The notes under the pieces are model-generated. The model was not told where the DNA came from and did no database searches. It saw only the letters and a program-made list of their open reading frames with translations. Below are positions 1-64,000 of a stretch of 64,000 nt of DNA, piece after piece. The DNA is from Pedobacter sp. D749. Its GTDB lineage: Bacteria > Bacteroidota > Bacteroidia > Sphingobacteriales > Sphingobacteriaceae. The stretch is taken from positions 3,038,001 through 3,102,000 of the forward strand of contig NZ_CP079218.1 of assembly GCF_019317285.1 (NCBI RefSeq). Direction: 5' to 3'. Every line of letters starts with the position of its first letter. Position 1 is the first letter of the stretch. A program made the position numbers and the translations under genes.

Positions 1-1185
1 TAATGGCGTAACCTTACCTGTAGCAATATCAACCGTACCAATGTCAATACGTTTTAAATCGCGGCTGGTACGCGAAAAATAGAACCTGCTATCGTTACCC
101 AACCAAATAGATGGGCGGAATTCGTTATCACGGTCTTTATTTAATGATGGTTTGCCCCATACCGAAATACTTTGATCTTTAAATGCGGCAACATTCATTT
201 TTTTATAAGACTTCGTAGCAAAATCGAACAGCAAGATTTCATCCTGAGGAGCTTCGGCCTCTCCGGGCATCTGGTATTTATAAGTTTCTAAAGTTGGCCG
301 ACCAGGCGTAACACTATTAATTACCCAAAGATCTTTAACCTTGCGCGAATCGGTTCTATCCAAAACAAAATATTTTGAATTCGGCGACCAAAGCACATAA
401 GCGCCGCGACGTTTTTTATTGTTTTTTTCGTTCTCCACATTGTTCTCACCATCGCCATCACTTCCGTACGAATAGAATTTAATGCCATCTTTAGTGAGCT
501 GGTGCTCTACAATGGTGCTGTCATCTTCATTTTTAACCGCTTTTTTGTAGTTGTCTTTATCCATCCAAAACAGGTTGTAGTTACGGGAGAAGATGATGGC
601 TGAAGAATCTGGTGCTACAGATCCCCATGATGGTTTAGGCTTTGGTTTACTGAAATTTGGTACCTCAGTTAATTTTGCACTGGCCAATTCGTATTTGAAA
701 GAAAATATTTTTTTCTGCATAGAATCTGCGGCTTTTTTATCTTTTCTATCTTGTTTTAGCTCATCAACCGTGCTTTTGATTTCGAAAGAAATGCTTTTTT
801 CGTCGGCTGCAAATTTTAAGTTTTCGAGCGGTAAATGTTCTGCATCAAATGGATCCCGAACAATCAGGGTAATATCTGCTGCCAGTTTAGCATTATCAAA
901 CATCAGTTTTTTGTTTTTTGATGCAGGATCTACCAGGTACCAGAATTTCCCTTTTGGACTTTCGAAAGTGTACCAGAATCGGTTGCTCAATTTTAGCCAA
1001 TGTGGATCTACAGTGGTAGAATAAACCATTTTCTTCAACTTATTGGGCGAAAAACGCGATGCAAGCTGATAATTTGCTTTAGGCTGTGGCTGAATATTTT
1101 CGGTAATGGTAAAGGTTTTGTTTTGTGCAGCAACAGTTAAAGATAAAAACTGCGCACCGAGCAGGAGTTTGTAAAGTTTATTCAT
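1..1185 (-). CDS. S9 family peptidase (dipeptidyl peptidase IV type), N-terminal 395 residues only
   Basis: The reverse strand stays open from an ATG at 1185 to the window edge, so the gene is cut off at its 3' end. Residues 1-21 form a signal peptide (MNKLYKLLLGAQ..., ending at AQ). The rest reads as the DPP IV N-terminal beta-propeller: repeated blades such as FWYLVDPAS, AIIFSRNYNLFWMD and YVLWSPNSKYFVLDR. In this family the propeller gates access to a C-terminal alpha/beta hydrolase domain with a Ser-Asp-His triad that cuts dipeptides or short peptides after proline in the periplasm. That catalytic domain is outside the window, so activity cannot be judged. It is divergent from the deacetylase gene at 1362. 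Confidence 0.85.
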   Translation of the reverse strand, partial: MNKLYKLLLGAQFLSLTVAAQNKTFTITENIQPQPKANYQLASRFSPNKLKKMVYSTTVDPHWLKLSNRFWYTFESPKGKFWYLVDPASKNKKLMFDNAKLAADITLIVRDPFDAEHLPLENLKFAADEKSISFEIKSTVDELKQDRKDKKAADSMQKKIFSFKYELASAKLTEVPNFSKPKPKPSWGSVAPDSSAIIFSRNYNLFWMDKDNYKKAVKNEDDSTIVEHQLTKDGIKFYSYGSDGDGENNVENEKNNKKRRGAYVLWSPNSKYFVLDRTDSRKVKDLWVINSVTPGRPTLETYKYQMPGEAEAPQDEILLFDFATKSYKKMNVAAFKDQSISVWGKPSLNKDRDNEFRPSIWLGNDSRFYFSRTSRDLKRIDIGTVDIATGKVTPL

Positions 1186-1306
1186 CAAAATTTGTTTGAG
1201 CTGCTAAATTATTTAATTAAAGGATATTAAGCAGGCCCTGATGTGTAATAAATGCGATAGTTAGCATAATTTCCAACAACTGAAATTAATTATTAACACA
1301 ATTTAT

Positions 1307-1343
1307 TTTGATAGATAAATAATTAATGGATTTCATAGTTTTG
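1307..1343 (+). promoter_or_regulatory. Possible Bacteroidota sigma-A promoter for the deacetylase gene pair
   Basis: TAGTTTTG at 1336-1343 fits the Bacteroidota -7 consensus TAnnTTTG and lies 18 bp before the ATG at 1362. A TTTG at 1307-1310 could be the -33 element, but the spacing (25 bp) is longer than the usual 19-21. No other match lies closer. Confidence 0.4.
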
Positions 1344-1361
1344 TAGTTATATATCCTAATA

Positions 1362-2240
1362 ATGAAATACAGCTTTTTAACCTTAATAACAGCCGGAGCA
1401 ATCTTATTTGCCAGCTGCCAATCTAAATCTCAAACAGAAAATTCTGCCAATAAAGATTCTGCCGAAAAAAATACCAAAACAGAAGCAAGTACCGGAACAC
1501 CAGTTGATGTTTCGAAAATTAAAGTTGCTGATGCTAAAACCATTTTAGCCAGAAAACAAGTGCCAATTTTATGTTACCACCAGGTAAGAAACTGGAAACC
1601 AACTGATGGTAAAGTAGGTAAAGACTATATTGTAGAAATCCAGAACTTTAAAGATCAGATGAAAATGCTGGCCGATAGCGGTTACCACACCATTTTACCA
1701 GATCAGCTTTATGCTTACCTGAACACTGGTGCTGCCCTACCGAGCAAACCGATTATGTTAACTTTTGATGATACCGATATGGACCAGTTTACCATTGTAC
1801 GCCCAACTTTAGAAAAACTGGGCTATAAAGCGGTTTATTTTATCATGACCGTTTCGATAGGTAGAAAAGGCAAATTTGTGGATTACATGACGAAAGAGCA
1901 GATTAAACAACTTTCAGATGAAGGAAATGTGATCGGCAGCCATACGTATGACCATAAAAACTTTAAAAAATATGCCGGTAAGGATTGGGAAGAGCAATTA
2001 GATAAACCAACCAAAAAACTGGAAGAAATTACCGGCAAAAAAATGACCGAATTCGCCTATCCTTTTGGCTTATGGAATGCAGAAGGCATCCCTGAGCTTA
2101 AAAAACGTGGTTTTAGAATGGCTTATCAACTATCAACCAAACGTGATGAAAAAGACCCGTTGTTTACCATCCGCCGGATTATTGCAAGTGGTTACTGGTC
2201 GCCAAAAACATTGAGCAACAGCATTAAAAATAGCTTTTAA
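1362..2240 (+). CDS. Polysaccharide deacetylase family lipoprotein (PgaB/NodB-like), first of a tandem pair
   Basis: A 292-residue lipoprotein: signal peptide and lipobox ending FASC (Cys at about 19), a Ser/Lys/Thr-rich linker, then a NodB homology domain from about residue 65. The motifs are TFDDTD (metal Asp and general-base Asp), SHTYDH (two metal His) and FAYPFG. The PILCYHQV start is typical of the PgaB/IcaB branch, which removes N-acetyl groups from poly-N-acetylglucosamine-like polymers at the cell surface. The actual substrate here is not known. The next gene is a paralogue 16 bp downstream, so the two are probably co-transcribed. Confidence 0.88.
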   Translation: MKYSFLTLITAGAILFASCQSKSQTENSANKDSAEKNTKTEASTGTPVDVSKIKVADAKTILARKQVPILCYHQVRNWKPTDGKVGKDYIVEIQNFKDQMKMLADSGYHTILPDQLYAYLNTGAALPSKPIMLTFDDTDMDQFTIVRPTLEKLGYKAVYFIMTVSIGRKGKFVDYMTKEQIKQLSDEGNVIGSHTYDHKNFKKYAGKDWEEQLDKPTKKLEEITGKKMTEFAYPFGLWNAEGIPELKKRGFRMAYQLSTKRDEKDPLFTIRRIIASGYWSPKTLSNSIKNSF

Positions 2241-2256
2241 TTAAGACCAGTACGTT

Positions 2257-3120
2257 ATGAAAGGTTTCCTGCTCTATGCTTTAGTTTCAATACTACTTTT
2301 AACCTCTTGCCAGCCCTCTAAGGCTTCAAAAGAAAAAACAGCAGTTGCAAATCCTACCGAAAAGGTTAAAATAGATTCGGCAAATACCAAACCTGCCGAT
2401 AACAAAACCATTTTGGCAAAAAGAGAGGTTCCTGTACTGTGTTATCACCAGATCAGGAATAATATTGCTAGTGATAGTAAAAGAGCACATGACGATATTA
2501 TTGCTCCTGATAAATTTAAGCAGCACATGAAAATGCTGGCCGATAGTGGTTACCACTCTATTTTACCCGATCAGTTGTACAATTACCTGGTTTACGGTGC
2601 TAAATTACCCGAAAAGCCTATTATGATTACTTTCGATGATACGGATGAAGACCAATTCACGATTGGCAACAGCACATTGAAAAAGTACGGTTTTAAAGGT
2701 GTTTATTTTATCATGACGGTATCTATCGGGAAAAAAGGCCGCATTAGTTACATGACTAAAGAGCAGATTAAACAATTAGCTGATGAAGGAAATACCATCG
2801 CCAGCCATACCTACGATCATAAAAACTTTGCACAGTTTACCAATGCCGACTGGACCACTCAAATTGATGAACCCACAAAAAAACTGGAGCAGATTACTGG
2901 AAAAAAAATAGAATATTTTGCTTTTCCTTACGGAGTTTTCAAATCATCTACTTTGCATAAACTAAAGGAACATGGCTTTAAGGCTTCATTTATTCTGTCT
3001 ACTTCAAGAGATGAAAACTTCCCGCTTTACACCATCAGAAGAATAATTGATCCGGGAAGATACACGGCAAAAAACTTATATTACAGCATAAACAAGAGTT
3101 TTAACAAAACAAAATCTTAG
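2257..3120 (+). CDS. Polysaccharide deacetylase family lipoprotein, second of a tandem pair
   Basis: 287 residues with the same plan as its upstream neighbour: lipobox LLTSC, charged linker, NodB domain with PVLCYHQI, TFDDTD, SHTYDH and FAFPYG. Long identical blocks (HMKMLADSGYH versus QMKMLADSGYH; SYMTKEQIKQLADEGN versus DYMTKEQIKQLSDEGN) show a tandem duplication. The linker and C-terminus have diverged, so the two may differ in substrate or timing. All catalytic residues visible in the first copy are kept. Confidence 0.88.
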   Translation: MKGFLLYALVSILLLTSCQPSKASKEKTAVANPTEKVKIDSANTKPADNKTILAKREVPVLCYHQIRNNIASDSKRAHDDIIAPDKFKQHMKMLADSGYHSILPDQLYNYLVYGAKLPEKPIMITFDDTDEDQFTIGNSTLKKYGFKGVYFIMTVSIGKKGRISYMTKEQIKQLADEGNTIASHTYDHKNFAQFTNADWTTQIDEPTKKLEQITGKKIEYFAFPYGVFKSSTLHKLKEHGFKASFILSTSRDENFPLYTIRRIIDPGRYTAKNLYYSINKSFNKTKS

Positions 3121-3202
3121 TAAAGAGGTTTAAATTTGGAAGATTGGAGCAATTAGATAATACAACGTGACAATCTTCCAATTTAGTTAATTTGTCTGCC
3201 TT

Positions 3203-4363
3203 ATGAAGTATTCTTTTCTTTTTTGCCTTTTTGGATTAGCGATAATATCAGCGTGTAACAGTCCTAAAAACGGAACCAATACCAGCAAAACTACAGATAG
3301 TACGGTTAATGTAAAAGCCGGGCTTACCGAGAGTTTCTATAAGCGGTTAGAAGGCACCATTGCAGGCAAAAAGGTAGTCATGCATCTGCAAAAAGTTGAT
3401 GACGATGTAAGCGGTTTTTATTATTACGATGGCTCATGGCTTAACCTCTCAACCGATACGCTAATCGGGAAAGATAGCATGGTACTTACCGAGTATAGTT
3501 TTTATGAATCATACTTTACGCAGGATTCAAAATCACCACATTTAAAATTAAAATGGAATGGAAATGGTTTTGACGGCACATGGGAAAGTGGCGATGAAAC
3601 AAAAAAATACCCGATTGCCCTGAAAGAAAAATATCCTGAAGGAAGTTATCAGTTCAATGCAGGCATTTACGAAGATTCGGTTAAAGCTTTTGCCAACCAG
3701 GCCAAATCGCCAGCTGCGCAGATCAGCTTTGAATACCTGGAAAGTAAAAATTCAGATGAATACGGCAACTGGTTAAATACTGAACTTAAAAAGATATTGG
3801 GAATAAAAGCGCAGGTTGAACGGACAAATGGTTTTAAAAATATTGCTGCAGACTATTTTAAAGATTATAAATTGCAGGTTGCCGAACAAAATAGCAATGG
3901 TGATGATTATGAGGCCTGGATGAATTACACCAACAACAGTCAGCAATCGGTTAATTATAACGATAATGGTTATGTGGTAATCGATTTCCTGGCTGATGCT
4001 TATACCGGCGGCGCACATGGTAATTATAGCAGTGTGATGTATTGTTTGGATGTGAAGAACAAAAAACAAATGGTATTGAGCGACATTGTTAAAATTGATT
4101 CGAATACTTTACAGGGTATTTTAGAACGCAATCTTCGCAAAGAATATAATATTAAAGCCAAAGATGCTTTAAGCACTGTGCTTTTTGATGATTTTATAAA
4201 ACCAAATAATAACTTTTATTTCAATGCGAACGGCATCGCTTTTATGTATAACCCATACGAAGTAGCAAGTTACGCTCAAGGGCAAATTGTAGTGTTTATT
4301 CCTTATTCGGATTTAAAGGCTTATTTGGTGCCGGCTTTTGCGCAACGGATGGGGGTTAAGTAG
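3203..4363 (+). CDS. DUF3298 domain lipoprotein (RsiV-like)
   Basis: 386 residues with a lipobox at AIISAC. The C-terminal half (from about residue 250) carries the DUF3298 pattern: DAYTGGAHGNY, a segment naming the output state (MVLSDIV), and a final hydrophobic strand VVFIPYSDLKAYL. DUF3298/DUF4163 proteins include the lysozyme-binding anti-sigma RsiV and many secreted Bacteroidota proteins of unknown role. The N-terminal half (about residues 45-130) resembles a small secreted beta-rich module (GKKVVMHL, FYYYDGSWLNL) found beside this domain. It lies 82 bp after the deacetylase pair; joint function is only a guess. Confidence 0.7.
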   Translation: MKYSFLFCLFGLAIISACNSPKNGTNTSKTTDSTVNVKAGLTESFYKRLEGTIAGKKVVMHLQKVDDDVSGFYYYDGSWLNLSTDTLIGKDSMVLTEYSFYESYFTQDSKSPHLKLKWNGNGFDGTWESGDETKKYPIALKEKYPEGSYQFNAGIYEDSVKAFANQAKSPAAQISFEYLESKNSDEYGNWLNTELKKILGIKAQVERTNGFKNIAADYFKDYKLQVAEQNSNGDDYEAWMNYTNNSQQSVNYNDNGYVVIDFLADAYTGGAHGNYSSVMYCLDVKNKKQMVLSDIVKIDSNTLQGILERNLRKEYNIKAKDALSTVLFDDFIKPNNNFYFNANGIAFMYNPYEVASYAQGQIVVFIPYSDLKAYLVPAFAQRMGVK

Positions 4364-4573
4364 CTTTACAATTAGGAGTTTTCAGTTGATTATTGGTTAA
4401 CTGTTAGAACTGGTTAGCTGAAAACTTATCATCTGCGTTTATCATCTTAAATCAGCGGGAATAAATATGAAAAAGGTTTCCCGCAGATGACACAAATTTA
4501 AACGCAGATCTTCAGTGCCAGCGATAATATAGAATCGCCTAGTACTGCAATGTTGAACTGCCAACTAAAAACT

Positions 4574-5026
4574 TTACAGTATTTCTTTTACAATATAATC
4601 TTTCCCATTAAACTTAAAGCTTTCATTGATAGCTTTTCCAATCAAAAACCTCCCTATCGGCGAAGCCTGTGATACCGCAAAGAATTTTTGTCCATCGGTA
4701 TTTAATTCGCCTGCACTAATGCTGATATAAAAATTACCTTCAGTAGTGAGCACCAAACTTCCATTTTTAACCAATCGATCTGATTCTACATTTTCAATCT
4801 GCTGTAAAGCAATTTTCTGCTGACCTGCTTCATACAGTAATTTACTATTGCGATCCATTTCCTGCTGCATCATTTCGCGCGTGGTTTCATATTTATCACC
4901 CGCGCTACTTTTCGTATCATCATTCGAAGCTTGCCTGGCTTGTTGCAGTGAATATTCTATATTTTCTATCCTATTTTGAATAAAAGTTAAGCAAAGCTGA
5001 TAAAGTTTTGATTTTAACGCAGACAT
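4574..5026 (-). CDS. GreA/GreB-like C-terminal domain protein
   Basis: 150 residues. An N-terminal helical stretch rich in Gln and Glu (IENIEYSLQQARQA, MMQQEMDRNSKLLYEAG) is followed by an FKBP-like half of the GreA/GreB type (GSLVLTTEGNFYISIS, SQASPIGRFLIGK, FNGKDYIVKEIL). Gre factors bind the RNA polymerase secondary channel and rescue backtracked complexes. Here the coiled coil is short and I do not see the acidic tip, so cleavage activity is uncertain. Homologues in Bacteroidota are often labelled 3-oxoacyl-ACP synthase; nothing in this sequence supports that name. Confidence 0.6.
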   Translation of the reverse strand: MSALKSKLYQLCLTFIQNRIENIEYSLQQARQASNDDTKSSAGDKYETTREMMQQEMDRNSKLLYEAGQQKIALQQIENVESDRLVKNGSLVLTTEGNFYISISAGELNTDGQKFFAVSQASPIGRFLIGKAINESFKFNGKDYIVKEIL

Positions 5027-5073
5027 ATCTGATGGATAATGGAAGATGTAAGATGGATAATGGGGTGATGTAG

Positions 5074-5418
5074 CTATTTGCGAAGGTCAAAAGCCAGGTT
5101 TAAAATGGATTTGATTTTCTTTTTGGGGATATCCTCAAAATGGTTGATTAATAAAATTTTCATTCTGGCCCTTTTCTCCTGCAACAGATCTTCGTGTTCA
5201 ATTTTATGTCCGTCAACCAAACCAATGTAAGGCTGAAGGAGTTTTTTATGGATCCAAAGATAACAGAACATTTTTTCTTTGTGGTAATAAAAAGGCATTC
5301 CGTATTTCCAATGTTCCGTAATATCATCATAACTCATTAAAAGTGACCTCAAATATTGAAGGCAACTTTTAATCGGCTCGTCTTTTTGCTCGAAATAATG
5401 ATCCAGAGGATTTAACAT
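5074..5418 (-). CDS. DUF1801 domain protein
   Basis: 114 residues with the DUF1801 pattern: an early helix (LQYLRSLLM), then ITEHWKYGMPFYYHKEKMF and a C-terminal basic helix (ARMKILLINHFEDIP). This family adopts a frataxin-like alpha/beta fold; its biochemical role is mostly unknown. A Tyr/Trp-rich central segment is typical. It follows the GreA/B-like gene on the same strand by 47 bp, read in the direction of transcription. Confidence 0.75.
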   Translation of the reverse strand: MLNPLDHYFEQKDEPIKSCLQYLRSLLMSYDDITEHWKYGMPFYYHKEKMFCYLWIHKKLLQPYIGLVDGHKIEHEDLLQEKRARMKILLINHFEDIPKKKIKSILNLAFDLRK

Positions 5419-5603
5419 AGCGAGAATGTAAGATGGATGATGGAAAATGGACGGGCAAAATTGATGATAAAAAATGTAAATCTATAACGAACTAATAGTC
5501 CAAAGTCTTTAGTCCGTAGTCTGAAGTCGATTAACCGATTTCTACCATTAACCGATTAACGCTATTTACCAATGAACCATTGCCCAATGAACTAATGCCC
5601 CAC

Positions 5604-6179
5604 CTACCCCTCTATCCACCTTACTTTCTCTTCAATAGAAGTCCGGTTCGGCGCCCAGGGTTTTTCGTTATGATAGCCCATGTAAAATAAGCCGATGCAT
5701 TTTTCATTTTCACCCAGGCTTAAGAAACCACCTAAATCATCAATTAATGGTGGGGAGCTCCAGTATGCGCCAACCTGTAAACTTTCTGCAGTTAAAGCCA
5801 TATTCTGAACTGCACAGGAAACCGCAGCCAACTCTTCCCATTCAGGTATTTTACCACTCACCTGCATATTTATGGCAATAATACAATCAGCCTGACTCGT
5901 TTTCTCACCAAAGCTATCGTACTTTTTCTGAAGAAATTGTTGAGGGGAAACCAACTCTTTATATAGTTTACCAAGTTCCTCACCAAGTTTTGCCAATCCA
6001 GCTTTTCTGATCACGACAAAACGCCATGGCTGCGTTAATTTATGTGTCGGTGCATAATTGGCCGTTTCTAAAATCTGGTTAATCACCTCAACCGGAATTT
6101 CTTTTTTGATATAACTGGCAGGAAAAATACTGCGACGTTCTTTTATAACTTTTGAAACGATATCGTATGTTGTACTCAT
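5604..6179 (-). CDS. Nitroreductase family protein (YdjA-like flavoenzyme)
   Basis: 191 residues, the length of the small YdjA/TM1586 branch of FMN nitroreductases. Visible are the N-terminal RRSIFPASY phosphate-binding Arg pair, PTHKLTQPWRFVVI (FMN contact) and the C-terminal FYMGYHNEKP and VRWIEG segments. The family uses NAD(P)H to reduce nitro or quinone compounds as a homodimer; substrate not predictable. The flanking intergenic sequence contains low-complexity repeats (GATGGATAATGG, ACCGATTAAC). Confidence 0.85.
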   Translation of the reverse strand: MSTTYDIVSKVIKERRSIFPASYIKKEIPVEVINQILETANYAPTHKLTQPWRFVVIRKAGLAKLGEELGKLYKELVSPQQFLQKKYDSFGEKTSQADCIIAINMQVSGKIPEWEELAAVSCAVQNMALTAESLQVGAYWSSPPLIDDLGGFLSLGENEKCIGLFYMGYHNEKPWAPNRTSIEEKVRWIEG

Positions 6180-6390
6180 TTGGTAAAAATAGCTAAAAGC
6201 TCAAAGACTAAAGCTGAAAGAGAAAAACAATTTGAAATCAATTAAAATATTTGACGCTATGTTAACTGAAAATAAGATAGAAGCCGGAAGGATATATGAG
6301 GCGGAAGGCGGAAGGTAGAAGGTTTAAATTCCAAAGATTTGACTTTACGTTAACTGAAGCTTAAAACAATTAACTGCAAATTGATAACTG

Positions 6391-6951
6391 TCAACCGCGA
6401 ACTGACAACTGCTTCCTGATCTGTTTAACTTTCGCAAAGAAGCCTATGCTTTCTTTGTCTACCAGAAAATCCATGGTTTGCAATAACTCTTCCTTAATCC
6501 AATTGTGCCTGGTATTTAGATTGGCCAAAATGTTTAAACAATGTGATTTAACAGCTACCGGAATCTTTTCGTCAATTAACCATGCAAAAACAACCTCTAC
6601 CAGATGATCAGTTTCATAATCAGCAAGAATCTCCTTGATTTCCATACAAGCATTTTTCCTAGTCATAAAGGCCAGTATTTTAACATAATGCCTCAATGCA
6701 GATAAATTGCTTTGTTGCGGAAATTTCTCCAAAAAATAAAGCGCATAGGGCAGAAATCTTTGCTGATGCTTAGCAAATACATTTTCCAAAATCCATGCGG
6801 CCCGAAACCCGATCTGCTCATCATGATAAAAGCTTAAATCGATCAGATCTTTCACCGAAAAGGTGTCTTCAGAAGCTATGGCCGCTAATTTTTCTACTTT
6901 GCTTTTCTGAAGTGTGGTTTTTATGGTTTCGAGCAAGAGATCGTTTTGCAT
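6391..6951 (-). CDS. Unknown alpha-helical protein, HEAT-repeat-like
   Basis: 186 residues, almost entirely amphipathic helices in pairs (for example DLIDLSFYHDEQIGFRAAWI, FLPYALYFLEKFPQQ, LRHYVKILAFMTRK), which suggests a short HEAT/ARM-like solenoid. There is no signal peptide, membrane span or catalytic motif. A typical role for such proteins is a protein-binding adaptor, but I do not recognise the family. It is monocistronic, with 211 bp to the nitroreductase gene downstream. Confidence 0.6.
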   Translation of the reverse strand: MQNDLLLETIKTTLQKSKVEKLAAIASEDTFSVKDLIDLSFYHDEQIGFRAAWILENVFAKHQQRFLPYALYFLEKFPQQSNLSALRHYVKILAFMTRKNACMEIKEILADYETDHLVEVVFAWLIDEKIPVAVKSHCLNILANLNTRHNWIKEELLQTMDFLVDKESIGFFAKVKQIRKQLSVRG

Positions 6952-7040
6952 AAGGCTAAAATAAGCCTTTTGCTGGAGATAAACAGATCAAAGTCATTTA
7001 ATAAATTCTATTTTTTGCTGCAAATTACCTTAAGATAGGT

Positions 7041-7106
7041 CGTCATTCCCAACTTGATTGGGAATCTAAAGCTTGCATTAAGATTCCCGCATGCGCGAGA
7101 ATGACG
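7041..7106. repeat. Dispersed double-hairpin repeat (CGTCAT...ATGACG)
   Basis: Outer arms CGTCAT and ATGACG enclose two hairpins: ATTCCCAA/TTGGGAAT and a GCATGCGC-centred one. An inverted-orientation relative lies at 32323-32391, and shape-matched relatives with different stems at 47044-47102 and 59784-59867. Confidence 0.8.
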
Positions 7107-7276
7107 TTCCCCACTTTGAAACAGTTTACTAAAATCAATATAATAATGTTCCGTAATAAAAGATTTATTTCCATAAGCCAAAAGCTTCTCCCTTTGTAAA
7201 ATAAACCCGGTAGTAGCGAACACGGAGTGCAACGGAGTAAAGCGGAGTAAAGCGGATAACGGGACTGCATCTGCCA

Positions 7277-7440
7277 CAATGAACCAGCCCCTCTATTTCC
7301 AAATCCTTAAAACTTTTCAACCTTTCAACATTAAAAACCCATTTCAACTTTCCAACCTCCAAACCTTTCAACAATAAAACAATCAAACCATTAAAGACTT
7401 TCCTACCCTCAACCTTTTTCCCTATCTTTGCGGCTTATTT
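7277..7440. repeat. Low-complexity pyrimidine-rich tract
   Basis: Repeated CCTTTCAAC / TTTCCAACC-type words upstream of the ABC-F gene. Similar tracts at 18513-18597 and short ones around 5430-5600 suggest slippage-prone intergenic filler. The rest of 6952-7450 holds the double-hairpin repeat and no gene I can support. Confidence 0.6.
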
Positions 7441-7450
7441 CAATTATAGC

Positions 7451-9073
7451 ATGATTTCAGTTTCTAATTTATCATTACGGTACGGCAAGCGCACATTATT
7501 TGAAGATGTTAACCTAAAATTTACCCAAGGCAACTGCTATGGCGTAATTGGGGCTAATGGCGCAGGTAAATCTACTTTTCTTAAAATTTTATCAGGAGAA
7601 GTGAATCAAACCTCTGGTAGCGTGGCTTTTACTCCAGGCGAAAGAATGGCCGTTTTAAAGCAAAACCATTACGAATTTGATGAGTTTTCGGTATTAGAAA
7701 CTGTAATGATTGGCCATAAAGAACTTTATGCCATCATGAAAGAAAAAGATGCCATTTATATGAAAGAAGATTTCTCGGAGAAGGATGGCGAACGCGCCGG
7801 AGAGCTTGAAAATCTTTTTGCAGAAATGGATGGCTGGAACATGGAAAGCAATGCGGCAACGATGTTAAGCAATCTGGGCATAACTGAAGATAATCACTAC
7901 AAATTGTTAAAGGAATTAGATAACACACAAAAAGTACGTGTGTTATTGGCACAGGCTCTGTTTGGCAATCCGGATATTTTATTACTGGATGAGCCTACCA
8001 ACGATTTGGATATCGAAACCATCGCCTGGTTAGAAAACTTCCTGGCTGATTATCAGAACATCGTTTTGGTTGTATCTCACGACAGGCACTTTTTAGATGC
8101 CGTTTGTACGCATATCGTAGATATCGATTTTGCCAAAATGAGCATTTACACTGGTAACTATACTTTCTGGTACGAATCTAGTCAGCTGGCATTAAAACAA
8201 CGCAGCGACCAGAACAAGAAAATGGAAGATAAGGTAAAGGAGCTTCAGGAATTTATCCGTAGGTTCAGTGCGAATGCTTCTAAATCAAAACAGGCTACTT
8301 CACGTAAAAAAGCTTTAGATAAGATAGATATCACCGAAATTAAAGCATCGAGCAGAAAATATCCGGCCATTATATTCAATAATACCGGTCGCGAGGCTGG
8401 AGATCAGATTTTACAAGTTGATGCTTTAGGCAAAAGTGGAAATGATGGCATTTTATTTGACAAAGTTACCTTTATGGTAAATAAAGGAGATAAAATTGCA
8501 GTTATATCTCAAAACAGTTTGGCTACTGCAGCATTTTATGATGTTTTAACAGGAAGAGATACAGACCACAGAGGCGAATTTAAATGGGGGGTTACCATTA
8601 GCACAGCAGATATTCCGAATGATAACTCTGAATATTTTGCGGGTAAAGATGAAAACCTGGTAGATTGGTTACGTGAGTACTCTGGTACCGACGCTGATGA
8701 ACAATTTGTACGCAGCTTTTTAGGTAGAATGTTATTTTCAGGGGAAGAAGTACTTAAAAACGTAAAAGTACTTTCAGGAGGTGAGAAAATGCGTTGTATG
8801 TTCTCCAGAATGATGTTACAACAGGCTAACTTATTAATGTTTGATGAGCCAACCAATCACCTGGACCTTGAATCTATCGAGGCATTGAATAATGGCATGA
8901 AAGATTTTAAGGGTGCAATATTATTTACCTCACGAGATCACCAGTTAACAGAAACCGTTGCCAACCGCATTATCGAAATTACACCAAAAGGTACTATTGA
9001 TAAGTTGATGACTTATGATGAATACATCAACAGCAGTGATGTTGCAAAATTAAGAGAAGAAATGTACGCTTAA
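7451..9073 (+). CDS. ABC-F family ATPase, YbiT type, with one degenerate ATP site
   Basis: 540 residues. It has two nucleotide-binding domains joined by the P-site tRNA-interaction motif region (about 245-310) containing RFSANASKSKQATSR, which is diagnostic of the YbiT branch. ABC-F proteins bind the ribosomal E site and act in translation or antibiotic protection. NBD1 has a good Walker A (GANGAGKS, 34-41), Walker B (LLLDEP) and H-loop (SHDR), but its signature is degraded (ELDNTQK near 157). NBD2 has a good signature (LSGGEK, 441) and Walker B (LLMFDEP), but its P-loop reads VISQNSLATA and its H-loop SRDH. The paired sites are therefore one complete and one dead. No membrane domain is present. 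A terminator follows. Confidence 0.92.
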   Translation: MISVSNLSLRYGKRTLFEDVNLKFTQGNCYGVIGANGAGKSTFLKILSGEVNQTSGSVAFTPGERMAVLKQNHYEFDEFSVLETVMIGHKELYAIMKEKDAIYMKEDFSEKDGERAGELENLFAEMDGWNMESNAATMLSNLGITEDNHYKLLKELDNTQKVRVLLAQALFGNPDILLLDEPTNDLDIETIAWLENFLADYQNIVLVVSHDRHFLDAVCTHIVDIDFAKMSIYTGNYTFWYESSQLALKQRSDQNKKMEDKVKELQEFIRRFSANASKSKQATSRKKALDKIDITEIKASSRKYPAIIFNNTGREAGDQILQVDALGKSGNDGILFDKVTFMVNKGDKIAVISQNSLATAAFYDVLTGRDTDHRGEFKWGVTISTADIPNDNSEYFAGKDENLVDWLREYSGTDADEQFVRSFLGRMLFSGEEVLKNVKVLSGGEKMRCMFSRMMLQQANLLMFDEPTNHLDLESIEALNNGMKDFKGAILFTSRDHQLTETVANRIIEITPKGTIDKLMTYDEYINSSDVAKLREEMYA

Positions 9074-9096
9074 TTTTACGCTTAAAACATTGTATA

Positions 9097-9124
9097 AAGC
9101 CGCATGAAAATCATGCGGCTTTTC
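9097..9124 (+). terminator. Rho-independent terminator after the ABC-F gene
   Basis: Perfect stem AAGCCGCATGA / TCATGCGGCTT followed by TTTCTTTT. Confidence 0.9.
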
Positions 9125-9241
9125 TTTTGTAAAAAAAAATCAACACTGGTGTAGCGTTTTCATTCTGTTAATCGTTTTACAAGAAAAAAGCGTTAATGGC
9201 CATTAACCAATTTTGTTCAAAGATTGATTTAAAACATTAAA

Positions 9242-9937
9242 ATGAAAACGGATTTGAAAAATTTTAGCACTACGACAAAAATTATACTCTCTCTCCTTGC
9301 TATAACTTTAACCATAACTGCCTGCAAAAAGGATTTCAACAATGAGCCGATAGAAGCTGCCGGTATTGGCTTTATTCATGCATCACCAGGAACGGCTGCG
9401 CTTGATTTTATATTGGATAACCAAAAAATAAACAGCTTTACCTATACTAAAGATCTTGGCTATTATGCTGCTTATCCGGGAATAAGATTGGTTGGTGTTG
9501 CAAAAAAGGATACTTTAAAATATTTAACCACTGCTAACGCTACCTTAAAATCGGGATCATTTTATTCGGTTTTCGTAGTAGATACCTTAAAATCTACAAA
9601 ACTTCTGATCCTTGAGGATGATTTAAAAGCTCCTGAAACCGATAAGGCTAAAGTTCGTTTTGTAAACTTAAGTCCGGGTTCTGCACCATTTGATTTGGGC
9701 ATTGCAGGTACAGATGCGCCATTATTTACGGCAAAAGCATTTAAAGAGTTTACTACTTTTAGCAATATTGCACCAAATGACAGCTACACTTTTGAATTAA
9801 AACAAGGCGGAACAGTTAAAGCCAGCTTGCCTGCGGTTAAAATTGAAAAAGGTAAAATTTATACCATCTGGGCTAAAGGCTTATCAAGCAAAACCGATAG
9901 TACGGGCGTTGGCTTATCAGTGATGACAAACAAATAA
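9242..9937 (+). CDS. DUF4397 domain lipoprotein
   Basis: 231 residues. The signal peptide ends ITAC (Cys 28). It is followed by two beta-sandwich repeats of DUF4397 type: GFIHASPGTAALDFILD and VRFVNLSPGSAPFDLGI open the two halves, and each ends with a YSVFVVD or YTIWAKG strand. The family is cell-surface and of unknown function. It sits directly upstream of an ECF sigma factor and its presumed anti-sigma, a common Bacteroidota arrangement. Its own terminator (9970) separates transcription from the sigma gene. Confidence 0.85.
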   Translation: MKTDLKNFSTTTKIILSLLAITLTITACKKDFNNEPIEAAGIGFIHASPGTAALDFILDNQKINSFTYTKDLGYYAAYPGIRLVGVAKKDTLKYLTTANATLKSGSFYSVFVVDTLKSTKLLILEDDLKAPETDKAKVRFVNLSPGSAPFDLGIAGTDAPLFTAKAFKEFTTFSNIAPNDSYTFELKQGGTVKASLPAVKIEKGKIYTIWAKGLSSKTDSTGVGLSVMTNK

Positions 9938-9969
9938 AATATTCACTCTACCTGTGAAAACGAAAATTG

Positions 9970-10002
9970 ACACCGCCCCGAAAAATGGGCGGTGTTATTT
10001 TT
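9970..10002 (+). terminator. Rho-independent terminator after the DUF4397 gene
   Basis: Stem ACACCGCCC / GGGCGGTGT with an 8-nt loop, then TATTTTTC. Confidence 0.9.
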
Positions 10003-10058
10003 CTTAAATTTGCCTTAATTAATCATGATAAACCTTTAATAAATAGTCCTTTACGGGG

Positions 10059-10643
10059 GTGATAAAAAAAATACTCAGTTTTGAGGAAATTTTAAAAGGC
10101 TGTGTAAAAAACGACAATAGCTGTAAAGAAATGATGTATAAATCATTTTACGGCTATTTAATGGGCATAATTTTAAGGTATACCAAGAACACTTCGGATA
10201 GTGAAGAGCTTGTAAATGATAGCTTTATCAAGATTTTCAAACATGTTGGGGGCTTCAAAGCACCAAAGAATCCGGAAGAATTACAAAGATCATTTAAAGG
10301 CTGGATTGCCCAGATTGCTTCGCGGACGGCGATAGACAAAATCAGGAGTTCAAAAGTTCAGTTTTATGTTGATGATTTAGCAGAAAGCGAACATCCGGCT
10401 ACCCACGTTTCGATTGCATCGGAACTACACGTTAATGATATTTTGAATTTACTAAATCATTTACCAGATACGCAGAGACTGGTATTTAACTTATATGAAA
10501 TTGAGGGCTTTGCCCACGATGAAATTTCGAAGATGTTAAACATTCCTGAAAGTTCCAGTCGTGTTTACCTCACACGTTCTAAAAATAAGTTACGTACCCT
10601 TTACCTAAATACCATGGTTAATTCATACGAAAAAAATGGATAA
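10059..10643 (+). CDS. ECF-type RNA polymerase sigma factor
   Basis: 194 residues, starting at GTG 10059. Sigma region 2 is at about residues 25-90 (YTKNTSDSEELVNDSFIKIF, then FKGWIAQIASRTAIDKIRS) and region 4 at about 130-185 (LPDTQRLVFNLYEIEGFAHD, then the helix-turn-helix EISKMLNIPESSSRVYLTR). It recruits RNA polymerase to stress or envelope promoters. The stop codon overlaps the next gene by 8 bp, so the two are translationally coupled, the usual sign of a sigma/anti-sigma pair. The product was probably annotated from the GTG because no ATG lies nearby. Confidence 0.92.
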   Translation: MIKKILSFEEILKGCVKNDNSCKEMMYKSFYGYLMGIILRYTKNTSDSEELVNDSFIKIFKHVGGFKAPKNPEELQRSFKGWIAQIASRTAIDKIRSSKVQFYVDDLAESEHPATHVSIASELHVNDILNLLNHLPDTQRLVFNLYEIEGFAHDEISKMLNIPESSSRVYLTRSKNKLRTLYLNTMVNSYEKNG

Positions 10644-11856
10644 GGAATTAATTGAGCATATTACTGCGCAACTCCAAAACCATGAGGAAACATATCCTAA
10701 TGGTGCCTGGGAGCGCTTTTCGGAGAAAAAAAACAACAGACGAGGCATAACTTACTGGCCTTTGTGGGCTGCTGCTGCCTTAATTTTAATCTTCGGAGGT
10801 GTATTTTTGGCGCAAAACAATATAGATCAGAAAAAACAAGTTTTGGTAATTAAACAGAAAGCGCAGCAAATTCCTGCCGCCGATGGAAATACAAATGTAG
10901 TTACTGAAACTAAAACCAATCCAACACCATTAAACAACAATGCAACTGCTGCAAATAATATAGCTGCCAATCGTGCAACAAAAATTACGGAAAACCTAAA
11001 ACCATTATTATCGCAAGAGAGCAGTTATCCTCGTATTAATACAGTAGAAGAATTAACTCCTGTAAATAATAATCTTTTAGATAGTAAACTTGCAGGTGCT
11101 AATCTTTCCAACCTGAAATCCAAACAGTTTAATATTTTAACGGAGAACAAGAAACCTAAACCCCTTACACAAACAAATTTCGAAAAGTTGCTTGCTCATG
11201 ATAGCTATGCAAACCAACAAAAACCAGCCGATAAAGCAAGTGGTAACTCTAAATGGCAGCCTGATGTATACGTTGCCCCTGCTATGGGTAATGACAATAA
11301 AGTAACCATGAATTATGGATTTTCTTTGTCGTATGCCATCGCCAACAAATTATCAATAAGTTCTGGCGTATCTTATGCCTCTATTAGTACAACAGAATCT
11401 TTAGATGCTTCTGCACCACAAACCTTATCAGGCAAAAACCTGGCATCAGTTGATGCCAAAGTGCGCGGAATTAATGTTCCATTAGAACTAAAATACAATA
11501 TCAGTGATAAACTTTATACCAATATTGGGGTTTCTGCACTTGCTGTTTTAAATAATTCACAGCAAAACAGCTATATCATAAACCAGGTTCAGAGTTTCTC
11601 TTCTCCGGCAGTAAATGGTTATGCTGATTCGAAGACATTAATTGTGAAAGAAAAAACTGTTGAGCCTCAACCCGAAGCTAATTTAGATCCTGATAAATAT
11701 ATCGGATTCTACAATTTTTCTTTGGGCTACAAGCAAAAAATATCCAAAAAGAATAACATTGCTATCGAGCCTTTTTTAAGATTGCCCATGAAAACTTTCT
11801 CTAAAGAAAACCTTAACCTTACCAATGGTGGACTGCGGTTGAAAATTGATTTTTAA
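10636..11856 (+). CDS. Putative anti-sigma factor with one membrane span and a beta-barrel-like C-terminal domain
   Basis: 406 residues. The short cytoplasmic N-terminus (residues 1-36) has WERFSEKKN. One membrane helix (about 38-60: YWPLWAAAALILIFGGVFLA) is followed by a long Asn/Thr/Lys-rich linker (65-200). The C-terminal 200 residues show alternating beta strands ending on aromatic residues (GFSLSYAIANKLSISSGVSY, VPLELKYNISDKLYTNIGVS) like an outer-membrane barrel domain. Overlap with the sigma gene and the topology suggest it holds the sigma factor at the inner membrane while the C-terminal part senses the envelope. The sensing model is inference. Confidence 0.7.
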   Translation: MDKELIEHITAQLQNHEETYPNGAWERFSEKKNNRRGITYWPLWAAAALILIFGGVFLAQNNIDQKKQVLVIKQKAQQIPAADGNTNVVTETKTNPTPLNNNATAANNIAANRATKITENLKPLLSQESSYPRINTVEELTPVNNNLLDSKLAGANLSNLKSKQFNILTENKKPKPLTQTNFEKLLAHDSYANQQKPADKASGNSKWQPDVYVAPAMGNDNKVTMNYGFSLSYAIANKLSISSGVSYASISTTESLDASAPQTLSGKNLASVDAKVRGINVPLELKYNISDKLYTNIGVSALAVLNNSQQNSYIINQVQSFSSPAVNGYADSKTLIVKEKTVEPQPEANLDPDKYIGFYNFSLGYKQKISKKNNIAIEPFLRLPMKTFSKENLNLTNGGLRLKIDF

Positions 11857-11896
11857 AAAAACTAAGATATTTAGTATATTTGGTTAAATACCTCAT

Positions 11897-12526
11897 ATGA
11901 AAAATATCAAGCCATACCCTACCGAAGATGAGCTACCTCCTATTAAAACTCTTAATGAAGTAGATTTTTCTGCTGTTTATAGCTATGCAGACTATATGCG
12001 CTTTGAATTTGAAGAGCGCTTAGAGATTATTAAAGGCTACATTTTTGAAATGAGCCCTGCGCCTTCCAGGATGCACCAAAAAATATCAGGAAGAATTTTT
12101 AACCCTATCTACAATGCATTGAATGGTCATCAATGCGAAGTGTATTCAGCACCTTTTGATGTGCGTTTAGCCAAGAAAACTCAGGATGACAGAGAAGTTT
12201 TTACCGTTGTGCAACCCGATATTGTAGTCGTTTGCGATCCGACTAAACTGGATAAGCGTGGTTGTATTGGCGCGCCGGATATTGTTGTCGAGATTTTATC
12301 ACCAGGCAACAATAAAAAAGAGCTGATTAACAAATATGAAGTCTACGAAGAAGCAGGCGTTAAAGAATACTGGATTGTGAGTTCTTCGGATAAAACATTT
12401 TTCAGGTATATCCTTGATGATAAGGGCAAGTTTCAGCCCACAAAGCTGCTCACTGAGGGCGAAGAGGTAACCACAACGATTATACCAGACTTAAAACTTA
12501 TCTTAGAAGAGGTATTTCAGGATTAG
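11897..12526 (+). CDS. Uma2 family (DUF820) putative restriction-endonuclease-fold protein
   Basis: 209 residues with the PD-(D/E)xK core of Uma2: RLEIIKGYIFEMSPAP, VVQPDIVVVCDP, GAPDIVVEILSPGN (catalytic D and E) and the Lys in YEEAGVKEYWIV. The DxE...K spacing is intact, so nuclease activity is possible. Many Uma2 proteins are scattered through genomes without a known target. It stands alone, with a strong bidirectional terminator between it and the FKBP gene. Confidence 0.85.
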   Translation: MKNIKPYPTEDELPPIKTLNEVDFSAVYSYADYMRFEFEERLEIIKGYIFEMSPAPSRMHQKISGRIFNPIYNALNGHQCEVYSAPFDVRLAKKTQDDREVFTVVQPDIVVVCDPTKLDKRGCIGAPDIVVEILSPGNNKKELINKYEVYEEAGVKEYWIVSSSDKTFFRYILDDKGKFQPTKLLTEGEEVTTTIIPDLKLILEEVFQD

Positions 12527-12544
12527 AACAATGATATTTAAACG

Positions 12545-12594
12545 AAAGAAGTCAAGTTTTAAATAGCAGCTTGCCATTTAAACTTGACTTCTTT
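12545..12594. terminator. Bidirectional terminator between the Uma2 and FKBP genes
   Basis: A perfect 15-bp stem (AAAGAAGTCAAGTTT and its complement) around a 20-nt loop lies between two convergent stop codons. It has A-rich 5' and T-rich 3' flanks. Confidence 0.85.
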
Positions 12595-12611
12595 AAAATC
12601 GTTTATATTAA

Positions 12612-13118
12612 CTAGTGACCTGAATGACCATCAGCTCCGTGAGCATGACCATGAGCCAACTCATCTTGAGTAGCTTCGCGTACATTTAAAATTACACCGC
12701 TAAACACTAAATTTTTACCCGCCATTGGGTGATTTAAATCTACTGAAATGGTTTCGTCGTGAACAGCAGTAACACCTGCTCTGAACTGGTTACCGTTGTT
12801 ATCTTGCAATGGAATCACATCACCAACGTTTGGCAATTCGCCACCAGCTTCGGTAAACATTGTTTTTGGAAGATCGGCGAAAGCTCCCGGATCGATATCA
12901 CCATAACCATCTGCAGCAGATAGTTCGAAGCCATATTCATCACCAGTTTTTAAACCGGTTAAGTGTTCTTCAAATTTAGGCAACATCATGCCAACGCCAT
13001 ATAAAAATACTAAAGGATTTTCTTCATCAGCTTTTTCTACAAAAACTTGTTGTCCTTCTTCGTTAGTAGTATGCAATTCGTAAGTTAACGCTACTACAGA
13101 GTTTGGTGAAATATTCAT
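12612..13118 (-). CDS. FKBP-type peptidyl-prolyl isomerase, SlyD-like
   Basis: 168 residues. The SlyD architecture is an N-terminal FKBP strand (SVVALTYELHT), an inserted-flap chaperone region (about 70-125: GYGDIDPGAFADLP, FTEAGGELPNVG), then DLNHPMAGKNLVFSGVILNV. The C-terminus is His-rich (HGHAHGADGHSGH), as in metal-binding SlyD. It probably acts as a cytosolic folding helper and may bind nickel through that tail. Downstream lies the decayed gene fragment at 13129. Confidence 0.9.
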   Translation of the reverse strand: MNISPNSVVALTYELHTTNEEGQQVFVEKADEENPLVFLYGVGMMLPKFEEHLTGLKTGDEYGFELSAADGYGDIDPGAFADLPKTMFTEAGGELPNVGDVIPLQDNNGNQFRAGVTAVHDETISVDLNHPMAGKNLVFSGVILNVREATQDELAHGHAHGADGHSGH

Positions 13119-13128
13119 TTAAATTAAT

Positions 13129-13198
13129 TTATTGTAAATACTCTAATGCGTCCTCAACAGTGTTAACCGGCAACTGGCATAATTATTTCGGCAAATAT
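13129..13198 (-). pseudogene. Decayed 3'-end copy of the thioredoxin-domain gene
   Basis: Read on the minus strand, the last 17 codons translate as LCQLPVNTVEDALEYLQ, matching the C-terminus of the protein encoded at 16039-18048 ([17 protein letters not shown]). A one-base deletion then breaks the frame. The two copies share two blocks of 15-16 identical bases (around ACCGGCAACTGGCATA and TATTTCGGCAAATAT). Together they flank about 2.9 kb of unrelated AT-rich genes. Confidence 0.8.
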
Positions 13199-13399
13199 TT
13201 ATTAAACTTATTATAGTGCTTTTAAATATTGCTGGGCAAAGATAAGTTAATTATTTACCTAACAAAAAAGATGAGCTGATTGTTCAGAAAAGAAGATGTT
13301 TTTTAGTACTAGTACGAATGTAGTACTAAATGAAAATTTATTTAATAGTAAACCTCCGCAAATTCTTGAATCAGTTTAGCATTTACAAAACCACGTTTA

Positions 13400-13753
13400 T
13401 TAGGGCTTTGAATTTTGTTCAATCAGAACCATATGTGATTCTTCTTTACCACTAGCAATATCTTGTTGGATAACTACTTCAGGGAATTGTTGTTCACTCG
13501 CAACTTTGTATTTACCATTTTCATAAATCTCAAATGCAAAGTCAAGTTTGTCTTTCTCGGTATAGGCATATTCAGAACCTATTGGTTTAGTGCCAGATTC
13601 TGTATTATGCAGGTTGATGTGAATCTCTTTATCAGCATAAACTTTTTTAAGAGAATCAAGAACCAGTTTCTTTTTAGATGGTTCAACTTTACATGATGCA
13701 GTTAGTAAAACTAGGCCGACAAATGCACCGTTTATGAGGTTACTTTTTAACAT
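13400..13753 (-). CDS. Small lipoprotein of unknown function
   Basis: 117 residues with a lipobox LLTASC (Cys 21) and a charged mature part (KKKLVLDSLKKVYADKEIHI). No family is recognised. It overlaps the upstream lipoprotein gene by 14 bp, so the two are coupled. Part of the small island between the duplicated 3' ends of the thioredoxin-domain gene. Confidence 0.65.
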   Translation of the reverse strand: MLKSNLINGAFVGLVLLTASCKVEPSKKKLVLDSLKKVYADKEIHINLHNTESGTKPIGSEYAYTEKDKLDFAFEIYENGKYKVASEQQFPEVVIQQDIASGKEESHMVLIEQNSKP

Positions 13754-14237
13754 CCCACACTTTGGTTAAAGTAGAATCAATCATAAAAGTATTACTTGTT
13801 TTGATGATGGCATTAAACCCGTTCTTTGCCCTGTAATAATGAATGATTGAATAGCCTGTAAAGTCACCTTTATATTTCAATGCTGCCTTTGCTTTAGCAT
13901 CTAAAATCTCTTCAACTTGCTTACTGATTCTTTTATCATCAACTTGTGCTTGCTTCAATTGTGCCATGGTGTAAGTTGATATCTTACTATCAATAATTGA
14001 AAGGACATCATTTAAACTATCAATTTTCTTATTGTATACTTCACTTTCAGAACTGTATTTGAAACTTGTGTAGGTACTGTCTAATTTTTCAAAGCTGATG
14101 GCCTCATAACTTTTAGGGTCATTCAATGTTGAATCAAGATATTTTTTAACCAGTACCTCTGCTTGCTGCTGTTTGGTCACATTTGGCTTACAAGCGAATA
14201 GACATAATACTAATGGTAATAATGATGTTGTTTTCAT
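13740..14237 (-). CDS. Lipoprotein of unknown function
   Basis: 165 residues. The signal peptide ends LCLFAC (Cys 16). The mature part starts with a helix containing VLVKKYLDSTLNDPKSYEAI, a pattern seen in small Bacteroidota lipoproteins that accompany DUF-type surface proteins. A later segment (LKYKGDFTGYSIIHYYRAKN) resembles a beta hairpin. First gene of a two- or three-lipoprotein unit on the minus strand, together with 14308-14691 upstream. Confidence 0.65.
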   Translation of the reverse strand: MKTTSLLPLVLCLFACKPNVTKQQQAEVLVKKYLDSTLNDPKSYEAISFEKLDSTYTSFKYSSESEVYNKKIDSLNDVLSIIDSKISTYTMAQLKQAQVDDKRISKQVEEILDAKAKAALKYKGDFTGYSIIHYYRAKNGFNAIIKTSNTFMIDSTLTKVWDVKK

Positions 14238-14307
14238 ATTGAGATACGTTTTTCTTTAATATAAAAGATTAATAATTGAAATTGACCAAATCGGTTAGCG
14301 CCTGTAA

Positions 14308-14691
14308 TTAGTTAAATTTTTTCCATTCTGGGTGTCTTGTGTACCATATTTCTTTCAAGCTATCAGTTAACTTTTTATCCAATCTACTTGAAATATCTAT
14401 ACCGAGGGAATCAAGGACTTCGAATTTAGTAGCGGTGCTCAAACTATTTTTACCCAACCTCAACTCTGTAGATTTCTGCGCAAACCACCTAATCAAGCCC
14501 TTATCATAGGCTAAAGTATCATTTGCAACCATTACAGTGTCTTCTTTTGTACTCGGACTTCTTGATGAGTCATACAGAGTTGTTTCAACTCTATGCACAA
14601 TAATGGTATACGGGTAAAGTGGTGTTGGTTTAGGTTTGCAGCTAATAAAACTTAGAACAATGAAGGATGCTGCACTTAGAAGTTTTTTCAT
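14308..14691 (-). CDS. Small lipoprotein of unknown function
   Basis: 127 residues. The signal peptide ends SFISC (Cys 18), then comes a Pro/Lys linker and a mainly beta region (YTIIVHRVETTLYDSS). No known family. It is read first in the minus-strand lipoprotein cluster; a 70-bp gap separates it from the next gene. Confidence 0.6.
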   Translation of the reverse strand: MKKLLSAASFIVLSFISCKPKPTPLYPYTIIVHRVETTLYDSSRSPSTKEDTVMVANDTLAYDKGLIRWFAQKSTELRLGKNSLSTATKFEVLDSLGIDISSRLDKKLTDSLKEIWYTRHPEWKKFN

Positions 14692-14984
14692 GAGATGTTA
14701 TTTTTTTATTGCTAATATAGCCAGAATAAAATTCACAATTTATGGTTTCCCGTAATGAACTAAAGAGGAAACCGAGTTCTAAATCTAAACAGGGTCCTAA
14801 GACAATTCTTTTATCTGCTGCGAGTTCTGACATTATACCATAGCATAAATCTCAACTTATTAAGCATCTTTGGAATTGAACCCCTGTCGAATATCACCAA
14901 ATAGTATAGGTAAATTTGAGTTAAGAAAAGCAAGTAACATCTTGCGCTGAAAAATGAATATAAAACGTTATTAAATAGATATAT

Positions 14985-15086
14985 ATGGAAACTTTTCTGG
15001 TTATTATCATCAGCGTAATTGCTGTTATTGTTGTGGCAACCAATTATAAATTAGTTACTAATGGTGGCAAAAAGAAAAAGAGATAA
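14985..15086 (+). CDS. Possible 33-residue single-span membrane peptide
   Basis: ATG at 14985. The product is one hydrophobic helix (FLVIIISVIAVIVVATN) with a strongly basic tail (GGKKKKR), the classic inside-positive topology of a small membrane peptide. Codons are ordinary for the region. The tiny 18-codon frame at 15090-15146 right behind it is probably not a gene. Could be spurious. Confidence 0.35.
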   Translation: METFLVIIISVIAVIVVATNYKLVTNGGKKKKR

Positions 15087-15366
15087 ACAATGGGTAATCT
15101 ATTTAAGTCAATTGAAAACAATAATAGAGTAAGTCAACGTCAATAAGACTTGACCAAGTTTTGGTTAATAAAGTGCTAGAAACACAAATCACTAATTATC
15201 AGATAAATATAAATATTATACCAGGATTTTATCGACAATTGCATTTTTTTATTTGGAAAATTGCTACTTTTAAAAACACATTCCTCTTTGCTGTATCCTA
15301 CGGGACTGGATTACAGTTAGCTTTTTCTTTTCATTTTAAGAATTACTGACCTTAATCCATTTAGAT

Positions 15367-15534
15367 ATGTCAATTTTAACTAGTATAGGTGCTTGGATAG
15401 CAATAAAATTCTCAATAGGTAAGAACCTTACAGATTGGATTGGCAAATACGCTCTGCGGAATAAACCACAATCTATAAAAGAAAAATTTAATGATGCGGG
15501 TGTTTTAATTGAGCGTGAACAAATTTACAGATAA
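15367..15534 (+). CDS. Possible 55-residue small protein of unknown function
   Basis: ATG at 15367. An amphipathic N-terminus (LTSIGAWIAIKFSIGKNLTD) is followed by a charged tail (KEKFNDAGVLIEREQIYR). It lies 46 bp before the unknown gene at 15581 on the same strand and could be its operon partner. No homology recognised. Confidence 0.4.
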   Translation: MSILTSIGAWIAIKFSIGKNLTDWIGKYALRNKPQSIKEKFNDAGVLIEREQIYR

Positions 15535-15580
15535 CTCTATAAATCGCGACTCAACATGTTAACTTTTAAATTGAAAGTTT

Positions 15581-16030
15581 ATGATTATTTCGAACGAAAC
15601 ACGTAGCATTGTGAAATACAAATTAGATGATTCTTTTTGGCATCCTCTAAATAATCAAAAGAGTGAAGTTTACATCTCCACATTTTTCGATGCGCAAACA
15701 AAAATAAAGCCTACAGTAAGTCTTAACGCCTCAATAGATAAGGTTTCGGAAACCAAAGCTAAATATGCCTTAGTTATTGAAGCTTCATTTTTTAACGAGA
15801 AAACAAGAAAAAAATTTATTCAATATAAAGGAATTGCATCTATGGAATTTACAATAGAAGATGAGGAAAAGGACTTCATCGACTTGTCAAGATTTTATGA
15901 AAGCAATTATAATTTTATGGAAAAATTTATTCTAGAAAATAGCCTATACTATTTTAACTATATTGAATTCCATTCCTATAAAAATCACCTTGAAAGAGAA
16001 TGGCTAAGATGGAACGGATTTTATCAATAA
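15581..16030 (+). CDS. Unknown protein, weakly SecB-like
   Basis: 149 residues, no signal peptide. The middle part alternates long beta strands (YALVIEASFFNE, KFIQYKGIASMEFTIEDEE) and ends with two helices. That strand pattern recalls the SecB chaperone fold, including the SecB-like proteins that accompany toxin-antitoxin systems, but the similarity is weak. The gene lies inside the AT-rich island and ends 8 bp from the convergent thioredoxin-domain gene. Confidence 0.5.
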   Translation: MIISNETRSIVKYKLDDSFWHPLNNQKSEVYISTFFDAQTKIKPTVSLNASIDKVSETKAKYALVIEASFFNEKTRKKFIQYKGIASMEFTIEDEEKDFIDLSRFYESNYNFMEKFILENSLYYFNYIEFHSYKNHLEREWLRWNGFYQ

Positions 16031-16038
16031 TTTAAAAT

Positions 16039-18048
16039 TTATTGCAAATGTTCTAATGCCTCCTCTACTGTCTTCACCGGCAACTGGCATACTTTATTTC
16101 GGCAAATATAAACTTTTGTTTCATTGCTTTGCTTACCTTTTAACAGCGGTAAGTTACTTTTTGTTCCACCCAATGTAATTTTATTCGGAATATAATGCCT
16201 GCTTAATTCTAATTTAACAACATCCGTTTCTAAACCGGTAATGGCAATTTCATTTATGCCATAAATTTCATTCAGTAATTGAATGGCCCAATTTGAATAG
16301 GCAGAGCCATAACTTTTAATCTTCGGATGAACCGCAGCAAGCATTTCAGAAGCTTTTTCATTATATTTTTCAATATCAAAAAGCAATCCCATTTTTTTTA
16401 AGTTTTGCGCCATTACGGAGTTCGAAGCAGGAATTACATTGTCCATCACTTCATGTTTGCGGGCAATTAAATCTTCACTTTCTGCAGAGGTATAAAAAAA
16501 CATTGGTGAATCCGGATCATAAAAATTAGCGATTACATAATCAGTTAACGATTTAGCTTCTACCAGCCATTTTTCATCAAAATCATATTCGTATAATGCA
16601 ATTAACGCTTCGATAAAAAACGCGTAATCATCTAAAAAACCTGTAATAGATGCCTTTCCGTTTTTATAGTTCCGGTATAAACCTCCTTTTTCCAATTTTA
16701 GGTGATTTAAGATAAAATTAGCTGCAGCAGATGCCTTTTCATAATATTGATTGTGACTTAAAACCTGAGCCGCATCGGCCAGCGCTTTAATCATCATTCC
16801 ATTCCAGGCAGTTAAACATTTGTCATCCAAACCTGGCCTGATCCTTTTACTCCGCACAGCCATTAATTTTGTCTTGGCTGAGTTTACCTTATCATAAAGC
16901 ACCTCCGCCGTAGTATCAAATTTTGCAAGTAAATCGTCATCGCTGATGGTTTTGCGCAGAATATTGGTTTGTTCTTCTTCCCAATTACCTTCTTCGGTAA
17001 TGTTATAGTAAGCGCCGATCAGTTGGGCATCTTCACCCAAAACCTGATCGAATTCTGCTTTATCCCAAACATAGAACTTACCTTCTATCCCCTCGCTATC
17101 CGCATCTAATGCCGAATAAAATAATCCATCTGCAGAAGTCATCTCATCAGAAACCCAATTTACAGTTTCTACCACGGTCTGTTTAAAAGAATCAAACTTA
17201 GTACACTGATAAGCTTCTGCATACAAACTGATCAATTGTGCATTATCGTAAAGCATCTTCTCAAAATGCGGCACATGCCATTTATCATCAACCGAATAAC
17301 GGGCAAAGCCACCGCCAATCTGATCGTAAATACCTCCCCTGCTCATTTCTTCGAGCGTATGACAAACAGCTGTAAAAACCGATTCATCATCTTTTAAAAA
17401 GCCATAACGCAATAAAAAGACCCAATTATTGGGTAAGGGAAATTTCGGCGCACGGTTATAACCTCCGTAACCAATATCGAAATGGCGTTTCCAGGGATCG
17501 ATAATTTCGGTCAGGTGTTCATGGGCATATTCTTCTGTAGTTACTGTAGCGATTATCTTTTCACTGTCTTTGATCCCAGAAGTTAACCTTTCGGCATATT
17601 GAATGGCTTTATCAGGTTCATTTGCCCAAAGTGCGGCAACATTCTCCAGAATATTGATCCAATCGTTTTTTCGGAAATAAGTGCCACCATAAATCGGACG
17701 CTGATCTGGCAAACAGATGCAGTTTAAAGGCCATCCGCCACTACCTGTCATGAGTTGAATGGCATACATATAAATCTGATCAATATCCGGACGTTCTTCC
17801 CTATCAACTTTAATGCATACAAAATGCCGGTTCATCACTTCGGCAACTTCATGGTTTTCGAAACTTTCGCGCTCCATTACATGGCACCAATGGCAGGCCG
17901 AATAGCCAATGCTCACCAATATGAGCTTATTTTCTGCTTTGGCCTTTTCTAATGCTTCTGCCCCCCATTCATACCAATTAACAGGATTGTGGGCATGCTG
18001 TAATAAATATGGTGATGAAGCGTGGATTAAGTTATTGGTTTCGGACAT
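16039..18048 (-). CDS. Thioredoxin domain-containing protein (DUF255, YyaL/SPATA20 family)
   Basis: 669 residues, the normal length. The N-terminal thioredoxin-like domain (1-165) holds SACHWCHVM with the redox pair C52/C55, followed by an (alpha/alpha)6 barrel like N-acylglucosamine 2-epimerases (about 190-580: [32 protein letters not shown]). A C-terminal tail contains [13 protein letters not shown]. The family is widespread and cytosolic; its substrate is not established. A decayed copy of its last codons lies 2.9 kb downstream, indicating insertion of foreign DNA at the 3' end. Confidence 0.9.
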
Positions 18049-18176
18049 GACAGGTTATGTAAAATGTAAGCGGGAAAATGGAATTTTAATTTCGAGGCGT
18101 AAATCTATTAATAATCTACAAACCTGTTTCTATTTAGTTTTTGTTTTTATACTTTAGTTGGAAATCTATACGATGA

Positions 18177-18554
18177 ATGGAATTGAGCAGAAATCAGTTA
18201 TTTAATGCCATAAAAGAGATTATTAGCCAATCCCGTTTGAAAGTATTTCGTGCGGCAAATTCTGCATTACTTGAATCTTACTGGCAAATTGGAAAACTTA
18301 TTATTGAGGATGAGCAGCAGGTAAAATTACGTGCAGCATACGGAAAAGAGACTTTAAAAAATCTTTCAAATCAATTGACATTTGAGTTTGGGAAAGGTTT
18401 TGATGAAAGAAATTTGAATAATATGCGATCTTTCTATTCTGCATTTCCAATTTGGTACGCATTGCGTACCGAATTAAGTTGGACTCGTTACCGGCTTTTA
18501 TCCCGTTTTGTAAACCCTAACCTTATACCCTATACCTTCAACCTTACACCCTAA
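18177..18554 (+). pseudogene. Truncated DUF1016 (YhcG-like nuclease) gene, N-terminal domain only
   Basis: Residues 1-110 match the DUF1016 N-terminal domain (SALLESYWQIGKLI, GKETLKNLSNQLTFEFG, GFDERNLNNMRSFY, ELSWTRYRLL). Intact proteins run to about 340 residues with a C-terminal PD-(D/E)xK nuclease domain. Here the frame breaks off after ELSWTRYRLL into the CCTT/ACCC low-complexity tract and stops. The nuclease half is missing, so the gene is a remnant. Confidence 0.75.
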
Positions 18555-18597
18555 ACCTTTCCCCCTCAACCTTACACCTTCAACCTTCAACCCTAAA
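18513..18597. repeat. Low-complexity CCTTA/CCCTA tract
   Basis: Imperfect repeats of words such as CCTTCAACCTTACACC. The tract replaces the 3' part of the DUF1016 gene and ends 4 bp before the epimerase ATG, so the epimerase leader is almost pure low complexity. Confidence 0.7.
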
Positions 18598-18600
18598 AAA

Positions 18601-19698
18601 ATGAAAATCACTCATACCGAAATATACCGATTTAGCATACCGATGGAACCTTTTGTTATTGCAACAGGAACCATGCATTTTGCACAAAATGTGTTGATCA
18701 GGATTTATACGGATACAGGTATCCATGGCATTGGAGAATGCTCTGCTTTCCCGATGATTGTTGGTGAAACACAGGAAACCTGTATTGCCATGGCTAAAGA
18801 TTTTGCCGCGATTTTAAAAGGTAAAGACCCTTTAGAGATTCCCGAACGGATGAACGATTTATTGGGTTATGCAGATCATAACAATACCATTAAAAGTGCT
18901 TTCGATATGGCTTTGTTTGATATTGCAGCAAAAAATGCAAACTTACCCCTGTATAAATTTCTAGGTGGAACCAAACGCACCATTGAAACTGATATGACCA
19001 TTGGTATCGACACACCGGAGGGAATGGCCACTACAGCTTTGAAATATAAAAGCCAGGGTTGCCGTATCTTAAAAATTAAGCTAGGTAAAAAAGTGCATGA
19101 TGATATAGAAAGGGTAAAACACATCCGCGAAGCGGTAGGTGAAGATTTAACCTTACGCCTGGATGCCAATCAGGGTTGGAGTTTCGACGATGCTTTATTT
19201 GCATTGGGCGAATTGGAAAAATACAATATTGAGTTCTGCGAACAACCCATGCGCACCTGGTATGATGATAAATTACCGGAGCTGAATGTAAATTCGCCAA
19301 TTAAATTAATGGCCGATGAAAGCTGCTATAACCACCATGATGGCCGAAAACTGATCAACAGTCAATCTACAACCTATTTAAACATTAAATTTTCAAAATC
19401 CGGGGGGATTTTAGAAGCGCAAAAAATACATGAAGAAGCCTTAAAACATGGTGTAAAATGTATGATTGGCAGCATGCTCGAAACCCGGATTGCTTTAAGC
19501 GCCAACCTGCATTTTGCCTTGGCCAGCCCTAATATTGAGTTTTTTGACTTAGATACAGCGCTATTGGGGCATTTAGTTGATCCAGTGGTTGGTGGCTTAA
19601 CTTATAACGGTTATTTTCTTGATGTTCCCGAAGAAATCGGTATAGGCGCCGAAGCAGATGAGTTTTTCTTAGAGAAATGTGAAAGCTGGACGGTTTAG
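18601..19698 (+). CDS. Dipeptide epimerase (enolase superfamily)
   Basis: 365 residues. The enolase-superfamily capping domain (1-120) precedes a TIM barrel with the muconate-lactonizing/epimerase residues: ILKIKLGKK (catalytic Lys pair), LRLDANQGW (metal Asp), EFCEQPM (metal Glu), MADESC (metal Asp) and LNIKFSKSGG (second catalytic Lys). These fit the L-Ala-D/L-Glu epimerase group that recycles murein peptides, though other dipeptides are possible. In this organism a role in peptidoglycan recycling would go with the nearby GH25 lysozyme (20219), but they are not in one operon. Confidence 0.88.
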   Translation: MKITHTEIYRFSIPMEPFVIATGTMHFAQNVLIRIYTDTGIHGIGECSAFPMIVGETQETCIAMAKDFAAILKGKDPLEIPERMNDLLGYADHNNTIKSAFDMALFDIAAKNANLPLYKFLGGTKRTIETDMTIGIDTPEGMATTALKYKSQGCRILKIKLGKKVHDDIERVKHIREAVGEDLTLRLDANQGWSFDDALFALGELEKYNIEFCEQPMRTWYDDKLPELNVNSPIKLMADESCYNHHDGRKLINSQSTTYLNIKFSKSGGILEAQKIHEEALKHGVKCMIGSMLETRIALSANLHFALASPNIEFFDLDTALLGHLVDPVVGGLTYNGYFLDVPEEIGIGAEADEFFLEKCESWTV

Positions 19699-19904
19699 CA
19701 TAATAGTTTGGAGTTTGGCGTTTGGAGTCGATTAACCGATTAAAAAAATTAAACTCCAAATCAATATCTATTCATTATTTATTAACGACGTACTGAACCT
19801 CTTAAACAGATCGCTTATCCTAAAGCTCCCAGCGTATGTACATATCTCCGGCATTTGTTTTTAGGCATTATGCTAGCTTGCTCTAAAAATACGCAGGTTT
19901 TACC

Positions 19905-20170
19905 GAAGTACGCCTGTCAATCCCAAGGGCCAGCGAAATCAAAAAAACAGTTGCAAACCAGTGCAATTAGCACTACCAAACCTCAAACGCAGTGAGTTTT
20001 GTGTCACGAGGTACCTGCTAACCCTCACTTACCACAGCCCGACACAAAACAAAGTGCCGCTGTTTTTTTGATGTGCGTCGGCTATGTGCAAAAGGCCCAT
20101 TGCTGGATTGACGAAGCATTTTTGCATACTTTTGATGCGTCAAAAGTTTGATGCCACGCGGCATAGAGCG
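19905..20170. repeat. Structured dispersed repeat, copy 1
   Basis: About 260 bp, repeated at 22008-22268 exactly 2,100 bp further on. Nested inverted arms: ATCAAAAAAACAG at 19938-19950 with its complement at 20060-20072, and GTTTTGTGTC at 19996-20005 with its complement at 20041-20050. A separate hairpin follows (ACTTTTGA/TCAAAAGT, 20128-20147). No credible ORF. With the flanking sequence it fills 19699-20218. Confidence 0.85.
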
Positions 20171-20218
20171 AAAAAAATTAGGCTTATCGTTAATAAATAA
20201 TGACCAGTGAACCAATAA

Positions 20219-21115
20219 CTAATGAACTAACAACCTATCCAACGCCAAACTATCACCATTAAAAGCATTAAAATCGACTACATGGCCGATACCATTAATT
20301 TTAGCTTTATCAGAATGCTGCCAAAATTTCCAGCGGCTTTTATCCATCCTTAACTTTGGTTGATAATAATGGGCAATCCACAAAGGATAATCATCAAAAT
20401 GATCGGCTAAATAATCTTCGTAAAATTTAAGCCCGGTATAAACAATTGGTCTTACTTTGGTTTTCATTTCTACATAATTGAGAAAATCAGAAAGTTCTGC
20501 CCTCATTTTTAACGGTGAAACCCCATCTAAAGATTCAATATCCACAACTGGTGGTAAATCACCCTTCTCAATATTTACCACTTGCAAGAAAAATTTGGCC
20601 TGCGTTTTACCATCCTTTTTAGGTCTGAAAAAGTGATAGGCACCACAAATAATCCCTGCTTTTGGGGCTTCACGCCAATTGCGTTGAAAATAGGGATCAA
20701 CCAGCATTAATCCCTCTGTGGCTTTGATAAAGGCAAAACGGATACTCACCTCATCTTCCTTCATTTCCTTTACTTTTTGCCAGTTTATTTTACCCTGATA
20801 ATAGGAAACATCAATTCCGTGAACCGTATATTTTTTAGGGATCTTAATGTTAAAACTCTCGTAAGTTCTGTAATTAGGGTCTTGCCCCCAGTCTTTAACC
20901 CAACGCCAGGTAGCCACAAAACTTCTTAATACATAGCCGTAATAAAATGGAGAGAGCAAAATCAACAATAAACCTGCAATAACCAGTTTAAGCTGAACGG
21001 AAAGCACAGCTTTCTTTTTTTTGCCTGTCGTGGGTTTTCTGGTTGCAGGTTTCCTAACGGCAGGTTTTCTGGCAACCGGACTTTTATTTATTGGGGTTCT
21101 TTTATCTGCAGGCAT
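20219..21115 (-). CDS. GH25 lysozyme-like muramidase, membrane-anchored
   Basis: 298 residues. The basic Pro/Lys/Arg/Thr-rich N-terminus (about 1-36, repeating RKP) is followed by one membrane helix (LKLVIAGLLLILLSPFYYG, about 42-62). The GH25 barrel (about 92-298) starts HGIDVSYYQGKINW. The catalytic set is visible: VVDIES (general acid/base pair) and IVYTG, LWIAHYYQPK, FWQHSDKAKI. GH25 enzymes cut the beta-1,4 bond between MurNAc and GlcNAc. The anchor puts the catalytic domain in the periplasm, suggesting remodelling rather than lysis. Confidence 0.88.
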   Translation of the reverse strand: MPADKRTPINKSPVARKPAVRKPATRKPTTGKKKKAVLSVQLKLVIAGLLLILLSPFYYGYVLRSFVATWRWVKDWGQDPNYRTYESFNIKIPKKYTVHGIDVSYYQGKINWQKVKEMKEDEVSIRFAFIKATEGLMLVDPYFQRNWREAPKAGIICGAYHFFRPKKDGKTQAKFFLQVVNIEKGDLPPVVDIESLDGVSPLKMRAELSDFLNYVEMKTKVRPIVYTGLKFYEDYLADHFDDYPLWIAHYYQPKLRMDKSRWKFWQHSDKAKINGIGHVVDFNAFNGDSLALDRLLVH

Positions 21116-22007
21116 GGGTTATTAATGCCGCTAAGTTGAGGAAAATGTATGAAAATAAAAAAGGCGAGTTGCCCCGAATTAGTAAGAACCCTTCGGCGGC
21201 GATGGACCTGTACCGATTTTTCATCGGTAGCCGAGGCAAGACTGCACGAAGAGCAAAACCTGCAAAGGCAATGCAATACGAGCGCATTAAGATTGCTTCG
21301 TGCCTCGCAATGACGACCGTATTGTAGCGAGCGCCTTAAACCCCTATCCGCCTATCGGCACCTTTCCCCTGAAAGGGAAAGGACTAAAAGAAAATCTCCT
21401 TATAACCACCCCCACCCCTCCTAGATTAGGAGGGGAGTTCCCCTCATAGTTTCAAAGGGATCAATATATGGATGCTTTTCTCTACTCCATGCTATCTGCA
21501 TCATGCTATCCGGCCTAGGAAATGATGGAAGGAGAAAACGTTAAAGCTTTTGCACCTCCTTTCAAATTACCACTATCCAGAGGCAGCACGCCCTCCCCGA
21601 TTTTTCATCGGGGGCTTGTGCTGGCGACCAATAAAGCTTTGACGAATTTATCCGACATCAGATCCAAGCCTTGATCTTTTGTTTCTTTTCTATCAAGAGA
21701 AAAGAAAGAGCCCCTCGGCGGCGGTGAGCCGAGGCAAGACTGGACAAAACCTGCAAAAGCAATGTATTACGCATTAAGATTGCTTCGTGCCTCGCAATGA
21801 CGACCGTATTATAGCGAGCGCCTTAAACCCCTATCCGCCTATCGGCACCTTTCCCCTGAAAGGGAAAGGACTGAAAACAAATTACTGCACCCTGCAATAT
21901 GCCCCATGCTATATGCTCCCTGCTATCCGGCCTGGCAGATTTTCGCCGAACATTGTTTCTTTACGCGCTTTGCCAACTCCCTCTCACCACCCAACAACCT
22001 TAACCCA
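21116..22007. other. Gene-free region of mixed dispersed repeats
   Basis: Contains two copies of a segment with TTGCTTCGTGCCTCGCAATG (about 21289 and 21777), each followed by GCGAGCGCCTTAAACCCC and a TTTCCCCTGAAAGGGAAA hairpin. It also holds an AGGAGGGG hairpin (21412-21440), two TATCCGGCC units and a TTTCTTTTC/GAAAAGAAA hairpin (21682-21707). Short frames here are not convincing genes. Confidence 0.7.
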
Positions 22008-22268
22008 AGCACGACTGTCAATCCCAAGGCCGGCTGAATCAAAAAAACAGGTGCAGACCAGCACAACCAGCACTACCAAACCTCAAACGCAGTGAGTTTT
22101 GTGTCACTGGGAACCTACTAACTTTCACTAACCACAACCCGACACAAAACAAAGTGCCGCTGTTTTTTTGATGTGCTAGAGCTATGTGCAAAAGGCCCAT
22201 TGCTGGATTGACGAAGCGCTTTGGCTACTTTGGCGCGACAAAGTACCATGCCCCCGCGGCATAGAGCG
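22008..22268. repeat. Structured dispersed repeat, copy 2
   Basis: Same orientation as copy 1. All long inverted arms are kept (22038-22050 with 22160-22172). The final hairpin has different bases but still pairs: TACTTTG/CAAAGTA at 22226-22245. Confidence 0.85.
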
Positions 22269-22279
22269 GTAAGATAATA

Positions 22280-23575
22280 TTATCCCCTCTTCACTTCATA
22301 CCACCGCTCCACCCCCTCAACAAACCCCTCAAAAAACTCCTTATAATACCCTTTCGGTACCTGCACCCTAAAATTCACCCTACTAAAAAACCAAACCAGT
22401 TTATAATCCATTTCTGCCTCAAGCAAATACCACAAATACGGTTTAACCCTATCGCAAACTAAAAATAGCCCAGGCTTATCGGTATTAAAATGCAGACTTT
22501 TCCCTTTCACTTTAAGCTTCAGCTGCAGTTCGTAATAATCACCCTCATCTTTTAACACAAAGCTTAAAACCGGCACCTCCATCGAAAATTCAACCAATTT
22601 CATGTCCCGCATTACAGGCTTGCCAGCAACATTGCGCAGGCCATAACTATAGCAATAATGTGTAAACCGCTGCTGCATGAATAATGGCAAAGCCTTGTTC
22701 CATAACTTAAAAAGGGCTAACTGGTTAGCCTCATTAATTCTGGTTGTGGTTTCGGCCTGGCTGCCATTTGCGCTAAAGCGTATGGCAGCTAGCTGTTTCA
22801 TTGCAAAGCAAATGCTATTCAGCTCCTCCTGTTGTGGCGAAAGGCTTATGCCATCCACATCGTGCGGATTTAACACGAAACGTTTAAAAGATTTAACCGT
22901 TTTTAGGTAAGCCGTGGCTGCAAAAACATAAGGAATTAAAAAAGGATAATGGTTACTGTGGAAATTCTGCAGATCGGTATTGGCAAAACAATAACCAATG
23001 CTAACCGGTGCCAACCGTGCCATGCCGTGTTTATCCAATAGCCTTTCACGCGGTACCACCACACGTTCCGTAACATCCGGCAAATCATCACCAGGTCTAA
23101 ACAAACCACTAAACTTTTTCTTCAAATTGATCTTAAAACCGCCAGGTTTTTTAACCACATCTACATATTTCGACCGCTTGTTACCCAAAGCAAAACATGC
23201 AGGCCAGTAATATTCCTTAAAATCGCAGTAACCACTCCGCATCATGGCGCGCAAAGTAAGGTAAGCGTAACGCCCAAGGTAGGTTTCATCAGTATCAACA
23301 CTACAGCTCACCAGCAGATGATCGTATTCTATCCCAATATAAACCCTTGCTTCTTCCCCTTCCAATTTAATGTTAACGATTAACAAACCCTTGTCAAAAG
23401 AAAGCGATTGTGTAACTGGCAGATCAGGCTTTTTACCTACGCCAAAGTTGTCGTGCAATCCGCCAGCTATCTCATCCAGCACCGCTAACCTTAACATCCT
23501 GCTTCCTTTTTCAAAAGGCAACTGATAAAACCGCGAAAGGGGTTTACCAGCAATGGTAATGGATTTGGTTTTCAT
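22280..23575 (-). CDS. Unknown 431-residue protein
   Basis: No signal peptide or membrane helix. The sequence is beta-rich at both ends: SLSFDKGLLIVNIKLEGEEA near residue 60, YYELQLKLKVKGKSLHFN near 350. Aromatic and Arg/Lys-rich segments (DFKEYYWPACFALGNKRSKY) suggest nucleic-acid or substrate binding. A start of this kind is seen in the N-terminal regions of some Bacteroidota SNF2-type proteins, but no helicase motif is present, so I leave it unnamed. It sits between a structured repeat and a MITE-like hairpin at the edge of the accessory island. Confidence 0.6.
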   Translation of the reverse strand: MKTKSITIAGKPLSRFYQLPFEKGSRMLRLAVLDEIAGGLHDNFGVGKKPDLPVTQSLSFDKGLLIVNIKLEGEEARVYIGIEYDHLLVSCSVDTDETYLGRYAYLTLRAMMRSGYCDFKEYYWPACFALGNKRSKYVDVVKKPGGFKINLKKKFSGLFRPGDDLPDVTERVVVPRERLLDKHGMARLAPVSIGYCFANTDLQNFHSNHYPFLIPYVFAATAYLKTVKSFKRFVLNPHDVDGISLSPQQEELNSICFAMKQLAAIRFSANGSQAETTTRINEANQLALFKLWNKALPLFMQQRFTHYCYSYGLRNVAGKPVMRDMKLVEFSMEVPVLSFVLKDEGDYYELQLKLKVKGKSLHFNTDKPGLFLVCDRVKPYLWYLLEAEMDYKLVWFFSRVNFRVQVPKGYYKEFFEGFVEGVERWYEVKRG

Positions 23576-23658
23576 ACTCGTATGTTTTTACGAGTCTTGT
23601 TGAGCAGCAAAGTCCCTAAATAATAAATGTGGAACTGCCGACCATGGTTACAATAAAG

Positions 23659-23779
23659 CTCTGACCCCTTACGCTAACATGGATTTACAGCAGCCCCACA
23701 TCTATTTCGATGTACAAATATATACATCTACGCATAGATATGGGCATTAATCTGCTGTCTTGCGTTAGCGGGGTCAGAG
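23659..23779. mobile_element. MITE-like hairpin element, about 121 bp
   Basis: Terminal inverted repeats CTCTGACCCC...GCTAAC (23659-23678) and GTTAGCGGGGTCAGAG (23764-23779). Pairing continues inward: ACAGCAG with CTGCTGT, CCCACATCTAT with ATAGATATGGG, and GATGTA with TACATC, so almost the whole element folds into one stem. There is no ORF. Fills the intergenic gap upstream of the XRE gene. Confidence 0.75.
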
Positions 23780-23896
23780 ATGCAACCACAAGACTTTTAT
23801 TAATACCTAATTACAATACCCTAAATATAAGAACTTATTTCTTTTGTTACAAGATCTTATAACAAAAAATGCATTTTATTTTAGTGTATTTATTGA

Positions 23897-24121
23897 ATGA
23901 ATGAAGAAAGGGATAGAAAACGTTTACAAAAGTTTGGACAAAACTTAAGGACAATTAGAGAGAAACTAAATTTAAGCCAGGATCAGGTAGTAGCGAATTG
24001 TGACTTGACGAAAGGAAACCTAAGTAATATAGAAAATGGAAATAAAGATTTTACGTTTACAACGCTTTTAGAAATAGCAAAAGGATTAGGAATACCCCCA
24101 AAAGAATTATTGGATTTTTAG
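23897..24121 (+). CDS. XRE-family helix-turn-helix regulator
   Basis: 74 residues, a stand-alone HTH_3 domain: FGQNLRTIREKLNLSQDQV, then the recognition helix region DLTKGNLSNIENG and LLEIAKGLGIPPKELLDF. It is minimal, with no sensor domain. The next gene (membrane protein) starts 22 bp downstream, so they likely form one operon at the entry of the accessory island. Confidence 0.85.
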   Translation: MNEERDRKRLQKFGQNLRTIREKLNLSQDQVVANCDLTKGNLSNIENGNKDFTFTTLLEIAKGLGIPPKELLDF

Positions 24122-24143
24122 CAATTTTTATATATTTAATAAA

Positions 24144-24683
24144 ATGATTGAGACAAAAGATTTATTTTATATCATAGGAATCTCGTCGACAATTCTTATT
24201 GGTTTGATGAACTATTTTATCTCAATTAAAAACCGTAGAAATAGCTTAAGGGAGCATCTATATAAGGAGCAATTCATTTTTTTCAAAGAAATAATGACTG
24301 CTATCAATAATCTTAATATAGAAATACAGTCCTTAATAAATGATTCGTCTAAACGTAGTGAAAACGATTTTGATAAACTACTGAAGGATGTTGTAGATAT
24401 TTATACAATTTTGGAATTTCTCCCTCCTGAAGATGTAAGGGGTAACTGCCATGATCTAATTTTTAAAGCTAACCAATATTATATGTCCTTTTTAACGTCT
24501 AAGTTTGAATTGTATAGCAAATCTTACAACACTTACTATGAGGCGTACTCTAGACTGGTAGATAGTATTCAAGAATATGTCGGTACTAAAAACCTGTCAA
24601 GAGAAAATATGCTTCTTCACCGCACGGACGACAGGTTACAAAAACTTAGTTCTGAAATTGCGAATAGAATATTCAAGAAATAA
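24144..24683 (+). CDS. Unknown protein with one N-terminal membrane helix
   Basis: 179 residues. A helix at about 8-28 (FYIIGISSTILIGLMNYFIS) is followed by a basic stop-transfer (IKNRRN) and a long cytosolic helical part rich in Lys, Glu and Asn. Possible coiled coil around DFDKLLKDVVDIYTIL. No recognised domain. Membrane-anchored helical proteins next to XRE regulators are frequent in defence loci, but no effector domain is visible here. Confidence 0.6.
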   Translation: MIETKDLFYIIGISSTILIGLMNYFISIKNRRNSLREHLYKEQFIFFKEIMTAINNLNIEIQSLINDSSKRSENDFDKLLKDVVDIYTILEFLPPEDVRGNCHDLIFKANQYYMSFLTSKFELYSKSYNTYYEAYSRLVDSIQEYVGTKNLSRENMLLHRTDDRLQKLSSEIANRIFKK

Positions 24684-24693
24684 CTATAAAAGT

Positions 24694-24724
24694 AAAAGCC
24701 CGATCAGTGATGATTGGGCTTTTT
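24694..24724. terminator. Terminator between convergent genes
   Basis: Stem AAAAGCCCGATCA / TGATTGGGCTTTT with a GTGA loop and T-rich tail. A-rich 5' flank lets it also serve the minus strand. Confidence 0.85.
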
Positions 24725-24731
24725 ATTTAAA

Positions 24732-25961
24732 TTACTTGCTAACAAAGGTATCAATAAATTTCTTTGGTAGTTCTCGATAGCTTCGAATCCTTGCCACATT
24801 GAAATGCCTTATGCTTCCATTTCTAAGTAAGCAGTTAGCTTTCAATAATCGTGTTTCTTTCATTGGGTCAATAGTTGTTTTTTCTACAATTAATTCGTTT
24901 ATGTAAATGATACGTTTAGTGTACTTTTCATTTTTATCGGAATATTGAATTTCAAACCATTTTTTTTCGAAATCAGCTTTTCTTATGTTTTTAAAGAAAT
25001 CTAAAATCCCTTTGTACTTAAACTCCTTGTGATCTAAACTTTCCTGTATGTCTTTAGCGGCTTCTGAACTTGCTTCACTTATTTTTAGCATTTCCTTTTC
25101 AGATGAGAATGTTTTGATTTGCCCTGAAAACTGATCTGTAAATCGATAGATATAAAAATAATGCTTCCAAAGGATATCTTTTATTTTAAGTGGAGTTTTA
25201 ACAATCTTTTTATCCGTTATTTCTTCCAAATAAATTTTAACTGCGTGAAAATAGTATTTATCAGAGCTAAAATTGAGTAAACTAATATCTACAACTTTTA
25301 AAGCATCGAATGAAATATATTCTTCACTATATTTAGAGGTGATATTATTAAGCCACCTTAGTTTGATTAAAATCTTTGATTTTCTGTGGATAGGCTTACC
25401 ATCCTTTTCATTATATTTTTGAGGTTCGTCGTTATATTTAACGTCAATAACTGAACCTAATGGTGGAAGATAATCCAGCAAGTTATTAGTTTTCATTTTT
25501 TGCGTTTCATCATCATCTGACCAAATTTTCTTTTTGCCAAGTTCAAGGTCAACGCTTTTCAAGATCATCATTCTACCTAAAAATTGCTTTTTCAAATCTT
25601 CCAAGGTAGTATTTTTATGCTCTTTTGATGAAGGGGCAAGATTGTCATCGATCAATTTAAGCTCTCTCCTTTTAAACCAGTTTGACTCAAAACTTCCATT
25701 AATCGTGGAATAATACAGGCACTTGTAAGAATCATTATCCTCATGTTCTCCACTAAGGCTATTATATTTTACTCCATAGTTCTTTTCAATTACAACCATT
25801 AGAGGCGGTGTAAAATGGGCATACGTCGTAATAAGGATATTAGAATTAGTTCCGTGGAATGGATGTGCAAGATTTGCAACTATTGAACCAATTGGAATTT
25901 TTTCTTCCACTACTTTTTCAGGCGTAGCTATCTCTGGCTCACCTTGATTATTAAACTCCAT
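24732..25961 (-). CDS. Unknown 409-residue protein, weakly WYL-like C-terminus
   Basis: Cytosolic, no signal peptide, highly charged. The last 70 residues (KRIIYINELI, LLKANCLLRNGSIRHFNVAR) follow the rhythm of WYL-type ligand-binding barrels, with R-x-F and an RI pair. Two earlier segments (FDALKVVDISLLNF, FKRRELKLIDDNL) have a similar strand pattern, suggesting three diverged repeats. WYL domains regulate many defence loci, but no helix-turn-helix is obvious here. It lies inside the AT-rich island, convergent with the XRE operon and divergent from the reverse transcriptase. Confidence 0.55.
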   Translation of the reverse strand: MEFNNQGEPEIATPEKVVEEKIPIGSIVANLAHPFHGTNSNILITTYAHFTPPLMVVIEKNYGVKYNSLSGEHEDNDSYKCLYYSTINGSFESNWFKRRELKLIDDNLAPSSKEHKNTTLEDLKKQFLGRMMILKSVDLELGKKKIWSDDDETQKMKTNNLLDYLPPLGSVIDVKYNDEPQKYNEKDGKPIHRKSKILIKLRWLNNITSKYSEEYISFDALKVVDISLLNFSSDKYYFHAVKIYLEEITDKKIVKTPLKIKDILWKHYFYIYRFTDQFSGQIKTFSSEKEMLKISEASSEAAKDIQESLDHKEFKYKGILDFFKNIRKADFEKKWFEIQYSDKNEKYTKRIIYINELIVEKTTIDPMKETRLLKANCLLRNGSIRHFNVARIRSYRELPKKFIDTFVSK

Positions 25962-25989
25962 AAGATTGTTAATTTAGATTATTGGTTAT

Positions 25990-26359
25990 CGAAACAAATA
26001 TATACATTTGGCCAGCTTATGCAATGGGCTAAAACAGTAGTTTACAATTAGGTAGGATTAAAGAGCTTTTTAGCTTTACTATTAGATTCTAATAGGTCAA
26101 GGTTTACAAACATCTGTGTCTTCTTTATGTAAGATTCCAGAGGTGTCAACCAAACAGTTGAGTAATATTTCAGTCAGAGGCTCCAAGCCAATGAACATTG
26201 TTATAAAGGTATATAATATATATATCATGCAATATAGAGATTTATTTAATAATTTATCGAAATTACAATGACTCAGTTATTGGGTCCTGATCCGCACTTC
26301 GGTGGTATGTAAACATTTAATACTTTATTGATAACCCAAAGCATAAGCTTTTTTAAATT
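25990..26359 (+). ncRNA. Candidate structured leader or non-coding RNA of the reverse transcriptase
   Basis: About 370 bp without an ORF before the RT gene. Hairpins seen: CTATTAG/CTAATAG (26079-26095, perfect), AGAGCTTTTTAGCTTT (about 26063-26078), CAACCAAACAGTTG (about 26147-26160), and a CAC-TTCG-GTG tetraloop stem enclosed by TTGGGT...ACCCAA nearer the ATG. Defence RTs often carry a template RNA at this place. The boundaries are guesses. Confidence 0.35.
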
Positions 26360-27967
26360 ATGAATCGCAAACCAGATTGGCTACAAGGCAAAGGATACCT
26401 CCACATTACGCCTTCATTAAGCATTGATGCTAACTGGAAAAAATACTATAACCGAATAACATCGCCACAGTATATTTCTACTTACGCATTTTATCCTCTA
26501 ATGCATAGAATATTATCCGATAGAAAGTATAAAAAACCTAACCCTAAAAAACATGAAGGAATTAAACGCTCTCATTGCCACAAAATTATAGGGGAAAATA
26601 AAGTTGAAAAAAGTGCAAAAAACAGGCCTTTGCACTATGCTAGCCACTTTGATGTTTTGATTTACTCATATTATGCAGATACGCTTGGTAAACTTTACGA
26701 GGAAAAGTTGCAAAGTAATGAAGAATTAAATAAGGCTGTATTAGCTTATAGAAGAATTCCAATATCAAAAACTAACCAAAAAGGAAAAAGTAATATTCAT
26801 TTCGCAAATGAGGTTTTTAGCGAAATAAATAGAAGAGTAGAATCTGAAGGAAGTACATCTGTATTAGCAATTGACTTAAAAAATTTCTTTTCATCACTAT
26901 CTCACGAAATATTATATGATGCTTGGGCTAAACTACTGAATGTAGAAGAATTACCAACAGATCATCGTAATGTTTTTAAGGCATGTACGAACTTCAGTTA
27001 TATTCTACATAAAGATTTAAAGCAAAAAAATGGTTTTAGATTTGATGAATCAAAGCTAGCCAAAATCAGAAGAGAAAATGGTTTTAAATCTTTCTTTGAA
27101 TCTAATGAAGCCTTTAGAAATGAAATCAAAAATGGCAGACTTCCAATTTATAAAAATCCTTTCAGAAAATTCAATGAACAAACAGGTAAAAAAGAAATGA
27201 TTGGAATCCCTCAAGGGCTTCCCATTAGTGCATTACTTGCAAACCTTTACTTATTAAATTTTGACTCTCATATAATTAAAGAAATTGCGTCAAAATATGG
27301 TGCACATTACAGAAGATACTCTGATGATATTTTAATCTTATGCAAACCTTCAGTTGTTGATGAAATAAATTCATATATTAACAATCTTATATCAAGATAT
27401 AGAATTGAAATAAGCACAGATAAAACTGAACGATTCTTGTTTAAAAAAATGCCTTATAATAAAACAGGCGACGAAAGAATTACTTCTATTAAAATTTTAT
27501 CAGAAACCGAAAATATAATTGACTGCCCTGTAAATTATTTAGGTTTTGAATTCAGAGGTTACAATACATTAATTAAATCAACCAATCTTGCAAAATATTA
27601 CCGTAGATTAATCACAATCATAAAAAGAAGAGCTAGAAGAGCATTAAAACTTTCATTTCATAATCCTAACATCCCCAAGGCCGTATATATTAATCAAATA
27701 AAAAAACTATACAATTCGCCAATAAAATATGCTGATAAGTTAGAAAACAAACAAGTTTTTAGAAAGAGACATTCATTGATCATTAATGATAGAGGAGATT
27801 TTACCTTTGATCACTTTGATGTAGAAGTTAAAAATGCGTCAAATTATATTTCATACCTAAGGAGATGTAAAAAAGAATTTAATTCAAATTCCTTCTCTTT
27901 GCAACTCAAAAAGAAAAAGCAAATAATTGGCCAGGCAATAAATAAGCACTTACAAGAAAGATATTAG
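26360..27967 (+). CDS. Stand-alone reverse transcriptase, unknown-group/defence (DRT) type
   Basis: 535 residues. RT motifs in order: a lead-in (RPLHYASHFDVLIYSYYADT, about 89-108), motif A with the catalytic Asp (LAIDLKNFFSSL, D172), motif B (IPQGLPISALLANLYL, QG at 285-286), motif C YRRYSDDILIL with the metal Asp pair of YSDD (320-323), and a YLGF motif near 393. There is no group II intron maturase X/HNH domain. The lead-in and SNIHFA segment look most like DRT2-type defence RTs, from memory, so the subtype is tentative. The C-terminal 130 residues are Lys/Arg-rich helices. Convergent with the QueC operon, 36 bp between stop codons. Very AT-rich coding sequence compared with neighbours outside the island. 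Confidence 0.85.
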   Translation: MNRKPDWLQGKGYLHITPSLSIDANWKKYYNRITSPQYISTYAFYPLMHRILSDRKYKKPNPKKHEGIKRSHCHKIIGENKVEKSAKNRPLHYASHFDVLIYSYYADTLGKLYEEKLQSNEELNKAVLAYRRIPISKTNQKGKSNIHFANEVFSEINRRVESEGSTSVLAIDLKNFFSSLSHEILYDAWAKLLNVEELPTDHRNVFKACTNFSYILHKDLKQKNGFRFDESKLAKIRRENGFKSFFESNEAFRNEIKNGRLPIYKNPFRKFNEQTGKKEMIGIPQGLPISALLANLYLLNFDSHIIKEIASKYGAHYRRYSDDILILCKPSVVDEINSYINNLISRYRIEISTDKTERFLFKKMPYNKTGDERITSIKILSETENIIDCPVNYLGFEFRGYNTLIKSTNLAKYYRRLITIIKRRARRALKLSFHNPNIPKAVYINQIKKLYNSPIKYADKLENKQVFRKRHSLIINDRGDFTFDHFDVEVKNASNYISYLRRCKKEFNSNSFSLQLKKKKQIIGQAINKHLQERY

Positions 27968-28003
27968 TTATATCATGACACTGGTAATATATTTAAAAAA
28001 TCA

Positions 28004-28603
28004 TCAATCAATTTTTAATTCATGCCTTACCCTTAGTTGCTTCAGGCATCCTGAGCATTTACCACAAGCTAAATTTGAAATATGGCAGGAGTGAGCAATA
28101 GTGAGCATATCAATAGGAACATTATATTTTGATACCAACTCATGGCTATAATAACTCAATGTAGGGCAATGTACTTTTAAGCCCCCTTCTTGATAAGAAA
28201 CTGTATCATTGATTAATTTGTAAAACTCTCCTGTTCCGTCTTTGTGAAATTTATCTGATTTTACTGATGCCAAATACAAATCAGTAACGCCATCTTTAAT
28301 TCCCATCATTGCTGCAAATGTGATTAGCAGCTGATTTCTATATGGCCACCATTCTTCAGATGGCGCAAAGCTTAAATTATCAGCATCAGCTAAAGTTCCA
28401 CTCCCTAAACTTCTGCAATTAATTTGTATAATCTTGTGTTCAATATTTAATAATTCGCAAATATACTTCGACACATATATTTCTCTTTCAGCAACAGTTT
28501 GTCCATAATCAATTGTATAAGCGATGTCTGGCATTAAACCATAAGTCAAACATATTGAGTCAACTCCGCCAGATAATAGGGTTGCTTTTTTTACAAATTC
28601 CAT
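28004..28603 (-). CDS. QueC-like 7-cyano-7-deazaguanine synthase family enzyme
   Basis: 199 residues with the QueC signatures intact: P-loop pyrophosphatase LLSGGVDSICL (11-16), DYGQTVAERE, PYRNQLLITF and the zinc set C173, C180, C183, C186 in HSCHISNLACGKCSGC. Classical QueC converts carboxy-deazaguanine to preQ0 with ATP and ammonia. Last gene of a three-gene operon: its ATG overlaps the kinase-transferase gene by 13 bp. The genome should have a housekeeping QueC elsewhere (a tgt is at 56435), and QueE/QueD are absent here, so a specialised role, such as modifying the small operon protein, is more likely than queuosine synthesis. That role is inference. Confidence 0.85.
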   Translation of the reverse strand: MEFVKKATLLSGGVDSICLTYGLMPDIAYTIDYGQTVAEREIYVSKYICELLNIEHKIIQINCRSLGSGTLADADNLSFAPSEEWWPYRNQLLITFAAMMGIKDGVTDLYLASVKSDKFHKDGTGEFYKLINDTVSYQEGGLKVHCPTLSYYSHELVSKYNVPIDMLTIAHSCHISNLACGKCSGCLKQLRVRHELKID

Positions 28604-29781
28604 ATTGTGTGATAAATTGCTGTTGTTAAATTGTTATAAATTGTGACATCACCTGCATTTAGCATTGTTAGTTGAGGTTTATAACAAGTTCTATGATAAC
28701 CAATTATTTTTTTCCCATTAGCAATTGAATAACCAATTTCTATTAAGGTTCCGGAGTCCAAATTATCTAGGACACAGAATATAATAGCTGACTTATCAAT
28801 CCCTTCAATATCTTTTTTCGCAATAGTTGCATCATCTCCTAAACCAATATCGTGAAACGGAGAGAAAATTTTGACACCAAATCCAAGAAAAGCATTTCTT
28901 ATTTTATCAATTAGAATTAACTCTGCTATTGAAAAAAAAGGAGCTGCCAGGTATATACATATATCGGCTAGTTTATTATTAGCGAATTTTTTATAGCTAA
29001 ATGCCGGGGCAGAAGATGTGTTTATATAAATCTTTTTATCACAATAAAGGGCGGTTGACATAGATGCATAAAGGGCACACTCTTCGAGCTTAAGACCCAT
29101 TTCCATCCAATAATACCCAAAACTAGATGTGAAGATATCCCCCGAACCAATTTTATTTACATTATCCGTTATAAATGAAGGAATTTGCACTTCATCATTT
29201 TCATGATATAGTGTTGCACCATATGGTCCATTCTTAATAATTACCGCTTTAACATTTTCTTCATCAAAAAAGTACCTTTTAATTTCATTTATATCCTCAG
29301 AGGAAGCAATTGATCTTGCTTCATTTAAATTTACGATATATATTAATTCATCAGCGGTACCAATATCTTTAAATTTTATTGGCTTTATAGAAGTTTGAGG
29401 ATCGTAAACAACTTTATTACCCTTTACACTAAAATCTGTTTCCAACATTCCGTAACAAATAATATTCGTACCAGTTAGGTATATTTTATTTGACTTTTTA
29501 ATATTAAGAATACTTGGAAATATAGTGGGATCATCTAGTGCAAAACTGTATTTAAAGGTTATAAATTCATCATAATCAATACAATCGAAATTAAAATTTT
29601 CATAGACCTTTTTATTTTCTGCCAAAAATTTCGAAACTTCCGAACTACCTGTAGTATTAAATTCAACCGCACACTTATTCTCCAATAGAAATTTTACGCA
29701 TCGAAATCCAGATCCGAAAATTTCCATAGCAACATCGTCATAATCAATTTCTCTATATGTTCCGCCAACAACCGATATCAT
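28591..29781 (-). CDS. PfkB-type sugar kinase fused to a nucleoside 2-deoxyribosyltransferase
   Basis: 396 residues. The N-terminal part (1-250) has the PfkB/ribokinase plan, VVGGTYRE at the start, YIVNLNEAR in the middle and KIGSGDIF (catalytic Asp 215) near the end. The C-terminal part (about 273-396) is a nucleoside 2-deoxyribosyltransferase: IYLAAPFF, FSPFHDIGLGDDA, and DSGTLIEIG carrying the nucleophilic Glu 348. One enzyme phosphorylates a sugar or nucleoside; the other breaks and rebuilds the base-deoxyribose bond. Together they suggest nucleoside handling, with the base supplied to or removed from the QueC partner. Start ATG 29781 is preceded by a strong Shine-Dalgarno. Confidence 0.85.
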   Translation of the reverse strand: MISVVGGTYREIDYDDVAMEIFGSGFRCVKFLLENKCAVEFNTTGSSEVSKFLAENKKVYENFNFDCIDYDEFITFKYSFALDDPTIFPSILNIKKSNKIYLTGTNIICYGMLETDFSVKGNKVVYDPQTSIKPIKFKDIGTADELIYIVNLNEARSIASSEDINEIKRYFFDEENVKAVIIKNGPYGATLYHENDEVQIPSFITDNVNKIGSGDIFTSSFGYYWMEMGLKLEECALYASMSTALYCDKKIYINTSSAPAFSYKKFANNKLADICIYLAAPFFSIAELILIDKIRNAFLGFGVKIFSPFHDIGLGDDATIAKKDIEGIDKSAIIFCVLDNLDSGTLIEIGYSIANGKKIIGYHRTCYKPQLTMLNAGDVTIYNNLTTAIYHTIWNL

Positions 29782-29783
29782 AA

Positions 29784-30101
29784 CTATCTCCTCCTTATTA
29801 ATACTCTACAGGCTGGCGATTTGATATCTGATATTTCCGCTTCATATTCGGCTCCACCCTTTATACATTCTATAATATCAGAAGTATTAAGATGCAATAT
29901 GGCACCAAGGATTTCGCCATCACCATCTTCTAAAACCAATGCATTACTACTTCCTATTTCTACATTAAGAACATTTCCTATCTTATGTTTATCTAATACA
30001 GTAATATTGATTGATGAAACGCTTGAAGTGATAACACTGGTTTGACAATCGAAGAATACTCTTTGTGGTGGCATATATCCACCTCCTCCTGATCCGCTCA
30101 T
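29784..30101 (-). CDS. Small protein with Ser/Gly-rich N-terminus, probable partner or substrate of the QueC-like enzyme
   Basis: 105 residues from ATG 30101 (an upstream in-frame ATG at 30158 would add 19 residues without family character). It begins MSGSGGGGYMPPQ, followed by a compact beta-rich domain: VFFDCQTSVITSS, VGNVLNVEI-like strands, GDGEILGAI, and CIKGGAEYEAEI. I recall small proteins of this MSGSGGGG type in defence islands, without a named function. First gene of the operon, stop 2 bp before the kinase-transferase ATG. The flexible Gly/Ser start next to a QueC-like enzyme makes it a candidate acceptor of an N-terminal nucleobase. Confidence 0.75.
   Translation of the reverse strand: MSGSGGGGYMPPQRVFFDCQTSVITSSVSSINITVLDKHKIGNVLNVEIGSSNALVLEDGDGEILGAILHLNTSDIIECIKGGAEYEAEISDIKSPACRVLIRRR
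29788..29796 (-). promoter_or_regulatory. Strong Shine-Dalgarno inside the upstream gene
   Basis: Read on the minus strand AAGGAGGAG lies 6 nt before the kinase-transferase ATG. It overlaps the Arg-Arg-Arg codons that end the small protein, so coupling is built into the coding sequence. Canonical SD sites are uncommon in this phylum. Confidence 0.8.
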
Positions 30102-30143
30102 AATTTGTTGTAGATTAAATTTAACATCTTTATTAATTGGTAA

Positions 30144-30275
30144 ATATTGAATCAGCAAAAAGCACTTATCAATTTAAATGAAACTAGATTAATAGAATGG
30201 TGGCCTTTAAGAAAATACAGACCTTTTAAGAATATTGAAAGTCTCGAGCTTGAATTATTAGATATTGTAATATAG
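30144..30275 (+). pseudogene. Possible short coding remnant
   Basis: A 43-codon open stretch bounded by stops. It reads like a protein C-terminus (LNETRLIEWWPLRKYRPFKN, then IESLELELLDIVI) and has no start codon except an overlapping region. It lies where the operon's promoter would be expected, opposite in strand. Probably the tail of a gene lost when the island was assembled. Confidence 0.35.
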
Positions 30276-30309
30276 ACGAATAAGCAGAAGTTTCCAAATT
30301 TCTAATATA

Positions 30310-30525
30310 TTAACACTTACACGCGCTTTTCTCAACATATGTTTTATTACCATTACTATTGTAATAAAAACAACCGCCTTTAGAGCCTTGATATAATTTT
30401 TGCCCGGATTTGTACGTACCGCATGGCGTGTAAGTCTCGGTATCTGTACCCGCCTCAACTTCATTTTGTTTGCTACATGCAAGTATGCCAATACTTAAAA
30501 ACAGGATATAATAAAATTTTTTCAT
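30310..30525 (-). CDS. Small Cys-rich lipoprotein
   Basis: 71 residues. Lipobox ILAC (Cys 17). The mature part carries the motif CGTYKSGQKLYQGSKGGCFY, then NSNGNKTYVEKSACKC, a short Gly/Cys module known as a C-terminal or stand-alone unit in many Bacteroidota and viral proteins (PBCV-type basic adaptor-like). Four Cys after the lipid site could pair. Function unknown. Confidence 0.7.
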   Translation of the reverse strand: MKKFYYILFLSIGILACSKQNEVEAGTDTETYTPCGTYKSGQKLYQGSKGGCFYYNSNGNKTYVEKSACKC

Positions 30526-30889
30526 GGTGCCAAGATACCTGGCTATAGGAAGTATATTTTACGGTTTCCCTTACCGCCTCAAAAAAAATCAACCTATTCT
30601 TTTAGTTGTAAAGAAAAGCCGAAGAAGACTACGCAGAAGCCAAAACCTAAGACCACGCATTGGCTCTATTTATAAGATTGCTCCGTCTCACTCTACCTAG
30701 CTTCGCGTCCAATAGCTATCTGATGGCGAATTGACCGCAATTATGGTAATTTAAGATCCTTCGCTGTGCTCAGGATGACAAGTATATTCTTAAAAAATGT
30801 CCAAAACATTATGCTAATACCAGATGGGCATTGCTAATTAAGAGTAAGCGTTGGTAATTATTCAAAAATCAGACTACATAAAAGGAAAC
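30526..30889. other. Gene-free spacer
   Basis: Contains one copy of the dispersed GATCCTTCG...CAGGATGACA word (about 30752-30781) and a degraded GCGTCCAATAGCTATC segment. No gene supported. Confidence 0.6.
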
Positions 30890-31708
30890 TCATTCTTCCT
30901 CTACCGCCCAGCTTAACTTATTCGCCTGCTCCACTACCTCCTTTTCCACTTTAGGTTGCGCCACAAAATCGACGATCACACCATCCTTTACATGCAGGGC
31001 GTGAATAATTTTACATGCATAATAACGCCGGTCGGCAAAGCGGGCAGCACCGGTAAAAAATGAAATGCCCATGGCGAAGATCAACGCTTTATCGCCCTGG
31101 TGATTCAGGCCTAAGGTTAAGGTTGTTTTCGGAAAAGGCATGTTATTTAAAGGTATCACCAGGTCATTTACTTCGATAATTTCGTAGCCGCCCTGATCAT
31201 CCAGTTCGAAATGAAAGCCCATCACCTGCAATCGTGCTTCTGTAGCTTTGGGATGCGGTTTCATGAGGGTTTTGAGTTCGCACTTAGGCAGAATAAGTTT
31301 TACTAATCCATCGGGTTCTATGCGCAAATCGGTTTCGCGAAGCCACAACTGTTCCAGGGCTTTGCTGCTGTTAAATTCGAAACCCTTAAGCAAAGTGATG
31401 TTACCGTCAATCAATTTTTTATTTCCTGCTTGTTCGGCTGGCATGGTTTTAAAGATTTCGATAAAACGTTTGTTCAGGCGATTGAGGAGATCGCCATAAG
31501 CATAAAGTTTAACCAGCGGTGCAAAGGCTTTCCGGATGTAGGCGGCATTTCTGCTGGCTGTGCCAAAATCTCGACTGCTTTTTTTGCTCGCTTCGGTTTG
31601 CTGTTTGTGGGCAGCTTTTTGTCTGACAACATCTGTATTTCCGCGTTTGTAAAAAACAAGATCGCCCAGTTGTCCATTAATTTTGATAATTCCATTCTGG
31701 CTAGCCAT
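30890..31708 (-). CDS. Unknown 272-residue protein
   Basis: Cytosolic or released without a signal peptide. The N-terminus (IIKINGQLGDLVFYKRGNTD) resembles a family of Bacteroidota proteins of unknown function (often DUF6266-like). The middle is helical and basic (RNAAYIRKAFAPLVKLYAYG); the second half is beta-rich, ending acidic. No catalytic motif. It sits at the left edge of the 2.1-kb repeat region. Confidence 0.6.
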   Translation of the reverse strand: MASQNGIIKINGQLGDLVFYKRGNTDVVRQKAAHKQQTEASKKSSRDFGTASRNAAYIRKAFAPLVKLYAYGDLLNRLNKRFIEIFKTMPAEQAGNKKLIDGNITLLKGFEFNSSKALEQLWLRETDLRIEPDGLVKLILPKCELKTLMKPHPKATEARLQVMGFHFELDDQGGYEIIEVNDLVIPLNNMPFPKTTLTLGLNHQGDKALIFAMGISFFTGAARFADRRYYACKIIHALHVKDGVIVDFVAQPKVEKEVVEQANKLSWAVEEE

Positions 31709-32322
31709 AATTTTAGTATATTAGGTTAAACAAAAGGGATGATCACTCAATTTAATCAATCTGATTTAAAAATCCCAAAAAAAAATATTCCAAACCCCAC
31801 CTTTACGCCACATTTACCCCACGTTTAAGCCACCTTCCGGCCAGGCTTGCTTATGCCCAACTGTACACCAACTTAACTATAACTTCGGCTTTGCTTCGGT
31901 TGAAATGGAGCTACGGTGAAGGTCGGCGTTATCAAAGATCTGCATCGCTTTCGGTTGGCGGGTTAACAATAGCTAAATAAAAGGTGAAGAGAAACATAGC
32001 TAAGGGTTACTTTGGTATATAGCTGACTCGGTATTAGGGTATGGAGATTAACTTACAAAACACTGGAATATTAGCCAATCATGGTTTAAGTTTCCCGCCT
32101 GCGCGGGATCCGATAACTATCGGATGGCGAACGGCGTATATTTCATAACCACCCCCAGCCCCTCCTTGAAAATAAGGAGGGGAGCTCCCCTCAAAGTTAA
32201 AAAACATATCTCTTCAGATCGCTGTCTCTGCGCCATACTATATACTCCCTGCTATCCGGCTTTAGGATATGATGGAATGATCCTTCGGACTCCGCTACCA
32301 TAGACAGAATCCATTAGCCGGC

Positions 32323-32391
32323 CGTCATTCCCGCGCAGGCGGGAATCTTAAAGCGCTTGCATTACGATTCCCAATCAAGTTGGGAATGACG
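32323..32391. repeat. Double-hairpin repeat (CGTCAT...ATGACG)
   Basis: 69 bp. First hairpin TTCCCGC/GCGGGAA, second ATTCCCAA/TTGGGAAT, between outer CGTCAT and ATGACG. It is the inverse orientation of the copy at 7041-7106. Confidence 0.85.
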
Positions 32392-32888
32392 ATCTCGCTC
32401 AGCCTACCAATTTGCAAAAAAGATCTGTTTTTATATTGATTTTATGAAATAATTATCCTTCAGGATGACAAAAAAACCTGGAGGAAAATAAAAGGAGGAT
32501 GAACTAATCGCGATTGAAAGAACGTGATAAATCCGCTATAATATGCTATCTGCCCCCTGCTATCCGGCCTGGGAAATGATGGAAGGAGATCCTTCGACTC
32601 CGCTCAGGATGACAAAAACCCGAAGGAAAATACAAGGAGGATGAATTGATCGCGATTGAAAGAACGCGATAAATCCGTTACCCCCTGCTATCTGCTCCAT
32701 GCTATCCGGCCTGGCAGATTTCCGCCGGAAAAAGCACGGAAATCTTTGCAGTTCCCCCTCATAACCCCACAACCCAAGGCAGAATCAAAGCGGGAGCGGT
32801 GGAATAAGCAAGGGTAAGAGCCTCGATGCTGCCGCAATCAAGATTTTCGTAGCTTTTTACAAGGAAGGATGCAAGCCTTGATTTTTGG

Positions 32889-32914
32889 TTACCTTTTTAT
32901 CAAGAAAAAGGTAA
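32889..32914. repeat. Hairpin of the ATCAAG-loop family (variant)
   Basis: Stem TTACCTTTTT/AAAAAGGTAA around ATCAAG. The homologous hairpins at 21682-21707 and 33331-33356 have stem TTTCTTTTC/GAAAAGAAA. All three sit between AAGCCTTGAT and a CGGCGGTGAGCCGAGGCAAG block. Confidence 0.8.
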
Positions 32915-32972
32915 GAGCCCCCTCGGCGGCGGTGAGCCGAGGCAAGCCCGAGCTAGGGGGAAAACCTTTAAT

Positions 32973-33034
32973 TGTCATTCTGAACGAAGTGAAGAATCTT
33001 TAAATCAAAAGATCCTTCGTACCTCAGGATGACA
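32973..33034. repeat. Double-hairpin repeat (TGTCAT...ATGACA)
   Basis: Two hairpins (ATTCT...AGAAT and ATCCT...AGGAT) between outer TGTCAT and ATGACA. A near-identical copy is at 33413-33474. Confidence 0.75.
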
Positions 33035-33412
33035 GAAAATAACAAGGCAAGCCTGAATATTATTTCCTAACCACCCCTGCCCCTCCTAAATCAGGAGGGG
33101 AGTTCCGCTCATAGTTTCAGAGGAATAAATCTACGGATGCCTGTCTCTGCACCCTGCTATCCGGCCTGGCAGATTTTCGTAGAAATAAGCATTGAAATTC
33201 TTGCACAACCCCACAATACACCGCTGCCCAAGGCAATATAAAGTTCCGATTCTTCATCGGGGCCTCCATATTGCCGCAGTAAGAATTTCGATAGCTTAGT
33301 TCAAGAAAGGATGCAAGCCTTGATCTTTTGTTTCTTTTCTATCAAGAGAAAAGAAAGAGCCCTCGGCGGCGGTGAGCCGAGGCAAGACTGAGTGATGGGA
33401 AAAACCTTTAAT

Positions 33413-33474
33413 TGTCATTCTGAACGAAGTGAAGAATCTTTAAAAAAAAAGATCCTTCGTACCTCAGGATGACA
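33413..33474. repeat. Double-hairpin repeat, near-identical second copy
   Basis: Same sequence as 32973-33034 except the central A-run. The two are 440 bp apart and both follow a GGTGAGCCGAGGCAAG block. Confidence 0.75.
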
Positions 33475-33813
33475 GAAAACAATAAGGCAAGCCTGGAAAA
33501 AGGGCAAAGAATAAATATTATTTTCTAACCACCCCCTGCCCCTCCTAAATTAGGAGGAGAGTGTCCCTCATAGTTTCAGAGGAATAAATCTACGGATGCC
33601 TGTCTCTGCTCCTTGCTATCCGGCCTTAGGATATGATGGAAGTAGATCCTTCGACTATCCGGCCTGGCAGATTTTCGTTGTTATAAATATCGATCCATAA
33701 AAGAATCGGGTTTACGAGCTCATCAATGCCAATAAAATCTAAAATGCAGATATTGAATTAAAATGATTAAATAATACCTCGCTTTTGATATTTTTACGGC
33801 ATCTAAATAGACC

Positions 33814-35061
33814 ATGTTCAAACTTATTTTCAACACTTATAAAACATCATTCAGCGGATTAAGCAAGGAAACCTGGCTGTTGAGCATTGTAATGATGTTT
33901 AACAGATGTGGAAGCATGGCTGTTCCATTTATGGGCTTGTACATTACCCAAAGTTTACATCGCTCTGAAATGGACGCCGGTTTAATCATTACCTTATTTG
34001 GCGTAGGTTCAATTCTGGGTTCTGCAACAGGAGGAAAACTGACCGATATGATTGGTTTTCGGCCGGTACAAATTTTATCATCGATTATCGGCGGACTGTT
34101 TTTCATCTTTTTCTCAACCATTACACATTTCTCCACACTTTGCGTTTTGGCAGTTGTCATCAGCTTTTTTTCAGAAGCCTTTAGGCCGGCAAATTTCACG
34201 GCGGTGGCCCATTATGCTAAGGAAGGAACCATTACCCGCTCCTATTCGCTCAACAGGCTGGCTGTAAATATCGGTTGGTCGGTCGGGATTAGCTTAGCAG
34301 GAATTATTGCTTCAATTAATTATAAGCTTTTGTTTATTGTTGAAGGTGGTGTAAGTATTATTGTTGGCATTTTAATTTTATTGTTTTTGCCACAGGTGAA
34401 GGGTTTTATCCAGAAGGCAAAAGAAAATGCCATCAACATGGTTATTATGAAACCCTGGAAAGATGTTTTTTACGTGAAATTTATTTTGCTTACCACTGTT
34501 TTTATCACCTGCGCATTCCTGATGTTCAGGGTTGTACCGGTATTTTTTAAAGAGCAATGGCACATCAATGAATTTGCTATTGGCATCATTATCGGCATTA
34601 ACGGGTCGGTTATCGCCTTGTTTGAGATGATTATGATTAATAAAATAGAAGCCAAAAGATCGCCGATGTTTTTCATTATCATTGGTGCCGTATTATTTTC
34701 GATATCATATATCCTGCTGAGTGCTCCGGTTAGCTACCATCTGGTTGCAGCCGTTGTTGTCATTATCATATTCACCGGTGGAGAAATGTTTTCACTACCA
34801 TTCATTAATACAATTGTAATTAGCAGAAGTAATGAACATAACAGAGGGCTATATGCGGCCGGCTACACTTTAAGTTGGTCGTGTGCCCAGGTTATCGGAC
34901 CTTTGTTTGGCTTTTTTGTTGCCAAAAATTTTGGTTACAACTGGCTCTGGTTCGGACTGGCTTGTATGCTTTTATTATGTGCCTGGGGGTTTAATACACT
35001 TGATAAAAGGCAGGCAAAAACTGTTTTACAAAAAACTGAAGCTCAGCTGGAAATTGAATAA
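33814..35061 (+). CDS. MFS transporter
   Basis: 415 residues with twelve predicted membrane helices in two halves. Loop 2-3 has the MFS motif A-like GSATGGKLTDMIGFRPVQI (Gly, Asp, Arg conserved). The first half is separated from the second by a basic cytoplasmic loop around residue 205 (FIQKAKEN). It resembles drug/sugar efflux-type MFS of Bacteroidota; the substrate is not predictable. It is convergent with the GH43 gene, whose stop lies 20 bp away. Confidence 0.88.
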   Translation: MFKLIFNTYKTSFSGLSKETWLLSIVMMFNRCGSMAVPFMGLYITQSLHRSEMDAGLIITLFGVGSILGSATGGKLTDMIGFRPVQILSSIIGGLFFIFFSTITHFSTLCVLAVVISFFSEAFRPANFTAVAHYAKEGTITRSYSLNRLAVNIGWSVGISLAGIIASINYKLLFIVEGGVSIIVGILILLFLPQVKGFIQKAKENAINMVIMKPWKDVFYVKFILLTTVFITCAFLMFRVVPVFFKEQWHINEFAIGIIIGINGSVIALFEMIMINKIEAKRSPMFFIIIGAVLFSISYILLSAPVSYHLVAAVVVIIIFTGGEMFSLPFINTIVISRSNEHNRGLYAAGYTLSWSCAQVIGPLFGFFVAKNFGYNWLWFGLACMLLLCAWGFNTLDKRQAKTVLQKTEAQLEIE

Positions 35062-35081
35062 AATCTCCAGCCGAACAGTAT

Positions 35082-36062
35082 TTATCTAACTTTCTGTGCT
35101 TTTACACCTTCGTTGGTAATTTTTACGGGTAAAATCATACCTTCTGCATCAAATTTCATTTCATCAATACAGGTAACACGATGATTGCCATCGGTTTCGG
35201 TTAAAGGCCTGCGGTGATATATAATATAATAGGCTCCTTTTTTCTCGTTTATAATTACGGAATGATGGCCTGCACCGGTTGCAATTGCAGCATCTTGCTT
35301 TAATATTTTACCTACCCTTTTAAACGGACCAAAAGGTGAATCACCAACGGCATAAGCTACTGAATAGTCAGGACCAGTCCAGCCGCCCTCGCTCCACATG
35401 AAATAATATTTACCATTTCTGATGAACATATATGGGCCTTCTACATAATTATCGGGAGTTATTTCTTTAAAGATTGTACCATCTTCAAAAGGTAAAAAGC
35501 CAGTAAAATCTTTATTTAATTTAGCAATATTACAGTGTTTCCAGCCCCCATAAATTAAATAATACTGACCATCTTTATCTTTAAACACAAACTGATCAAT
35601 AGGTTGCGCACCGTTATGAAATTTATCTACCAAAGGTTTCCCTAAGTAATCTTTATACGGCCCTTCTGGTTTATCGGCAACGGCTACGCCGATCCCACCC
35701 ACTTCATTATCGCTCTGGATATCGTTAGCGCCGAAAAACAAATAGTATTTTTTGTCTTTTTGAACAATGGCTGGCGCCCACATGGCTTTGTTTGCCCATT
35801 TTACAGCAGCAGTATCTAAAATATGCGGGTGTTTTTTCCATTTCACCAAATCATCAGATGAAAAAGCATCTAAAAATACCTGTTCCTTATATTTTGCCGA
35901 ATAGGTTGGGTAAACCCAATATTTATTATTGAAAATAGCAGCGTCAGGATCTGCATACCAACCTTGAAAAATTGGATTTCCAGACTGGTTAATCGTTTTA
36001 GTATCCTGAGCAAAAGAAGCGAGCCCGCATAAAAGTAAAAGAGATGAGAATAGATATTTCAT
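35082..36062 (-). CDS. Glycoside hydrolase family 43 (arabinanase/xylosidase type)
   Basis: 326 residues. A signal peptide (ending SFAQ at about 19) is followed by a five-bladed propeller: GWYADPDAAIF with the catalytic base Asp, WAPAIVQKDKKYYLFFGAN with the pKa-modulating Asp region, and YVEGPYMFIRNG with the acid Glu. The family retains or inverts at alpha-L-arabinofuranosyl, beta-xylosyl or related linkages; the exact sugar is not decidable. The periplasmic enzyme fits plant polysaccharide use. Confidence 0.88.
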   Translation of the reverse strand: MKYLFSSLLLLCGLASFAQDTKTINQSGNPIFQGWYADPDAAIFNNKYWVYPTYSAKYKEQVFLDAFSSDDLVKWKKHPHILDTAAVKWANKAMWAPAIVQKDKKYYLFFGANDIQSDNEVGGIGVAVADKPEGPYKDYLGKPLVDKFHNGAQPIDQFVFKDKDGQYYLIYGGWKHCNIAKLNKDFTGFLPFEDGTIFKEITPDNYVEGPYMFIRNGKYYFMWSEGGWTGPDYSVAYAVGDSPFGPFKRVGKILKQDAAIATGAGHHSVIINEKKGAYYIIYHRRPLTETDGNHRVTCIDEMKFDAEGMILPVKITNEGVKAQKVR

Positions 36063-36968
36063 GGTACCAATTTAGAAAAAAATCTGTGGTAAAAAAATTT
36101 AGCGCTAGGTTTAACCGCAAAGTGCACAAAGAAAAGGCGCAAAGTAAGCAGAGCTGAAAGCATATTTATGATATAACAATCCCTAAAATAGTTAACCACC
36201 GAGGAAACAGAGACAAGGCACCGAGCACACTAAGTCTGGCCATTATTTTACTGAATTTATAAAGTTCGGTAGCATTTAACCGCTAATTGCGCGAAGAAAA
36301 GGCGCAAAGTACGCTGAGTTTCCATATTAAGAATGCTTTTTGGAAAGCAATCGATCCCTCAGGTTTAGCTGGCCAGCATTCTCTTTCGATGAAAGCTTGC
36401 CCAGCCATACAAATCCGACAAAGCTAAATTAGCCCGGAATGGAGCGTAGCGAAATGAGGAATATAAGCGATGGCGGAACTACAGCACCTATGAAAAACCT
36501 AAACGACATTTCAAAAAAAACCCTGCTTAATAAATTAGGCAGGTCTTCGACTCCACTTCAGACTGACCGTAAAAATTAAATTTATTGAGTTGTTTTAGAA
36601 AGCAAAACCTGTAGCAATTCAGTTAAAGCAGCCCTGCCCTTCGTTTCAAATCCTCGGCCTCATGCTTCGACCTGCGGGTTTTTCACTACGGTCAGGTTTA
36701 GGTGGTAAGGCTGGTAATATTATTTAAAGTTTATAGCGGATGCAGGAACAGGCTCTAGTTAGAAGAACAGACCGCTGTTAAATAAACCCGACAAAGCTAA
36801 ATAGCCCGGAATGGAGCGCAGCGAAATGAGGACTATAAGCGATGGCGGGACGAAAGCACCTATGAAAAACAGAACGTTCATTTTCAAAAAATGGCAAAAA
36901 AAATCCCTGCTTATAAAAATAGGCAGGGATTGGTCTTCGACTCCGCTCAGACTGACAAATAAGATTAC
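36063..36968. other. Gene-free region with an imperfect direct repeat
   Basis: Two copies of a roughly 160-bp unit, 36417-36575 and 36790-36957, share GACAAAGCTAAAT, CCCGGAATGGAGCG, CGAAATGAGGA, ATAAGCGATGGCGG and end in a CTGACA word. A third sequence, 36600-36730, belongs to the family also seen at 43270-43350 and 50876-50945. Confidence 0.7.
36896..36931 (-). terminator. Terminator of the M20 peptidase gene
   Basis: Minus-strand stem AATCCCTGC/GCAGGGATT, loop of 12 nt, followed by eight U. It lies 38 bp after the stop codon. Confidence 0.8.
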
Positions 36969-38339
36969 CTATTTACTCAATTCAGCAAAATATTTATGAA
37001 ATAACGGCAAAGTTTCTATTCCTTTATAATAATTGTAAATATCATATTTCTCATTTGGAGAGTGCAGCGCATCGCTATCTAAACCGAAGCCAAAAAGCAC
37101 CGATTTGATGCCCAATACATCTTCAAACAAGGCCACGATAGGAATACTGCCACCACCGCGTGTTGGAATAGCTTTTTTACCAAAACTATCTTCAATTGCT
37201 TTTTCGGCAGCCTGGTAGGCAATACTATCAGTTGGGGTAACCACTGGTTCGCCACCATGGTGAGGCGTAACTTTTACTTTTACATTTTTAGGTGCAATGC
37301 TTTCGAAATGTTTGGTAAAAATCTCGGCAATTTCTTCTGAGCTTTGATGCGGAACCAAACGCATAGAAATTTTTGCATTGGCTTTACTAGGTAAAACAGT
37401 TTTTGCACCCTCGCCAATATAACCACTCCAAATTCCGTTTACTTCTAAAGTTGGGCGGGTACCTGTACGCTCCAGGGTCGAATAACCTTTCTCCCCCCAA
37501 ACTTCTTCGATATCTAAATCCTTTTTGTATTCTGCTTCGTCGTAAGGTGCAGAATTTAAGGCTTTTTTCTCCTCATCTGTTAATTCGAGTACTTTATCGT
37601 AAAAAGCAGGGATAGTAATGTGGTTATTTTCGTCGTGTAATGAAGCAATCATTTTACAAAGAATAGTTGCCGGATTGGCCACTGCTCCACCATAAACTCC
37701 AGAGTGTAAATCGCGGTTCGGACCAACTACTTCAACTTCCATATAAGCCAAACCACGTAAACCAGTTTCAATTGATGGATGTTCCATACTGATCATCGAA
37801 GTATCAGAAATTAAAACTACGTCGGCTTTTAAACGCTCGGTATTTGCATTTACAAAAATACCAAGATTGGCAGACCCTACTTCCTCTTCACCTTCGATCA
37901 TGAATTTAACGTTACAAGCCAAAGTATTGGTTTGCATCATCAACTCGAAAGCTTTTACGTGCATATAAAATTGTCCTTTATCATCACAGGCACCACGGGC
38001 GTAAATTTTGCCGTCGCGTACCGTAGGCTCGAAAGGTGGTGTATGCCAAAGTTCTAAGGGATCAGCAGGCTGAACATCATAATGACCGTATATTAAAACG
38101 GTTGGTAAAGAAGCATCTATAATTTTTTCGCCGTACACAATCGGATAACCAGCTGTTGGACAGATCTCAACTTCGTCTGCACCTGCATCCTTTAATTTCT
38201 GCGCAACATAATCGGCAGTTTTTAAAACATCGCCTTTGTATTTCGGATCAGCACTAACCGATGGAAAACGCAATAACTCAAACAACTCATCTAAAAAACG
38301 TTGTTTGTGCGTTTCTACATAATTTTTAATCTCTTGCAT
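36969..38339 (-). CDS. M20 family dipeptidase/carboxypeptidase
   Basis: 456 residues, usual length for the PM20/carnosinase branch. Metal and catalytic residues: YGHYDVQPAD (metal His and Asp), ARGACDDKGQ (bridging Asp), IEGEEEVGS (catalytic Glu plus metal Glu), SDTSMIS, GGGSIPI and ALHSPNEKYD (metal His). A lid/dimerisation domain lies between about 190 and 340. Cytosolic (no signal peptide). It likely splits dipeptides. It begins at ATG 38339, divergent from the SGNH gene. Confidence 0.92.
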   Translation of the reverse strand: MQEIKNYVETHKQRFLDELFELLRFPSVSADPKYKGDVLKTADYVAQKLKDAGADEVEICPTAGYPIVYGEKIIDASLPTVLIYGHYDVQPADPLELWHTPPFEPTVRDGKIYARGACDDKGQFYMHVKAFELMMQTNTLACNVKFMIEGEEEVGSANLGIFVNANTERLKADVVLISDTSMISMEHPSIETGLRGLAYMEVEVVGPNRDLHSGVYGGAVANPATILCKMIASLHDENNHITIPAFYDKVLELTDEEKKALNSAPYDEAEYKKDLDIEEVWGEKGYSTLERTGTRPTLEVNGIWSGYIGEGAKTVLPSKANAKISMRLVPHQSSEEIAEIFTKHFESIAPKNVKVKVTPHHGGEPVVTPTDSIAYQAAEKAIEDSFGKKAIPTRGGGSIPIVALFEDVLGIKSVLFGFGLDSDALHSPNEKYDIYNYYKGIETLPLFHKYFAELSK

Positions 38340-38628
38340 AACAAAATGAATTTGGACAAATATAGGTTTTACCGGATAAAAGGCGCAGTAAACGATTAAA
38401 TTATCACCTCGTTAAGCATAAAACTTTGCTTATACATGATTTCTGCATTTAATTATTTAAATGCAAAAATCATGGTGTTATCTTAAAACGCAAAAACCGT
38501 CTTTTAATAGCTACAAAAAACAGTATAATGTTTGTAAAAAAGAATGGTACGGTATTTTTTATGTTTACTTTTTTGTAAATTGCGCCATTAAACGATGTCC
38601 TTAAATCCTGTACGAAAGAATTTTAACA

Positions 38629-39606
38629 ATGAAGTTTAGCGCAAAAGTATTTCTATCTCTGCTGCTGCTTTTCGTTGTCCGCATTTCTTCTTTCGCTCAG
38701 GGAACACCTCCCCCAAATCGCGTTAGTTGCCCGGAAGCAGCCCAATATTATTCGAAAGACAGTATAAATATTGTAACTTTTGGAGCCAGCACAGTAGAAG
38801 GTGTTAATGGTGTTGGTTTTCAAACCATGCTCCAGAGCAATTTTACAAACTGTTATACAAATAAGACAGTGGATATTACCAATCATGGTATTGGTGGTCA
38901 GACTACTTTTCAAGGGTTACTTCGGATTGACAAAGCAATAGCCAATAGAACAGGTTTTATCGTGATTGATATGGGGATTAATGATGCTCTTGCCATAGCT
39001 GCTGGCAAGGGAAATGTGGCCGAAACCGTTGCCAATATGCGGGTTTTAATTACGGCGAGTCTTAAACAGAAATTAATCCCGATTTTGTGTACGCTTCAGT
39101 TTGTTGATGACAGAAACAATAAAAGTTATATTGCTGTAAATACCAACATCAGGAACCTGAATGCAGCATACAGAAAATTAGCAACAGAGTATAAAATATA
39201 CATGGCTGATGTTAACGCGGCCATGAGACGCGATTTTTCACTTTACCAGGATGCATTCCATCCAAATGCACGCGGTTACAGGTTAGTGAGCTATGTTATT
39301 TTTGACGCTATCAATAAAGCAATTTTCGAAAAACTCCTGAAGTTTACCGTTACTCAAAATTACCCGAATCCTGCTGCCATGCAAACATTTATTGATGTTG
39401 TTTTGCCAGAAACAGATAAGATTAATGTGCAGATTTACGATTTAATGGGCCGGTTGGTTAAAACAGTAGTGAACGAATACCTTAATGTAGGAAAACACAC
39501 TTTAGAAATAAACACCTCTACTTTTGTTCCTGGCATTTATTTCTTCAAAATTTCTTCCGATTCCGGTCAATATAATTCTGCAAAAAAGTTTATTGTAGCG
39601 AGGTAA
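38629..39606 (+). CDS. SGNH/GDSL hydrolase with type IX secretion sorting domain
   Basis: 325 residues: signal peptide (ending SFAQ), SGNH domain (about 35-230), T9SS type A C-terminal domain (about 240-325: NYPNPAAMQTFIDVVLPETD, YDLMGRLVKT, GIYFFKI, KKFIVAR). Catalytic blocks: FGASTVEG (Ser nucleophile), GLLRID... and VIDMGINDAL (Asn-Asp), DAFHPNARGY (Asp-His). It is an esterase/lipase-type enzyme exported to the surface by the type IX system, target likely an acetylated glycan or lipid. This is one of the strongest clues to the phylum. Confidence 0.9.
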   Translation: MKFSAKVFLSLLLLFVVRISSFAQGTPPPNRVSCPEAAQYYSKDSINIVTFGASTVEGVNGVGFQTMLQSNFTNCYTNKTVDITNHGIGGQTTFQGLLRIDKAIANRTGFIVIDMGINDALAIAAGKGNVAETVANMRVLITASLKQKLIPILCTLQFVDDRNNKSYIAVNTNIRNLNAAYRKLATEYKIYMADVNAAMRRDFSLYQDAFHPNARGYRLVSYVIFDAINKAIFEKLLKFTVTQNYPNPAAMQTFIDVVLPETDKINVQIYDLMGRLVKTVVNEYLNVGKHTLEINTSTFVPGIYFFKISSDSGQYNSAKKFIVAR

Positions 39607-39661
39607 CAAAAGCATTAAATATTAGTCAGATATTTGATTAATACGTGTTAACATTTTAATT

Positions 39662-40210
39662 ATGTCCTCCGATACATCTTTCACAAACGAAACGGTTGAT
39701 CTTGATCATCTTCCGAAGTATGAAGAAATTTCACTAAAACAACCTCATTCCAGTTATTGGAAAATTATCTGTATCAACCTGGTGATTTTTTTTGTGCTAC
39801 TGGGAATTGGTGCTGGTTCGCTCTTATTGTTTGTTGATGAAATAAGACCAAATGCAGTTTGGATTGTTCCTCTTTATTTCATCCTCGCCGTTATTTTTTT
39901 TCTGCTTTTCCGTTTAAGTTTTAAAAAACGTGGTTACGCAGTGCGTACGCACGATGTAATTTATAAGAGTGGAATTATTGCAGAATCTACCACGATTGTT
40001 CCTTTAAACAGGATTCAGCATATTGAATTAAACGAAGGTATTTTTTCGCGGATATTTAAATTAGGATCCCTGCAGTTATTTACTGCAGGCGGCCAAAGCG
40101 GACATATCAACATTTCGGGTATAGCAATTGAGGAGGCAAAAAACATCAGAGACTTACTTTTGAAAAAATTAGACCTGCTCGAAAACCCAACGACTGAAAC
40201 AGAAGCATAA
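39662..40210 (+). CDS. PH domain membrane protein (YdbS-like)
   Basis: 182 residues. Two membrane helices (about 29-75) come before a bacterial PH domain (bPH2): VIYKSGIIAESTTIVPLNRI, then LGSLQLFTAGG and GIAIEEAKNIRDLLL. In B. subtilis the YdbS/YdbT pair affects resistance to amylocyclicin-type peptides; here the function is not tested. The stop codon TAA overlaps the ATG of its partner (TAATG). Confidence 0.85.
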   Translation: MSSDTSFTNETVDLDHLPKYEEISLKQPHSSYWKIICINLVIFFVLLGIGAGSLLLFVDEIRPNAVWIVPLYFILAVIFFLLFRLSFKKRGYAVRTHDVIYKSGIIAESTTIVPLNRIQHIELNEGIFSRIFKLGSLQLFTAGGQSGHINISGIAIEEAKNIRDLLLKKLDLLENPTTETEA

Positions 40211-41715
40211 TGGACAACGATTTTAGCAAACCACAACGCGAATCGGCCTTTGGTATTATTATAATGGGAGCGCATACCATGCTCAAGATTGGCAAGGCGA
40301 GTTTTTTCTTATTCGTTATTGCTTTCGTAAAGATGCCGGGCACTTCTTTTGCCTATCTGATATCAGGCATTTCTGCGATAATTGTATTCAGTTTTATATT
40401 TGCTTATTTATGGTATTTAAAATTCACGTTCTTCCTGGATAAAGAAAAGCAGGAATTTGTGGTGAATAAAGGCATCTTCAATCGCGATCAGGTCATTATT
40501 CAGCTTGATAAAATACAGCAGGTTAACATTAACCAGAATATTCTACAGAAAATTATTGGTGTTTATGGTTTAAAAATCGACACTGCGGGTGCGCATGGAG
40601 AAGAAGTAAGTATAAAAGCCATAGATGAAACTGCTGCTTACAACCTTCAGGCGCATCTACTGAACAGAAAGGCTGTGGATGGACTGCAACCGGAAGCGAT
40701 ACATAAAAATGATCTGACTGAAGAAACACCATTTTTAAGGATTAGTGGCTTTACCCTATTTAAAGTTGGTTTAACTTCTAATTACGGACAAAGTTTAGCT
40801 TTACTTGCCGCTTTTTTTTACACGGTTATTTATGAAGGCCGGCAATTGCTGGATGCCTTTAAGATCAACAGAGATGAAATTCAGAATACAGTAACTGGAA
40901 TGCTGACCATTGTTACGGTTTTCATCTTAATTGCATGCCTTTTAATTGTATTGCTGATTATCAATCTGGTTAGAACCTTCTACAAATATTTCGAACTCCA
41001 GATCAGTCAGCATAAAGATGCCCTGCTGCTCTCTTCGGGATTAATTGCGAAGAAAAATACTTTGATCAGTCCAAATAAAGTACAGATTACCAAATACAGC
41101 CAGAATTACTTCCAGAAAAAGATGAATATGCTGAATATGAGTTTAAGGCAGGCTCATTTTGGTCAAAGTAAAAAAGGACATGAAATGCAGGGAAATACCT
41201 TGGAAATACCAGGCTGTAACCCTATTGAGCGTGATGAACTGTTAAAAATGATATTGGCTAAGGCACCACTAAAGGGAAAAACCTTTGTTCCAGACTGGCG
41301 TTTTTTAAACCTGCCAATTTTCTTCAAACTGATTTTACCCGTTGCAATCTTTTTGATCCTGGCTTTTAATATCCCGGAGGTGAAACCTTTTATTGGTATC
41401 GCAATTGCATACTTCGTTGCAGGTGCGCTCATGATCTATATCAGCTACCGCCGGCACCGGATTTCAGTAAGTGAGGATTTCATCATTAAAACCAGCGGAA
41501 TTTGGGATATTTCAAATGAAATTGTAGTGCCAAATAAGATTCAGGCGATTACTACTTTTCAATACCCCTGGCACAAAGGAGTGGATGTTGGCCACCTCAC
41601 TTTACATACCGCTGCAGGTCAGATTCACTTCAAATATGGCAATTATACCGAAATTAAGCAGCTTGTAAATTATTGGTTATACCAGGTAGAGCATAAAAAT
41701 GAGAATTGGATGTAG
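40210..41715 (+). CDS. PH domain membrane protein (YdbT-like), tandem PH
   Basis: 501 residues. About six membrane helices alternate with three bPH2 modules: FVVNKGIFNRDQVIIQLDKI near 92, LLSSGLIAKKNTLISPNKVQ near 275, and IKTSGIWDISNEIVVPNKIQ near 425, each with the conserved P/Q-x-x-x-IQ turn. It is one base overlapped with the YdbS-like gene, so both are made together and probably form a complex. A hairpin terminator follows. Confidence 0.85.
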   Translation: MDNDFSKPQRESAFGIIIMGAHTMLKIGKASFFLFVIAFVKMPGTSFAYLISGISAIIVFSFIFAYLWYLKFTFFLDKEKQEFVVNKGIFNRDQVIIQLDKIQQVNINQNILQKIIGVYGLKIDTAGAHGEEVSIKAIDETAAYNLQAHLLNRKAVDGLQPEAIHKNDLTEETPFLRISGFTLFKVGLTSNYGQSLALLAAFFYTVIYEGRQLLDAFKINRDEIQNTVTGMLTIVTVFILIACLLIVLLIINLVRTFYKYFELQISQHKDALLLSSGLIAKKNTLISPNKVQITKYSQNYFQKKMNMLNMSLRQAHFGQSKKGHEMQGNTLEIPGCNPIERDELLKMILAKAPLKGKTFVPDWRFLNLPIFFKLILPVAIFLILAFNIPEVKPFIGIAIAYFVAGALMIYISYRRHRISVSEDFIIKTSGIWDISNEIVVPNKIQAITTFQYPWHKGVDVGHLTLHTAAGQIHFKYGNYTEIKQLVNYWLYQVEHKNENWM

Positions 41716-41718
41716 CCA

Positions 41719-41752
41719 AACAGTTGTCCGGCCGCTAAACCGAACAACTGTT
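41719..41752. terminator. Bidirectional terminator between convergent genes
   Basis: AACAGTTGT / ACAACTGTT outer stem with inner CGG/CCG, between the PH-domain gene and the NmrA-like gene, T/A-rich flanks. Confidence 0.75.
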
Positions 41753-41761
41753 ATCCTTTAA

Positions 41762-42646
41762 TTAGCTATGATATGCTGCAGCAAAATCTCTGGCAAAATC
41801 TTCAAGTTTAATGTTACCTAAAACAGGCCTGTTTTTATAATAATCTACAAAAAGTTTCTTGCTTCTAATCGCATCGCCCATTTCTACATAGTTTTTGGCT
41901 ATTTCTTCAGGCAAACCTGCGCCTACCATTCCGTTAAATGCGTCTTCATCGCTAAATTCAATCCATGGCAATTCTGGCTTACCCACGGCAGTGCCCAACG
42001 CTTTTGCAACATCAGCCGGCGTACTTTCATCATCACTGGCTACGTATTGTATGGTTTTGCCTGTAAAATTGCTTTCCAATACTTCAGCAGCTACTTCAGC
42101 AATGTTGCGGGGATGCACCAAAACAAGTTTGGCATCAGCACCGAAATTAGATCCCAGTATGTTGGCATGTTTAACCATATCGACGTTGGCTAAAAAATTG
42201 ATATAGAAATAACCGGCACGCAAATGTTTTACATCTACCCCATTTAATTCGGAAAAAATATTTTCTACATCATGCAATCCGGCAATAGGGCCAGTTCCAT
42301 CCGGCAGATCTGCACCTACGCTACTTAAATTCACTACTTTTTTAATTCCCGATTCTTTTATGGCAGCAGCATAATTTTCGCCGATACCTTTAATGTATTC
42401 CCTAAATTTTGGTGCTGCAAAATCTGGTGGAACCATCGTATAAATGGCGTCAGCCCCGGTAAATGCATTTGTTAAAAATTTAGTATCGCTCACATTACCA
42501 ATTAAGGGTATAGCGCCAAGCGATTTAATTTCTTCTGCCCTGTCAGCGTTACTGCTAATCACTTTCACTTCGTGGCCTTTGGCTACCAATATTTCGGCTA
42601 GCGGCTTTGTAATATTTCCTGTTGATCCTGTTAATGTTATTTTCAT
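41762..42646 (-). CDS. NmrA-like NAD(P)-binding oxidoreductase
   Basis: 294 residues. The Rossmann start TLTGSTGNITKPLAEIL is followed by AIYTMVPPDF and NLSSVGADLPDG, as in the atypical SDR/NmrA group (azoreductase or quinone-oxidoreductase type 2 like). The active-site Tyr is not in the classical position, as normal for this group. It is transcribed away from an HxlR regulator 81 bp away; this arrangement usually means the regulator controls the reductase in response to electrophiles or quinones. Confidence 0.85.
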   Translation of the reverse strand: MKITLTGSTGNITKPLAEILVAKGHEVKVISSNADRAEEIKSLGAIPLIGNVSDTKFLTNAFTGADAIYTMVPPDFAAPKFREYIKGIGENYAAAIKESGIKKVVNLSSVGADLPDGTGPIAGLHDVENIFSELNGVDVKHLRAGYFYINFLANVDMVKHANILGSNFGADAKLVLVHPRNIAEVAAEVLESNFTGKTIQYVASDDESTPADVAKALGTAVGKPELPWIEFSDEDAFNGMVGAGLPEEIAKNYVEMGDAIRSKKLFVDYYKNRPVLGNIKLEDFARDFAAAYHS

Positions 42647-42665
42647 GATTTTTTGTTTTTAAATA

Positions 42666-42707
42666 TTGTATACAAAGCTATATTTGTACTTACTTTTATA
42701 CAAGTAC
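42666..42707. promoter_or_regulatory. Likely HxlR operator in the divergent intergenic region
   Basis: Perfect palindrome TTGTATACAA (42666-42675) plus a second inverted repeat TTGTACTT...AAGTAC (42684-42707). Both share TTGTA/TACAA half-sites, suggesting two dimers. Position between the divergent starts fits auto- and cross-regulation. Confidence 0.6.
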
Positions 42708-42727
42708 TTACCCCAAAGTATGTAACT

Positions 42728-43081
42728 ATGACAGCTGTTAAAGAAAGTTCGACCCGTAATTTTAATAAAGGCGTAGCGCTAACCAGCTGCCCTGTTACTT
42801 TTGTAATGGAAAAAATTGGTGGTTATTGGAAACCCATCATTATTTTTCATTTAATGAGTGGACCAAAACGTTACAGCGAGTTAAAACGTGCTATACCAGA
42901 GATTACAGAGAAAATGCTGATACAACACTTAAAGCAGTTGCAAAATGATGACCTTGTTCATCGGGATGCACAAGCCGTTATTCCGCCCGTAGTTACCTAT
43001 AGCCTTACAAAATCAGGACAGGATCTGTTTCAGGTATTAGATTCGATGGTAGATTGGGCCGTTAAAAATGGCTCTGTTTAA
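42728..43081 (+). CDS. HxlR-family winged-helix regulator
   Basis: 117 residues from ATG 42728. An in-frame ATG 75 bp upstream would add a hydrophobic leader that overlaps the operator and is not typical. HxlR signature: TSCPVTFVMEKIGGYWKPII, GPKRYSELKRAIPEITEKML, HLKQLQNDDLVHRDA. The Cys in SCPVT is the conserved redox/electrophile sensor of this family. It likely represses the NmrA-like gene. Confidence 0.88.
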   Translation: MTAVKESSTRNFNKGVALTSCPVTFVMEKIGGYWKPIIIFHLMSGPKRYSELKRAIPEITEKMLIQHLKQLQNDDLVHRDAQAVIPPVVTYSLTKSGQDLFQVLDSMVDWAVKNGSV

Positions 43082-43433
43082 CCTTTATTACAGACAGAAT
43101 AAGGGTTTGAGTAAAACTTTGGCTCATTTTACCATTTAAGACACATAAGGTACATATAAGCCAATACAGGGTAGATCATGAAGCAAGTTTAGCACGATGG
43201 CTTTACGTGTAGTTGATCACTAGGCGATATAATATCTTTTATTGATTGGAAATGAAAGGATGGTTTTTCATTGGAGATTGCGGTCCTGCTGTTCGCTGTA
43301 GCCCTCATGCTTCGGGGCTGCCGCTACCATCAGGTTTACGAACAGCGTAAGTGCACAATGCAACCTCAAAAATGAAATACGGATCTAGCTTTTCTAAAAA
43401 CCAAAAGAAATCATTTTAAATGTGCGGGATAGC
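43082..43433. other. Gene-free region with dispersed repeat fragments
   Basis: 43270-43350 shares GCTGTAGCC and GGGCTGCCG(C/T)...CCATCAGGTTTA with 50876-50945. A fragment of the CATATAAGCCAATAC word of the tandem repeat downstream is at 43150-43170. Confidence 0.6.
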
Positions 43434-43763
43434 CTACAGTATCATAATCCCCTTGATGTTTGCGGCTTGCTTATAAACAGCAATTACCTCATCAGCATTC
43501 TGCATGGTCTTTTTTACCGTAATCGAAACATATTTACCGGTTTTTGAGGGTTGCTCAATAAACTCATCATTGGGTAAAATGGCACGTAAATCCTGTATTT
43601 TATCTAAACCGCCAGTAATGATAAATTTAAAATTGTAAACACCCGGAAACTTTTCAACGCTTTCCAGTTTCTCTTTTAAATTGGCATAAATATCTGTATT
43701 TGTTCCATCTGGGATATCAGTAAGCTCAATATTTTTATTTATTTTTTTCTCTTCCATAAACAA
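43434..43763 (-). CDS. DUF493 (YbeD-like) protein
   Basis: 109 residues. The ACT-like alpha/beta fold of DUF493: NLKEKLESVEKFPGVYNFKF, a conserved ILPNDEFIEQPSKTGKYVSI and a final helix (ADEVIAVYKQA). Small cytosolic homologues are regulatory or adaptor-like; function not settled. The start at 43763 is the first ATG after a long repeat-rich gap. Confidence 0.8.
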   Translation of the reverse strand: MFMEEKKINKNIELTDIPDGTNTDIYANLKEKLESVEKFPGVYNFKFIITGGLDKIQDLRAILPNDEFIEQPSKTGKYVSITVKKTMQNADEVIAVYKQAANIKGIMIL

Positions 43764-43868
43764 GGCTTATCAAATTCTATACCCAAATAAACAGGGTGCA
43801 ATTCTGACAGATTAACGTTTATTTTAATTAAAATAGCTTCGTACCCAAATTTAATGGCATGATGGATT

Positions 43869-44639
43869 CTGACCACGATTAGCTATTAGACCTAAAAAAC
43901 AACAAGAACAGCTAATAAAACAAGTTCAGAATGACGACCGATGAAATAAGACTATGGGTTTTAAACCTTTAATAGCAGCACAAACTCAATTTAAATAAAC
44001 CTTGGCGAAGCGGATACCGGCCCGGCGCATAAGGCCTGCAGGCGTATGAGCAAAGCAAAGGGCTACACAACCCAATGAAATAAAGGTTTGGCTTTTCTAA
44101 AAAACCAAAGGAGCAGATCTACCATAGCCATATTAGCCCCAATAAAAACAAGGTTCATTTTACCACATAAGATAGATAAGGACATATAAGCCAATACTGC
44201 CAGATCCTGGCCACGATTAGCTATTATACCTAAAAAACAATAAGAACAGCTAATAAAACGGGTTCAGAATGAGGGGCGTAAAATAAAGCTGTTGGTTTTA
44301 AAACCTCAATAGCAGCACAAACTCAATTTAAATAAACCTTGGCGAAGCGGATACCGGCCTGGTGCTTAAGGCCTGCAGGCGTATAAGCAAAGCAAAGGGC
44401 TACACAACCCAGTGAAATAAAGGTTTGGCTTTTCTAAAAAACCAAAGGAGCAGATCTACCATAGCCATATTAGCCCCAATAAAAACAAGGTTCATTTTAC
44501 CATAAGATAGATAAGGACATATAAGCCAATACTGCCAGATCCTGGCCACGATTAGCTATTAGACCTAAAAAATAACAAGAACAGCTAATAAAACGGGTTC
44601 AGAATGACGAACCATAAAATATGACTTTAGGTTTTAAAC
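43869..44639. repeat. Tandem repeat of a 337-bp unit, 2.3 copies
   Basis: Copies at about 43869-44206, 44207-44541 and a partial 44542-44639. Shared words: CACGATTAGCTATTA, AACAGCTAATAAAAC, AAACCTTGGCGAAGCGGATA, GGCCTGCAGGCGTAT and GGAGCAGATCTACCATAGCC. The first two copies are about 90% identical by eye. The third is cut off exactly before uvrD. No ORF in the unit. Confidence 0.85.
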
Positions 44640-44653
44640 TAATTACTAACAAC

Positions 44654-44686
44654 TTTGGCAAAAAGCGACAGGAATTGTTATTTTTG
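44654..44686 (+). promoter_or_regulatory. Probable uvrD promoter
   Basis: TATTTTTG at 44679-44686 matches TAnnTTTG; TTTG at 44654-44657 is 21 bp upstream. Predicted transcription would start near 44692, before the TTG start at 44711 but after the ATG at 44621. Confidence 0.55.
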
Positions 44687-44710
44687 AACCTCAAAAAAAC
44701 AGGAGCCGAT

Positions 44711-47014
44711 TTGGATTATTTAGCAGGATTAAACCCACAACAAAGAGCAGCAGTAGAGAACACTAAAGGACCGGTAATGATTGTTGCAGGTGCAGGTTCG
44801 GGCAAAACCAGGGTAATTACCTTTCGTGTAGCCCACCTTATTCAAACCGGTACTGATCCATTTAACATTCTGGTTTTAACCTTTACCAACAAGGCGAGTA
44901 AAGATATGCGCGAGCGTATTAGTAAAGTGGTTGGTGCAGAGGCAAAGAACATCTGGATGGGTACTTTTCACTCTGTTTTTGCGAAAATTCTACGGGTAGA
45001 GGCCGAGAAAATCGGTTATCCGAGCAACTTTACCATTTACGATACGGATGATAGTAAAAGTGTAATCCGCGCTATTTTGAAAGAAATGCAGCTGGATGAT
45101 AAATTATATGCAGCGAATTTCGTTTTTAATAGAATTTCATCAGCTAAAAATAATTTAATTTCATGGGGCGAATACCAGGCTAACGATCAGATACAGGCCG
45201 AAGATATTCAGAATAAACGCCCATTAATTGGCCAGATTTACGAAACTTATGCTAAACGTTGTTTCAGAGCAGGCGCAATGGATTTTGATGATTTGTTGTT
45301 CAAAACCAATATTTTATTAAAAGAACACCCGGATGTTTTAAATAAATACCAGCAGAAATTCAGATACCTGATGGTGGATGAGTACCAGGATACAAACTTT
45401 TCGCAGTATACCATTGTGAAAAAATTGGCCGCTGCTTATCAAAACATTTGTGTAGTGGGTGATGATGCACAGAGTATTTATGCGTTCCGTGGAGCAAACA
45501 TCCAGAATATTTTAAATTTTGAACGCGATTACCCTGATTTAAAGGTTTATAAATTAGAACAGAATTACCGTTCTACCCAAAATATTGTTGATGCTGCAAG
45601 CAGTATTATTGCCAACAACAAAAACCAGCTCGAAAAGAATGTATTTTCTGAAAATGCAGAAGGAGATAGAATTAAAGTTTCGCGTGCGTTTACCGATAAC
45701 GAAGAAGGTAAATTAGTTGCCGAAGCCATTATCCAGGAACGCAGTACAAAAGGATACCAGCACAACGATTTTGCTATCCTATACCGTACAAATGCGCAAA
45801 GCAGGGCGATGGAGGAAGGTTTACGTAAACTGAATATTCCTTACCGGATCTATGGCGGTCAGTCTTTTTACCAACGCAAAGAGATTAAAGATTTAATTGC
45901 TTATTTCCGTTTAACTTTTAATCCGAAGGATGAAGAGGCTATAAAACGTGTAATCAATTACCCTAAACGTGGTATTGGCGACACTTCTATTGATAAAATT
46001 ATTGTTGCGGCAGATCAGCATGGAAAAACCATGTGGGATGTAATTTCTAATGCACACGAATATGTAGACGGGCGTTTAGCCAATCAACTGAACGATTTTT
46101 CCATGATGGTGCAAAGCTTCCAGGCAGAAGCGAAAAAGCTGGATGCTTATGATACCGCTTTGTTTATTGCTCAACATGCAGGTATTTTAAAAGAATTATA
46201 CACTGATGATAGTGTGGAAGGACGTGCGAGATACGAAAACATTCAGGAATTATTAAATGGTATTAAGGAATTTGCAGAACGAGAAGACATTGAAGAAAAA
46301 GGCCTTGATATTTTTATGCAGGATGTTGCCCTTTTAACCAATGATGATAAAGATGGTGATAAAAATAAGGATACCGTTTCTTTAATGACGATCCACTCAG
46401 CCAAAGGATTGGAGTTTAAAAACGTGTTTATTGTTGGATTGGAAGAAAATCTGTTTCCATCACAAATGTCGTTAACCAACCGCACTGATTTAGAGGAAGA
46501 GCGCCGTTTATTTTATGTAGCCATTACCCGTGCCGAGATAAAACTAACCATAACCTATGCTACGTCACGTTACCGTTGGGGTACATTAACCAACTGCGAA
46601 CCAAGTCGTTTCATTAACGAAATTAGTCCGAAGTTTTTAGAGTTGGATGTTAAACCAGCCAAATCAACCAGTTTTGATGGCAATTTTGATGATGACCGCA
46701 AATCATGGACTTCACAACCCCGCGATTTCATTAGCAAACCTAAACCAGCGGCTGGTGCAACTACTTCTGCACCACCTGTCCGCCCGAAAACAACATCGCT
46801 ATTGGCAAAGGCACACGTGCCAACACCTGGTTTTACACCTTCACAACCACACGAGTTTCAAGGCGGTATGGAAGTGGAGCACGAAAAATTCGGTTTCGGA
46901 AAAATTATCAGCTTAGAAGGAACCTTACCAGATGTTAAGGCAACAGTGTTTTTCCAGGGCTTAGGCAATAAACAGTTGCTGCTTAAATTTGCAAAACTGA
47001 TGATTGTGAAGTAA
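44711..47014 (+). CDS. uvrD: ATP-dependent DNA helicase UvrD/PcrA
   Basis: Superfamily 1A helicase, 767 residues from TTG 44711 (LDYLAGLNPQQRAAV, normally MDYLAGLN in relatives), preceded by AGGAG. Motifs: Q-motif NPQQRAAV, Walker A AGAGSGKT, YQDTN (motif II is DEYQD), GDDAQSIYAFRGA (III), NYRSTQ (IV), GLEFKNVFIVG (V), RRLFYVAITRA (VI). The C-terminal extension is Pro/Thr-rich and ends with a Tudor-like EHEKFGFGKII module that binds RNA polymerase in PcrA/UvrD. The alternative ATG 44621 lies inside the tandem repeat and would add 30 unconserved residues; I prefer TTG. Confidence 0.85.
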   Translation: MDYLAGLNPQQRAAVENTKGPVMIVAGAGSGKTRVITFRVAHLIQTGTDPFNILVLTFTNKASKDMRERISKVVGAEAKNIWMGTFHSVFAKILRVEAEKIGYPSNFTIYDTDDSKSVIRAILKEMQLDDKLYAANFVFNRISSAKNNLISWGEYQANDQIQAEDIQNKRPLIGQIYETYAKRCFRAGAMDFDDLLFKTNILLKEHPDVLNKYQQKFRYLMVDEYQDTNFSQYTIVKKLAAAYQNICVVGDDAQSIYAFRGANIQNILNFERDYPDLKVYKLEQNYRSTQNIVDAASSIIANNKNQLEKNVFSENAEGDRIKVSRAFTDNEEGKLVAEAIIQERSTKGYQHNDFAILYRTNAQSRAMEEGLRKLNIPYRIYGGQSFYQRKEIKDLIAYFRLTFNPKDEEAIKRVINYPKRGIGDTSIDKIIVAADQHGKTMWDVISNAHEYVDGRLANQLNDFSMMVQSFQAEAKKLDAYDTALFIAQHAGILKELYTDDSVEGRARYENIQELLNGIKEFAEREDIEEKGLDIFMQDVALLTNDDKDGDKNKDTVSLMTIHSAKGLEFKNVFIVGLEENLFPSQMSLTNRTDLEEERRLFYVAITRAEIKLTITYATSRYRWGTLTNCEPSRFINEISPKFLELDVKPAKSTSFDGNFDDDRKSWTSQPRDFISKPKPAAGATTSAPPVRPKTTSLLAKAHVPTPGFTPSQPHEFQGGMEVEHEKFGFGKIISLEGTLPDVKATVFFQGLGNKQLLLKFAKLMIVK

Positions 47015-47043
47015 ACGCAGAGGCACGAAAATCAAAGGAGATT

Positions 47044-47102
47044 CGTCATCCTGAACTTATTTCAGGATCTTTAATAGATGCTGAATCAAGTTCAGCATGA
47101 CG
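47044..47102. repeat. Double-hairpin repeat (CGTCAT...ATGACG)
   Basis: 59 bp; hairpins ATCCTGAA/TTTCAGGAT and GCTGAA/TTCAGC between outer CGTCAT and ATGACG. Same shape as 7041-7106 but different bases in both stems. Confidence 0.8.
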
Positions 47103-47245
47103 AGTGCTAATGAAAATTATGTCTAACTCAGGGCTCTCTGCACTTTTATTTCTGCGCTCTTTGCGGTTAAAAACACCATGGATAAAAAGTTGAAAAACCA
47201 CGAAATTATCCTTAATATTGGATTGGGTTCTCCCGATTACAAACC

Positions 47246-50200
47246 ATGCAACTTACCAGGTTAGAAATTAAAGGTTTTAAGAGCTTTGGCGATAAAGTGA
47301 CCATCAATTTTAATGAGGGTGTTACCGCTATCGTTGGCCCGAATGGTTGCGGAAAATCTAATGTAATTGATGCCATGCGCTGGGTTTTGGGCGAACAGAG
47401 CACTAAAGCCTTGCGATCGGAAAAGATGGAGAACATCATTTTCAACGGAACAAAAAACCGTAAACAGGCACAGCTCGCTGAGGTTTCCTTAAGTTTTGAT
47501 AATACAAAAAATATCCTTCCTACCGCTTATTCACAGGTTACCGTAACCCGTAAACTCTACAGAAATGGCGACAGTGAATACCGCCTGAACGATGTTCAAT
47601 GCAGGTTAAAAGATATTACCGACCTTTTTCTGGATACCGGAATCGGCTCTGATAGTTATTCCATTATCGAGCTGAAAATGGTTGATGAAATTATCACCAA
47701 TAAAGAGCATAGTCGTCGTTCCTTATTTGAAGAAGCATCAGGAATCTCGAAATACAAATTACGCAAAAAGCAGACTTTCAGCAAATTAAAAGACACAGAA
47801 GCCGATTTAGAGCGCGTTGAAGATTTACTTTTCGAGATCGAAAAAAACCTTAAAACCTTAGAAAATCAGGCGCGCAAAGCTGAGCGTTATTATAAGTTAA
47901 AAGAGCAATACCGCGAACTGAGTATTCAGTTGGCTACACATCGTATTGCCTTCTTCCGTACCGACTTGAATGCTTTAGAAACACAGGAGCAAAGTCAGCA
48001 GGTGAACCGTGCAGAACTCAGTACCAAAATAGACACCGGTGAAGCCGAACTGCAAAAACTTAAACTAGGCAGTATTAATCAGGAAAAGAACCTTTCTGTA
48101 CAACAAAAGGCTACAAACGAGTTTGTTTCTAAAATCCGCGCTTACGAAAGTGAGAAAAAAGTAAAGAACGAGCAGATGCGCTTTTTACAGGAAAAAGAAA
48201 CACGCTTATCTGGCGAGCTGGAAAAAGATAAAAACCAGGTTAACCACATTAAATACAACATTAAACGTTTAAATGAAGAAGTTTTAACAGAAACCGAGGT
48301 TTTTAACCGACTGGAATCTGATTTAAAGCAGCTAAAATCTACGCTTGATACTTTACGCGAGCAACAACAGACCGAGAAAAACAGGACTGACAACCTGATC
48401 AAATCTGTTAACGACCTGCAAAACCAGGTATACCAGTCGCAAAAAGAAATTGATATCCTGAATATTCAGAAAGATGCCCTGGTACAGGAAACCAACCGGA
48501 ATGTTGATGATACCGAAACCAAAACCTTAGAATTAAAGGCTTTCGATCATGCATTAGCCGAACTTGATATCCAGGTAAGGGAAAAGCAGGCCAATATTAA
48601 AAACCTGACAGAAGCCGAAGAACTTTTAAAAGAAAAACTGGCTGCTTCCGAAATCAACCTGAGTTCGAACAAGGAAAAACTTACGGCCGAAAACCGTAAA
48701 AAAGATGCCAAACAGAACGAATATAACCTGACCAAATCGCTGGTTGACAGTTTAGAGGGTTTCCCGGAATCGATCCGTTTCTTAAAGAAAAACAATGCTT
48801 TTGCCAAAAGTGCCCTGCTCCTTTCTGATATTTTATTCTGTAATGAAGATTACCGTATCGCGATAGAAAATTACCTCGAACCGGTAATGAACCACTATGT
48901 TGTTGATCAGTATGCAGATGCCGTGCAGGCCATTAATCTTTTAACCGATGCCAGCCGTGGAAGGGCGAATTTCTTTATTTTAGAAAATGTTCCCGATAAA
49001 AACCCGGTTATTAGCGCTCATGAAGGCCTCATTTCCGCTTTATCGGTAATCGAAGTCGACAAAAAATACCAGGCACTCTGCAACCTGCTTTTACAAAATG
49101 TATATATCGCAATAGCCGAGCAGGAAAATTTATTTAAAGCCACACCAACCGAGAGTTTAACCATTTTGGCCAAAAATGGAAAATATGCTCAAACGAGATT
49201 CACTTTGGCAGGTGGATCTGTAGGACTGTTTGAAGGTAAAAGGATTGGTCGTGCGAAGAATTTAGAAAATCTAGCCAAAGAAATTAAAGCTTCAGAATCA
49301 CTGATTAATCAGTATAATGCAGGTATAAAAGCCGAAACAGACAATATATTTAACCTGAAAGAGGCTTCAAAAATTAATCAGATTAACGCTTTACAACAGG
49401 AAATGAACCGTTTAAACAACGAACACATTTCTGTGCAGACCCGCCGCGATCAATATCAGGAGTTTATCACCACCAGCGAAAACCGCAAAACGGATATCGC
49501 GCAAAAGATCGTATCTATAGAAAAAGCCTTGTCGGAGAAGTTACCCGCATTGGTTCAACTGCAAAAAGACCAGCAAGAAGCACATCGTAATTTACAAGAA
49601 CAACAACTTAATTATCAAGAAATTGCCGATCAGGTAAATGAAAGTGCGGGTAAGTACAACCAGGATAATATCCGTTTCCACCAACAACAAAATAAGTTAT
49701 CGGGTTTAGAAAAAGATTTAGATTACCGTTTTGTACAGGAAGAAGCTTTAAATAAGCGCATTGCCCAAAACGACAAAGAATTACAGGAAACCCTAATCCA
49801 AATTACGGCAACGTTACAGCATACCGATCTGAACGATGATACGCTTCTGGAGATGTATCAACAACGGGAAGAGATGGAAAAAGGCCTTGCTGAAGCCGAG
49901 CAGGCATATTTTTCAAGCAAAGGAAGCATTAACGAGGTAGAAAACGACCTGACGAACATCCGCAAAAACCGCGAAGAAACTGATTTCTTATTAACTGAAA
50001 TCAAGGATAAGAAGAATGCGTTAAAAATAGATCTGAATGCATTAAAAGAACGTTTAGCTGTCGAATTCAATATCGACATTAACGACCTTTTAGAAACCGA
50101 GACTGAAATTGAAGTGCTGGAAAGCGAATTCGAACTGCGCCAGAAAGTAGAAAAAATGAAGCGTCAGTTGGATGAGTTTGGGGCCATCAACTCCATGGCC

Positions 50201-50785
50201 ATGGAAGCTTTTAAAGAAATGGAAGAGCGTTACACCTTTATCCAGAATCAGAAAAAAGACCTCAACGCCGCCAAAGCCGATCTTTTACAAACCATAAAAG
50301 AAATCGATGATACGGCTAAAGATAAATTTATGCAGGCTTTTACTCAGGCGCGCGAACATTTTATCGTAGTTTTCCGCTCTTTATTTAACGAAGAAGATAG
50401 CTGCGACCTGATTTTATCAGATATCAACAATCCTTTAGAGGCCGATATTGATATTATTGCCCGTCCGAAAGGAAAAAGACCTTTATCGATCAATCAACTA
50501 TCAGGTGGAGAAAAAACATTAACGGCTACTGCCCTATTATTTTCACTTTACCTGTTAAAACCTGCGCCTTTCTGTATTTTCGACGAGGTTGATGCGCCAT
50601 TGGATGATACCAACATCGATAAATTCAATAATATTATCCGCAAATTCTCCGATCAATCTCAGTTTATCATCGTATCACATAACAAACGCACCATTGCCAG
50701 CACTGATATCATTTATGGGGTAACTATGGTAGAGCAGGGCGTTTCGAGGGTGGTTGCCGTAGATTTAAGAGAAGTGGCGGCCTAG
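47246..50785 (+). CDS. smc: Chromosome segregation protein SMC
   Basis: 1179 residues, full length. Head: MQLTRLEIKGFKSFGDKVTI, Walker A GPNGCGKSN; ABC signature LSGGEKTLTATALLFS and Walker B CIFDEVDAPLD at the C-terminus. Two very long coiled coils (about 170-500 and 680-1020) flank the hinge (about 510-660: SLEGFPESIRFLKKN). Forms condensin with ScpA/ScpB (not in this window) and acts on the whole chromosome. A tiny 28-codon frame 47178-47264 overlaps the start and is probably not a gene. Confidence 0.96.
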   Translation: MQLTRLEIKGFKSFGDKVTINFNEGVTAIVGPNGCGKSNVIDAMRWVLGEQSTKALRSEKMENIIFNGTKNRKQAQLAEVSLSFDNTKNILPTAYSQVTVTRKLYRNGDSEYRLNDVQCRLKDITDLFLDTGIGSDSYSIIELKMVDEIITNKEHSRRSLFEEASGISKYKLRKKQTFSKLKDTEADLERVEDLLFEIEKNLKTLENQARKAERYYKLKEQYRELSIQLATHRIAFFRTDLNALETQEQSQQVNRAELSTKIDTGEAELQKLKLGSINQEKNLSVQQKATNEFVSKIRAYESEKKVKNEQMRFLQEKETRLSGELEKDKNQVNHIKYNIKRLNEEVLTETEVFNRLESDLKQLKSTLDTLREQQQTEKNRTDNLIKSVNDLQNQVYQSQKEIDILNIQKDALVQETNRNVDDTETKTLELKAFDHALAELDIQVREKQANIKNLTEAEELLKEKLAASEINLSSNKEKLTAENRKKDAKQNEYNLTKSLVDSLEGFPESIRFLKKNNAFAKSALLLSDILFCNEDYRIAIENYLEPVMNHYVVDQYADAVQAINLLTDASRGRANFFILENVPDKNPVISAHEGLISALSVIEVDKKYQALCNLLLQNVYIAIAEQENLFKATPTESLTILAKNGKYAQTRFTLAGGSVGLFEGKRIGRAKNLENLAKEIKASESLINQYNAGIKAETDNIFNLKEASKINQINALQQEMNRLNNEHISVQTRRDQYQEFITTSENRKTDIAQKIVSIEKALSEKLPALVQLQKDQQEAHRNLQEQQLNYQEIADQVNESAGKYNQDNIRFHQQQNKLSGLEKDLDYRFVQEEALNKRIAQNDKELQETLIQITATLQHTDLNDDTLLEMYQQREEMEKGLAEAEQAYFSSKGSINEVENDLTNIRKNREETDFLLTEIKDKKNALKIDLNALKERLAVEFNIDINDLLETETEIEVLESEFELRQKVEKMKRQLDEFGAINSMAMEAFKEMEERYTFIQNQKKDLNAAKADLLQTIKEIDDTAKDKFMQAFTQAREHFIVVFRSLFNEEDSCDLILSDINNPLEADIDIIARPKGKRPLSINQLSGGEKTLTATALLFSLYLLKPAPFCIFDEVDAPLDDTNIDKFNNIIRKFSDQSQFIIVSHNKRTIASTDIIYGVTMVEQGVSRVVAVDLREVAA

Positions 50786-50800
50786 TTCAACTTTTCCGTC

Positions 50801-50945
50801 ATTGCGAGGAGATACGACGAAGCAATCTTCTATTTACATTTTTTCCCGATTCGAAAATGAAAGCAACAGCCTTTGGCAGCCTTCAGCCCTGCTGTACACT
50901 GTAGCCTCGCGAAAAGCTCGGGCTGCCGTTCCCATCAGGTTTAAA
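50801..50945. repeat. Dispersed repeat pair
   Basis: GTCATTGCGAGG...CGACGAAGCAATCT at 50801-50829 (in reverse at 21289 and 21777), then a GGGCTGCCGTTCCCATCAGG unit like 43270-43350. Confidence 0.7.
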
Positions 50946-51020
50946 AACGCAATACAGTAAAGCAAACAGCGTTTGAATAGCGTAACGAAAAATGTATATT
51001 TGTTAATAACAATAAAAGAT

Positions 51021-51230
51021 ATGTTAGCTACAGTTAAAGGATATTATGAAAAAGGAAAAATAACGCTGAAAGAAAAAGCGCCTGTACAGACCAAAACGGA
51101 AGTTATAGTTACTTTTTTAACAGAAGATAAGCCATTTCTTGCTAAAAGGATTCCTGGTGCGTTTAAAGGTAAAATATCAATCCCTGAAGATTTTAACGAA
51201 CCTTTAGATGATTTTAAGGAATACATGTAA
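51021..51230 (+). CDS. Antitoxin of a PIN-domain toxin-antitoxin pair
   Basis: 69 residues from ATG 51021 (an upstream ATG at 50973 adds an unlikely hydrophobic piece). The N-terminus LATVKGYYEKGKITLKEKAP resembles the short DUF2281/AbrB-like DNA-binding sheet of such antitoxins, the C-terminus (IPEDFNEPLDDFKEYM) is the toxin-binding tail. Overlap TAATG with the toxin gene couples translation. Confidence 0.85.
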   Translation: MLATVKGYYEKGKITLKEKAPVQTKTEVIVTFLTEDKPFLAKRIPGAFKGKISIPEDFNEPLDDFKEYM

Positions 51231-51640
51231 TGGCATCTAATCATTATCTTTTAGATACCCATTGCCTAATATGGTTTCAGGAAAATAATCCAAAGATCCC
51301 TAAAAAGATATTAGATATTCTTCAAAATACAGAAAACGTTGTTTATTTCAGTCAAATTAGTTTGTTTGAAATCTCAATAAAACAGTCCCTCGGCAAACTT
51401 CCTAACTTCAGTGTATCTGTAGAAGATATTCATAATCAAGCGCTATTAGATGGCTTCACTTTTTTAGTCATAGAAAATTCTGCAATTTTCAATTATTATA
51501 GCATTCCATTGTTGAATGAACACAGAGATCCATTCGATCGGCTATTAATTTCTTCAGCTATACAACAAGATGCTACTTTATTATCTGCTGATGAAAAATT
51601 CAAGCTTTATCCAAATATTTTAAAATTGCTTTGGCAGTAA
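51230..51640 (+). CDS. PIN domain toxin (VapC-like ribonuclease)
   Basis: 136 residues. PIN catalytic acids: YLLDTHCLIWF (first Asp), SLFEISIK (Glu), NEHRDPFDRLLIS (third Asp pair), and LLSADEKF (last Asp). This HRDPFDR signature is typical of VapC-type RNases that cut tRNA or mRNA when freed from the antitoxin. Complete by length. The pair lies in repeat-rich DNA between smc and the M28 peptidase, a common place for a mobile TA module. Confidence 0.9.
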   Translation: MASNHYLLDTHCLIWFQENNPKIPKKILDILQNTENVVYFSQISLFEISIKQSLGKLPNFSVSVEDIHNQALLDGFTFLVIENSAIFNYYSIPLLNEHRDPFDRLLISSAIQQDATLLSADEKFKLYPNILKLLWQ

Positions 51641-51652
51641 TTCATTATAATC

Positions 51653-52627
51653 ATGAAAACCCTATATATCCTTCCTTTAGCGATGATGCTAAGCTGCTGT
51701 TCATCAGTAAAAAACAAAAACAATACTGCTTCAGGTAAGTTGGATACTCAATTGTTAAAAGACGTTGAAGTATTATCTTCCGATGCTTATCAAGGTAGAA
51801 AAACCGGAACAAGAGGGGCCGAAATGGCCAGGGCATACATTATAGAAAGGTTTCAGAAACTGGGTTTAAAATCTTACCCACAGCATGTAAACTACGCACA
51901 GGAATTTACCTTTAATGGAAGATCTGGCGCAAAAGTGAATGGAACAAATCTAATCGGCTACATTCCGGGCAAAGGAACTAATGTAATTGTAGTTTCGGCA
52001 CATTACGACCATTTAGGGGTAATTAAAGATGAAGTTTATAATGGTGCTGATGACAATGCATCAGGAACTGCAGGCTTATTAAAAATTGCAGCATATTTCG
52101 CTAAGAACAAGCCGAATAATACGATCATTTTCGCAGCTTTCGATGCGGAAGAAATGGGTTTACAGGGTGCAAAAGCATTTGTAGGTAATCCACCAGTGCC
52201 TGTTAATACTATCGCTGTTGATTTAAACATGGATATGATCAGTCATAGTGATAAAGGTGAGCTCTATGTATGTGGAACTTTCAAATATCCTGATTTAAAG
52301 AAATATGTAGATACGACTAAAACCAATATCAGATTACTTTTCGGCCACGACGATCCTAAACAAGGTCATGACGACTGGACCAATCAGAGCGACCAGGGTG
52401 CATTTAATGCTAAAAATATTCCGTTCTTATATTTTGGCGTGGAAGATCACAAAGATTACCATAAAGCTACAGATGAATATTCTACCATCACCAAACCATT
52501 TTTCAGTAATGCAGCAAGTGCTGTGCTGGATGTGGTAAAAAGTATCGACACACAAACTGGCTTACAACAATTGTTAAAGGATAAAATGATCATGATGGAC
52601 AACCCAAGAAAGTTGGAAAAATTTTAA
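51653..52627 (+). CDS. M28 family aminopeptidase lipoprotein
   Basis: 324 residues. Lipobox MLSCCSS (Cys 15 or 16). The two-zinc set is intact: SAHYDHLG (His), GADDNASG (bridging Asp), FDAEEMGLQG (catalytic Glu plus metal Glu), DMNMD region, and a late His in GVEDHKDYH. The periplasmic or surface enzyme releases N-terminal amino acids. A terminator follows at 52649. Confidence 0.88.
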   Translation: MKTLYILPLAMMLSCCSSVKNKNNTASGKLDTQLLKDVEVLSSDAYQGRKTGTRGAEMARAYIIERFQKLGLKSYPQHVNYAQEFTFNGRSGAKVNGTNLIGYIPGKGTNVIVVSAHYDHLGVIKDEVYNGADDNASGTAGLLKIAAYFAKNKPNNTIIFAAFDAEEMGLQGAKAFVGNPPVPVNTIAVDLNMDMISHSDKGELYVCGTFKYPDLKKYVDTTKTNIRLLFGHDDPKQGHDDWTNQSDQGAFNAKNIPFLYFGVEDHKDYHKATDEYSTITKPFFSNAASAVLDVVKSIDTQTGLQQLLKDKMIMMDNPRKLEKF

Positions 52628-52648
52628 TGAATTGATTGATATAGATCT

Positions 52649-52676
52649 AAACCTGCCCTATCCGGCAGGTTTTTTT
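52649..52676 (+). terminator. Rho-independent terminator after the M28 gene
   Basis: AAACCTGCC / GGCAGGTTT stem with 6-nt loop, then TTTTT. Confidence 0.85.
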
Positions 52677-52734
52677 ATGCCTTTACATTTCAACAATAAA
52701 TTATTCATCTGAATATCAGTAAATTAAACAAAAA

Positions 52735-52768
52735 ACTATAAAAATAGTTTGCAAACTATTTTTATAGT
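52735..52768. promoter_or_regulatory. Perfect 34-bp palindromic operator upstream of the BlaI-type gene
   Basis: ACTATAAAAATAGTTTG and its exact complement, centred between 52751 and 52752. A second, weaker site AACTACAAAAATAGTT lies at 52787-52802, just before the ATG. ACTA..TAGT half-sites suit BlaI/MecI dimers; two sites suggest cooperative autorepression. Confidence 0.8.
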
Positions 52769-52805
52769 AGTAACTTCAATTAACCAAACTACAAAAATAG
52801 TTGCT

Positions 52806-53177
52806 ATGATAAAAGAACTCACAAAAGCAGAAGAACAGGTAATGCTCATTCTTTGGGAAATGGGCGAAGCCCTGGTAAAAGATGTTATCGATAAAATGAA
52901 CGAACCCAAGCCCGCTTACAACACGGTATCTACAGTAATAAGGGTTTTGGAAGGGAAAAGTTTTGTTGATCATAAGGCCATCGGCAATACGCACATCTAC
53001 TTCCCTATTATTAAAGAAACTGATTATAAAAAGTTTGCAATAGATAAAGTGATGAACAATTACTTTGAAAACTCTTATGAGAGTCTGGTTTCTTTTCTGG
53101 TGAAAGAAAAAAGTATGAGTAACGAAGAACTCAATGAAATTATTCAATTGGCAGAGAAACTTAAAAAAGACAAATGA
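52806..53177 (+). CDS. BlaI/MecI/CopY family repressor
   Basis: 123 residues from ATG 52806 (an in-frame ATG at 52749 lies inside the operator). Winged-helix: LTKAEEQVMLILWEMGEALV, PAYNTVSTVIRVLEGKSFV. The C-terminal dimerisation helices follow (SLVSFLVKEKSMSNEELNEI). Binds as a dimer and is inactivated by cleavage through a BlaR1/MecR1-type M56 protease, which is the next gene (4-bp overlap). Likely target is this operon itself through the palindrome. Confidence 0.9.
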   Translation: MIKELTKAEEQVMLILWEMGEALVKDVIDKMNEPKPAYNTVSTVIRVLEGKSFVDHKAIGNTHIYFPIIKETDYKKFAIDKVMNNYFENSYESLVSFLVKEKSMSNEELNEIIQLAEKLKKDK

Positions 53178-54385
53178 TGAGCTGGTTATATTATTTACTC
53201 GAAGCAAATCTATACCTTATCCTATTTTATGGATTTTATAGATTATTCCTCCACAAGGAAACCTTTTACGGATTAAACAGGTATTATCTGATTTTCAGCT
53301 CGATACTCGCTTTTATACTTCCATTTTTTCAGCTGGGATTGTTAAAAAAGGAAATGGTTTTCAACTCTACAGGATATCCCCAGATCGAAGAACCTAAATC
53401 ATTTTTAAATCTGGAAAATATTCTTTTATTGTTATATCTGGCGATTTCAACAGTTTTAATCCTAAAAGTTTTTTGGGGACTAAGGCACATTGCAAAATTA
53501 ATGCGAAATGCCCATAAGAATAAAGAAAATGGTATCACACTTATTGAAATCCAAAATTCAAAAATAGCATTTTCATTCTTTAATCTACTCTTTATTGATC
53601 CAGAGATGAATCAAAAGGCTACCGTGTTAAAGCACGAAATGGTTCATATTAAGCAGAAGCATAGTTTTGATATTCTATTATTCGAATTGGTACAGATCTC
53701 CAGCTGGTTCAATCCAATCATATATTTTATCAGGAATGACATCAGGCTCATTCACGAATATCTTGCTGATGACGCTACCACCAGGACAGATATTGCCAAA
53801 TACGAATACGCATTATTTCTGATCCAAAATTCTTATGGAAACCAGGAAGTTACGCTTAGCAACCATTTTTTCACTTCATCATTACTAAAAAACAGAATAA
53901 GTATGTTAAACCAAAAAAAATCTGCAAAATGGGCCAGGCTCAAATTGTTATTTATCTTTCCGTTAACCGGATTTATGTTATGCCTCTCTACAATGGCATT
54001 TACAAAAGATTATGCTACCATCCAATTTGGACAAAAAAAGGAAAGCTTAACCATCGTTTTTCAGGATACGACCAAGAAAAAAGCTGACAAGAAGAGGTTA
54101 CCACCTCTGCCGCCTAAAGAACCAAATCAATCAAAATCCAAAAAAGTTAAAGAAATAACGATTAATGAAGTTCCTATTGCTGCAGATCATAAAAAAGAAG
54201 CAAGAAGATTACCACCACCACCGCCAGTTGAACCAGGTGCTTTAAAATCAAAAAAGTCTGGTGCTCCAAAAGTTGATCAGATTCGTTTCGCTCCACCTAT
54301 TGTAAAAAAAGATAAAAAGAACTTACCAGTACCACCGCCGCCACCGCCAGTTGAACCAAAAACTAAAAAAAGTGGTGGTAAATAG
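53174..54385 (+). CDS. M56 metallopeptidase (BlaR1-like) with Pro-rich tail
   Basis: 403 residues, four membrane helices (about 8-26, 37-57, 82-101, 257-276). The zinc motif HEMVH is at 154-158, third ligand Glu in IHEYLADD. The extracytoplasmic tail (280-403) replaces the usual penicillin sensor; it holds three PPxPP...EP segments (LPPLPPKEP, PPPPPVEP, PPPPPPVEP) and many Lys. It probably senses envelope stress and cleaves the BlaI-type repressor. The lack of a beta-lactam-binding domain means the signal is unknown. Confidence 0.88.
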   Translation: MMSWLYYLLEANLYLILFYGFYRLFLHKETFYGLNRYYLIFSSILAFILPFFQLGLLKKEMVFNSTGYPQIEEPKSFLNLENILLLLYLAISTVLILKVFWGLRHIAKLMRNAHKNKENGITLIEIQNSKIAFSFFNLLFIDPEMNQKATVLKHEMVHIKQKHSFDILLFELVQISSWFNPIIYFIRNDIRLIHEYLADDATTRTDIAKYEYALFLIQNSYGNQEVTLSNHFFTSSLLKNRISMLNQKKSAKWARLKLLFIFPLTGFMLCLSTMAFTKDYATIQFGQKKESLTIVFQDTTKKKADKKRLPPLPPKEPNQSKSKKVKEITINEVPIAADHKKEARRLPPPPPVEPGALKSKKSGAPKVDQIRFAPPIVKKDKKNLPVPPPPPPVEPKTKKSGGK

Positions 54386-54414
54386 TAACAGGTAATATTT
54401 TAAGTACAGGATAA

Positions 54415-55050
54415 CTACTGTGGCACATAAACCACGAATTTAGTCTCAAAAAAATCTTCCTCAAAATAAGCTGAAAGTGGATATAACTCTGCTTTCAGTT
54501 TTGATTCTTTGATCTCTTCAGCTAAATCGCCACCTTTTAAATACAAAATCCCATTTGGAATGGCATTTAAGGAGTCTTTTTTAAATTTGCCCTGTATCCA
54601 TGGATAAAATTCGCCTAAGCGGGTAACCGCTCTCGATACGACAAAGTTAAATTTCTCTTTAATCTGCTCGGCTCTTAAATGATCAGCTCTTAAATTCTCC
54701 AAGCCTAATGCCGATGCTACTTCTTTAACCACTTTAATCTTTTTTCCGATAGAATCTACAAGATAGAATTGCGTTTCGGGAAACAAAATCGCCAATGGGA
54801 TGCCCGGAAAACCACCACCTGTACCTACATCTAAAACTGATTCTCCAGTTTTAAAATTGCATACTTTAGCTATCCCCAACGAGTGCAATACGTGGCGCTC
54901 ATATAATTCTTCAATATCTTTTCTCGAAATTACATTGATTTGCGAATTCCAAAAGCTATATAATTCGAACAGTTGCGAAAATTGGGCAATCTGTTTTTCG
55001 CTTAAATCAGGGAAATATTTTAAAACGATATCGGGCTTTACATCAAGCAT
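54415..55050 (-). CDS. rsmG: 16S rRNA (guanine527-N7)-methyltransferase RsmG
   Basis: 211 residues. SAM site VLDVGTGGGFPGIPLA, acidic loop after FYLVDSIGKK, and VSRAVTRLGEF. RsmG makes m7G at position 527 of 16S rRNA in the ribosome decoding region; loss gives mild streptomycin resistance. Located 26 bp from the GT2 gene on the same strand and convergent with the M56 gene. Confidence 0.95.
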   Translation of the reverse strand: MLDVKPDIVLKYFPDLSEKQIAQFSQLFELYSFWNSQINVISRKDIEELYERHVLHSLGIAKVCNFKTGESVLDVGTGGGFPGIPLAILFPETQFYLVDSIGKKIKVVKEVASALGLENLRADHLRAEQIKEKFNFVVSRAVTRLGEFYPWIQGKFKKDSLNAIPNGILYLKGGDLAEEIKESKLKAELYPLSAYFEEDFFETKFVVYVPQ

Positions 55051-55076
55051 ATTGTAATTACTAAAGGATTATTGAA

Positions 55077-56294
55077 TTATTTCCAGTTTACTTTTTTCTT
55101 GCCAAATAAGGCTAAAAATCCGTTCAGGGTTAAAAACAGAAACAAAAGTATATCTAAAATCGGGAACCACCAACGCAAATCGCTATAGTTTAAGCGTTTC
55201 AGCAATTTTGGATAAATAAAACACCTGATGATGATGCTTAATCCGAGGATTCCTAAAGCGATGTATTGCGCCTCGCGACTAAAAAACATACATGCGACAA
55301 AGAAAGCATAGAATAAAAACTGGAAAACAATCTGCAGGCTTAAAATAAACTTATGTTTTGATTTATAGAACTTTCCCGCACCAAAATGACGTTTTTTTTG
55401 TCTCAGATAGCCTTGCCAGGTATTATTAGGTTCACTCCAAACATGACTATCGCGGTGTAAACGGATTTCTGTATTGTATTTATTGGCATGTGCATTTACA
55501 AACAAATCATCATCTCCAGATGGGATATGCATGTGTGCTGCAAAGCCTTTATTTTTGAAAAAAAGCGATTTTTTATACGCCATATTGCGTCCAACGCCCA
55601 TATAAGGCATACCTTTTAAGGCGAAAGACAAGTAATTTACTGCAGTAAAAAAGGTTTCAAACCTGATCAGTGCATTTAAAAGACTTCTTTTTTTCATGTA
55701 AGGAGAATAGCCCAAAACGATTTCTGTATTTTCGTCAGCAGGCTGCTGCATATCCATTAACCAATTTTCGGAAGCTGGAGTGCAATCTGCATCAGTAAAA
55801 ACTAACCAATCATGTTTAGCGGCCTTTATTCCCATGGTTACCGCAAATTTTTTGCCTGCTATAAATTTATCGTTATCTAAAATCTTAACTACTTTCAGGT
55901 TACGGTGTTTCTTCTCTAATTCTTCTAAAAACTCTTCTGTGCCGTCCCAGGAGCGATCATTAACCACCACAATTTCGAACTCCGGATAGTTTTGACTTAA
56001 TAATACAGGCAGATACCGCTCTAAATTCACAATTTCATTTCTGGCACAAACAATTACACTTAGCGGTTTTTGAGCCGACGAGGGAACCTCTTCGATACTT
56101 ACATTAGCCAATTTTAAATGAACAAAAAGTACATAGTAAAGCTGCACCAAAAGGCAAAAAGCCAATATCGAGAGCAGAATAATTTCAATCAGGGTTAATA
56201 TCACAATGTTAAAATAAACAGGCGCAAATTTCTCATTTTTAATCTGTAAATCACTTTTATGTGGATAAAAAATTAAACAAAAATATGCCCTCAA
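55077..56294 (-). CDS. Family 2 glycosyltransferase, membrane-anchored
   Basis: 405 residues from ATG 56294. A GTG at 56204 would give a start right before the first membrane helix (LTLIEIILLSILAFCLLVQL) and is at least as likely, since the first 30 residues look unconserved. GT-A fold with VVNDRSWDGT, VFTDADCTPA (DxD-like), GVGRNMAYKK and RQKKRHFGAG (QxxRW-like processivity motif), then three C-terminal membrane helices. Resembles enzymes adding sugars to lipid carriers or surface polymers. Same strand as rsmG. Confidence 0.85.
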   Translation of the reverse strand: MRAYFCLIFYPHKSDLQIKNEKFAPVYFNIVILTLIEIILLSILAFCLLVQLYYVLFVHLKLANVSIEEVPSSAQKPLSVIVCARNEIVNLERYLPVLLSQNYPEFEIVVVNDRSWDGTEEFLEELEKKHRNLKVVKILDNDKFIAGKKFAVTMGIKAAKHDWLVFTDADCTPASENWLMDMQQPADENTEIVLGYSPYMKKRSLLNALIRFETFFTAVNYLSFALKGMPYMGVGRNMAYKKSLFFKNKGFAAHMHIPSGDDDLFVNAHANKYNTEIRLHRDSHVWSEPNNTWQGYLRQKKRHFGAGKFYKSKHKFILSLQIVFQFLFYAFFVACMFFSREAQYIALGILGLSIIIRCFIYPKLLKRLNYSDLRWWFPILDILLFLFLTLNGFLALFGKKKVNWK

Positions 56295-56434
56295 TTTTTG
56301 CTATTTTTGGCAGATTTTCGACGAGAAAAAACACATATAAACCGCCTGCCATCAAAATAGCAATTCGTTTAATAAAACGGAATTTGATGGCGGTAAACTC
56401 CACTTAATAATTGGAGAAAAATAAATAGAAACAG

Positions 56435-57565
56435 ATGAAATTTAGTTTACAGGCTAACGATCCACTATCTAAAGCCAGAGCCGGAACAGTAACAACTGCT
56501 CATGGCGAAATACAAACCCCTATTTTTATGCCTGTGGGCACTGCCGGAACGGTAAAAGCCGTTCATCAGCGCGAACTTAAAGATGATATCGACGCAAAAA
56601 TCATTCTGGGTAATACTTACCACCTTTATTTAAGACCAGGTTTAGAAATCCTGGAACAAGCTGGTGGATTACACAAATTTATTGGCTGGGACCGTCCGAT
56701 TTTAACAGATAGTGGAGGCTACCAGGTATATTCTTTAAGTAAAGTTCGTAAAATTAAGGAGGAAGGCGTTACTTTCCACTCCCATATTGATGGATCGAAA
56801 CACCTTTTTACTCCTGAATATGCGATGGATATTCAGCGAACCATAGGTGCCGATATTATTATGGCCTTTGATGAGTGTACGCCATACCCTTGCGACTATA
56901 CTTATGCAGCGCAATCAATTAAAATGACACACCGTTGGTTAAAACGCTGTTGCGAACGTTTTGATACAACAGAACCTAAATATGGTTTTGACCAAACGTT
57001 ATTCCCCATTGTACAGGGTTCGGTATATAAAGATTTACGTATTAAATCGGCAGAATTTATTGCCAGCATGAACCGTGAAGGCAATGCCATTGGTGGTTTA
57101 TCTGTTGGTGAACCTGCTGAAGAGATGTATGCCATGACAGAAGTGGTATGCGATATATTACCGGTAGAAAAACCGCGTTATTTAATGGGCGTAGGTACAC
57201 CGATCAATATCTTGGAGAATATTGCCTTAGGTGTGGATATGTTTGATTGCGTGATGCCAACCAGAAATGCCAGAAACGGTATGCTTTTTACCAGAAACGG
57301 AATCATTAACATCAGGAACAAAAAATGGGAGAATGATTTCTCTCCACTGGATGCCGAAAGCGATCTTCATGCTGATTTAGTAACCAGTAAAGCATATTTA
57401 AGACATTTAGTACATAGTAAGGAAATGCTTGGCGCTCAAATTGCTACCTTGCATAATCTGCATTTCTATCTTTGGCTGGTAAAACAGGCCAGGGAAAAGA
57501 TCATTGCTGGTGAATTTTACGAGTGGAAAAACAAAATGGTTAAAGTATTAGGCAATAAGCTATAA
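56435..57565 (+). CDS. tgt: tRNA-guanine transglycosylase (TGT)
   Basis: 376 residues. The catalytic Asp is in ILTDSGGYQVYS (D92); the nucleophile Asp in FDCVMPTRNARNG (D271). Inserts preQ1 at the wobble position 34 of GUN tRNAs for queuosine. The usual zinc Cys set (ECDCYTC in E. coli) is replaced by AESDLHADL (306-314), although the partner His in ATLHNLHFYL (H340) is kept. First gene of a run with the LptF/G permease 1 bp downstream. I believe this loss is lineage-wide. Confidence 0.93.
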   Translation: MKFSLQANDPLSKARAGTVTTAHGEIQTPIFMPVGTAGTVKAVHQRELKDDIDAKIILGNTYHLYLRPGLEILEQAGGLHKFIGWDRPILTDSGGYQVYSLSKVRKIKEEGVTFHSHIDGSKHLFTPEYAMDIQRTIGADIIMAFDECTPYPCDYTYAAQSIKMTHRWLKRCCERFDTTEPKYGFDQTLFPIVQGSVYKDLRIKSAEFIASMNREGNAIGGLSVGEPAEEMYAMTEVVCDILPVEKPRYLMGVGTPINILENIALGVDMFDCVMPTRNARNGMLFTRNGIINIRNKKWENDFSPLDAESDLHADLVTSKAYLRHLVHSKEMLGAQIATLHNLHFYLWLVKQAREKIIAGEFYEWKNKMVKVLGNKL

Positions 57566-57566
57566 A

Positions 57567-58670
57567 ATGAGTCTGTTAAAAGGAAGGATAAAAATCATCG
57601 ATCAGTATATTATCGGGAAATACCTGGGTACATTTATTTATACCCTGGCCATTTTTGTGATCATTATTGTCGTGTTCGACCTGTCGGAAAAGATGGATGA
57701 TTTTATGAAAAGCGGCTTGAGTTTTTGGGGAATCCTTTCCAAATATTACGCAGGATCTATTCCTTTTTATGTGAATATGCTTTCACCCCTGATCAATTTT
57801 ATTGCAGTGATTTTCTTTACCGCAAAAATGGCCGATCAGACTGAAATTGTACCAATTTTGAGTGGTGGGGTGAGTTTTAACCGCTTTTTATTTCCTTACC
57901 TGGTTTCGGCTACGATTATTTTCTCGGCCAACTTACTTTCAAATCTATACATCCTTCCTTATACCAATACTTTAAAAAATAGTTTCGAGAATACGTACGT
58001 AAAACGTAATGATCCTTCTACAAAATCAAACATCCATATGAAACTGGATGACAAAACCTATATCTATATTGATAATTTCGACAACAAAACCAATTCAGGA
58101 TACCGGTTTTCTCTGGATAATTTTAGTGGAGATGTGCTGACCAAAAAGATTGTTGCAGAAAATATAAAATGGGATTCGCTTAAACGCAAATGGCAGTTAA
58201 GTAACTACTCCATCCGGAAGATTGACGGCCTGAAAGAAACCATGATTTATGGCAACGGAAAACTTAAGGATACCATCCTGGATATGCGTCCTGATGATTT
58301 TTCAGCATATGACAATGTGGTACAAAATTTAACCACGAAGGAACTTTCTGATAAGATCAGGAAAGAAAAGATCCGCGGAACAGGCGTAATGAACGACCTT
58401 CAGTTTGAAAAATACAAACGTTACTTACACCCGCTTTCTGCTTTCGTACTAACGCTGATTGGCGTGGCACTATCGTCGCGCAAAGTACGCGGAGGGGTCG
58501 GTGTATCATTAGGTATCGGAATCTTCATTAGCTTCGCTTATATCGTATTTAATCAGTTCACACAGATGTTTTCGACTAAAGGTGGATTACCTCCATTTGC
58601 TGCTGTTATTATGCCTACATTATTCTTTGGCTTATTAGGTTTTTACCTGTTAAGAAAAGCACCAAAATAG
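57567..58670 (+). CDS. LptF/LptG family permease (YjgP/YjgQ)
   Basis: 367 residues. Six membrane helices, three at each end (IIGKYLGTFIYTLAIFVIII, ILSKYYAGSIPFYV; C-terminal FVLTLIGVALSSRK), with a periplasmic beta-jellyroll between (about 130-270). In the lipopolysaccharide transport complex two such proteins pair with the LptB ATPase to extract LPS. Bacteroidota have two related permeases and I cannot tell F from G. The gap to tgt is one base. Confidence 0.9.
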   Translation: MSLLKGRIKIIDQYIIGKYLGTFIYTLAIFVIIIVVFDLSEKMDDFMKSGLSFWGILSKYYAGSIPFYVNMLSPLINFIAVIFFTAKMADQTEIVPILSGGVSFNRFLFPYLVSATIIFSANLLSNLYILPYTNTLKNSFENTYVKRNDPSTKSNIHMKLDDKTYIYIDNFDNKTNSGYRFSLDNFSGDVLTKKIVAENIKWDSLKRKWQLSNYSIRKIDGLKETMIYGNGKLKDTILDMRPDDFSAYDNVVQNLTTKELSDKIRKEKIRGTGVMNDLQFEKYKRYLHPLSAFVLTLIGVALSSRKVRGGVGVSLGIGIFISFAYIVFNQFTQMFSTKGGLPPFAAVIMPTLFFGLLGFYLLRKAPK

Positions 58671-58672
58671 CA

Positions 58673-59551
58673 ATGGAAGCCACTAAAAAGAATTTACTCA
58701 TTCTTCATCTTACTGTATTTGTTTGGGGCTTTACAGGCGTGCTCGGCAAGTTAATTTCTATTGATGCAGTACCCATGGTTTGGTACCGGGTATTGATTGC
58801 AGCAGCTACACTTTTTGCCTGGTTTTTAATCACCAAAAAGAATATTAAAATAACCAAAAAGCAGTTTATTCAATTCTTTCTAACCGGCGGAATTGTAGCT
58901 ATCCACTGGATATTTTTCTTTCATGCCATTAAGGTTTCTACGGTTTCGGTAACCTTGGTATGCCTCTCTTCCTTTACTTTATTTACAGCAATTTTAGAGC
59001 CGCTGATCAAAAAACAACCAATACAAATAGGCGATATTCTGATCGGTTTATTAATCATTCTGGGCATATATATGATCTTTAAATTCGAAGGCCAGTATAC
59101 CTTAGGAATTATTTTTGGTTTATTAGCAGCAGTGGCATCCAGTCTTTTTTCAACTATAAATTCTACTTTGGTACAAAAAAGCGAACCTTCTATTATCAGT
59201 TTTTACGAACTTGTAGGCGCGCTTTTCTGGATCACCTTGTACCGTTTATATGATGGAACACTGCTGCACACAGCATTCAATTTAAGCACTAAAAACTGGT
59301 TCTATCTTATTCTTCTTGGTACGCTCTGCACATCTGTTGCTTATGTTGCGGGTGTTGCTGTTATGCGTACATTATCGGCTTTTAGGGTAGCCTTAATTAC
59401 AAACCTCGAACCTGTTTACGGCATTGTTTTGGCCTTCATTTTCTTTCAGAATAAAGAACAGATGACTGGTGGTTTTTATATCGGAGCAACGATTATTCTA
59501 GGCTCGATATTCTTATATCCGATCTACAAAAAGAGAAAGAACAAGCTGTAG
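58673..59551 (+). CDS. EamA/DMT family transporter
   Basis: 292 residues, ten predicted helices as two five-helix EamA repeats (first from FVWGFTGVLGKLI, second from IIFGLLAAVASSLFSTINS). A Pro/Gly-rich helix 4 in each repeat (FHAIKVSTVSVTLV; VAGVAVMRTLSAF) is the DMT hallmark. Exports or exchanges metabolites; the substrate is not known. Follows the LptF/G gene by 2 bp. Confidence 0.88.
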   Translation: MEATKKNLLILHLTVFVWGFTGVLGKLISIDAVPMVWYRVLIAAATLFAWFLITKKNIKITKKQFIQFFLTGGIVAIHWIFFFHAIKVSTVSVTLVCLSSFTLFTAILEPLIKKQPIQIGDILIGLLIILGIYMIFKFEGQYTLGIIFGLLAAVASSLFSTINSTLVQKSEPSIISFYELVGALFWITLYRLYDGTLLHTAFNLSTKNWFYLILLGTLCTSVAYVAGVAVMRTLSAFRVALITNLEPVYGIVLAFIFFQNKEQMTGGFYIGATIILGSIFLYPIYKKRKNKL

Positions 59552-59783
59552 AAAGCAAGTTCATATACCGCAATATTTTCGCATAATGAAATAGCTGTCC
59601 TATCGATCAAATCGCTATAGCATGAAGCGTAGCGAAATAGAAATCCTCTGACTAGATAGTTGTACATCTCGACTGTAGCGCAGCGAAATGGAGAGATCTA
59701 TCCAGCCGAATTTGCTTCATTAAGGCATTCAGAAACTCAACTAATCTATACTCCATTACCATAACAGAATCCAATAGAATCGT

Positions 59784-59867
59784 CGTCATCTCGACTGTAG
59801 CGCAGCGAAATGGAGAGATCTATTTAGACAGATTTCTCGACTTCGTTGCACTCCGCTCGAAATGACG
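59784..59867. repeat. Double-hairpin repeat (CGTCAT...ATGACG), long form
   Basis: Outer CGTCAT and ATGACG around ATCTC...GAGAT and a TTTCTCGACTT...TCGAAA arm. A partial relative lies at 59665-59701. Confidence 0.65.
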
Positions 59868-60436
59868 ATAACCCTAAGGAATTTTTATTTATAGACTCGT
59901 TGCTGCATATAAATTACCTGGAAATAGATTCATTTTAATCGCTTTATCAACTTCGTTACATGCCATTCGAAATGACGATATCATGCAATATCTAGTACCA
60001 CCTTACTTTATCCCCTATATACTCAAGTCTTCACATCACAATTACATAAGCGAAGCTAAAAACATTAAATGCAAGCTAAAATAAATTGGATCTTTTTTAC
60101 TAATCCACCAATGTAGGTTTGAATTTTTTGCTAATAAACTAGAGGCAACTAACAGAAAATAGAGCAACTCCTAAGACTAAATAAGCACCCTCATACAAAC
60201 GATTATGCAGCATTTTACTTGTATATAAAAAATCGAAATAAAACCATATGCTAACGCGTGTAAGACAGCAGAATTTAAAATCCAAAAACAATATCAAAAT
60301 CAACAGATAAGCATAATAAAACCTCAACAATACCGACCAATAATAGACTAGTAAAAACAACAAATATTCAAACAAAAAGCACATCGAAAAAATACCTGTT
60401 TAAGATTAAAAACAGCACAGAACAAGAGTTGCAAAA

Positions 60437-61110
60437 TAGCTTAGAAATACCTAAAAAAAGTAGAATAAAATACAACACAAAAAGTATTTAAAAAGCATAA
60501 TTAATTAAGATTGAAATCCCATAAAAACTTCTTCAAAAATCATTAGCTATACTAATATAAAATCGGACTAAAAAATAGCAAAAATCCAATTTACATTTTC
60601 TAATAAAAAGGGATCAAAATCATAGAATCCCGCAAACTAAATACACCTAGTTAAAGCAAATACCCGAATGCTAAGGTCTTTAATCAGCATCATAGAAAAC
60701 TGCCCATTTTCGACTGAAAAATTGAGGTTTTAAAAACATAATAATTAGAAAACATATCGAAAAATAGACCTCATCATGTACTCAAGTTTAGCATAAATAG
60801 CTTAAAAATCCCTAAAATTGACCAATTCCCAGTCCTAAAAAAATAACACAAAAACCAATCAAAAAGCGCCATTAAACAACAAATAAAGCAGTTTTAGCTT
60901 AAAAATAATTTTTTCAAAAAAAGAGATCCAAAAGCCATTCACCTGAGAATATCGCAAGGAAATCGAATTATCCAGTGAAAAAACCGGAGTTTTAAGGCTT
61001 AAAAACATTAAAAAGATATACAAATCGGGGTGCCTCAAGTAAAATTCAGACAAAAATTTCAGTGTTAAAACCTTGGTTCAAGCCATAATAAACTGAGTTT
61101 TTAAATGCTA
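60437..61110. repeat. Diverged A-rich tandem repeat, two units of about 355 and 315 bp
   Basis: Matching landmarks: AATAGCTTAGAAATACCTAA (60437) with AATAGCTTAAAAATCCCTAA (60796); GGGATCAAAATC with GAGATCCAAAAG; GAAAAATTGAGGTTTTAA with GAAAAAACCGGAGTTTTAA (about 60716 and 60977). Later parts differ by small gaps. No ORF. Confidence 0.5.
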
Positions 61111-61762
61111 AACTACAACATCCGGAACCACCTGGATTTGGAAATAGCAATTTATGAGAGTTAAATCCAGCCCTAATGATAAAAAAATCAGTCTGAATTA
61201 CGCGACAAAAATTAAAGACATTTTGTCATAAAAATATTATTACCCCTATAAAACCGAATTTTAAATCGACATCAATTTATACATTAGAAAGTATAAATTC
61301 TTAGAGTTTACGGCTCTAAAAATCTAATTTTAGACTGCGAATAAATCAATTTTACGATAGGGATTATTCTCCACTTAAGCAAATAAACCGGGCAATTCTT
61401 AACTCCTATAAATCATCAGGAAGGATGCTAAAATCCACAAGACTCAGGCTCAATTTTCGGGACAGAAACCTCATTCTAAAATTCATACTAAAATTTAGAA
61501 AGCCGCAAAAATTTTCAAGGAAAATCGATTAATAAGTGTAAATTAAATCAATAAATTACTATTGATAAAAAATGTGATGAAGTGGTTAAATCTGAAGTAA
61601 AATCAGGTTAAAAAACACAATAAAATCAACATTTAATGATTTTATATAAATTTCATTAAAGTTTATAAATCAGTATTTTATGATAATTAATATAAATTAA
61701 TAATTTATATTTAAGAATACCTTTAAAATTTATAAAACTAAATATTTTAGCAAAGATTTTAG

Positions 61763-64000
61763 ATGAATTTAAAAAAAGCAAACAAAAAACTAATTATCAA
61801 GTATTTAAGTGCAATTACTTTAAGTTTTATTTCATCATCAGTTTTTGGGCAAATTTTCAGCACAGCACAAAACCCACTTAGTGTAAAATGGAACTACATT
61901 TCATCAGGAGGCTTTAAAATCATCTATCCTGAAGAACTGGAGAAAGAAGCCCAAAGAATGGCCAACACCCTACCCTATATCTACACCAAGATTGGTTTGG
62001 GTTTGAGGCAACAAAAAACCACTATCCCACTCCTATTACAGAACCGCGGAACGGTTGCAAACGGCTTTGTTCAGCTGGGCCCGAAGAAGTCTGAATTTTA
62101 TGCTACACCGCCTCAATTTTTCGACAGTCAGGATTGGCTAAACAACCTCGCTGTACATGAGCTTAGACACATTGCACAGTTTGACAAATTGACAGAAACA
62201 CAGACTCACCCCTTTCCGGAGCTGGTTTACTTTGCCTACTTTGGTGCAGGAATACCCACCTGGTTTTTCGAAGGCGATGCGGTGGTTAACGAAACGGCGC
62301 TGACCTTTTCAGGCAGGGGCCGCCAGCCAAACTGGATCATGCCTTACCGGGCTTCAATTTTGGAAGGCAAAAAACTCAGCTACAGCAAAGCCTATTTTGG
62401 TTCGAACAAAGACGTAACACCAGGCTACTACCAAACCGGATATTTGATGGTAGCAGACATGAAAGAAAAATACGGTCAGTTCATTTCCGACAGTTTACTT
62501 GGCGACATTAGAAAAAGACCAGTGAGGCCTTACCCCTTTTCAAAAAGCTTAAAAAAATACACGGGTGAAAATACGCGACAATATTTTATAGCTACCCAAA
62601 ATAAGCTTGCCGAAAAATGGAAAATACAGGAAGAAAAATCAGCTTCAGAAAACTATGAAAGTTTAAATAAAAAAACATTGTTGGCTACGAATTATTTCTT
62701 ACCCGTTAGGATCAACAAAAACCAGATTTTAGCACTTAAAGAAAGTAAGACGGATGCCCGTTATTTTGTGATTGTTAACGAAGATAAAACGGAGCAAAAA
62801 TTATTCGGAATTGGTTATCAGGAACAGCCCTGGTTCAGCTTAAAAAACGACCTGCTGGTTTGGGATGAAATCCGTTACGATCCGCGATACAAACAGCGCA
62901 GTTATAGCGTAATCTGTTCATATAATTTAAAGACAAAAAAATTCAATAAGTTAAGCAGCAAAAGCAGGCTCTTCTCCCCTAGCCTTTCTGAAAACGGAAA
63001 GAAAATTATTGCAGCCAAAGTTGAACTCAATAACCAATTCAACCTGGTAGAGATCGATGCCGCTTCAGGAAAAATTTTAAAGACTTATCCAAATCCAGAT
63101 AATGAAATACTGCAGACACCAGCTTTCGATAAAACCGGAAATAAGATTGCTTATATCAGCGTAACGGAAAAAGGAAAAAGCTTGTGGCTGATGGATGGAG
63201 ATAAAAAATCGCAATTGATTTCTAACAGCAGACAACAGCTAAGCCGACCGATTTTTATTAACGATAAAATTGTTTTCAATGCACACTTCAATGGCATCGA
63301 TAATATTTACGCGATTGATCCCACTTCGAAAAAAATTACGGCATTAAGCGCATCTAAGTACGGCGCCTTTAATCCTACCGAAACCAGTGATGGAAAAATC
63401 ATTTTTAACGATTACAAAATCAACGGTTATGAAATTGCTGAAACTACCATTATAGAAAAACCTGTAGGCGAAAATAACTTTGTAGATTTTTCGGCCGCAG
63501 CAGAAAAGCAGGAAAATATCGGGAATGTTTTCGACAAAATACCGGATAGCACTTACCAATCTAAACGTTACCACCAAGCTTTAAATCTTTTCAGCATCCA
63601 CAGCATTATTCCGGTAATTGACAACGAATATGTTTTTGGTTTAGAACTGCAATCGAACAACCTGCTTAACACTATGGACTTTTATTCGGGTGCAAAATAC
63701 CACCGCGATTTAAAACGTTTCGAATACACAGCTGAAATTAGCTATAAAGCGCTCTATCCGGTGTTTAGTGTATTATACAGCAACCGCCCGAAAAGAACGT
63801 TCTACAGAGCTAAAAATGCGATACAACAAGGCGATTGGAGAGAGAACTATATCAAGCTTAACGCATCGCTTCCTTTATCGTTCAACGCACGTAATGAGAA
63901 CTATGCTTTTACACTAAATGCGGCGACCAGTTTTACGCAAAGATACATGCCGGAAAACATGCCAACCGGTTTTATACAGGAGCTTAAATTTCCGATGGAA
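61763..64000 (+). CDS. Large secreted protein: HExxH protease-like N-terminus, propeller, outer-membrane barrel (3' end outside window)
   Basis: 746 codons to the window edge. Signal peptide (about 1-29, ending FGQ), then a zinc-protease-like part with LAVHELRHIAQF (HELRH 132-136) and a downstream TWFFEGDAVVNETAL giving the Glu ligand of gluzincins. From about residue 220 to 560 a TolB-like beta-propeller with repeated DKTGNKIAYISVT-type blades, then from about 600 alternating strands with terminal aromatics (FEYTAEISYKALYPVFSVLY), as in outer-membrane barrels. Combination suggests a surface-anchored protease or assembly factor. The end and true size are unknown. Confidence 0.8.
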   Translation, partial: MNLKKANKKLIIKYLSAITLSFISSSVFGQIFSTAQNPLSVKWNYISSGGFKIIYPEELEKEAQRMANTLPYIYTKIGLGLRQQKTTIPLLLQNRGTVANGFVQLGPKKSEFYATPPQFFDSQDWLNNLAVHELRHIAQFDKLTETQTHPFPELVYFAYFGAGIPTWFFEGDAVVNETALTFSGRGRQPNWIMPYRASILEGKKLSYSKAYFGSNKDVTPGYYQTGYLMVADMKEKYGQFISDSLLGDIRKRPVRPYPFSKSLKKYTGENTRQYFIATQNKLAEKWKIQEEKSASENYESLNKKTLLATNYFLPVRINKNQILALKESKTDARYFVIVNEDKTEQKLFGIGYQEQPWFSLKNDLLVWDEIRYDPRYKQRSYSVICSYNLKTKKFNKLSSKSRLFSPSLSENGKKIIAAKVELNNQFNLVEIDAASGKILKTYPNPDNEILQTPAFDKTGNKIAYISVTEKGKSLWLMDGDKKSQLISNSRQQLSRPIFINDKIVFNAHFNGIDNIYAIDPTSKKITALSASKYGAFNPTETSDGKIIFNDYKINGYEIAETTIIEKPVGENNFVDFSAAAEKQENIGNVFDKIPDSTYQSKRYHQALNLFSIHSIIPVIDNEYVFGLELQSNNLLNTMDFYSGAKYHRDLKRFEYTAEISYKALYPVFSVLYSNRPKRTFYRAKNAIQQGDWRENYIKLNASLPLSFNARNENYAFTLNAATSFTQRYMPENMPTGFIQELKFPME

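What the first reader, a model, noticed from the sequence alone, without database searches (positions are those of the whole stretch)
28004..30101. Unusual three-gene operon: Gly-rich small protein, PfkB-NDT fusion and QueC-like enzyme
Seen: 2-bp gap and 13-bp overlap make a tight unit; all QueC catalytic and zinc residues, the PfkB GSGD motif and the NDT Glu are intact. Known: QueC makes preQ0 from CDG; QueC-like enzymes also appear in defence loci, such as type IV CBASS (Cap9) and Qat (QatC). I recall a report that the CBASS QueC-like enzyme links a deazaguanine to its partner protein's N-terminus. Inference: this operon is a stand-alone nucleobase-protein conjugation or nucleotide-signalling defence system with NDT/kinase instead of a TGT-like partner. 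No QueC/PfkB-NDT/small protein system is known to me.
Basis: partly seen in the sequence, partly recalled or inferred. Interest (0 to 1): 0.92.

Follow-up and report, generated by a model that had tools for sequence, protein, structure and literature searches.

The report
Bacterial protein-tagging operon, probably antiviral
A three-gene unit found in bacteria and archaea, often among antiviral genes, looks built to attach a guanine-like base to the front end of a small protein, a reaction so far shown in one antiviral system and suspected in a second.

Summary
The three genes are there as described and form a real unit. Among 80 related loci picked by their QueC-like gene, 80 have a PfkB-NDT match beside it and 76 the small protein; of the 4 gaps, 2 are contig ends and 2 broken loci. 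In 395 genomes drawn from the phylum, small protein and PfkB-NDT occur in the same 7. The small protein is a disordered tail starting M-(S/G/T)-G plus a HIRAN-like fold; such tails are what QueC-like enzymes modify, or are thought to modify, in type IV CBASS (MGGS) and Qat (MGTS). Neighbour proteins match 166 PADLOC families, against 6 around canonical queC. Many loci add a SagB-like dehydrogenase, OGG-like glycosylase, Dam or dGTPase. QueC plus PfkB-NDT is in print as 'Cluster 4', read as purine salvage (PMC13329287); the small partner and defence setting I did not find in print. Best reading: a third QueC-based N-terminal nucleobase-protein conjugation defence system. Conjugation and defence are untested. 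Two of 39 carriers tested show no QueE, the CDG maker, so the base may not be CDG everywhere.

The parts
29784..30101 (-). small Gly-rich protein (P0001, 105 aa), proposed acceptor
   Evidence: homologue directly upstream of PfkB-NDT in 76 of 80 genome loci
30045..30101 (-). disordered N-terminal tail MSGSGGGGYMPPQ... (residues 1-19)
   Evidence: mean pLDDT 53 for residues 1-10, 73 for 11-20; M1 and G3 invariant and S2 nearly invariant in 69 sequences
29787..30044 (-). HIRAN-like domain (residues 20-105)
   Evidence: AlphaFold2 model pLDDT 87; Foldseek E 2.1e-4 to 3k2y, 4.8e-3 to HLTF HIRAN; VIA-align Z 12.1 to 3k2y_A, 7.2-9.4 to six HLTF HIRAN entries
28591..29781 (-). PfkB-NDT fusion protein (P0002, 396 aa)
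28993..29781 (-). ribokinase/PfkB-type kinase domain (residues 1-263), NxxE and GSGD (D215) intact
   Evidence: VIA-align Z 22.8-25.1 to the 50 entries listed, rank 1 pseudouridine kinase 7vva, ties
28594..28959 (-). NDT domain (residues 275-396), E348 invariant
   Evidence: PF05014 1.6e-13 at residues 276-364
28004..28603 (-). QueC-like ATP-dependent enzyme (P0003, 199 aa), PF06508 Cluster 4 type
   Evidence: signature text in PMC13329287
28235..28246 (-). HKDG substrate-pocket motif; D122 aligns with the Asp that reads the guanine edge in Cap9 and QueC
   Evidence: my reading of the alignment; residue roles from PMC13279940; HxDG in 86 of 89 loci
28046..28087 (-). zinc cysteines C173, C180, C183, C186
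   Evidence: invariant in 9 aligned sequences
26360..27967 (+). neighbouring DRT2-type reverse transcriptase (context, not part of the unit)
   Evidence: PADLOC Drt2 7.5e-120; NCBIfam Drt2 1.7e-89, below its cut-off
24732..25961 (-). WYL-YodC protein of the DRT locus (context)
   Evidence: PADLOC RTasWYL-YodC 1.5e-89

Best explanation
The trio is an anti-phage (or anti-mobile-element) module built round N-terminal nucleobase-protein conjugation. Proposed order: (1) methionine removal exposes Ser2 (sometimes Gly, Thr or Cys) of the flexible tail of the small HIRAN-like protein (inferred). (2) The QueC-like enzyme adenylates the carboxylate of a 7-deazaguanine-type base, probably 7-carboxy-7-deazaguanine (CDG), and couples it to that N-terminal amine, as Cap9 does in type IV CBASS (inferred from family, pocket and tail). 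(3) PfkB-NDT plays the part that the TGT-like Cap10 plays in CBASS: its NDT domain binds the protein-linked base and may attach or remove a deoxyribose, and the kinase domain may phosphorylate it (speculative). (4) The modified HIRAN-like protein acts at DNA ends, forks or damage during infection (speculative). Accessory genes in other hosts (SagB-like dehydrogenase, OGG-like glycosylase, Dam, dGTPase, Mrr-type nuclease) extend or regulate it. Shown here: the conserved unit, the tail, the predicted fold, the kept active-site residues and the defence setting. Inferred: all chemistry.
For: Unit: PfkB-NDT match in 80 of 80 and small protein in 76 of 80 loci; same 7 of 395 phylum genomes. Tail: an M-(S/G/T)-G start is found in 84 of 85 small-protein ORFs, window included, the other having an assembly gap; 70 MSG, 2 MGG, 1 MTG among 73 dereplicated. 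The cyclase of a CBASS locus with a QueC-like gene (L205) starts MGGSGGGF, the same eight residues as the unrelated small protein in L094. QueC-like: profile hits QueC 2pg3 6.6e-15 and Cap9 9nto 4.7e-13; the guanine-edge Asp is kept, where QatC has Thr (PMC13279940). HIRAN-like fold. Defence: DRT2 next door; 166 against 6 PADLOC families for 107 neighbour proteins each; in three E. coli loci read, cargo of islands with tyrosine recombinases. Parallel: rhizobial operons with a PfkB relative, TIR protein, OGG-like or DNA-lyase gene, QueC and a second TIR protein starting MGGGSSG or MGGGGGG. CDG supply: QueE in 37 of 39 carriers tested, window genome included.
Against: No conjugate, mass shift or phage assay exists. 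Two of 39 carriers tested (G095, G106) show no QueE and no canonical QueC. Residue 2 is mostly Ser, not the Gly of CBASS and Qat. L195 has no such tail, L194 has MSS. The stacking Tyr of the pocket is His. In the tree the trio QueC is its own clade, and the one Cap9 falls on the other side, with canonical QueC and the TIR-operon QueC (that Cap9 branch is long and its place unsure). A HIRAN-like fold does not show DNA binding.
Confidence: 0.58

Rival explanations
1. Purine or deazapurine salvage: QueC-like enzyme and PfkB-NDT interconvert free bases, nucleosides and nucleotides, as PMC13329287 proposes for Cluster 4; the small protein is a regulator.
For: The enzyme families act on bases and nucleosides; the pair is read so in PMC13329287; G095 shows no QueE and has a gene annotated for queuosine salvage (VUT family) beside the locus.
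Against: Near-obligate small partner with a conserved N-terminus; patchy occurrence and defence neighbourhood; accessory nuclease, glycosylase and dGTPase genes.
Confidence: 0.15
2. Nucleotide signalling: NDT and kinase make a modified nucleotide messenger; the small HIRAN-like protein is the sensor or receptor.
For: Kinase and NDT catalytic-type residues invariant; rhizobial operon with TIR proteins.
Against: No shared effector seen: none of four common accessory families in 30 of 111 loci; the tail conservation is unexplained.
Confidence: 0.12
3. DNA modification or anti-restriction: the trio supplies a modified deoxyguanosine for DNA, with OGG-like glycosylase and Dam as partners.
For: OGG-like gene in 69 and Dam in 39 of 111 loci; 7-deazaguanine DNA modifications exist (PMC6884629, search listing and start of abstract only).
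Against: No TGT-type (DNA-inserting) enzyme among the five window genes scanned, and many loci have no DNA-acting accessory gene in view.
Confidence: 0.07

Closest known systems
type IV CBASS (CD-NTase, Cap9 QueC-like, Cap10 TGT-like)
   Same: QueC-like enzyme beside a partner with a Gly-rich N-terminus; guanine-edge Asp kept; an enzyme family acting on glycosidic bonds alongside
   Different: no CD-NTase and no TGT hit in the window genes scanned; partner is HIRAN-like and residue 2 mostly Ser; NDT plus kinase instead of Cap10; QueC clade separate
Qat (QatA-D)
   Same: QueC-family enzyme with a partner whose N-terminus (MGTS) is essential (PMC13279940)
   Different: no KAP ATPase or TatD hit; QueC-like protein is 199 aa without QatC's extensions; pocket HxDG, not the two Thr of QatC; partner is a small HIRAN-like protein, QatB is helical
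PF06508 Cluster 4 with PfkB-NDT (PMC13329287)
   Same: same QueC signature and same PfkB-NDT neighbour: this locus fits it
   Different: the parts of that paper that I read propose purine salvage and mention neither the small protein nor a defence setting for this cluster
Rhizobial TIR / OGG-like / QueC / TIR operon (L010, L196-L198)
   Same: PfkB relative, QueC, glycosylase-type gene and a Gly-tailed partner
   Different: the C-terminal half of its PfkB protein is diverged and shows no NDT Glu motif (my reading); partner is a TIR protein; its QueC scores higher with the canonical model (TIGR00364 8.3e-36)
Hachiman HamB
   Same: a C-terminal stretch superposes on the small protein's domain (8vxy_B, Z 7.6, a middling value)
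   Different: large DNA helicase; no QueC, no Gly tail known to me

Membership tests
PF06508 QueC, Cluster 4 (PMC13329287) | PF06508 domain and C-terminal CH(x)5CxxCxGCxK | tested here: met
   PF06508 5.5e-18; window CHISNLACGKCSGCLK
PF06508 QueC, Cluster 4 (PMC13329287) | PfkB-NDT (PF00294-PF05014) neighbour | tested here: met
type IV CBASS | CD-NTase (SMODS) in the operon | tested here: not met
   no SMODS hit in the five window genes scanned; present in L205
type IV CBASS | QueC-like enzyme conjugates a deazaguanine to the partner's N-terminus | not testable with these tools
   needs mass spectrometry; tail and pocket compatible
type IV CBASS | TGT-like Cap10 | tested here: not met
   no TGT hit in the five window genes scanned; note that the L205 gene in the Cap10 position has no Pfam hit either
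Qat | QatA KAP ATPase and QatD TatD nuclease | tested here: not met
   no such hit in the five window genes scanned
Qat | QatC with N- and C-terminal extensions, ~400 aa | tested here: not met
   P0003 is 199 aa
canonical QueC (preQ0 synthesis) | YxQxHxxE and YPDC motifs | tested here: not met
   YGQ(x)5E and HxDG instead; TIGR00364 56.6 bits against cut-off 150.3
HIRAN domain fold | structure superposes on solved HIRAN domains | tested here: met
   predicted model: Z 7.2-9.4 to six HLTF HIRAN entries, the best four 9.1-9.4 over 84 residues at 2.1-2.3 A; no Pfam hit by sequence
HIRAN domain fold | binds 3' DNA ends | not tested
   no comparison of binding residues and no assay was made
nucleoside 2-deoxyribosyltransferase | PF05014 domain with catalytic Glu | tested here: met
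   51.2 bits over cut-off 28.8; E348 invariant; its role as the catalytic Glu is recalled
anti-phage defence system | reduces phage infection | not testable with these tools
   only neighbourhood evidence

The most novel reading that the evidence does not exclude
The system builds a protein-linked nucleotide. The QueC-like enzyme joins a 7-deazaguanine base to the tail of the HIRAN-like protein, the NDT domain transfers a deoxyribose onto that base (dGTPase supplying deoxyguanosine as donor where present), and the kinase domain phosphorylates it, so that a DNA-end-type protein carries its own deoxynucleotide. Where a SagB-like gene is present, Ser2 is further cyclised (QueC's second ATP step, which makes a nitrile in preQ0 synthesis, making an oxazoline instead) and oxidised to an oxazole. 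Predicted shifts on the Met-less protein if the base is CDG (own arithmetic): +176.03 Da conjugate, +156.01 oxazole, +292.08 deoxynucleoside, +372.05 deoxynucleotide.
Probability: 0.12. Interest if true: 0.96.

Novelty: new variant of a known kind. Interest (0 to 1): 0.84.

Why it matters
N-terminal nucleobase conjugation of proteins was reported in 2025 in one system and is suspected in a second. A third system, spread over distant phyla, with a tiny acceptor, its own kinase and deoxyribosyltransferase, and no cyclase, would show that this is a general modification used in immunity. The acceptor is about 105 residues, so intact-mass analysis could settle the chemistry directly. It would also re-file a QueC cluster now read as purine salvage, and offer a small model for the open question of what the base on the protein does.

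Tried and rejected
Ser2 and the SagB-like gene: Gly or Cys at position 2 was seen only in loci without that gene (6 of 41, against 0 of 61; Fisher 0.003; L033, L194 and L195 dropped from that count). After dereplication p is 0.0066-0.010. On a tree of 103 loci there are only 4 changes of residue 2, and independent pairs give no support (median p 1). The oxazole idea is therefore kept only in the novel case.

Cap9 kinship: a GSG[ED]L[VA]G stretch shared with 9NTO looked like a shared mark. A loose pattern for it is missing in the L205 Cap9 and one trio protein and present in 1 of 20 canonical QueC, and the tree does not join trio QueC with Cap9. Not used.

CDG as the only substrate: not upheld for all carriers (37 of 39). 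I gave 39 of the 51 genomes. QueE was judged with one model (TIGR03365) at 40 bits or more, below its cut-off in all but 2 of the 39; that model rings in 10 of 14 control genomes where PF06508 rings in 12, so its silence in G095 and G106 is not proof of absence, and its presence may be ordinary for these groups (no background was run).

Defence control: ORFs of 150 aa or more from a simple caller. Trio side: 107 proteins from 20 loci after leaving out six ORFs without a proper end and the trio and accessory families found by BLAST clustering; a few accessory genes or false ORFs may remain. Control side: 107 of 191 proteins, from 12 of 20 canonical queC stretches, QueC itself left out. The counts are of families; several models can match one protein.

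Small protein by sequence: only a 12.8-bit PUA_4 match and no convincing PDB sequence match; the fold came from the model. Annotated phage records: no PfkB-NDT relative, only distant QueC relatives in 15 records. Viral contigs: 53 relatives, of which L091-L098 are at 39% identity or more. Rfam: nothing at gathering score in 25900-30900, one match of E 0.32. No tRNA in the window.

Literature: (open-licence PMC papers only, so a subscription paper could be missed). Read: PMC13329287 parts 1-3 of 5 and passages; PMC13279940 parts 1-3 of 6 and passages; PMC11996544 abstract only; PMC10013915 passages. That type IV CBASS loci often hold an OGG gene is recalled and was not confirmed; L205 shows SMODS and a weak SLATT match but no OGG hit.
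Full report
OBSERVATION. The window holds three minus-strand genes at the stated places: a 105-aa Gly-rich protein (30101-29784), a 396-aa PfkB-NDT fusion (29781-28591) and a 199-aa QueC-like protein (28603-28004), with a 2-bp gap and a 13-bp overlap. Pfam supports proteins 2 and 3; the small protein has no significant family. All three are under purifying selection against L012 and L011 (dN/dS 0.06-0.23). The nearest relatives are in Pedobacter (94-95% identical QueC-like protein).

CONSERVED UNIT. A scan of genome contigs with a QueC-like alignment found 263 relatives, of which the best 80 were kept. A PfkB-NDT match is beside it in 80 of 80 and the small protein upstream in 76 of 80. Of the four without it, L014 and L055 end within PfkB-NDT, L021 has a broken PfkB-NDT and L078 a split one. 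Because these loci were picked by QueC, I also ran a test not conditioned on it: in 395 genomes drawn evenly from the phylum, the small protein (E 1e-5) is in 7 and PfkB-NDT (E 1e-30) in 7, the same 7 (the window's own among them), side by side. Carriers include Bacteroidota, Pseudomonadota, a cyanobacterium and haloarchaea. 22 of 5426 complete E. coli genomes hold DNA like the Citrobacter copy, 18 of them over at least 80% of the query.

THE SMALL PROTEIN. A start M-(S/G/T)-G is found in 84 of 85 ORFs, window included; the exception has an assembly gap. Among 73 dereplicated proteins 70 are MSG, 2 MGG, 1 MTG. Loci added later brought exceptions: L191 MCG, L194 MSS, L195 no such tail. A linker of variable length follows, then a domain; two Cys are invariant. 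The AlphaFold2 model (69 sequences) has mean pLDDT 87, residues 1-3 below 50. Its domain superposes on 3k2y lp_0118 (Z 12.1, 86 residues, 2.2 A), on the HIRAN domain of human HLTF (six entries, Z 7.2-9.4, 84 residues, the best four at 2.1-2.3 A), on Rad5 (8.6) and on a stretch of chain B of a Hachiman HamAB structure (7.6, a middling value). The HLTF domain is solved with DNA (titles); whether this one binds DNA is open.

THE QUEC-LIKE ENZYME. It carries the signature that PMC13329287 gives for its Cluster 4. Of the two pocket residues that PMC13279940 names in Cap9 (Tyr stacking on the base, Asp reading the guanine edge), the Asp is kept and the Tyr is His: HxDG in 86 of 89 loci (mapping read from the alignment). 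QatC has two Thr there (PMC13279940). A guanine-like base therefore remains the likely substrate. In a quick tree of 45 proteins the 21 trio enzymes form one clade (SH-aLRT 100) apart from 20 canonical QueC, one Cap9 and three TIR-operon QueC.

PFKB-NDT. The motifs NxxE and GSGD and Glu348 are invariant in 60 aligned sequences. The model (pLDDT 93.6) has a full ribokinase fold in residues 1-263; pseudouridine kinase, ribokinase and a nucleoside kinase tie at Z 24.6-25.1. Both halves look active (inference). The substrate cannot be told from this.

SETTING. Next door lie a DRT2-type reverse transcriptase and its WYL-YodC protein. To test for defence islands I took 20 genomes that hold both the trio and a canonical queC. 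The 107 trio neighbour proteins match 166 PADLOC families at 1e-10; 107 neighbour proteins of canonical queC (107 of 191, from 12 of the 20 control stretches) match 6. These are family counts, not protein counts. In the three E. coli loci read, the module lies in islands with tyrosine recombinases (between ssb1 and yjcB in L149 and L151; beside tRNA-Sec in L150).

ACCESSORY GENES. In 111 loci (some near-identical; plasmid, genome, viral-collection, E. coli and phylum-sample loci, and L010 of the other operon) 65 show a SagB-like nitroreductase, 69 an OGG-like HhH glycosylase, 39 Dam, 21 dGTPase and 30 none of these in the stretch held. Three nitroreductases tested have the SagB peptide dehydrogenase domain as best NCBIfam match (1.2e-11 to 2.7e-18, below its cut-off), which points to work on a peptide. 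A nuclease family whose L009 member matches Mrr_cat appears in 4 of 89 loci.

A TELLING PARALLEL. Four rhizobial plasmid loci (L010, L196-L198) hold in a row a PfkB relative, a TIR protein, a glycosylase-type gene, QueC and a second TIR protein. In L010, the one tested, the first TIR protein also matches TGT weakly (PF01702, 0.0014, below cut-off), the glycosylase matches Ogg-HhH (9.7e-25) and the second TIR protein is ThsB-like (9.4e-26). That second protein begins MGGGSSG or MGGGGGG in all four. The cyclase of the L205 CBASS locus, taken as type IV because of its QueC gene, begins MGGSGGGF. So three unrelated kinds of protein beside QueC-family enzymes share a Gly-rich free N-terminus.

CDG SUPPLY. 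The window genome shows no canonical QueC but a protein that reads as QueE, so CDG can probably be made, and the trio enzyme is its only full-length QueC-family protein in that search. QueE was found at 40 bits or more in 37 of 39 carriers; G095 and G106 show none and also no canonical QueC. This speaks against CDG as the sole substrate, unless the model or the genomes miss it, or the base is salvaged or taken from phage DNA.

JUDGEMENT. Functional unit: shown by co-occurrence. Defence role: strongly suggested by setting, untested. Tail conjugation by the QueC-like enzyme: best-supported mechanism, untested. Role of NDT and kinase: open. In print I found QueC plus PfkB-NDT read as purine salvage (PMC13329287), but neither the small partner nor the defence link (searches; open-licence papers only).

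Noticed in passing
window 24732-27967: DRT2-type reverse transcriptase with a WYL-YodC protein, a defence locus directly beside the trio.
   Followed up: partly
L010, L196, L197, L198: Operon of PfkB relative, TIR protein (with a weak TGT match in L010), glycosylase-type gene, QueC and a Gly-tailed TIR protein (ThsB-like in L010): a possible further QueC-based defence system.
   Followed up: partly
own genome and relatives: Only 4 of 59 genomes (window's own included) show a QueC match over nearly the whole domain, although the window genome keeps QueE: what these Bacteroidota do with CDG is unclear.
   Followed up: no
window 21504-21952 and 32231-33390: The same families of repeats (up to 101 nt) lie on both sides of the low-GC defence stretch.
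   Followed up: no
window 30177-30275, + strand: Open tail reading ...IEWWPLRKYRPF...DIVI stop, just upstream of the small gene; possible gene remnant.
   Followed up: no
L006, L191, L192: Haloarchaeal small proteins appear to carry the domain twice, L192 with a long acidic linker.
   Followed up: no
L097: Viral-collection contig with two small-protein and two PfkB-NDT copies in tandem.
   Followed up: no
L149, L150, L151: E. coli islands with the full module and a dGTPase, annotated as anti-phage in L149 and L151.
   Followed up: partly
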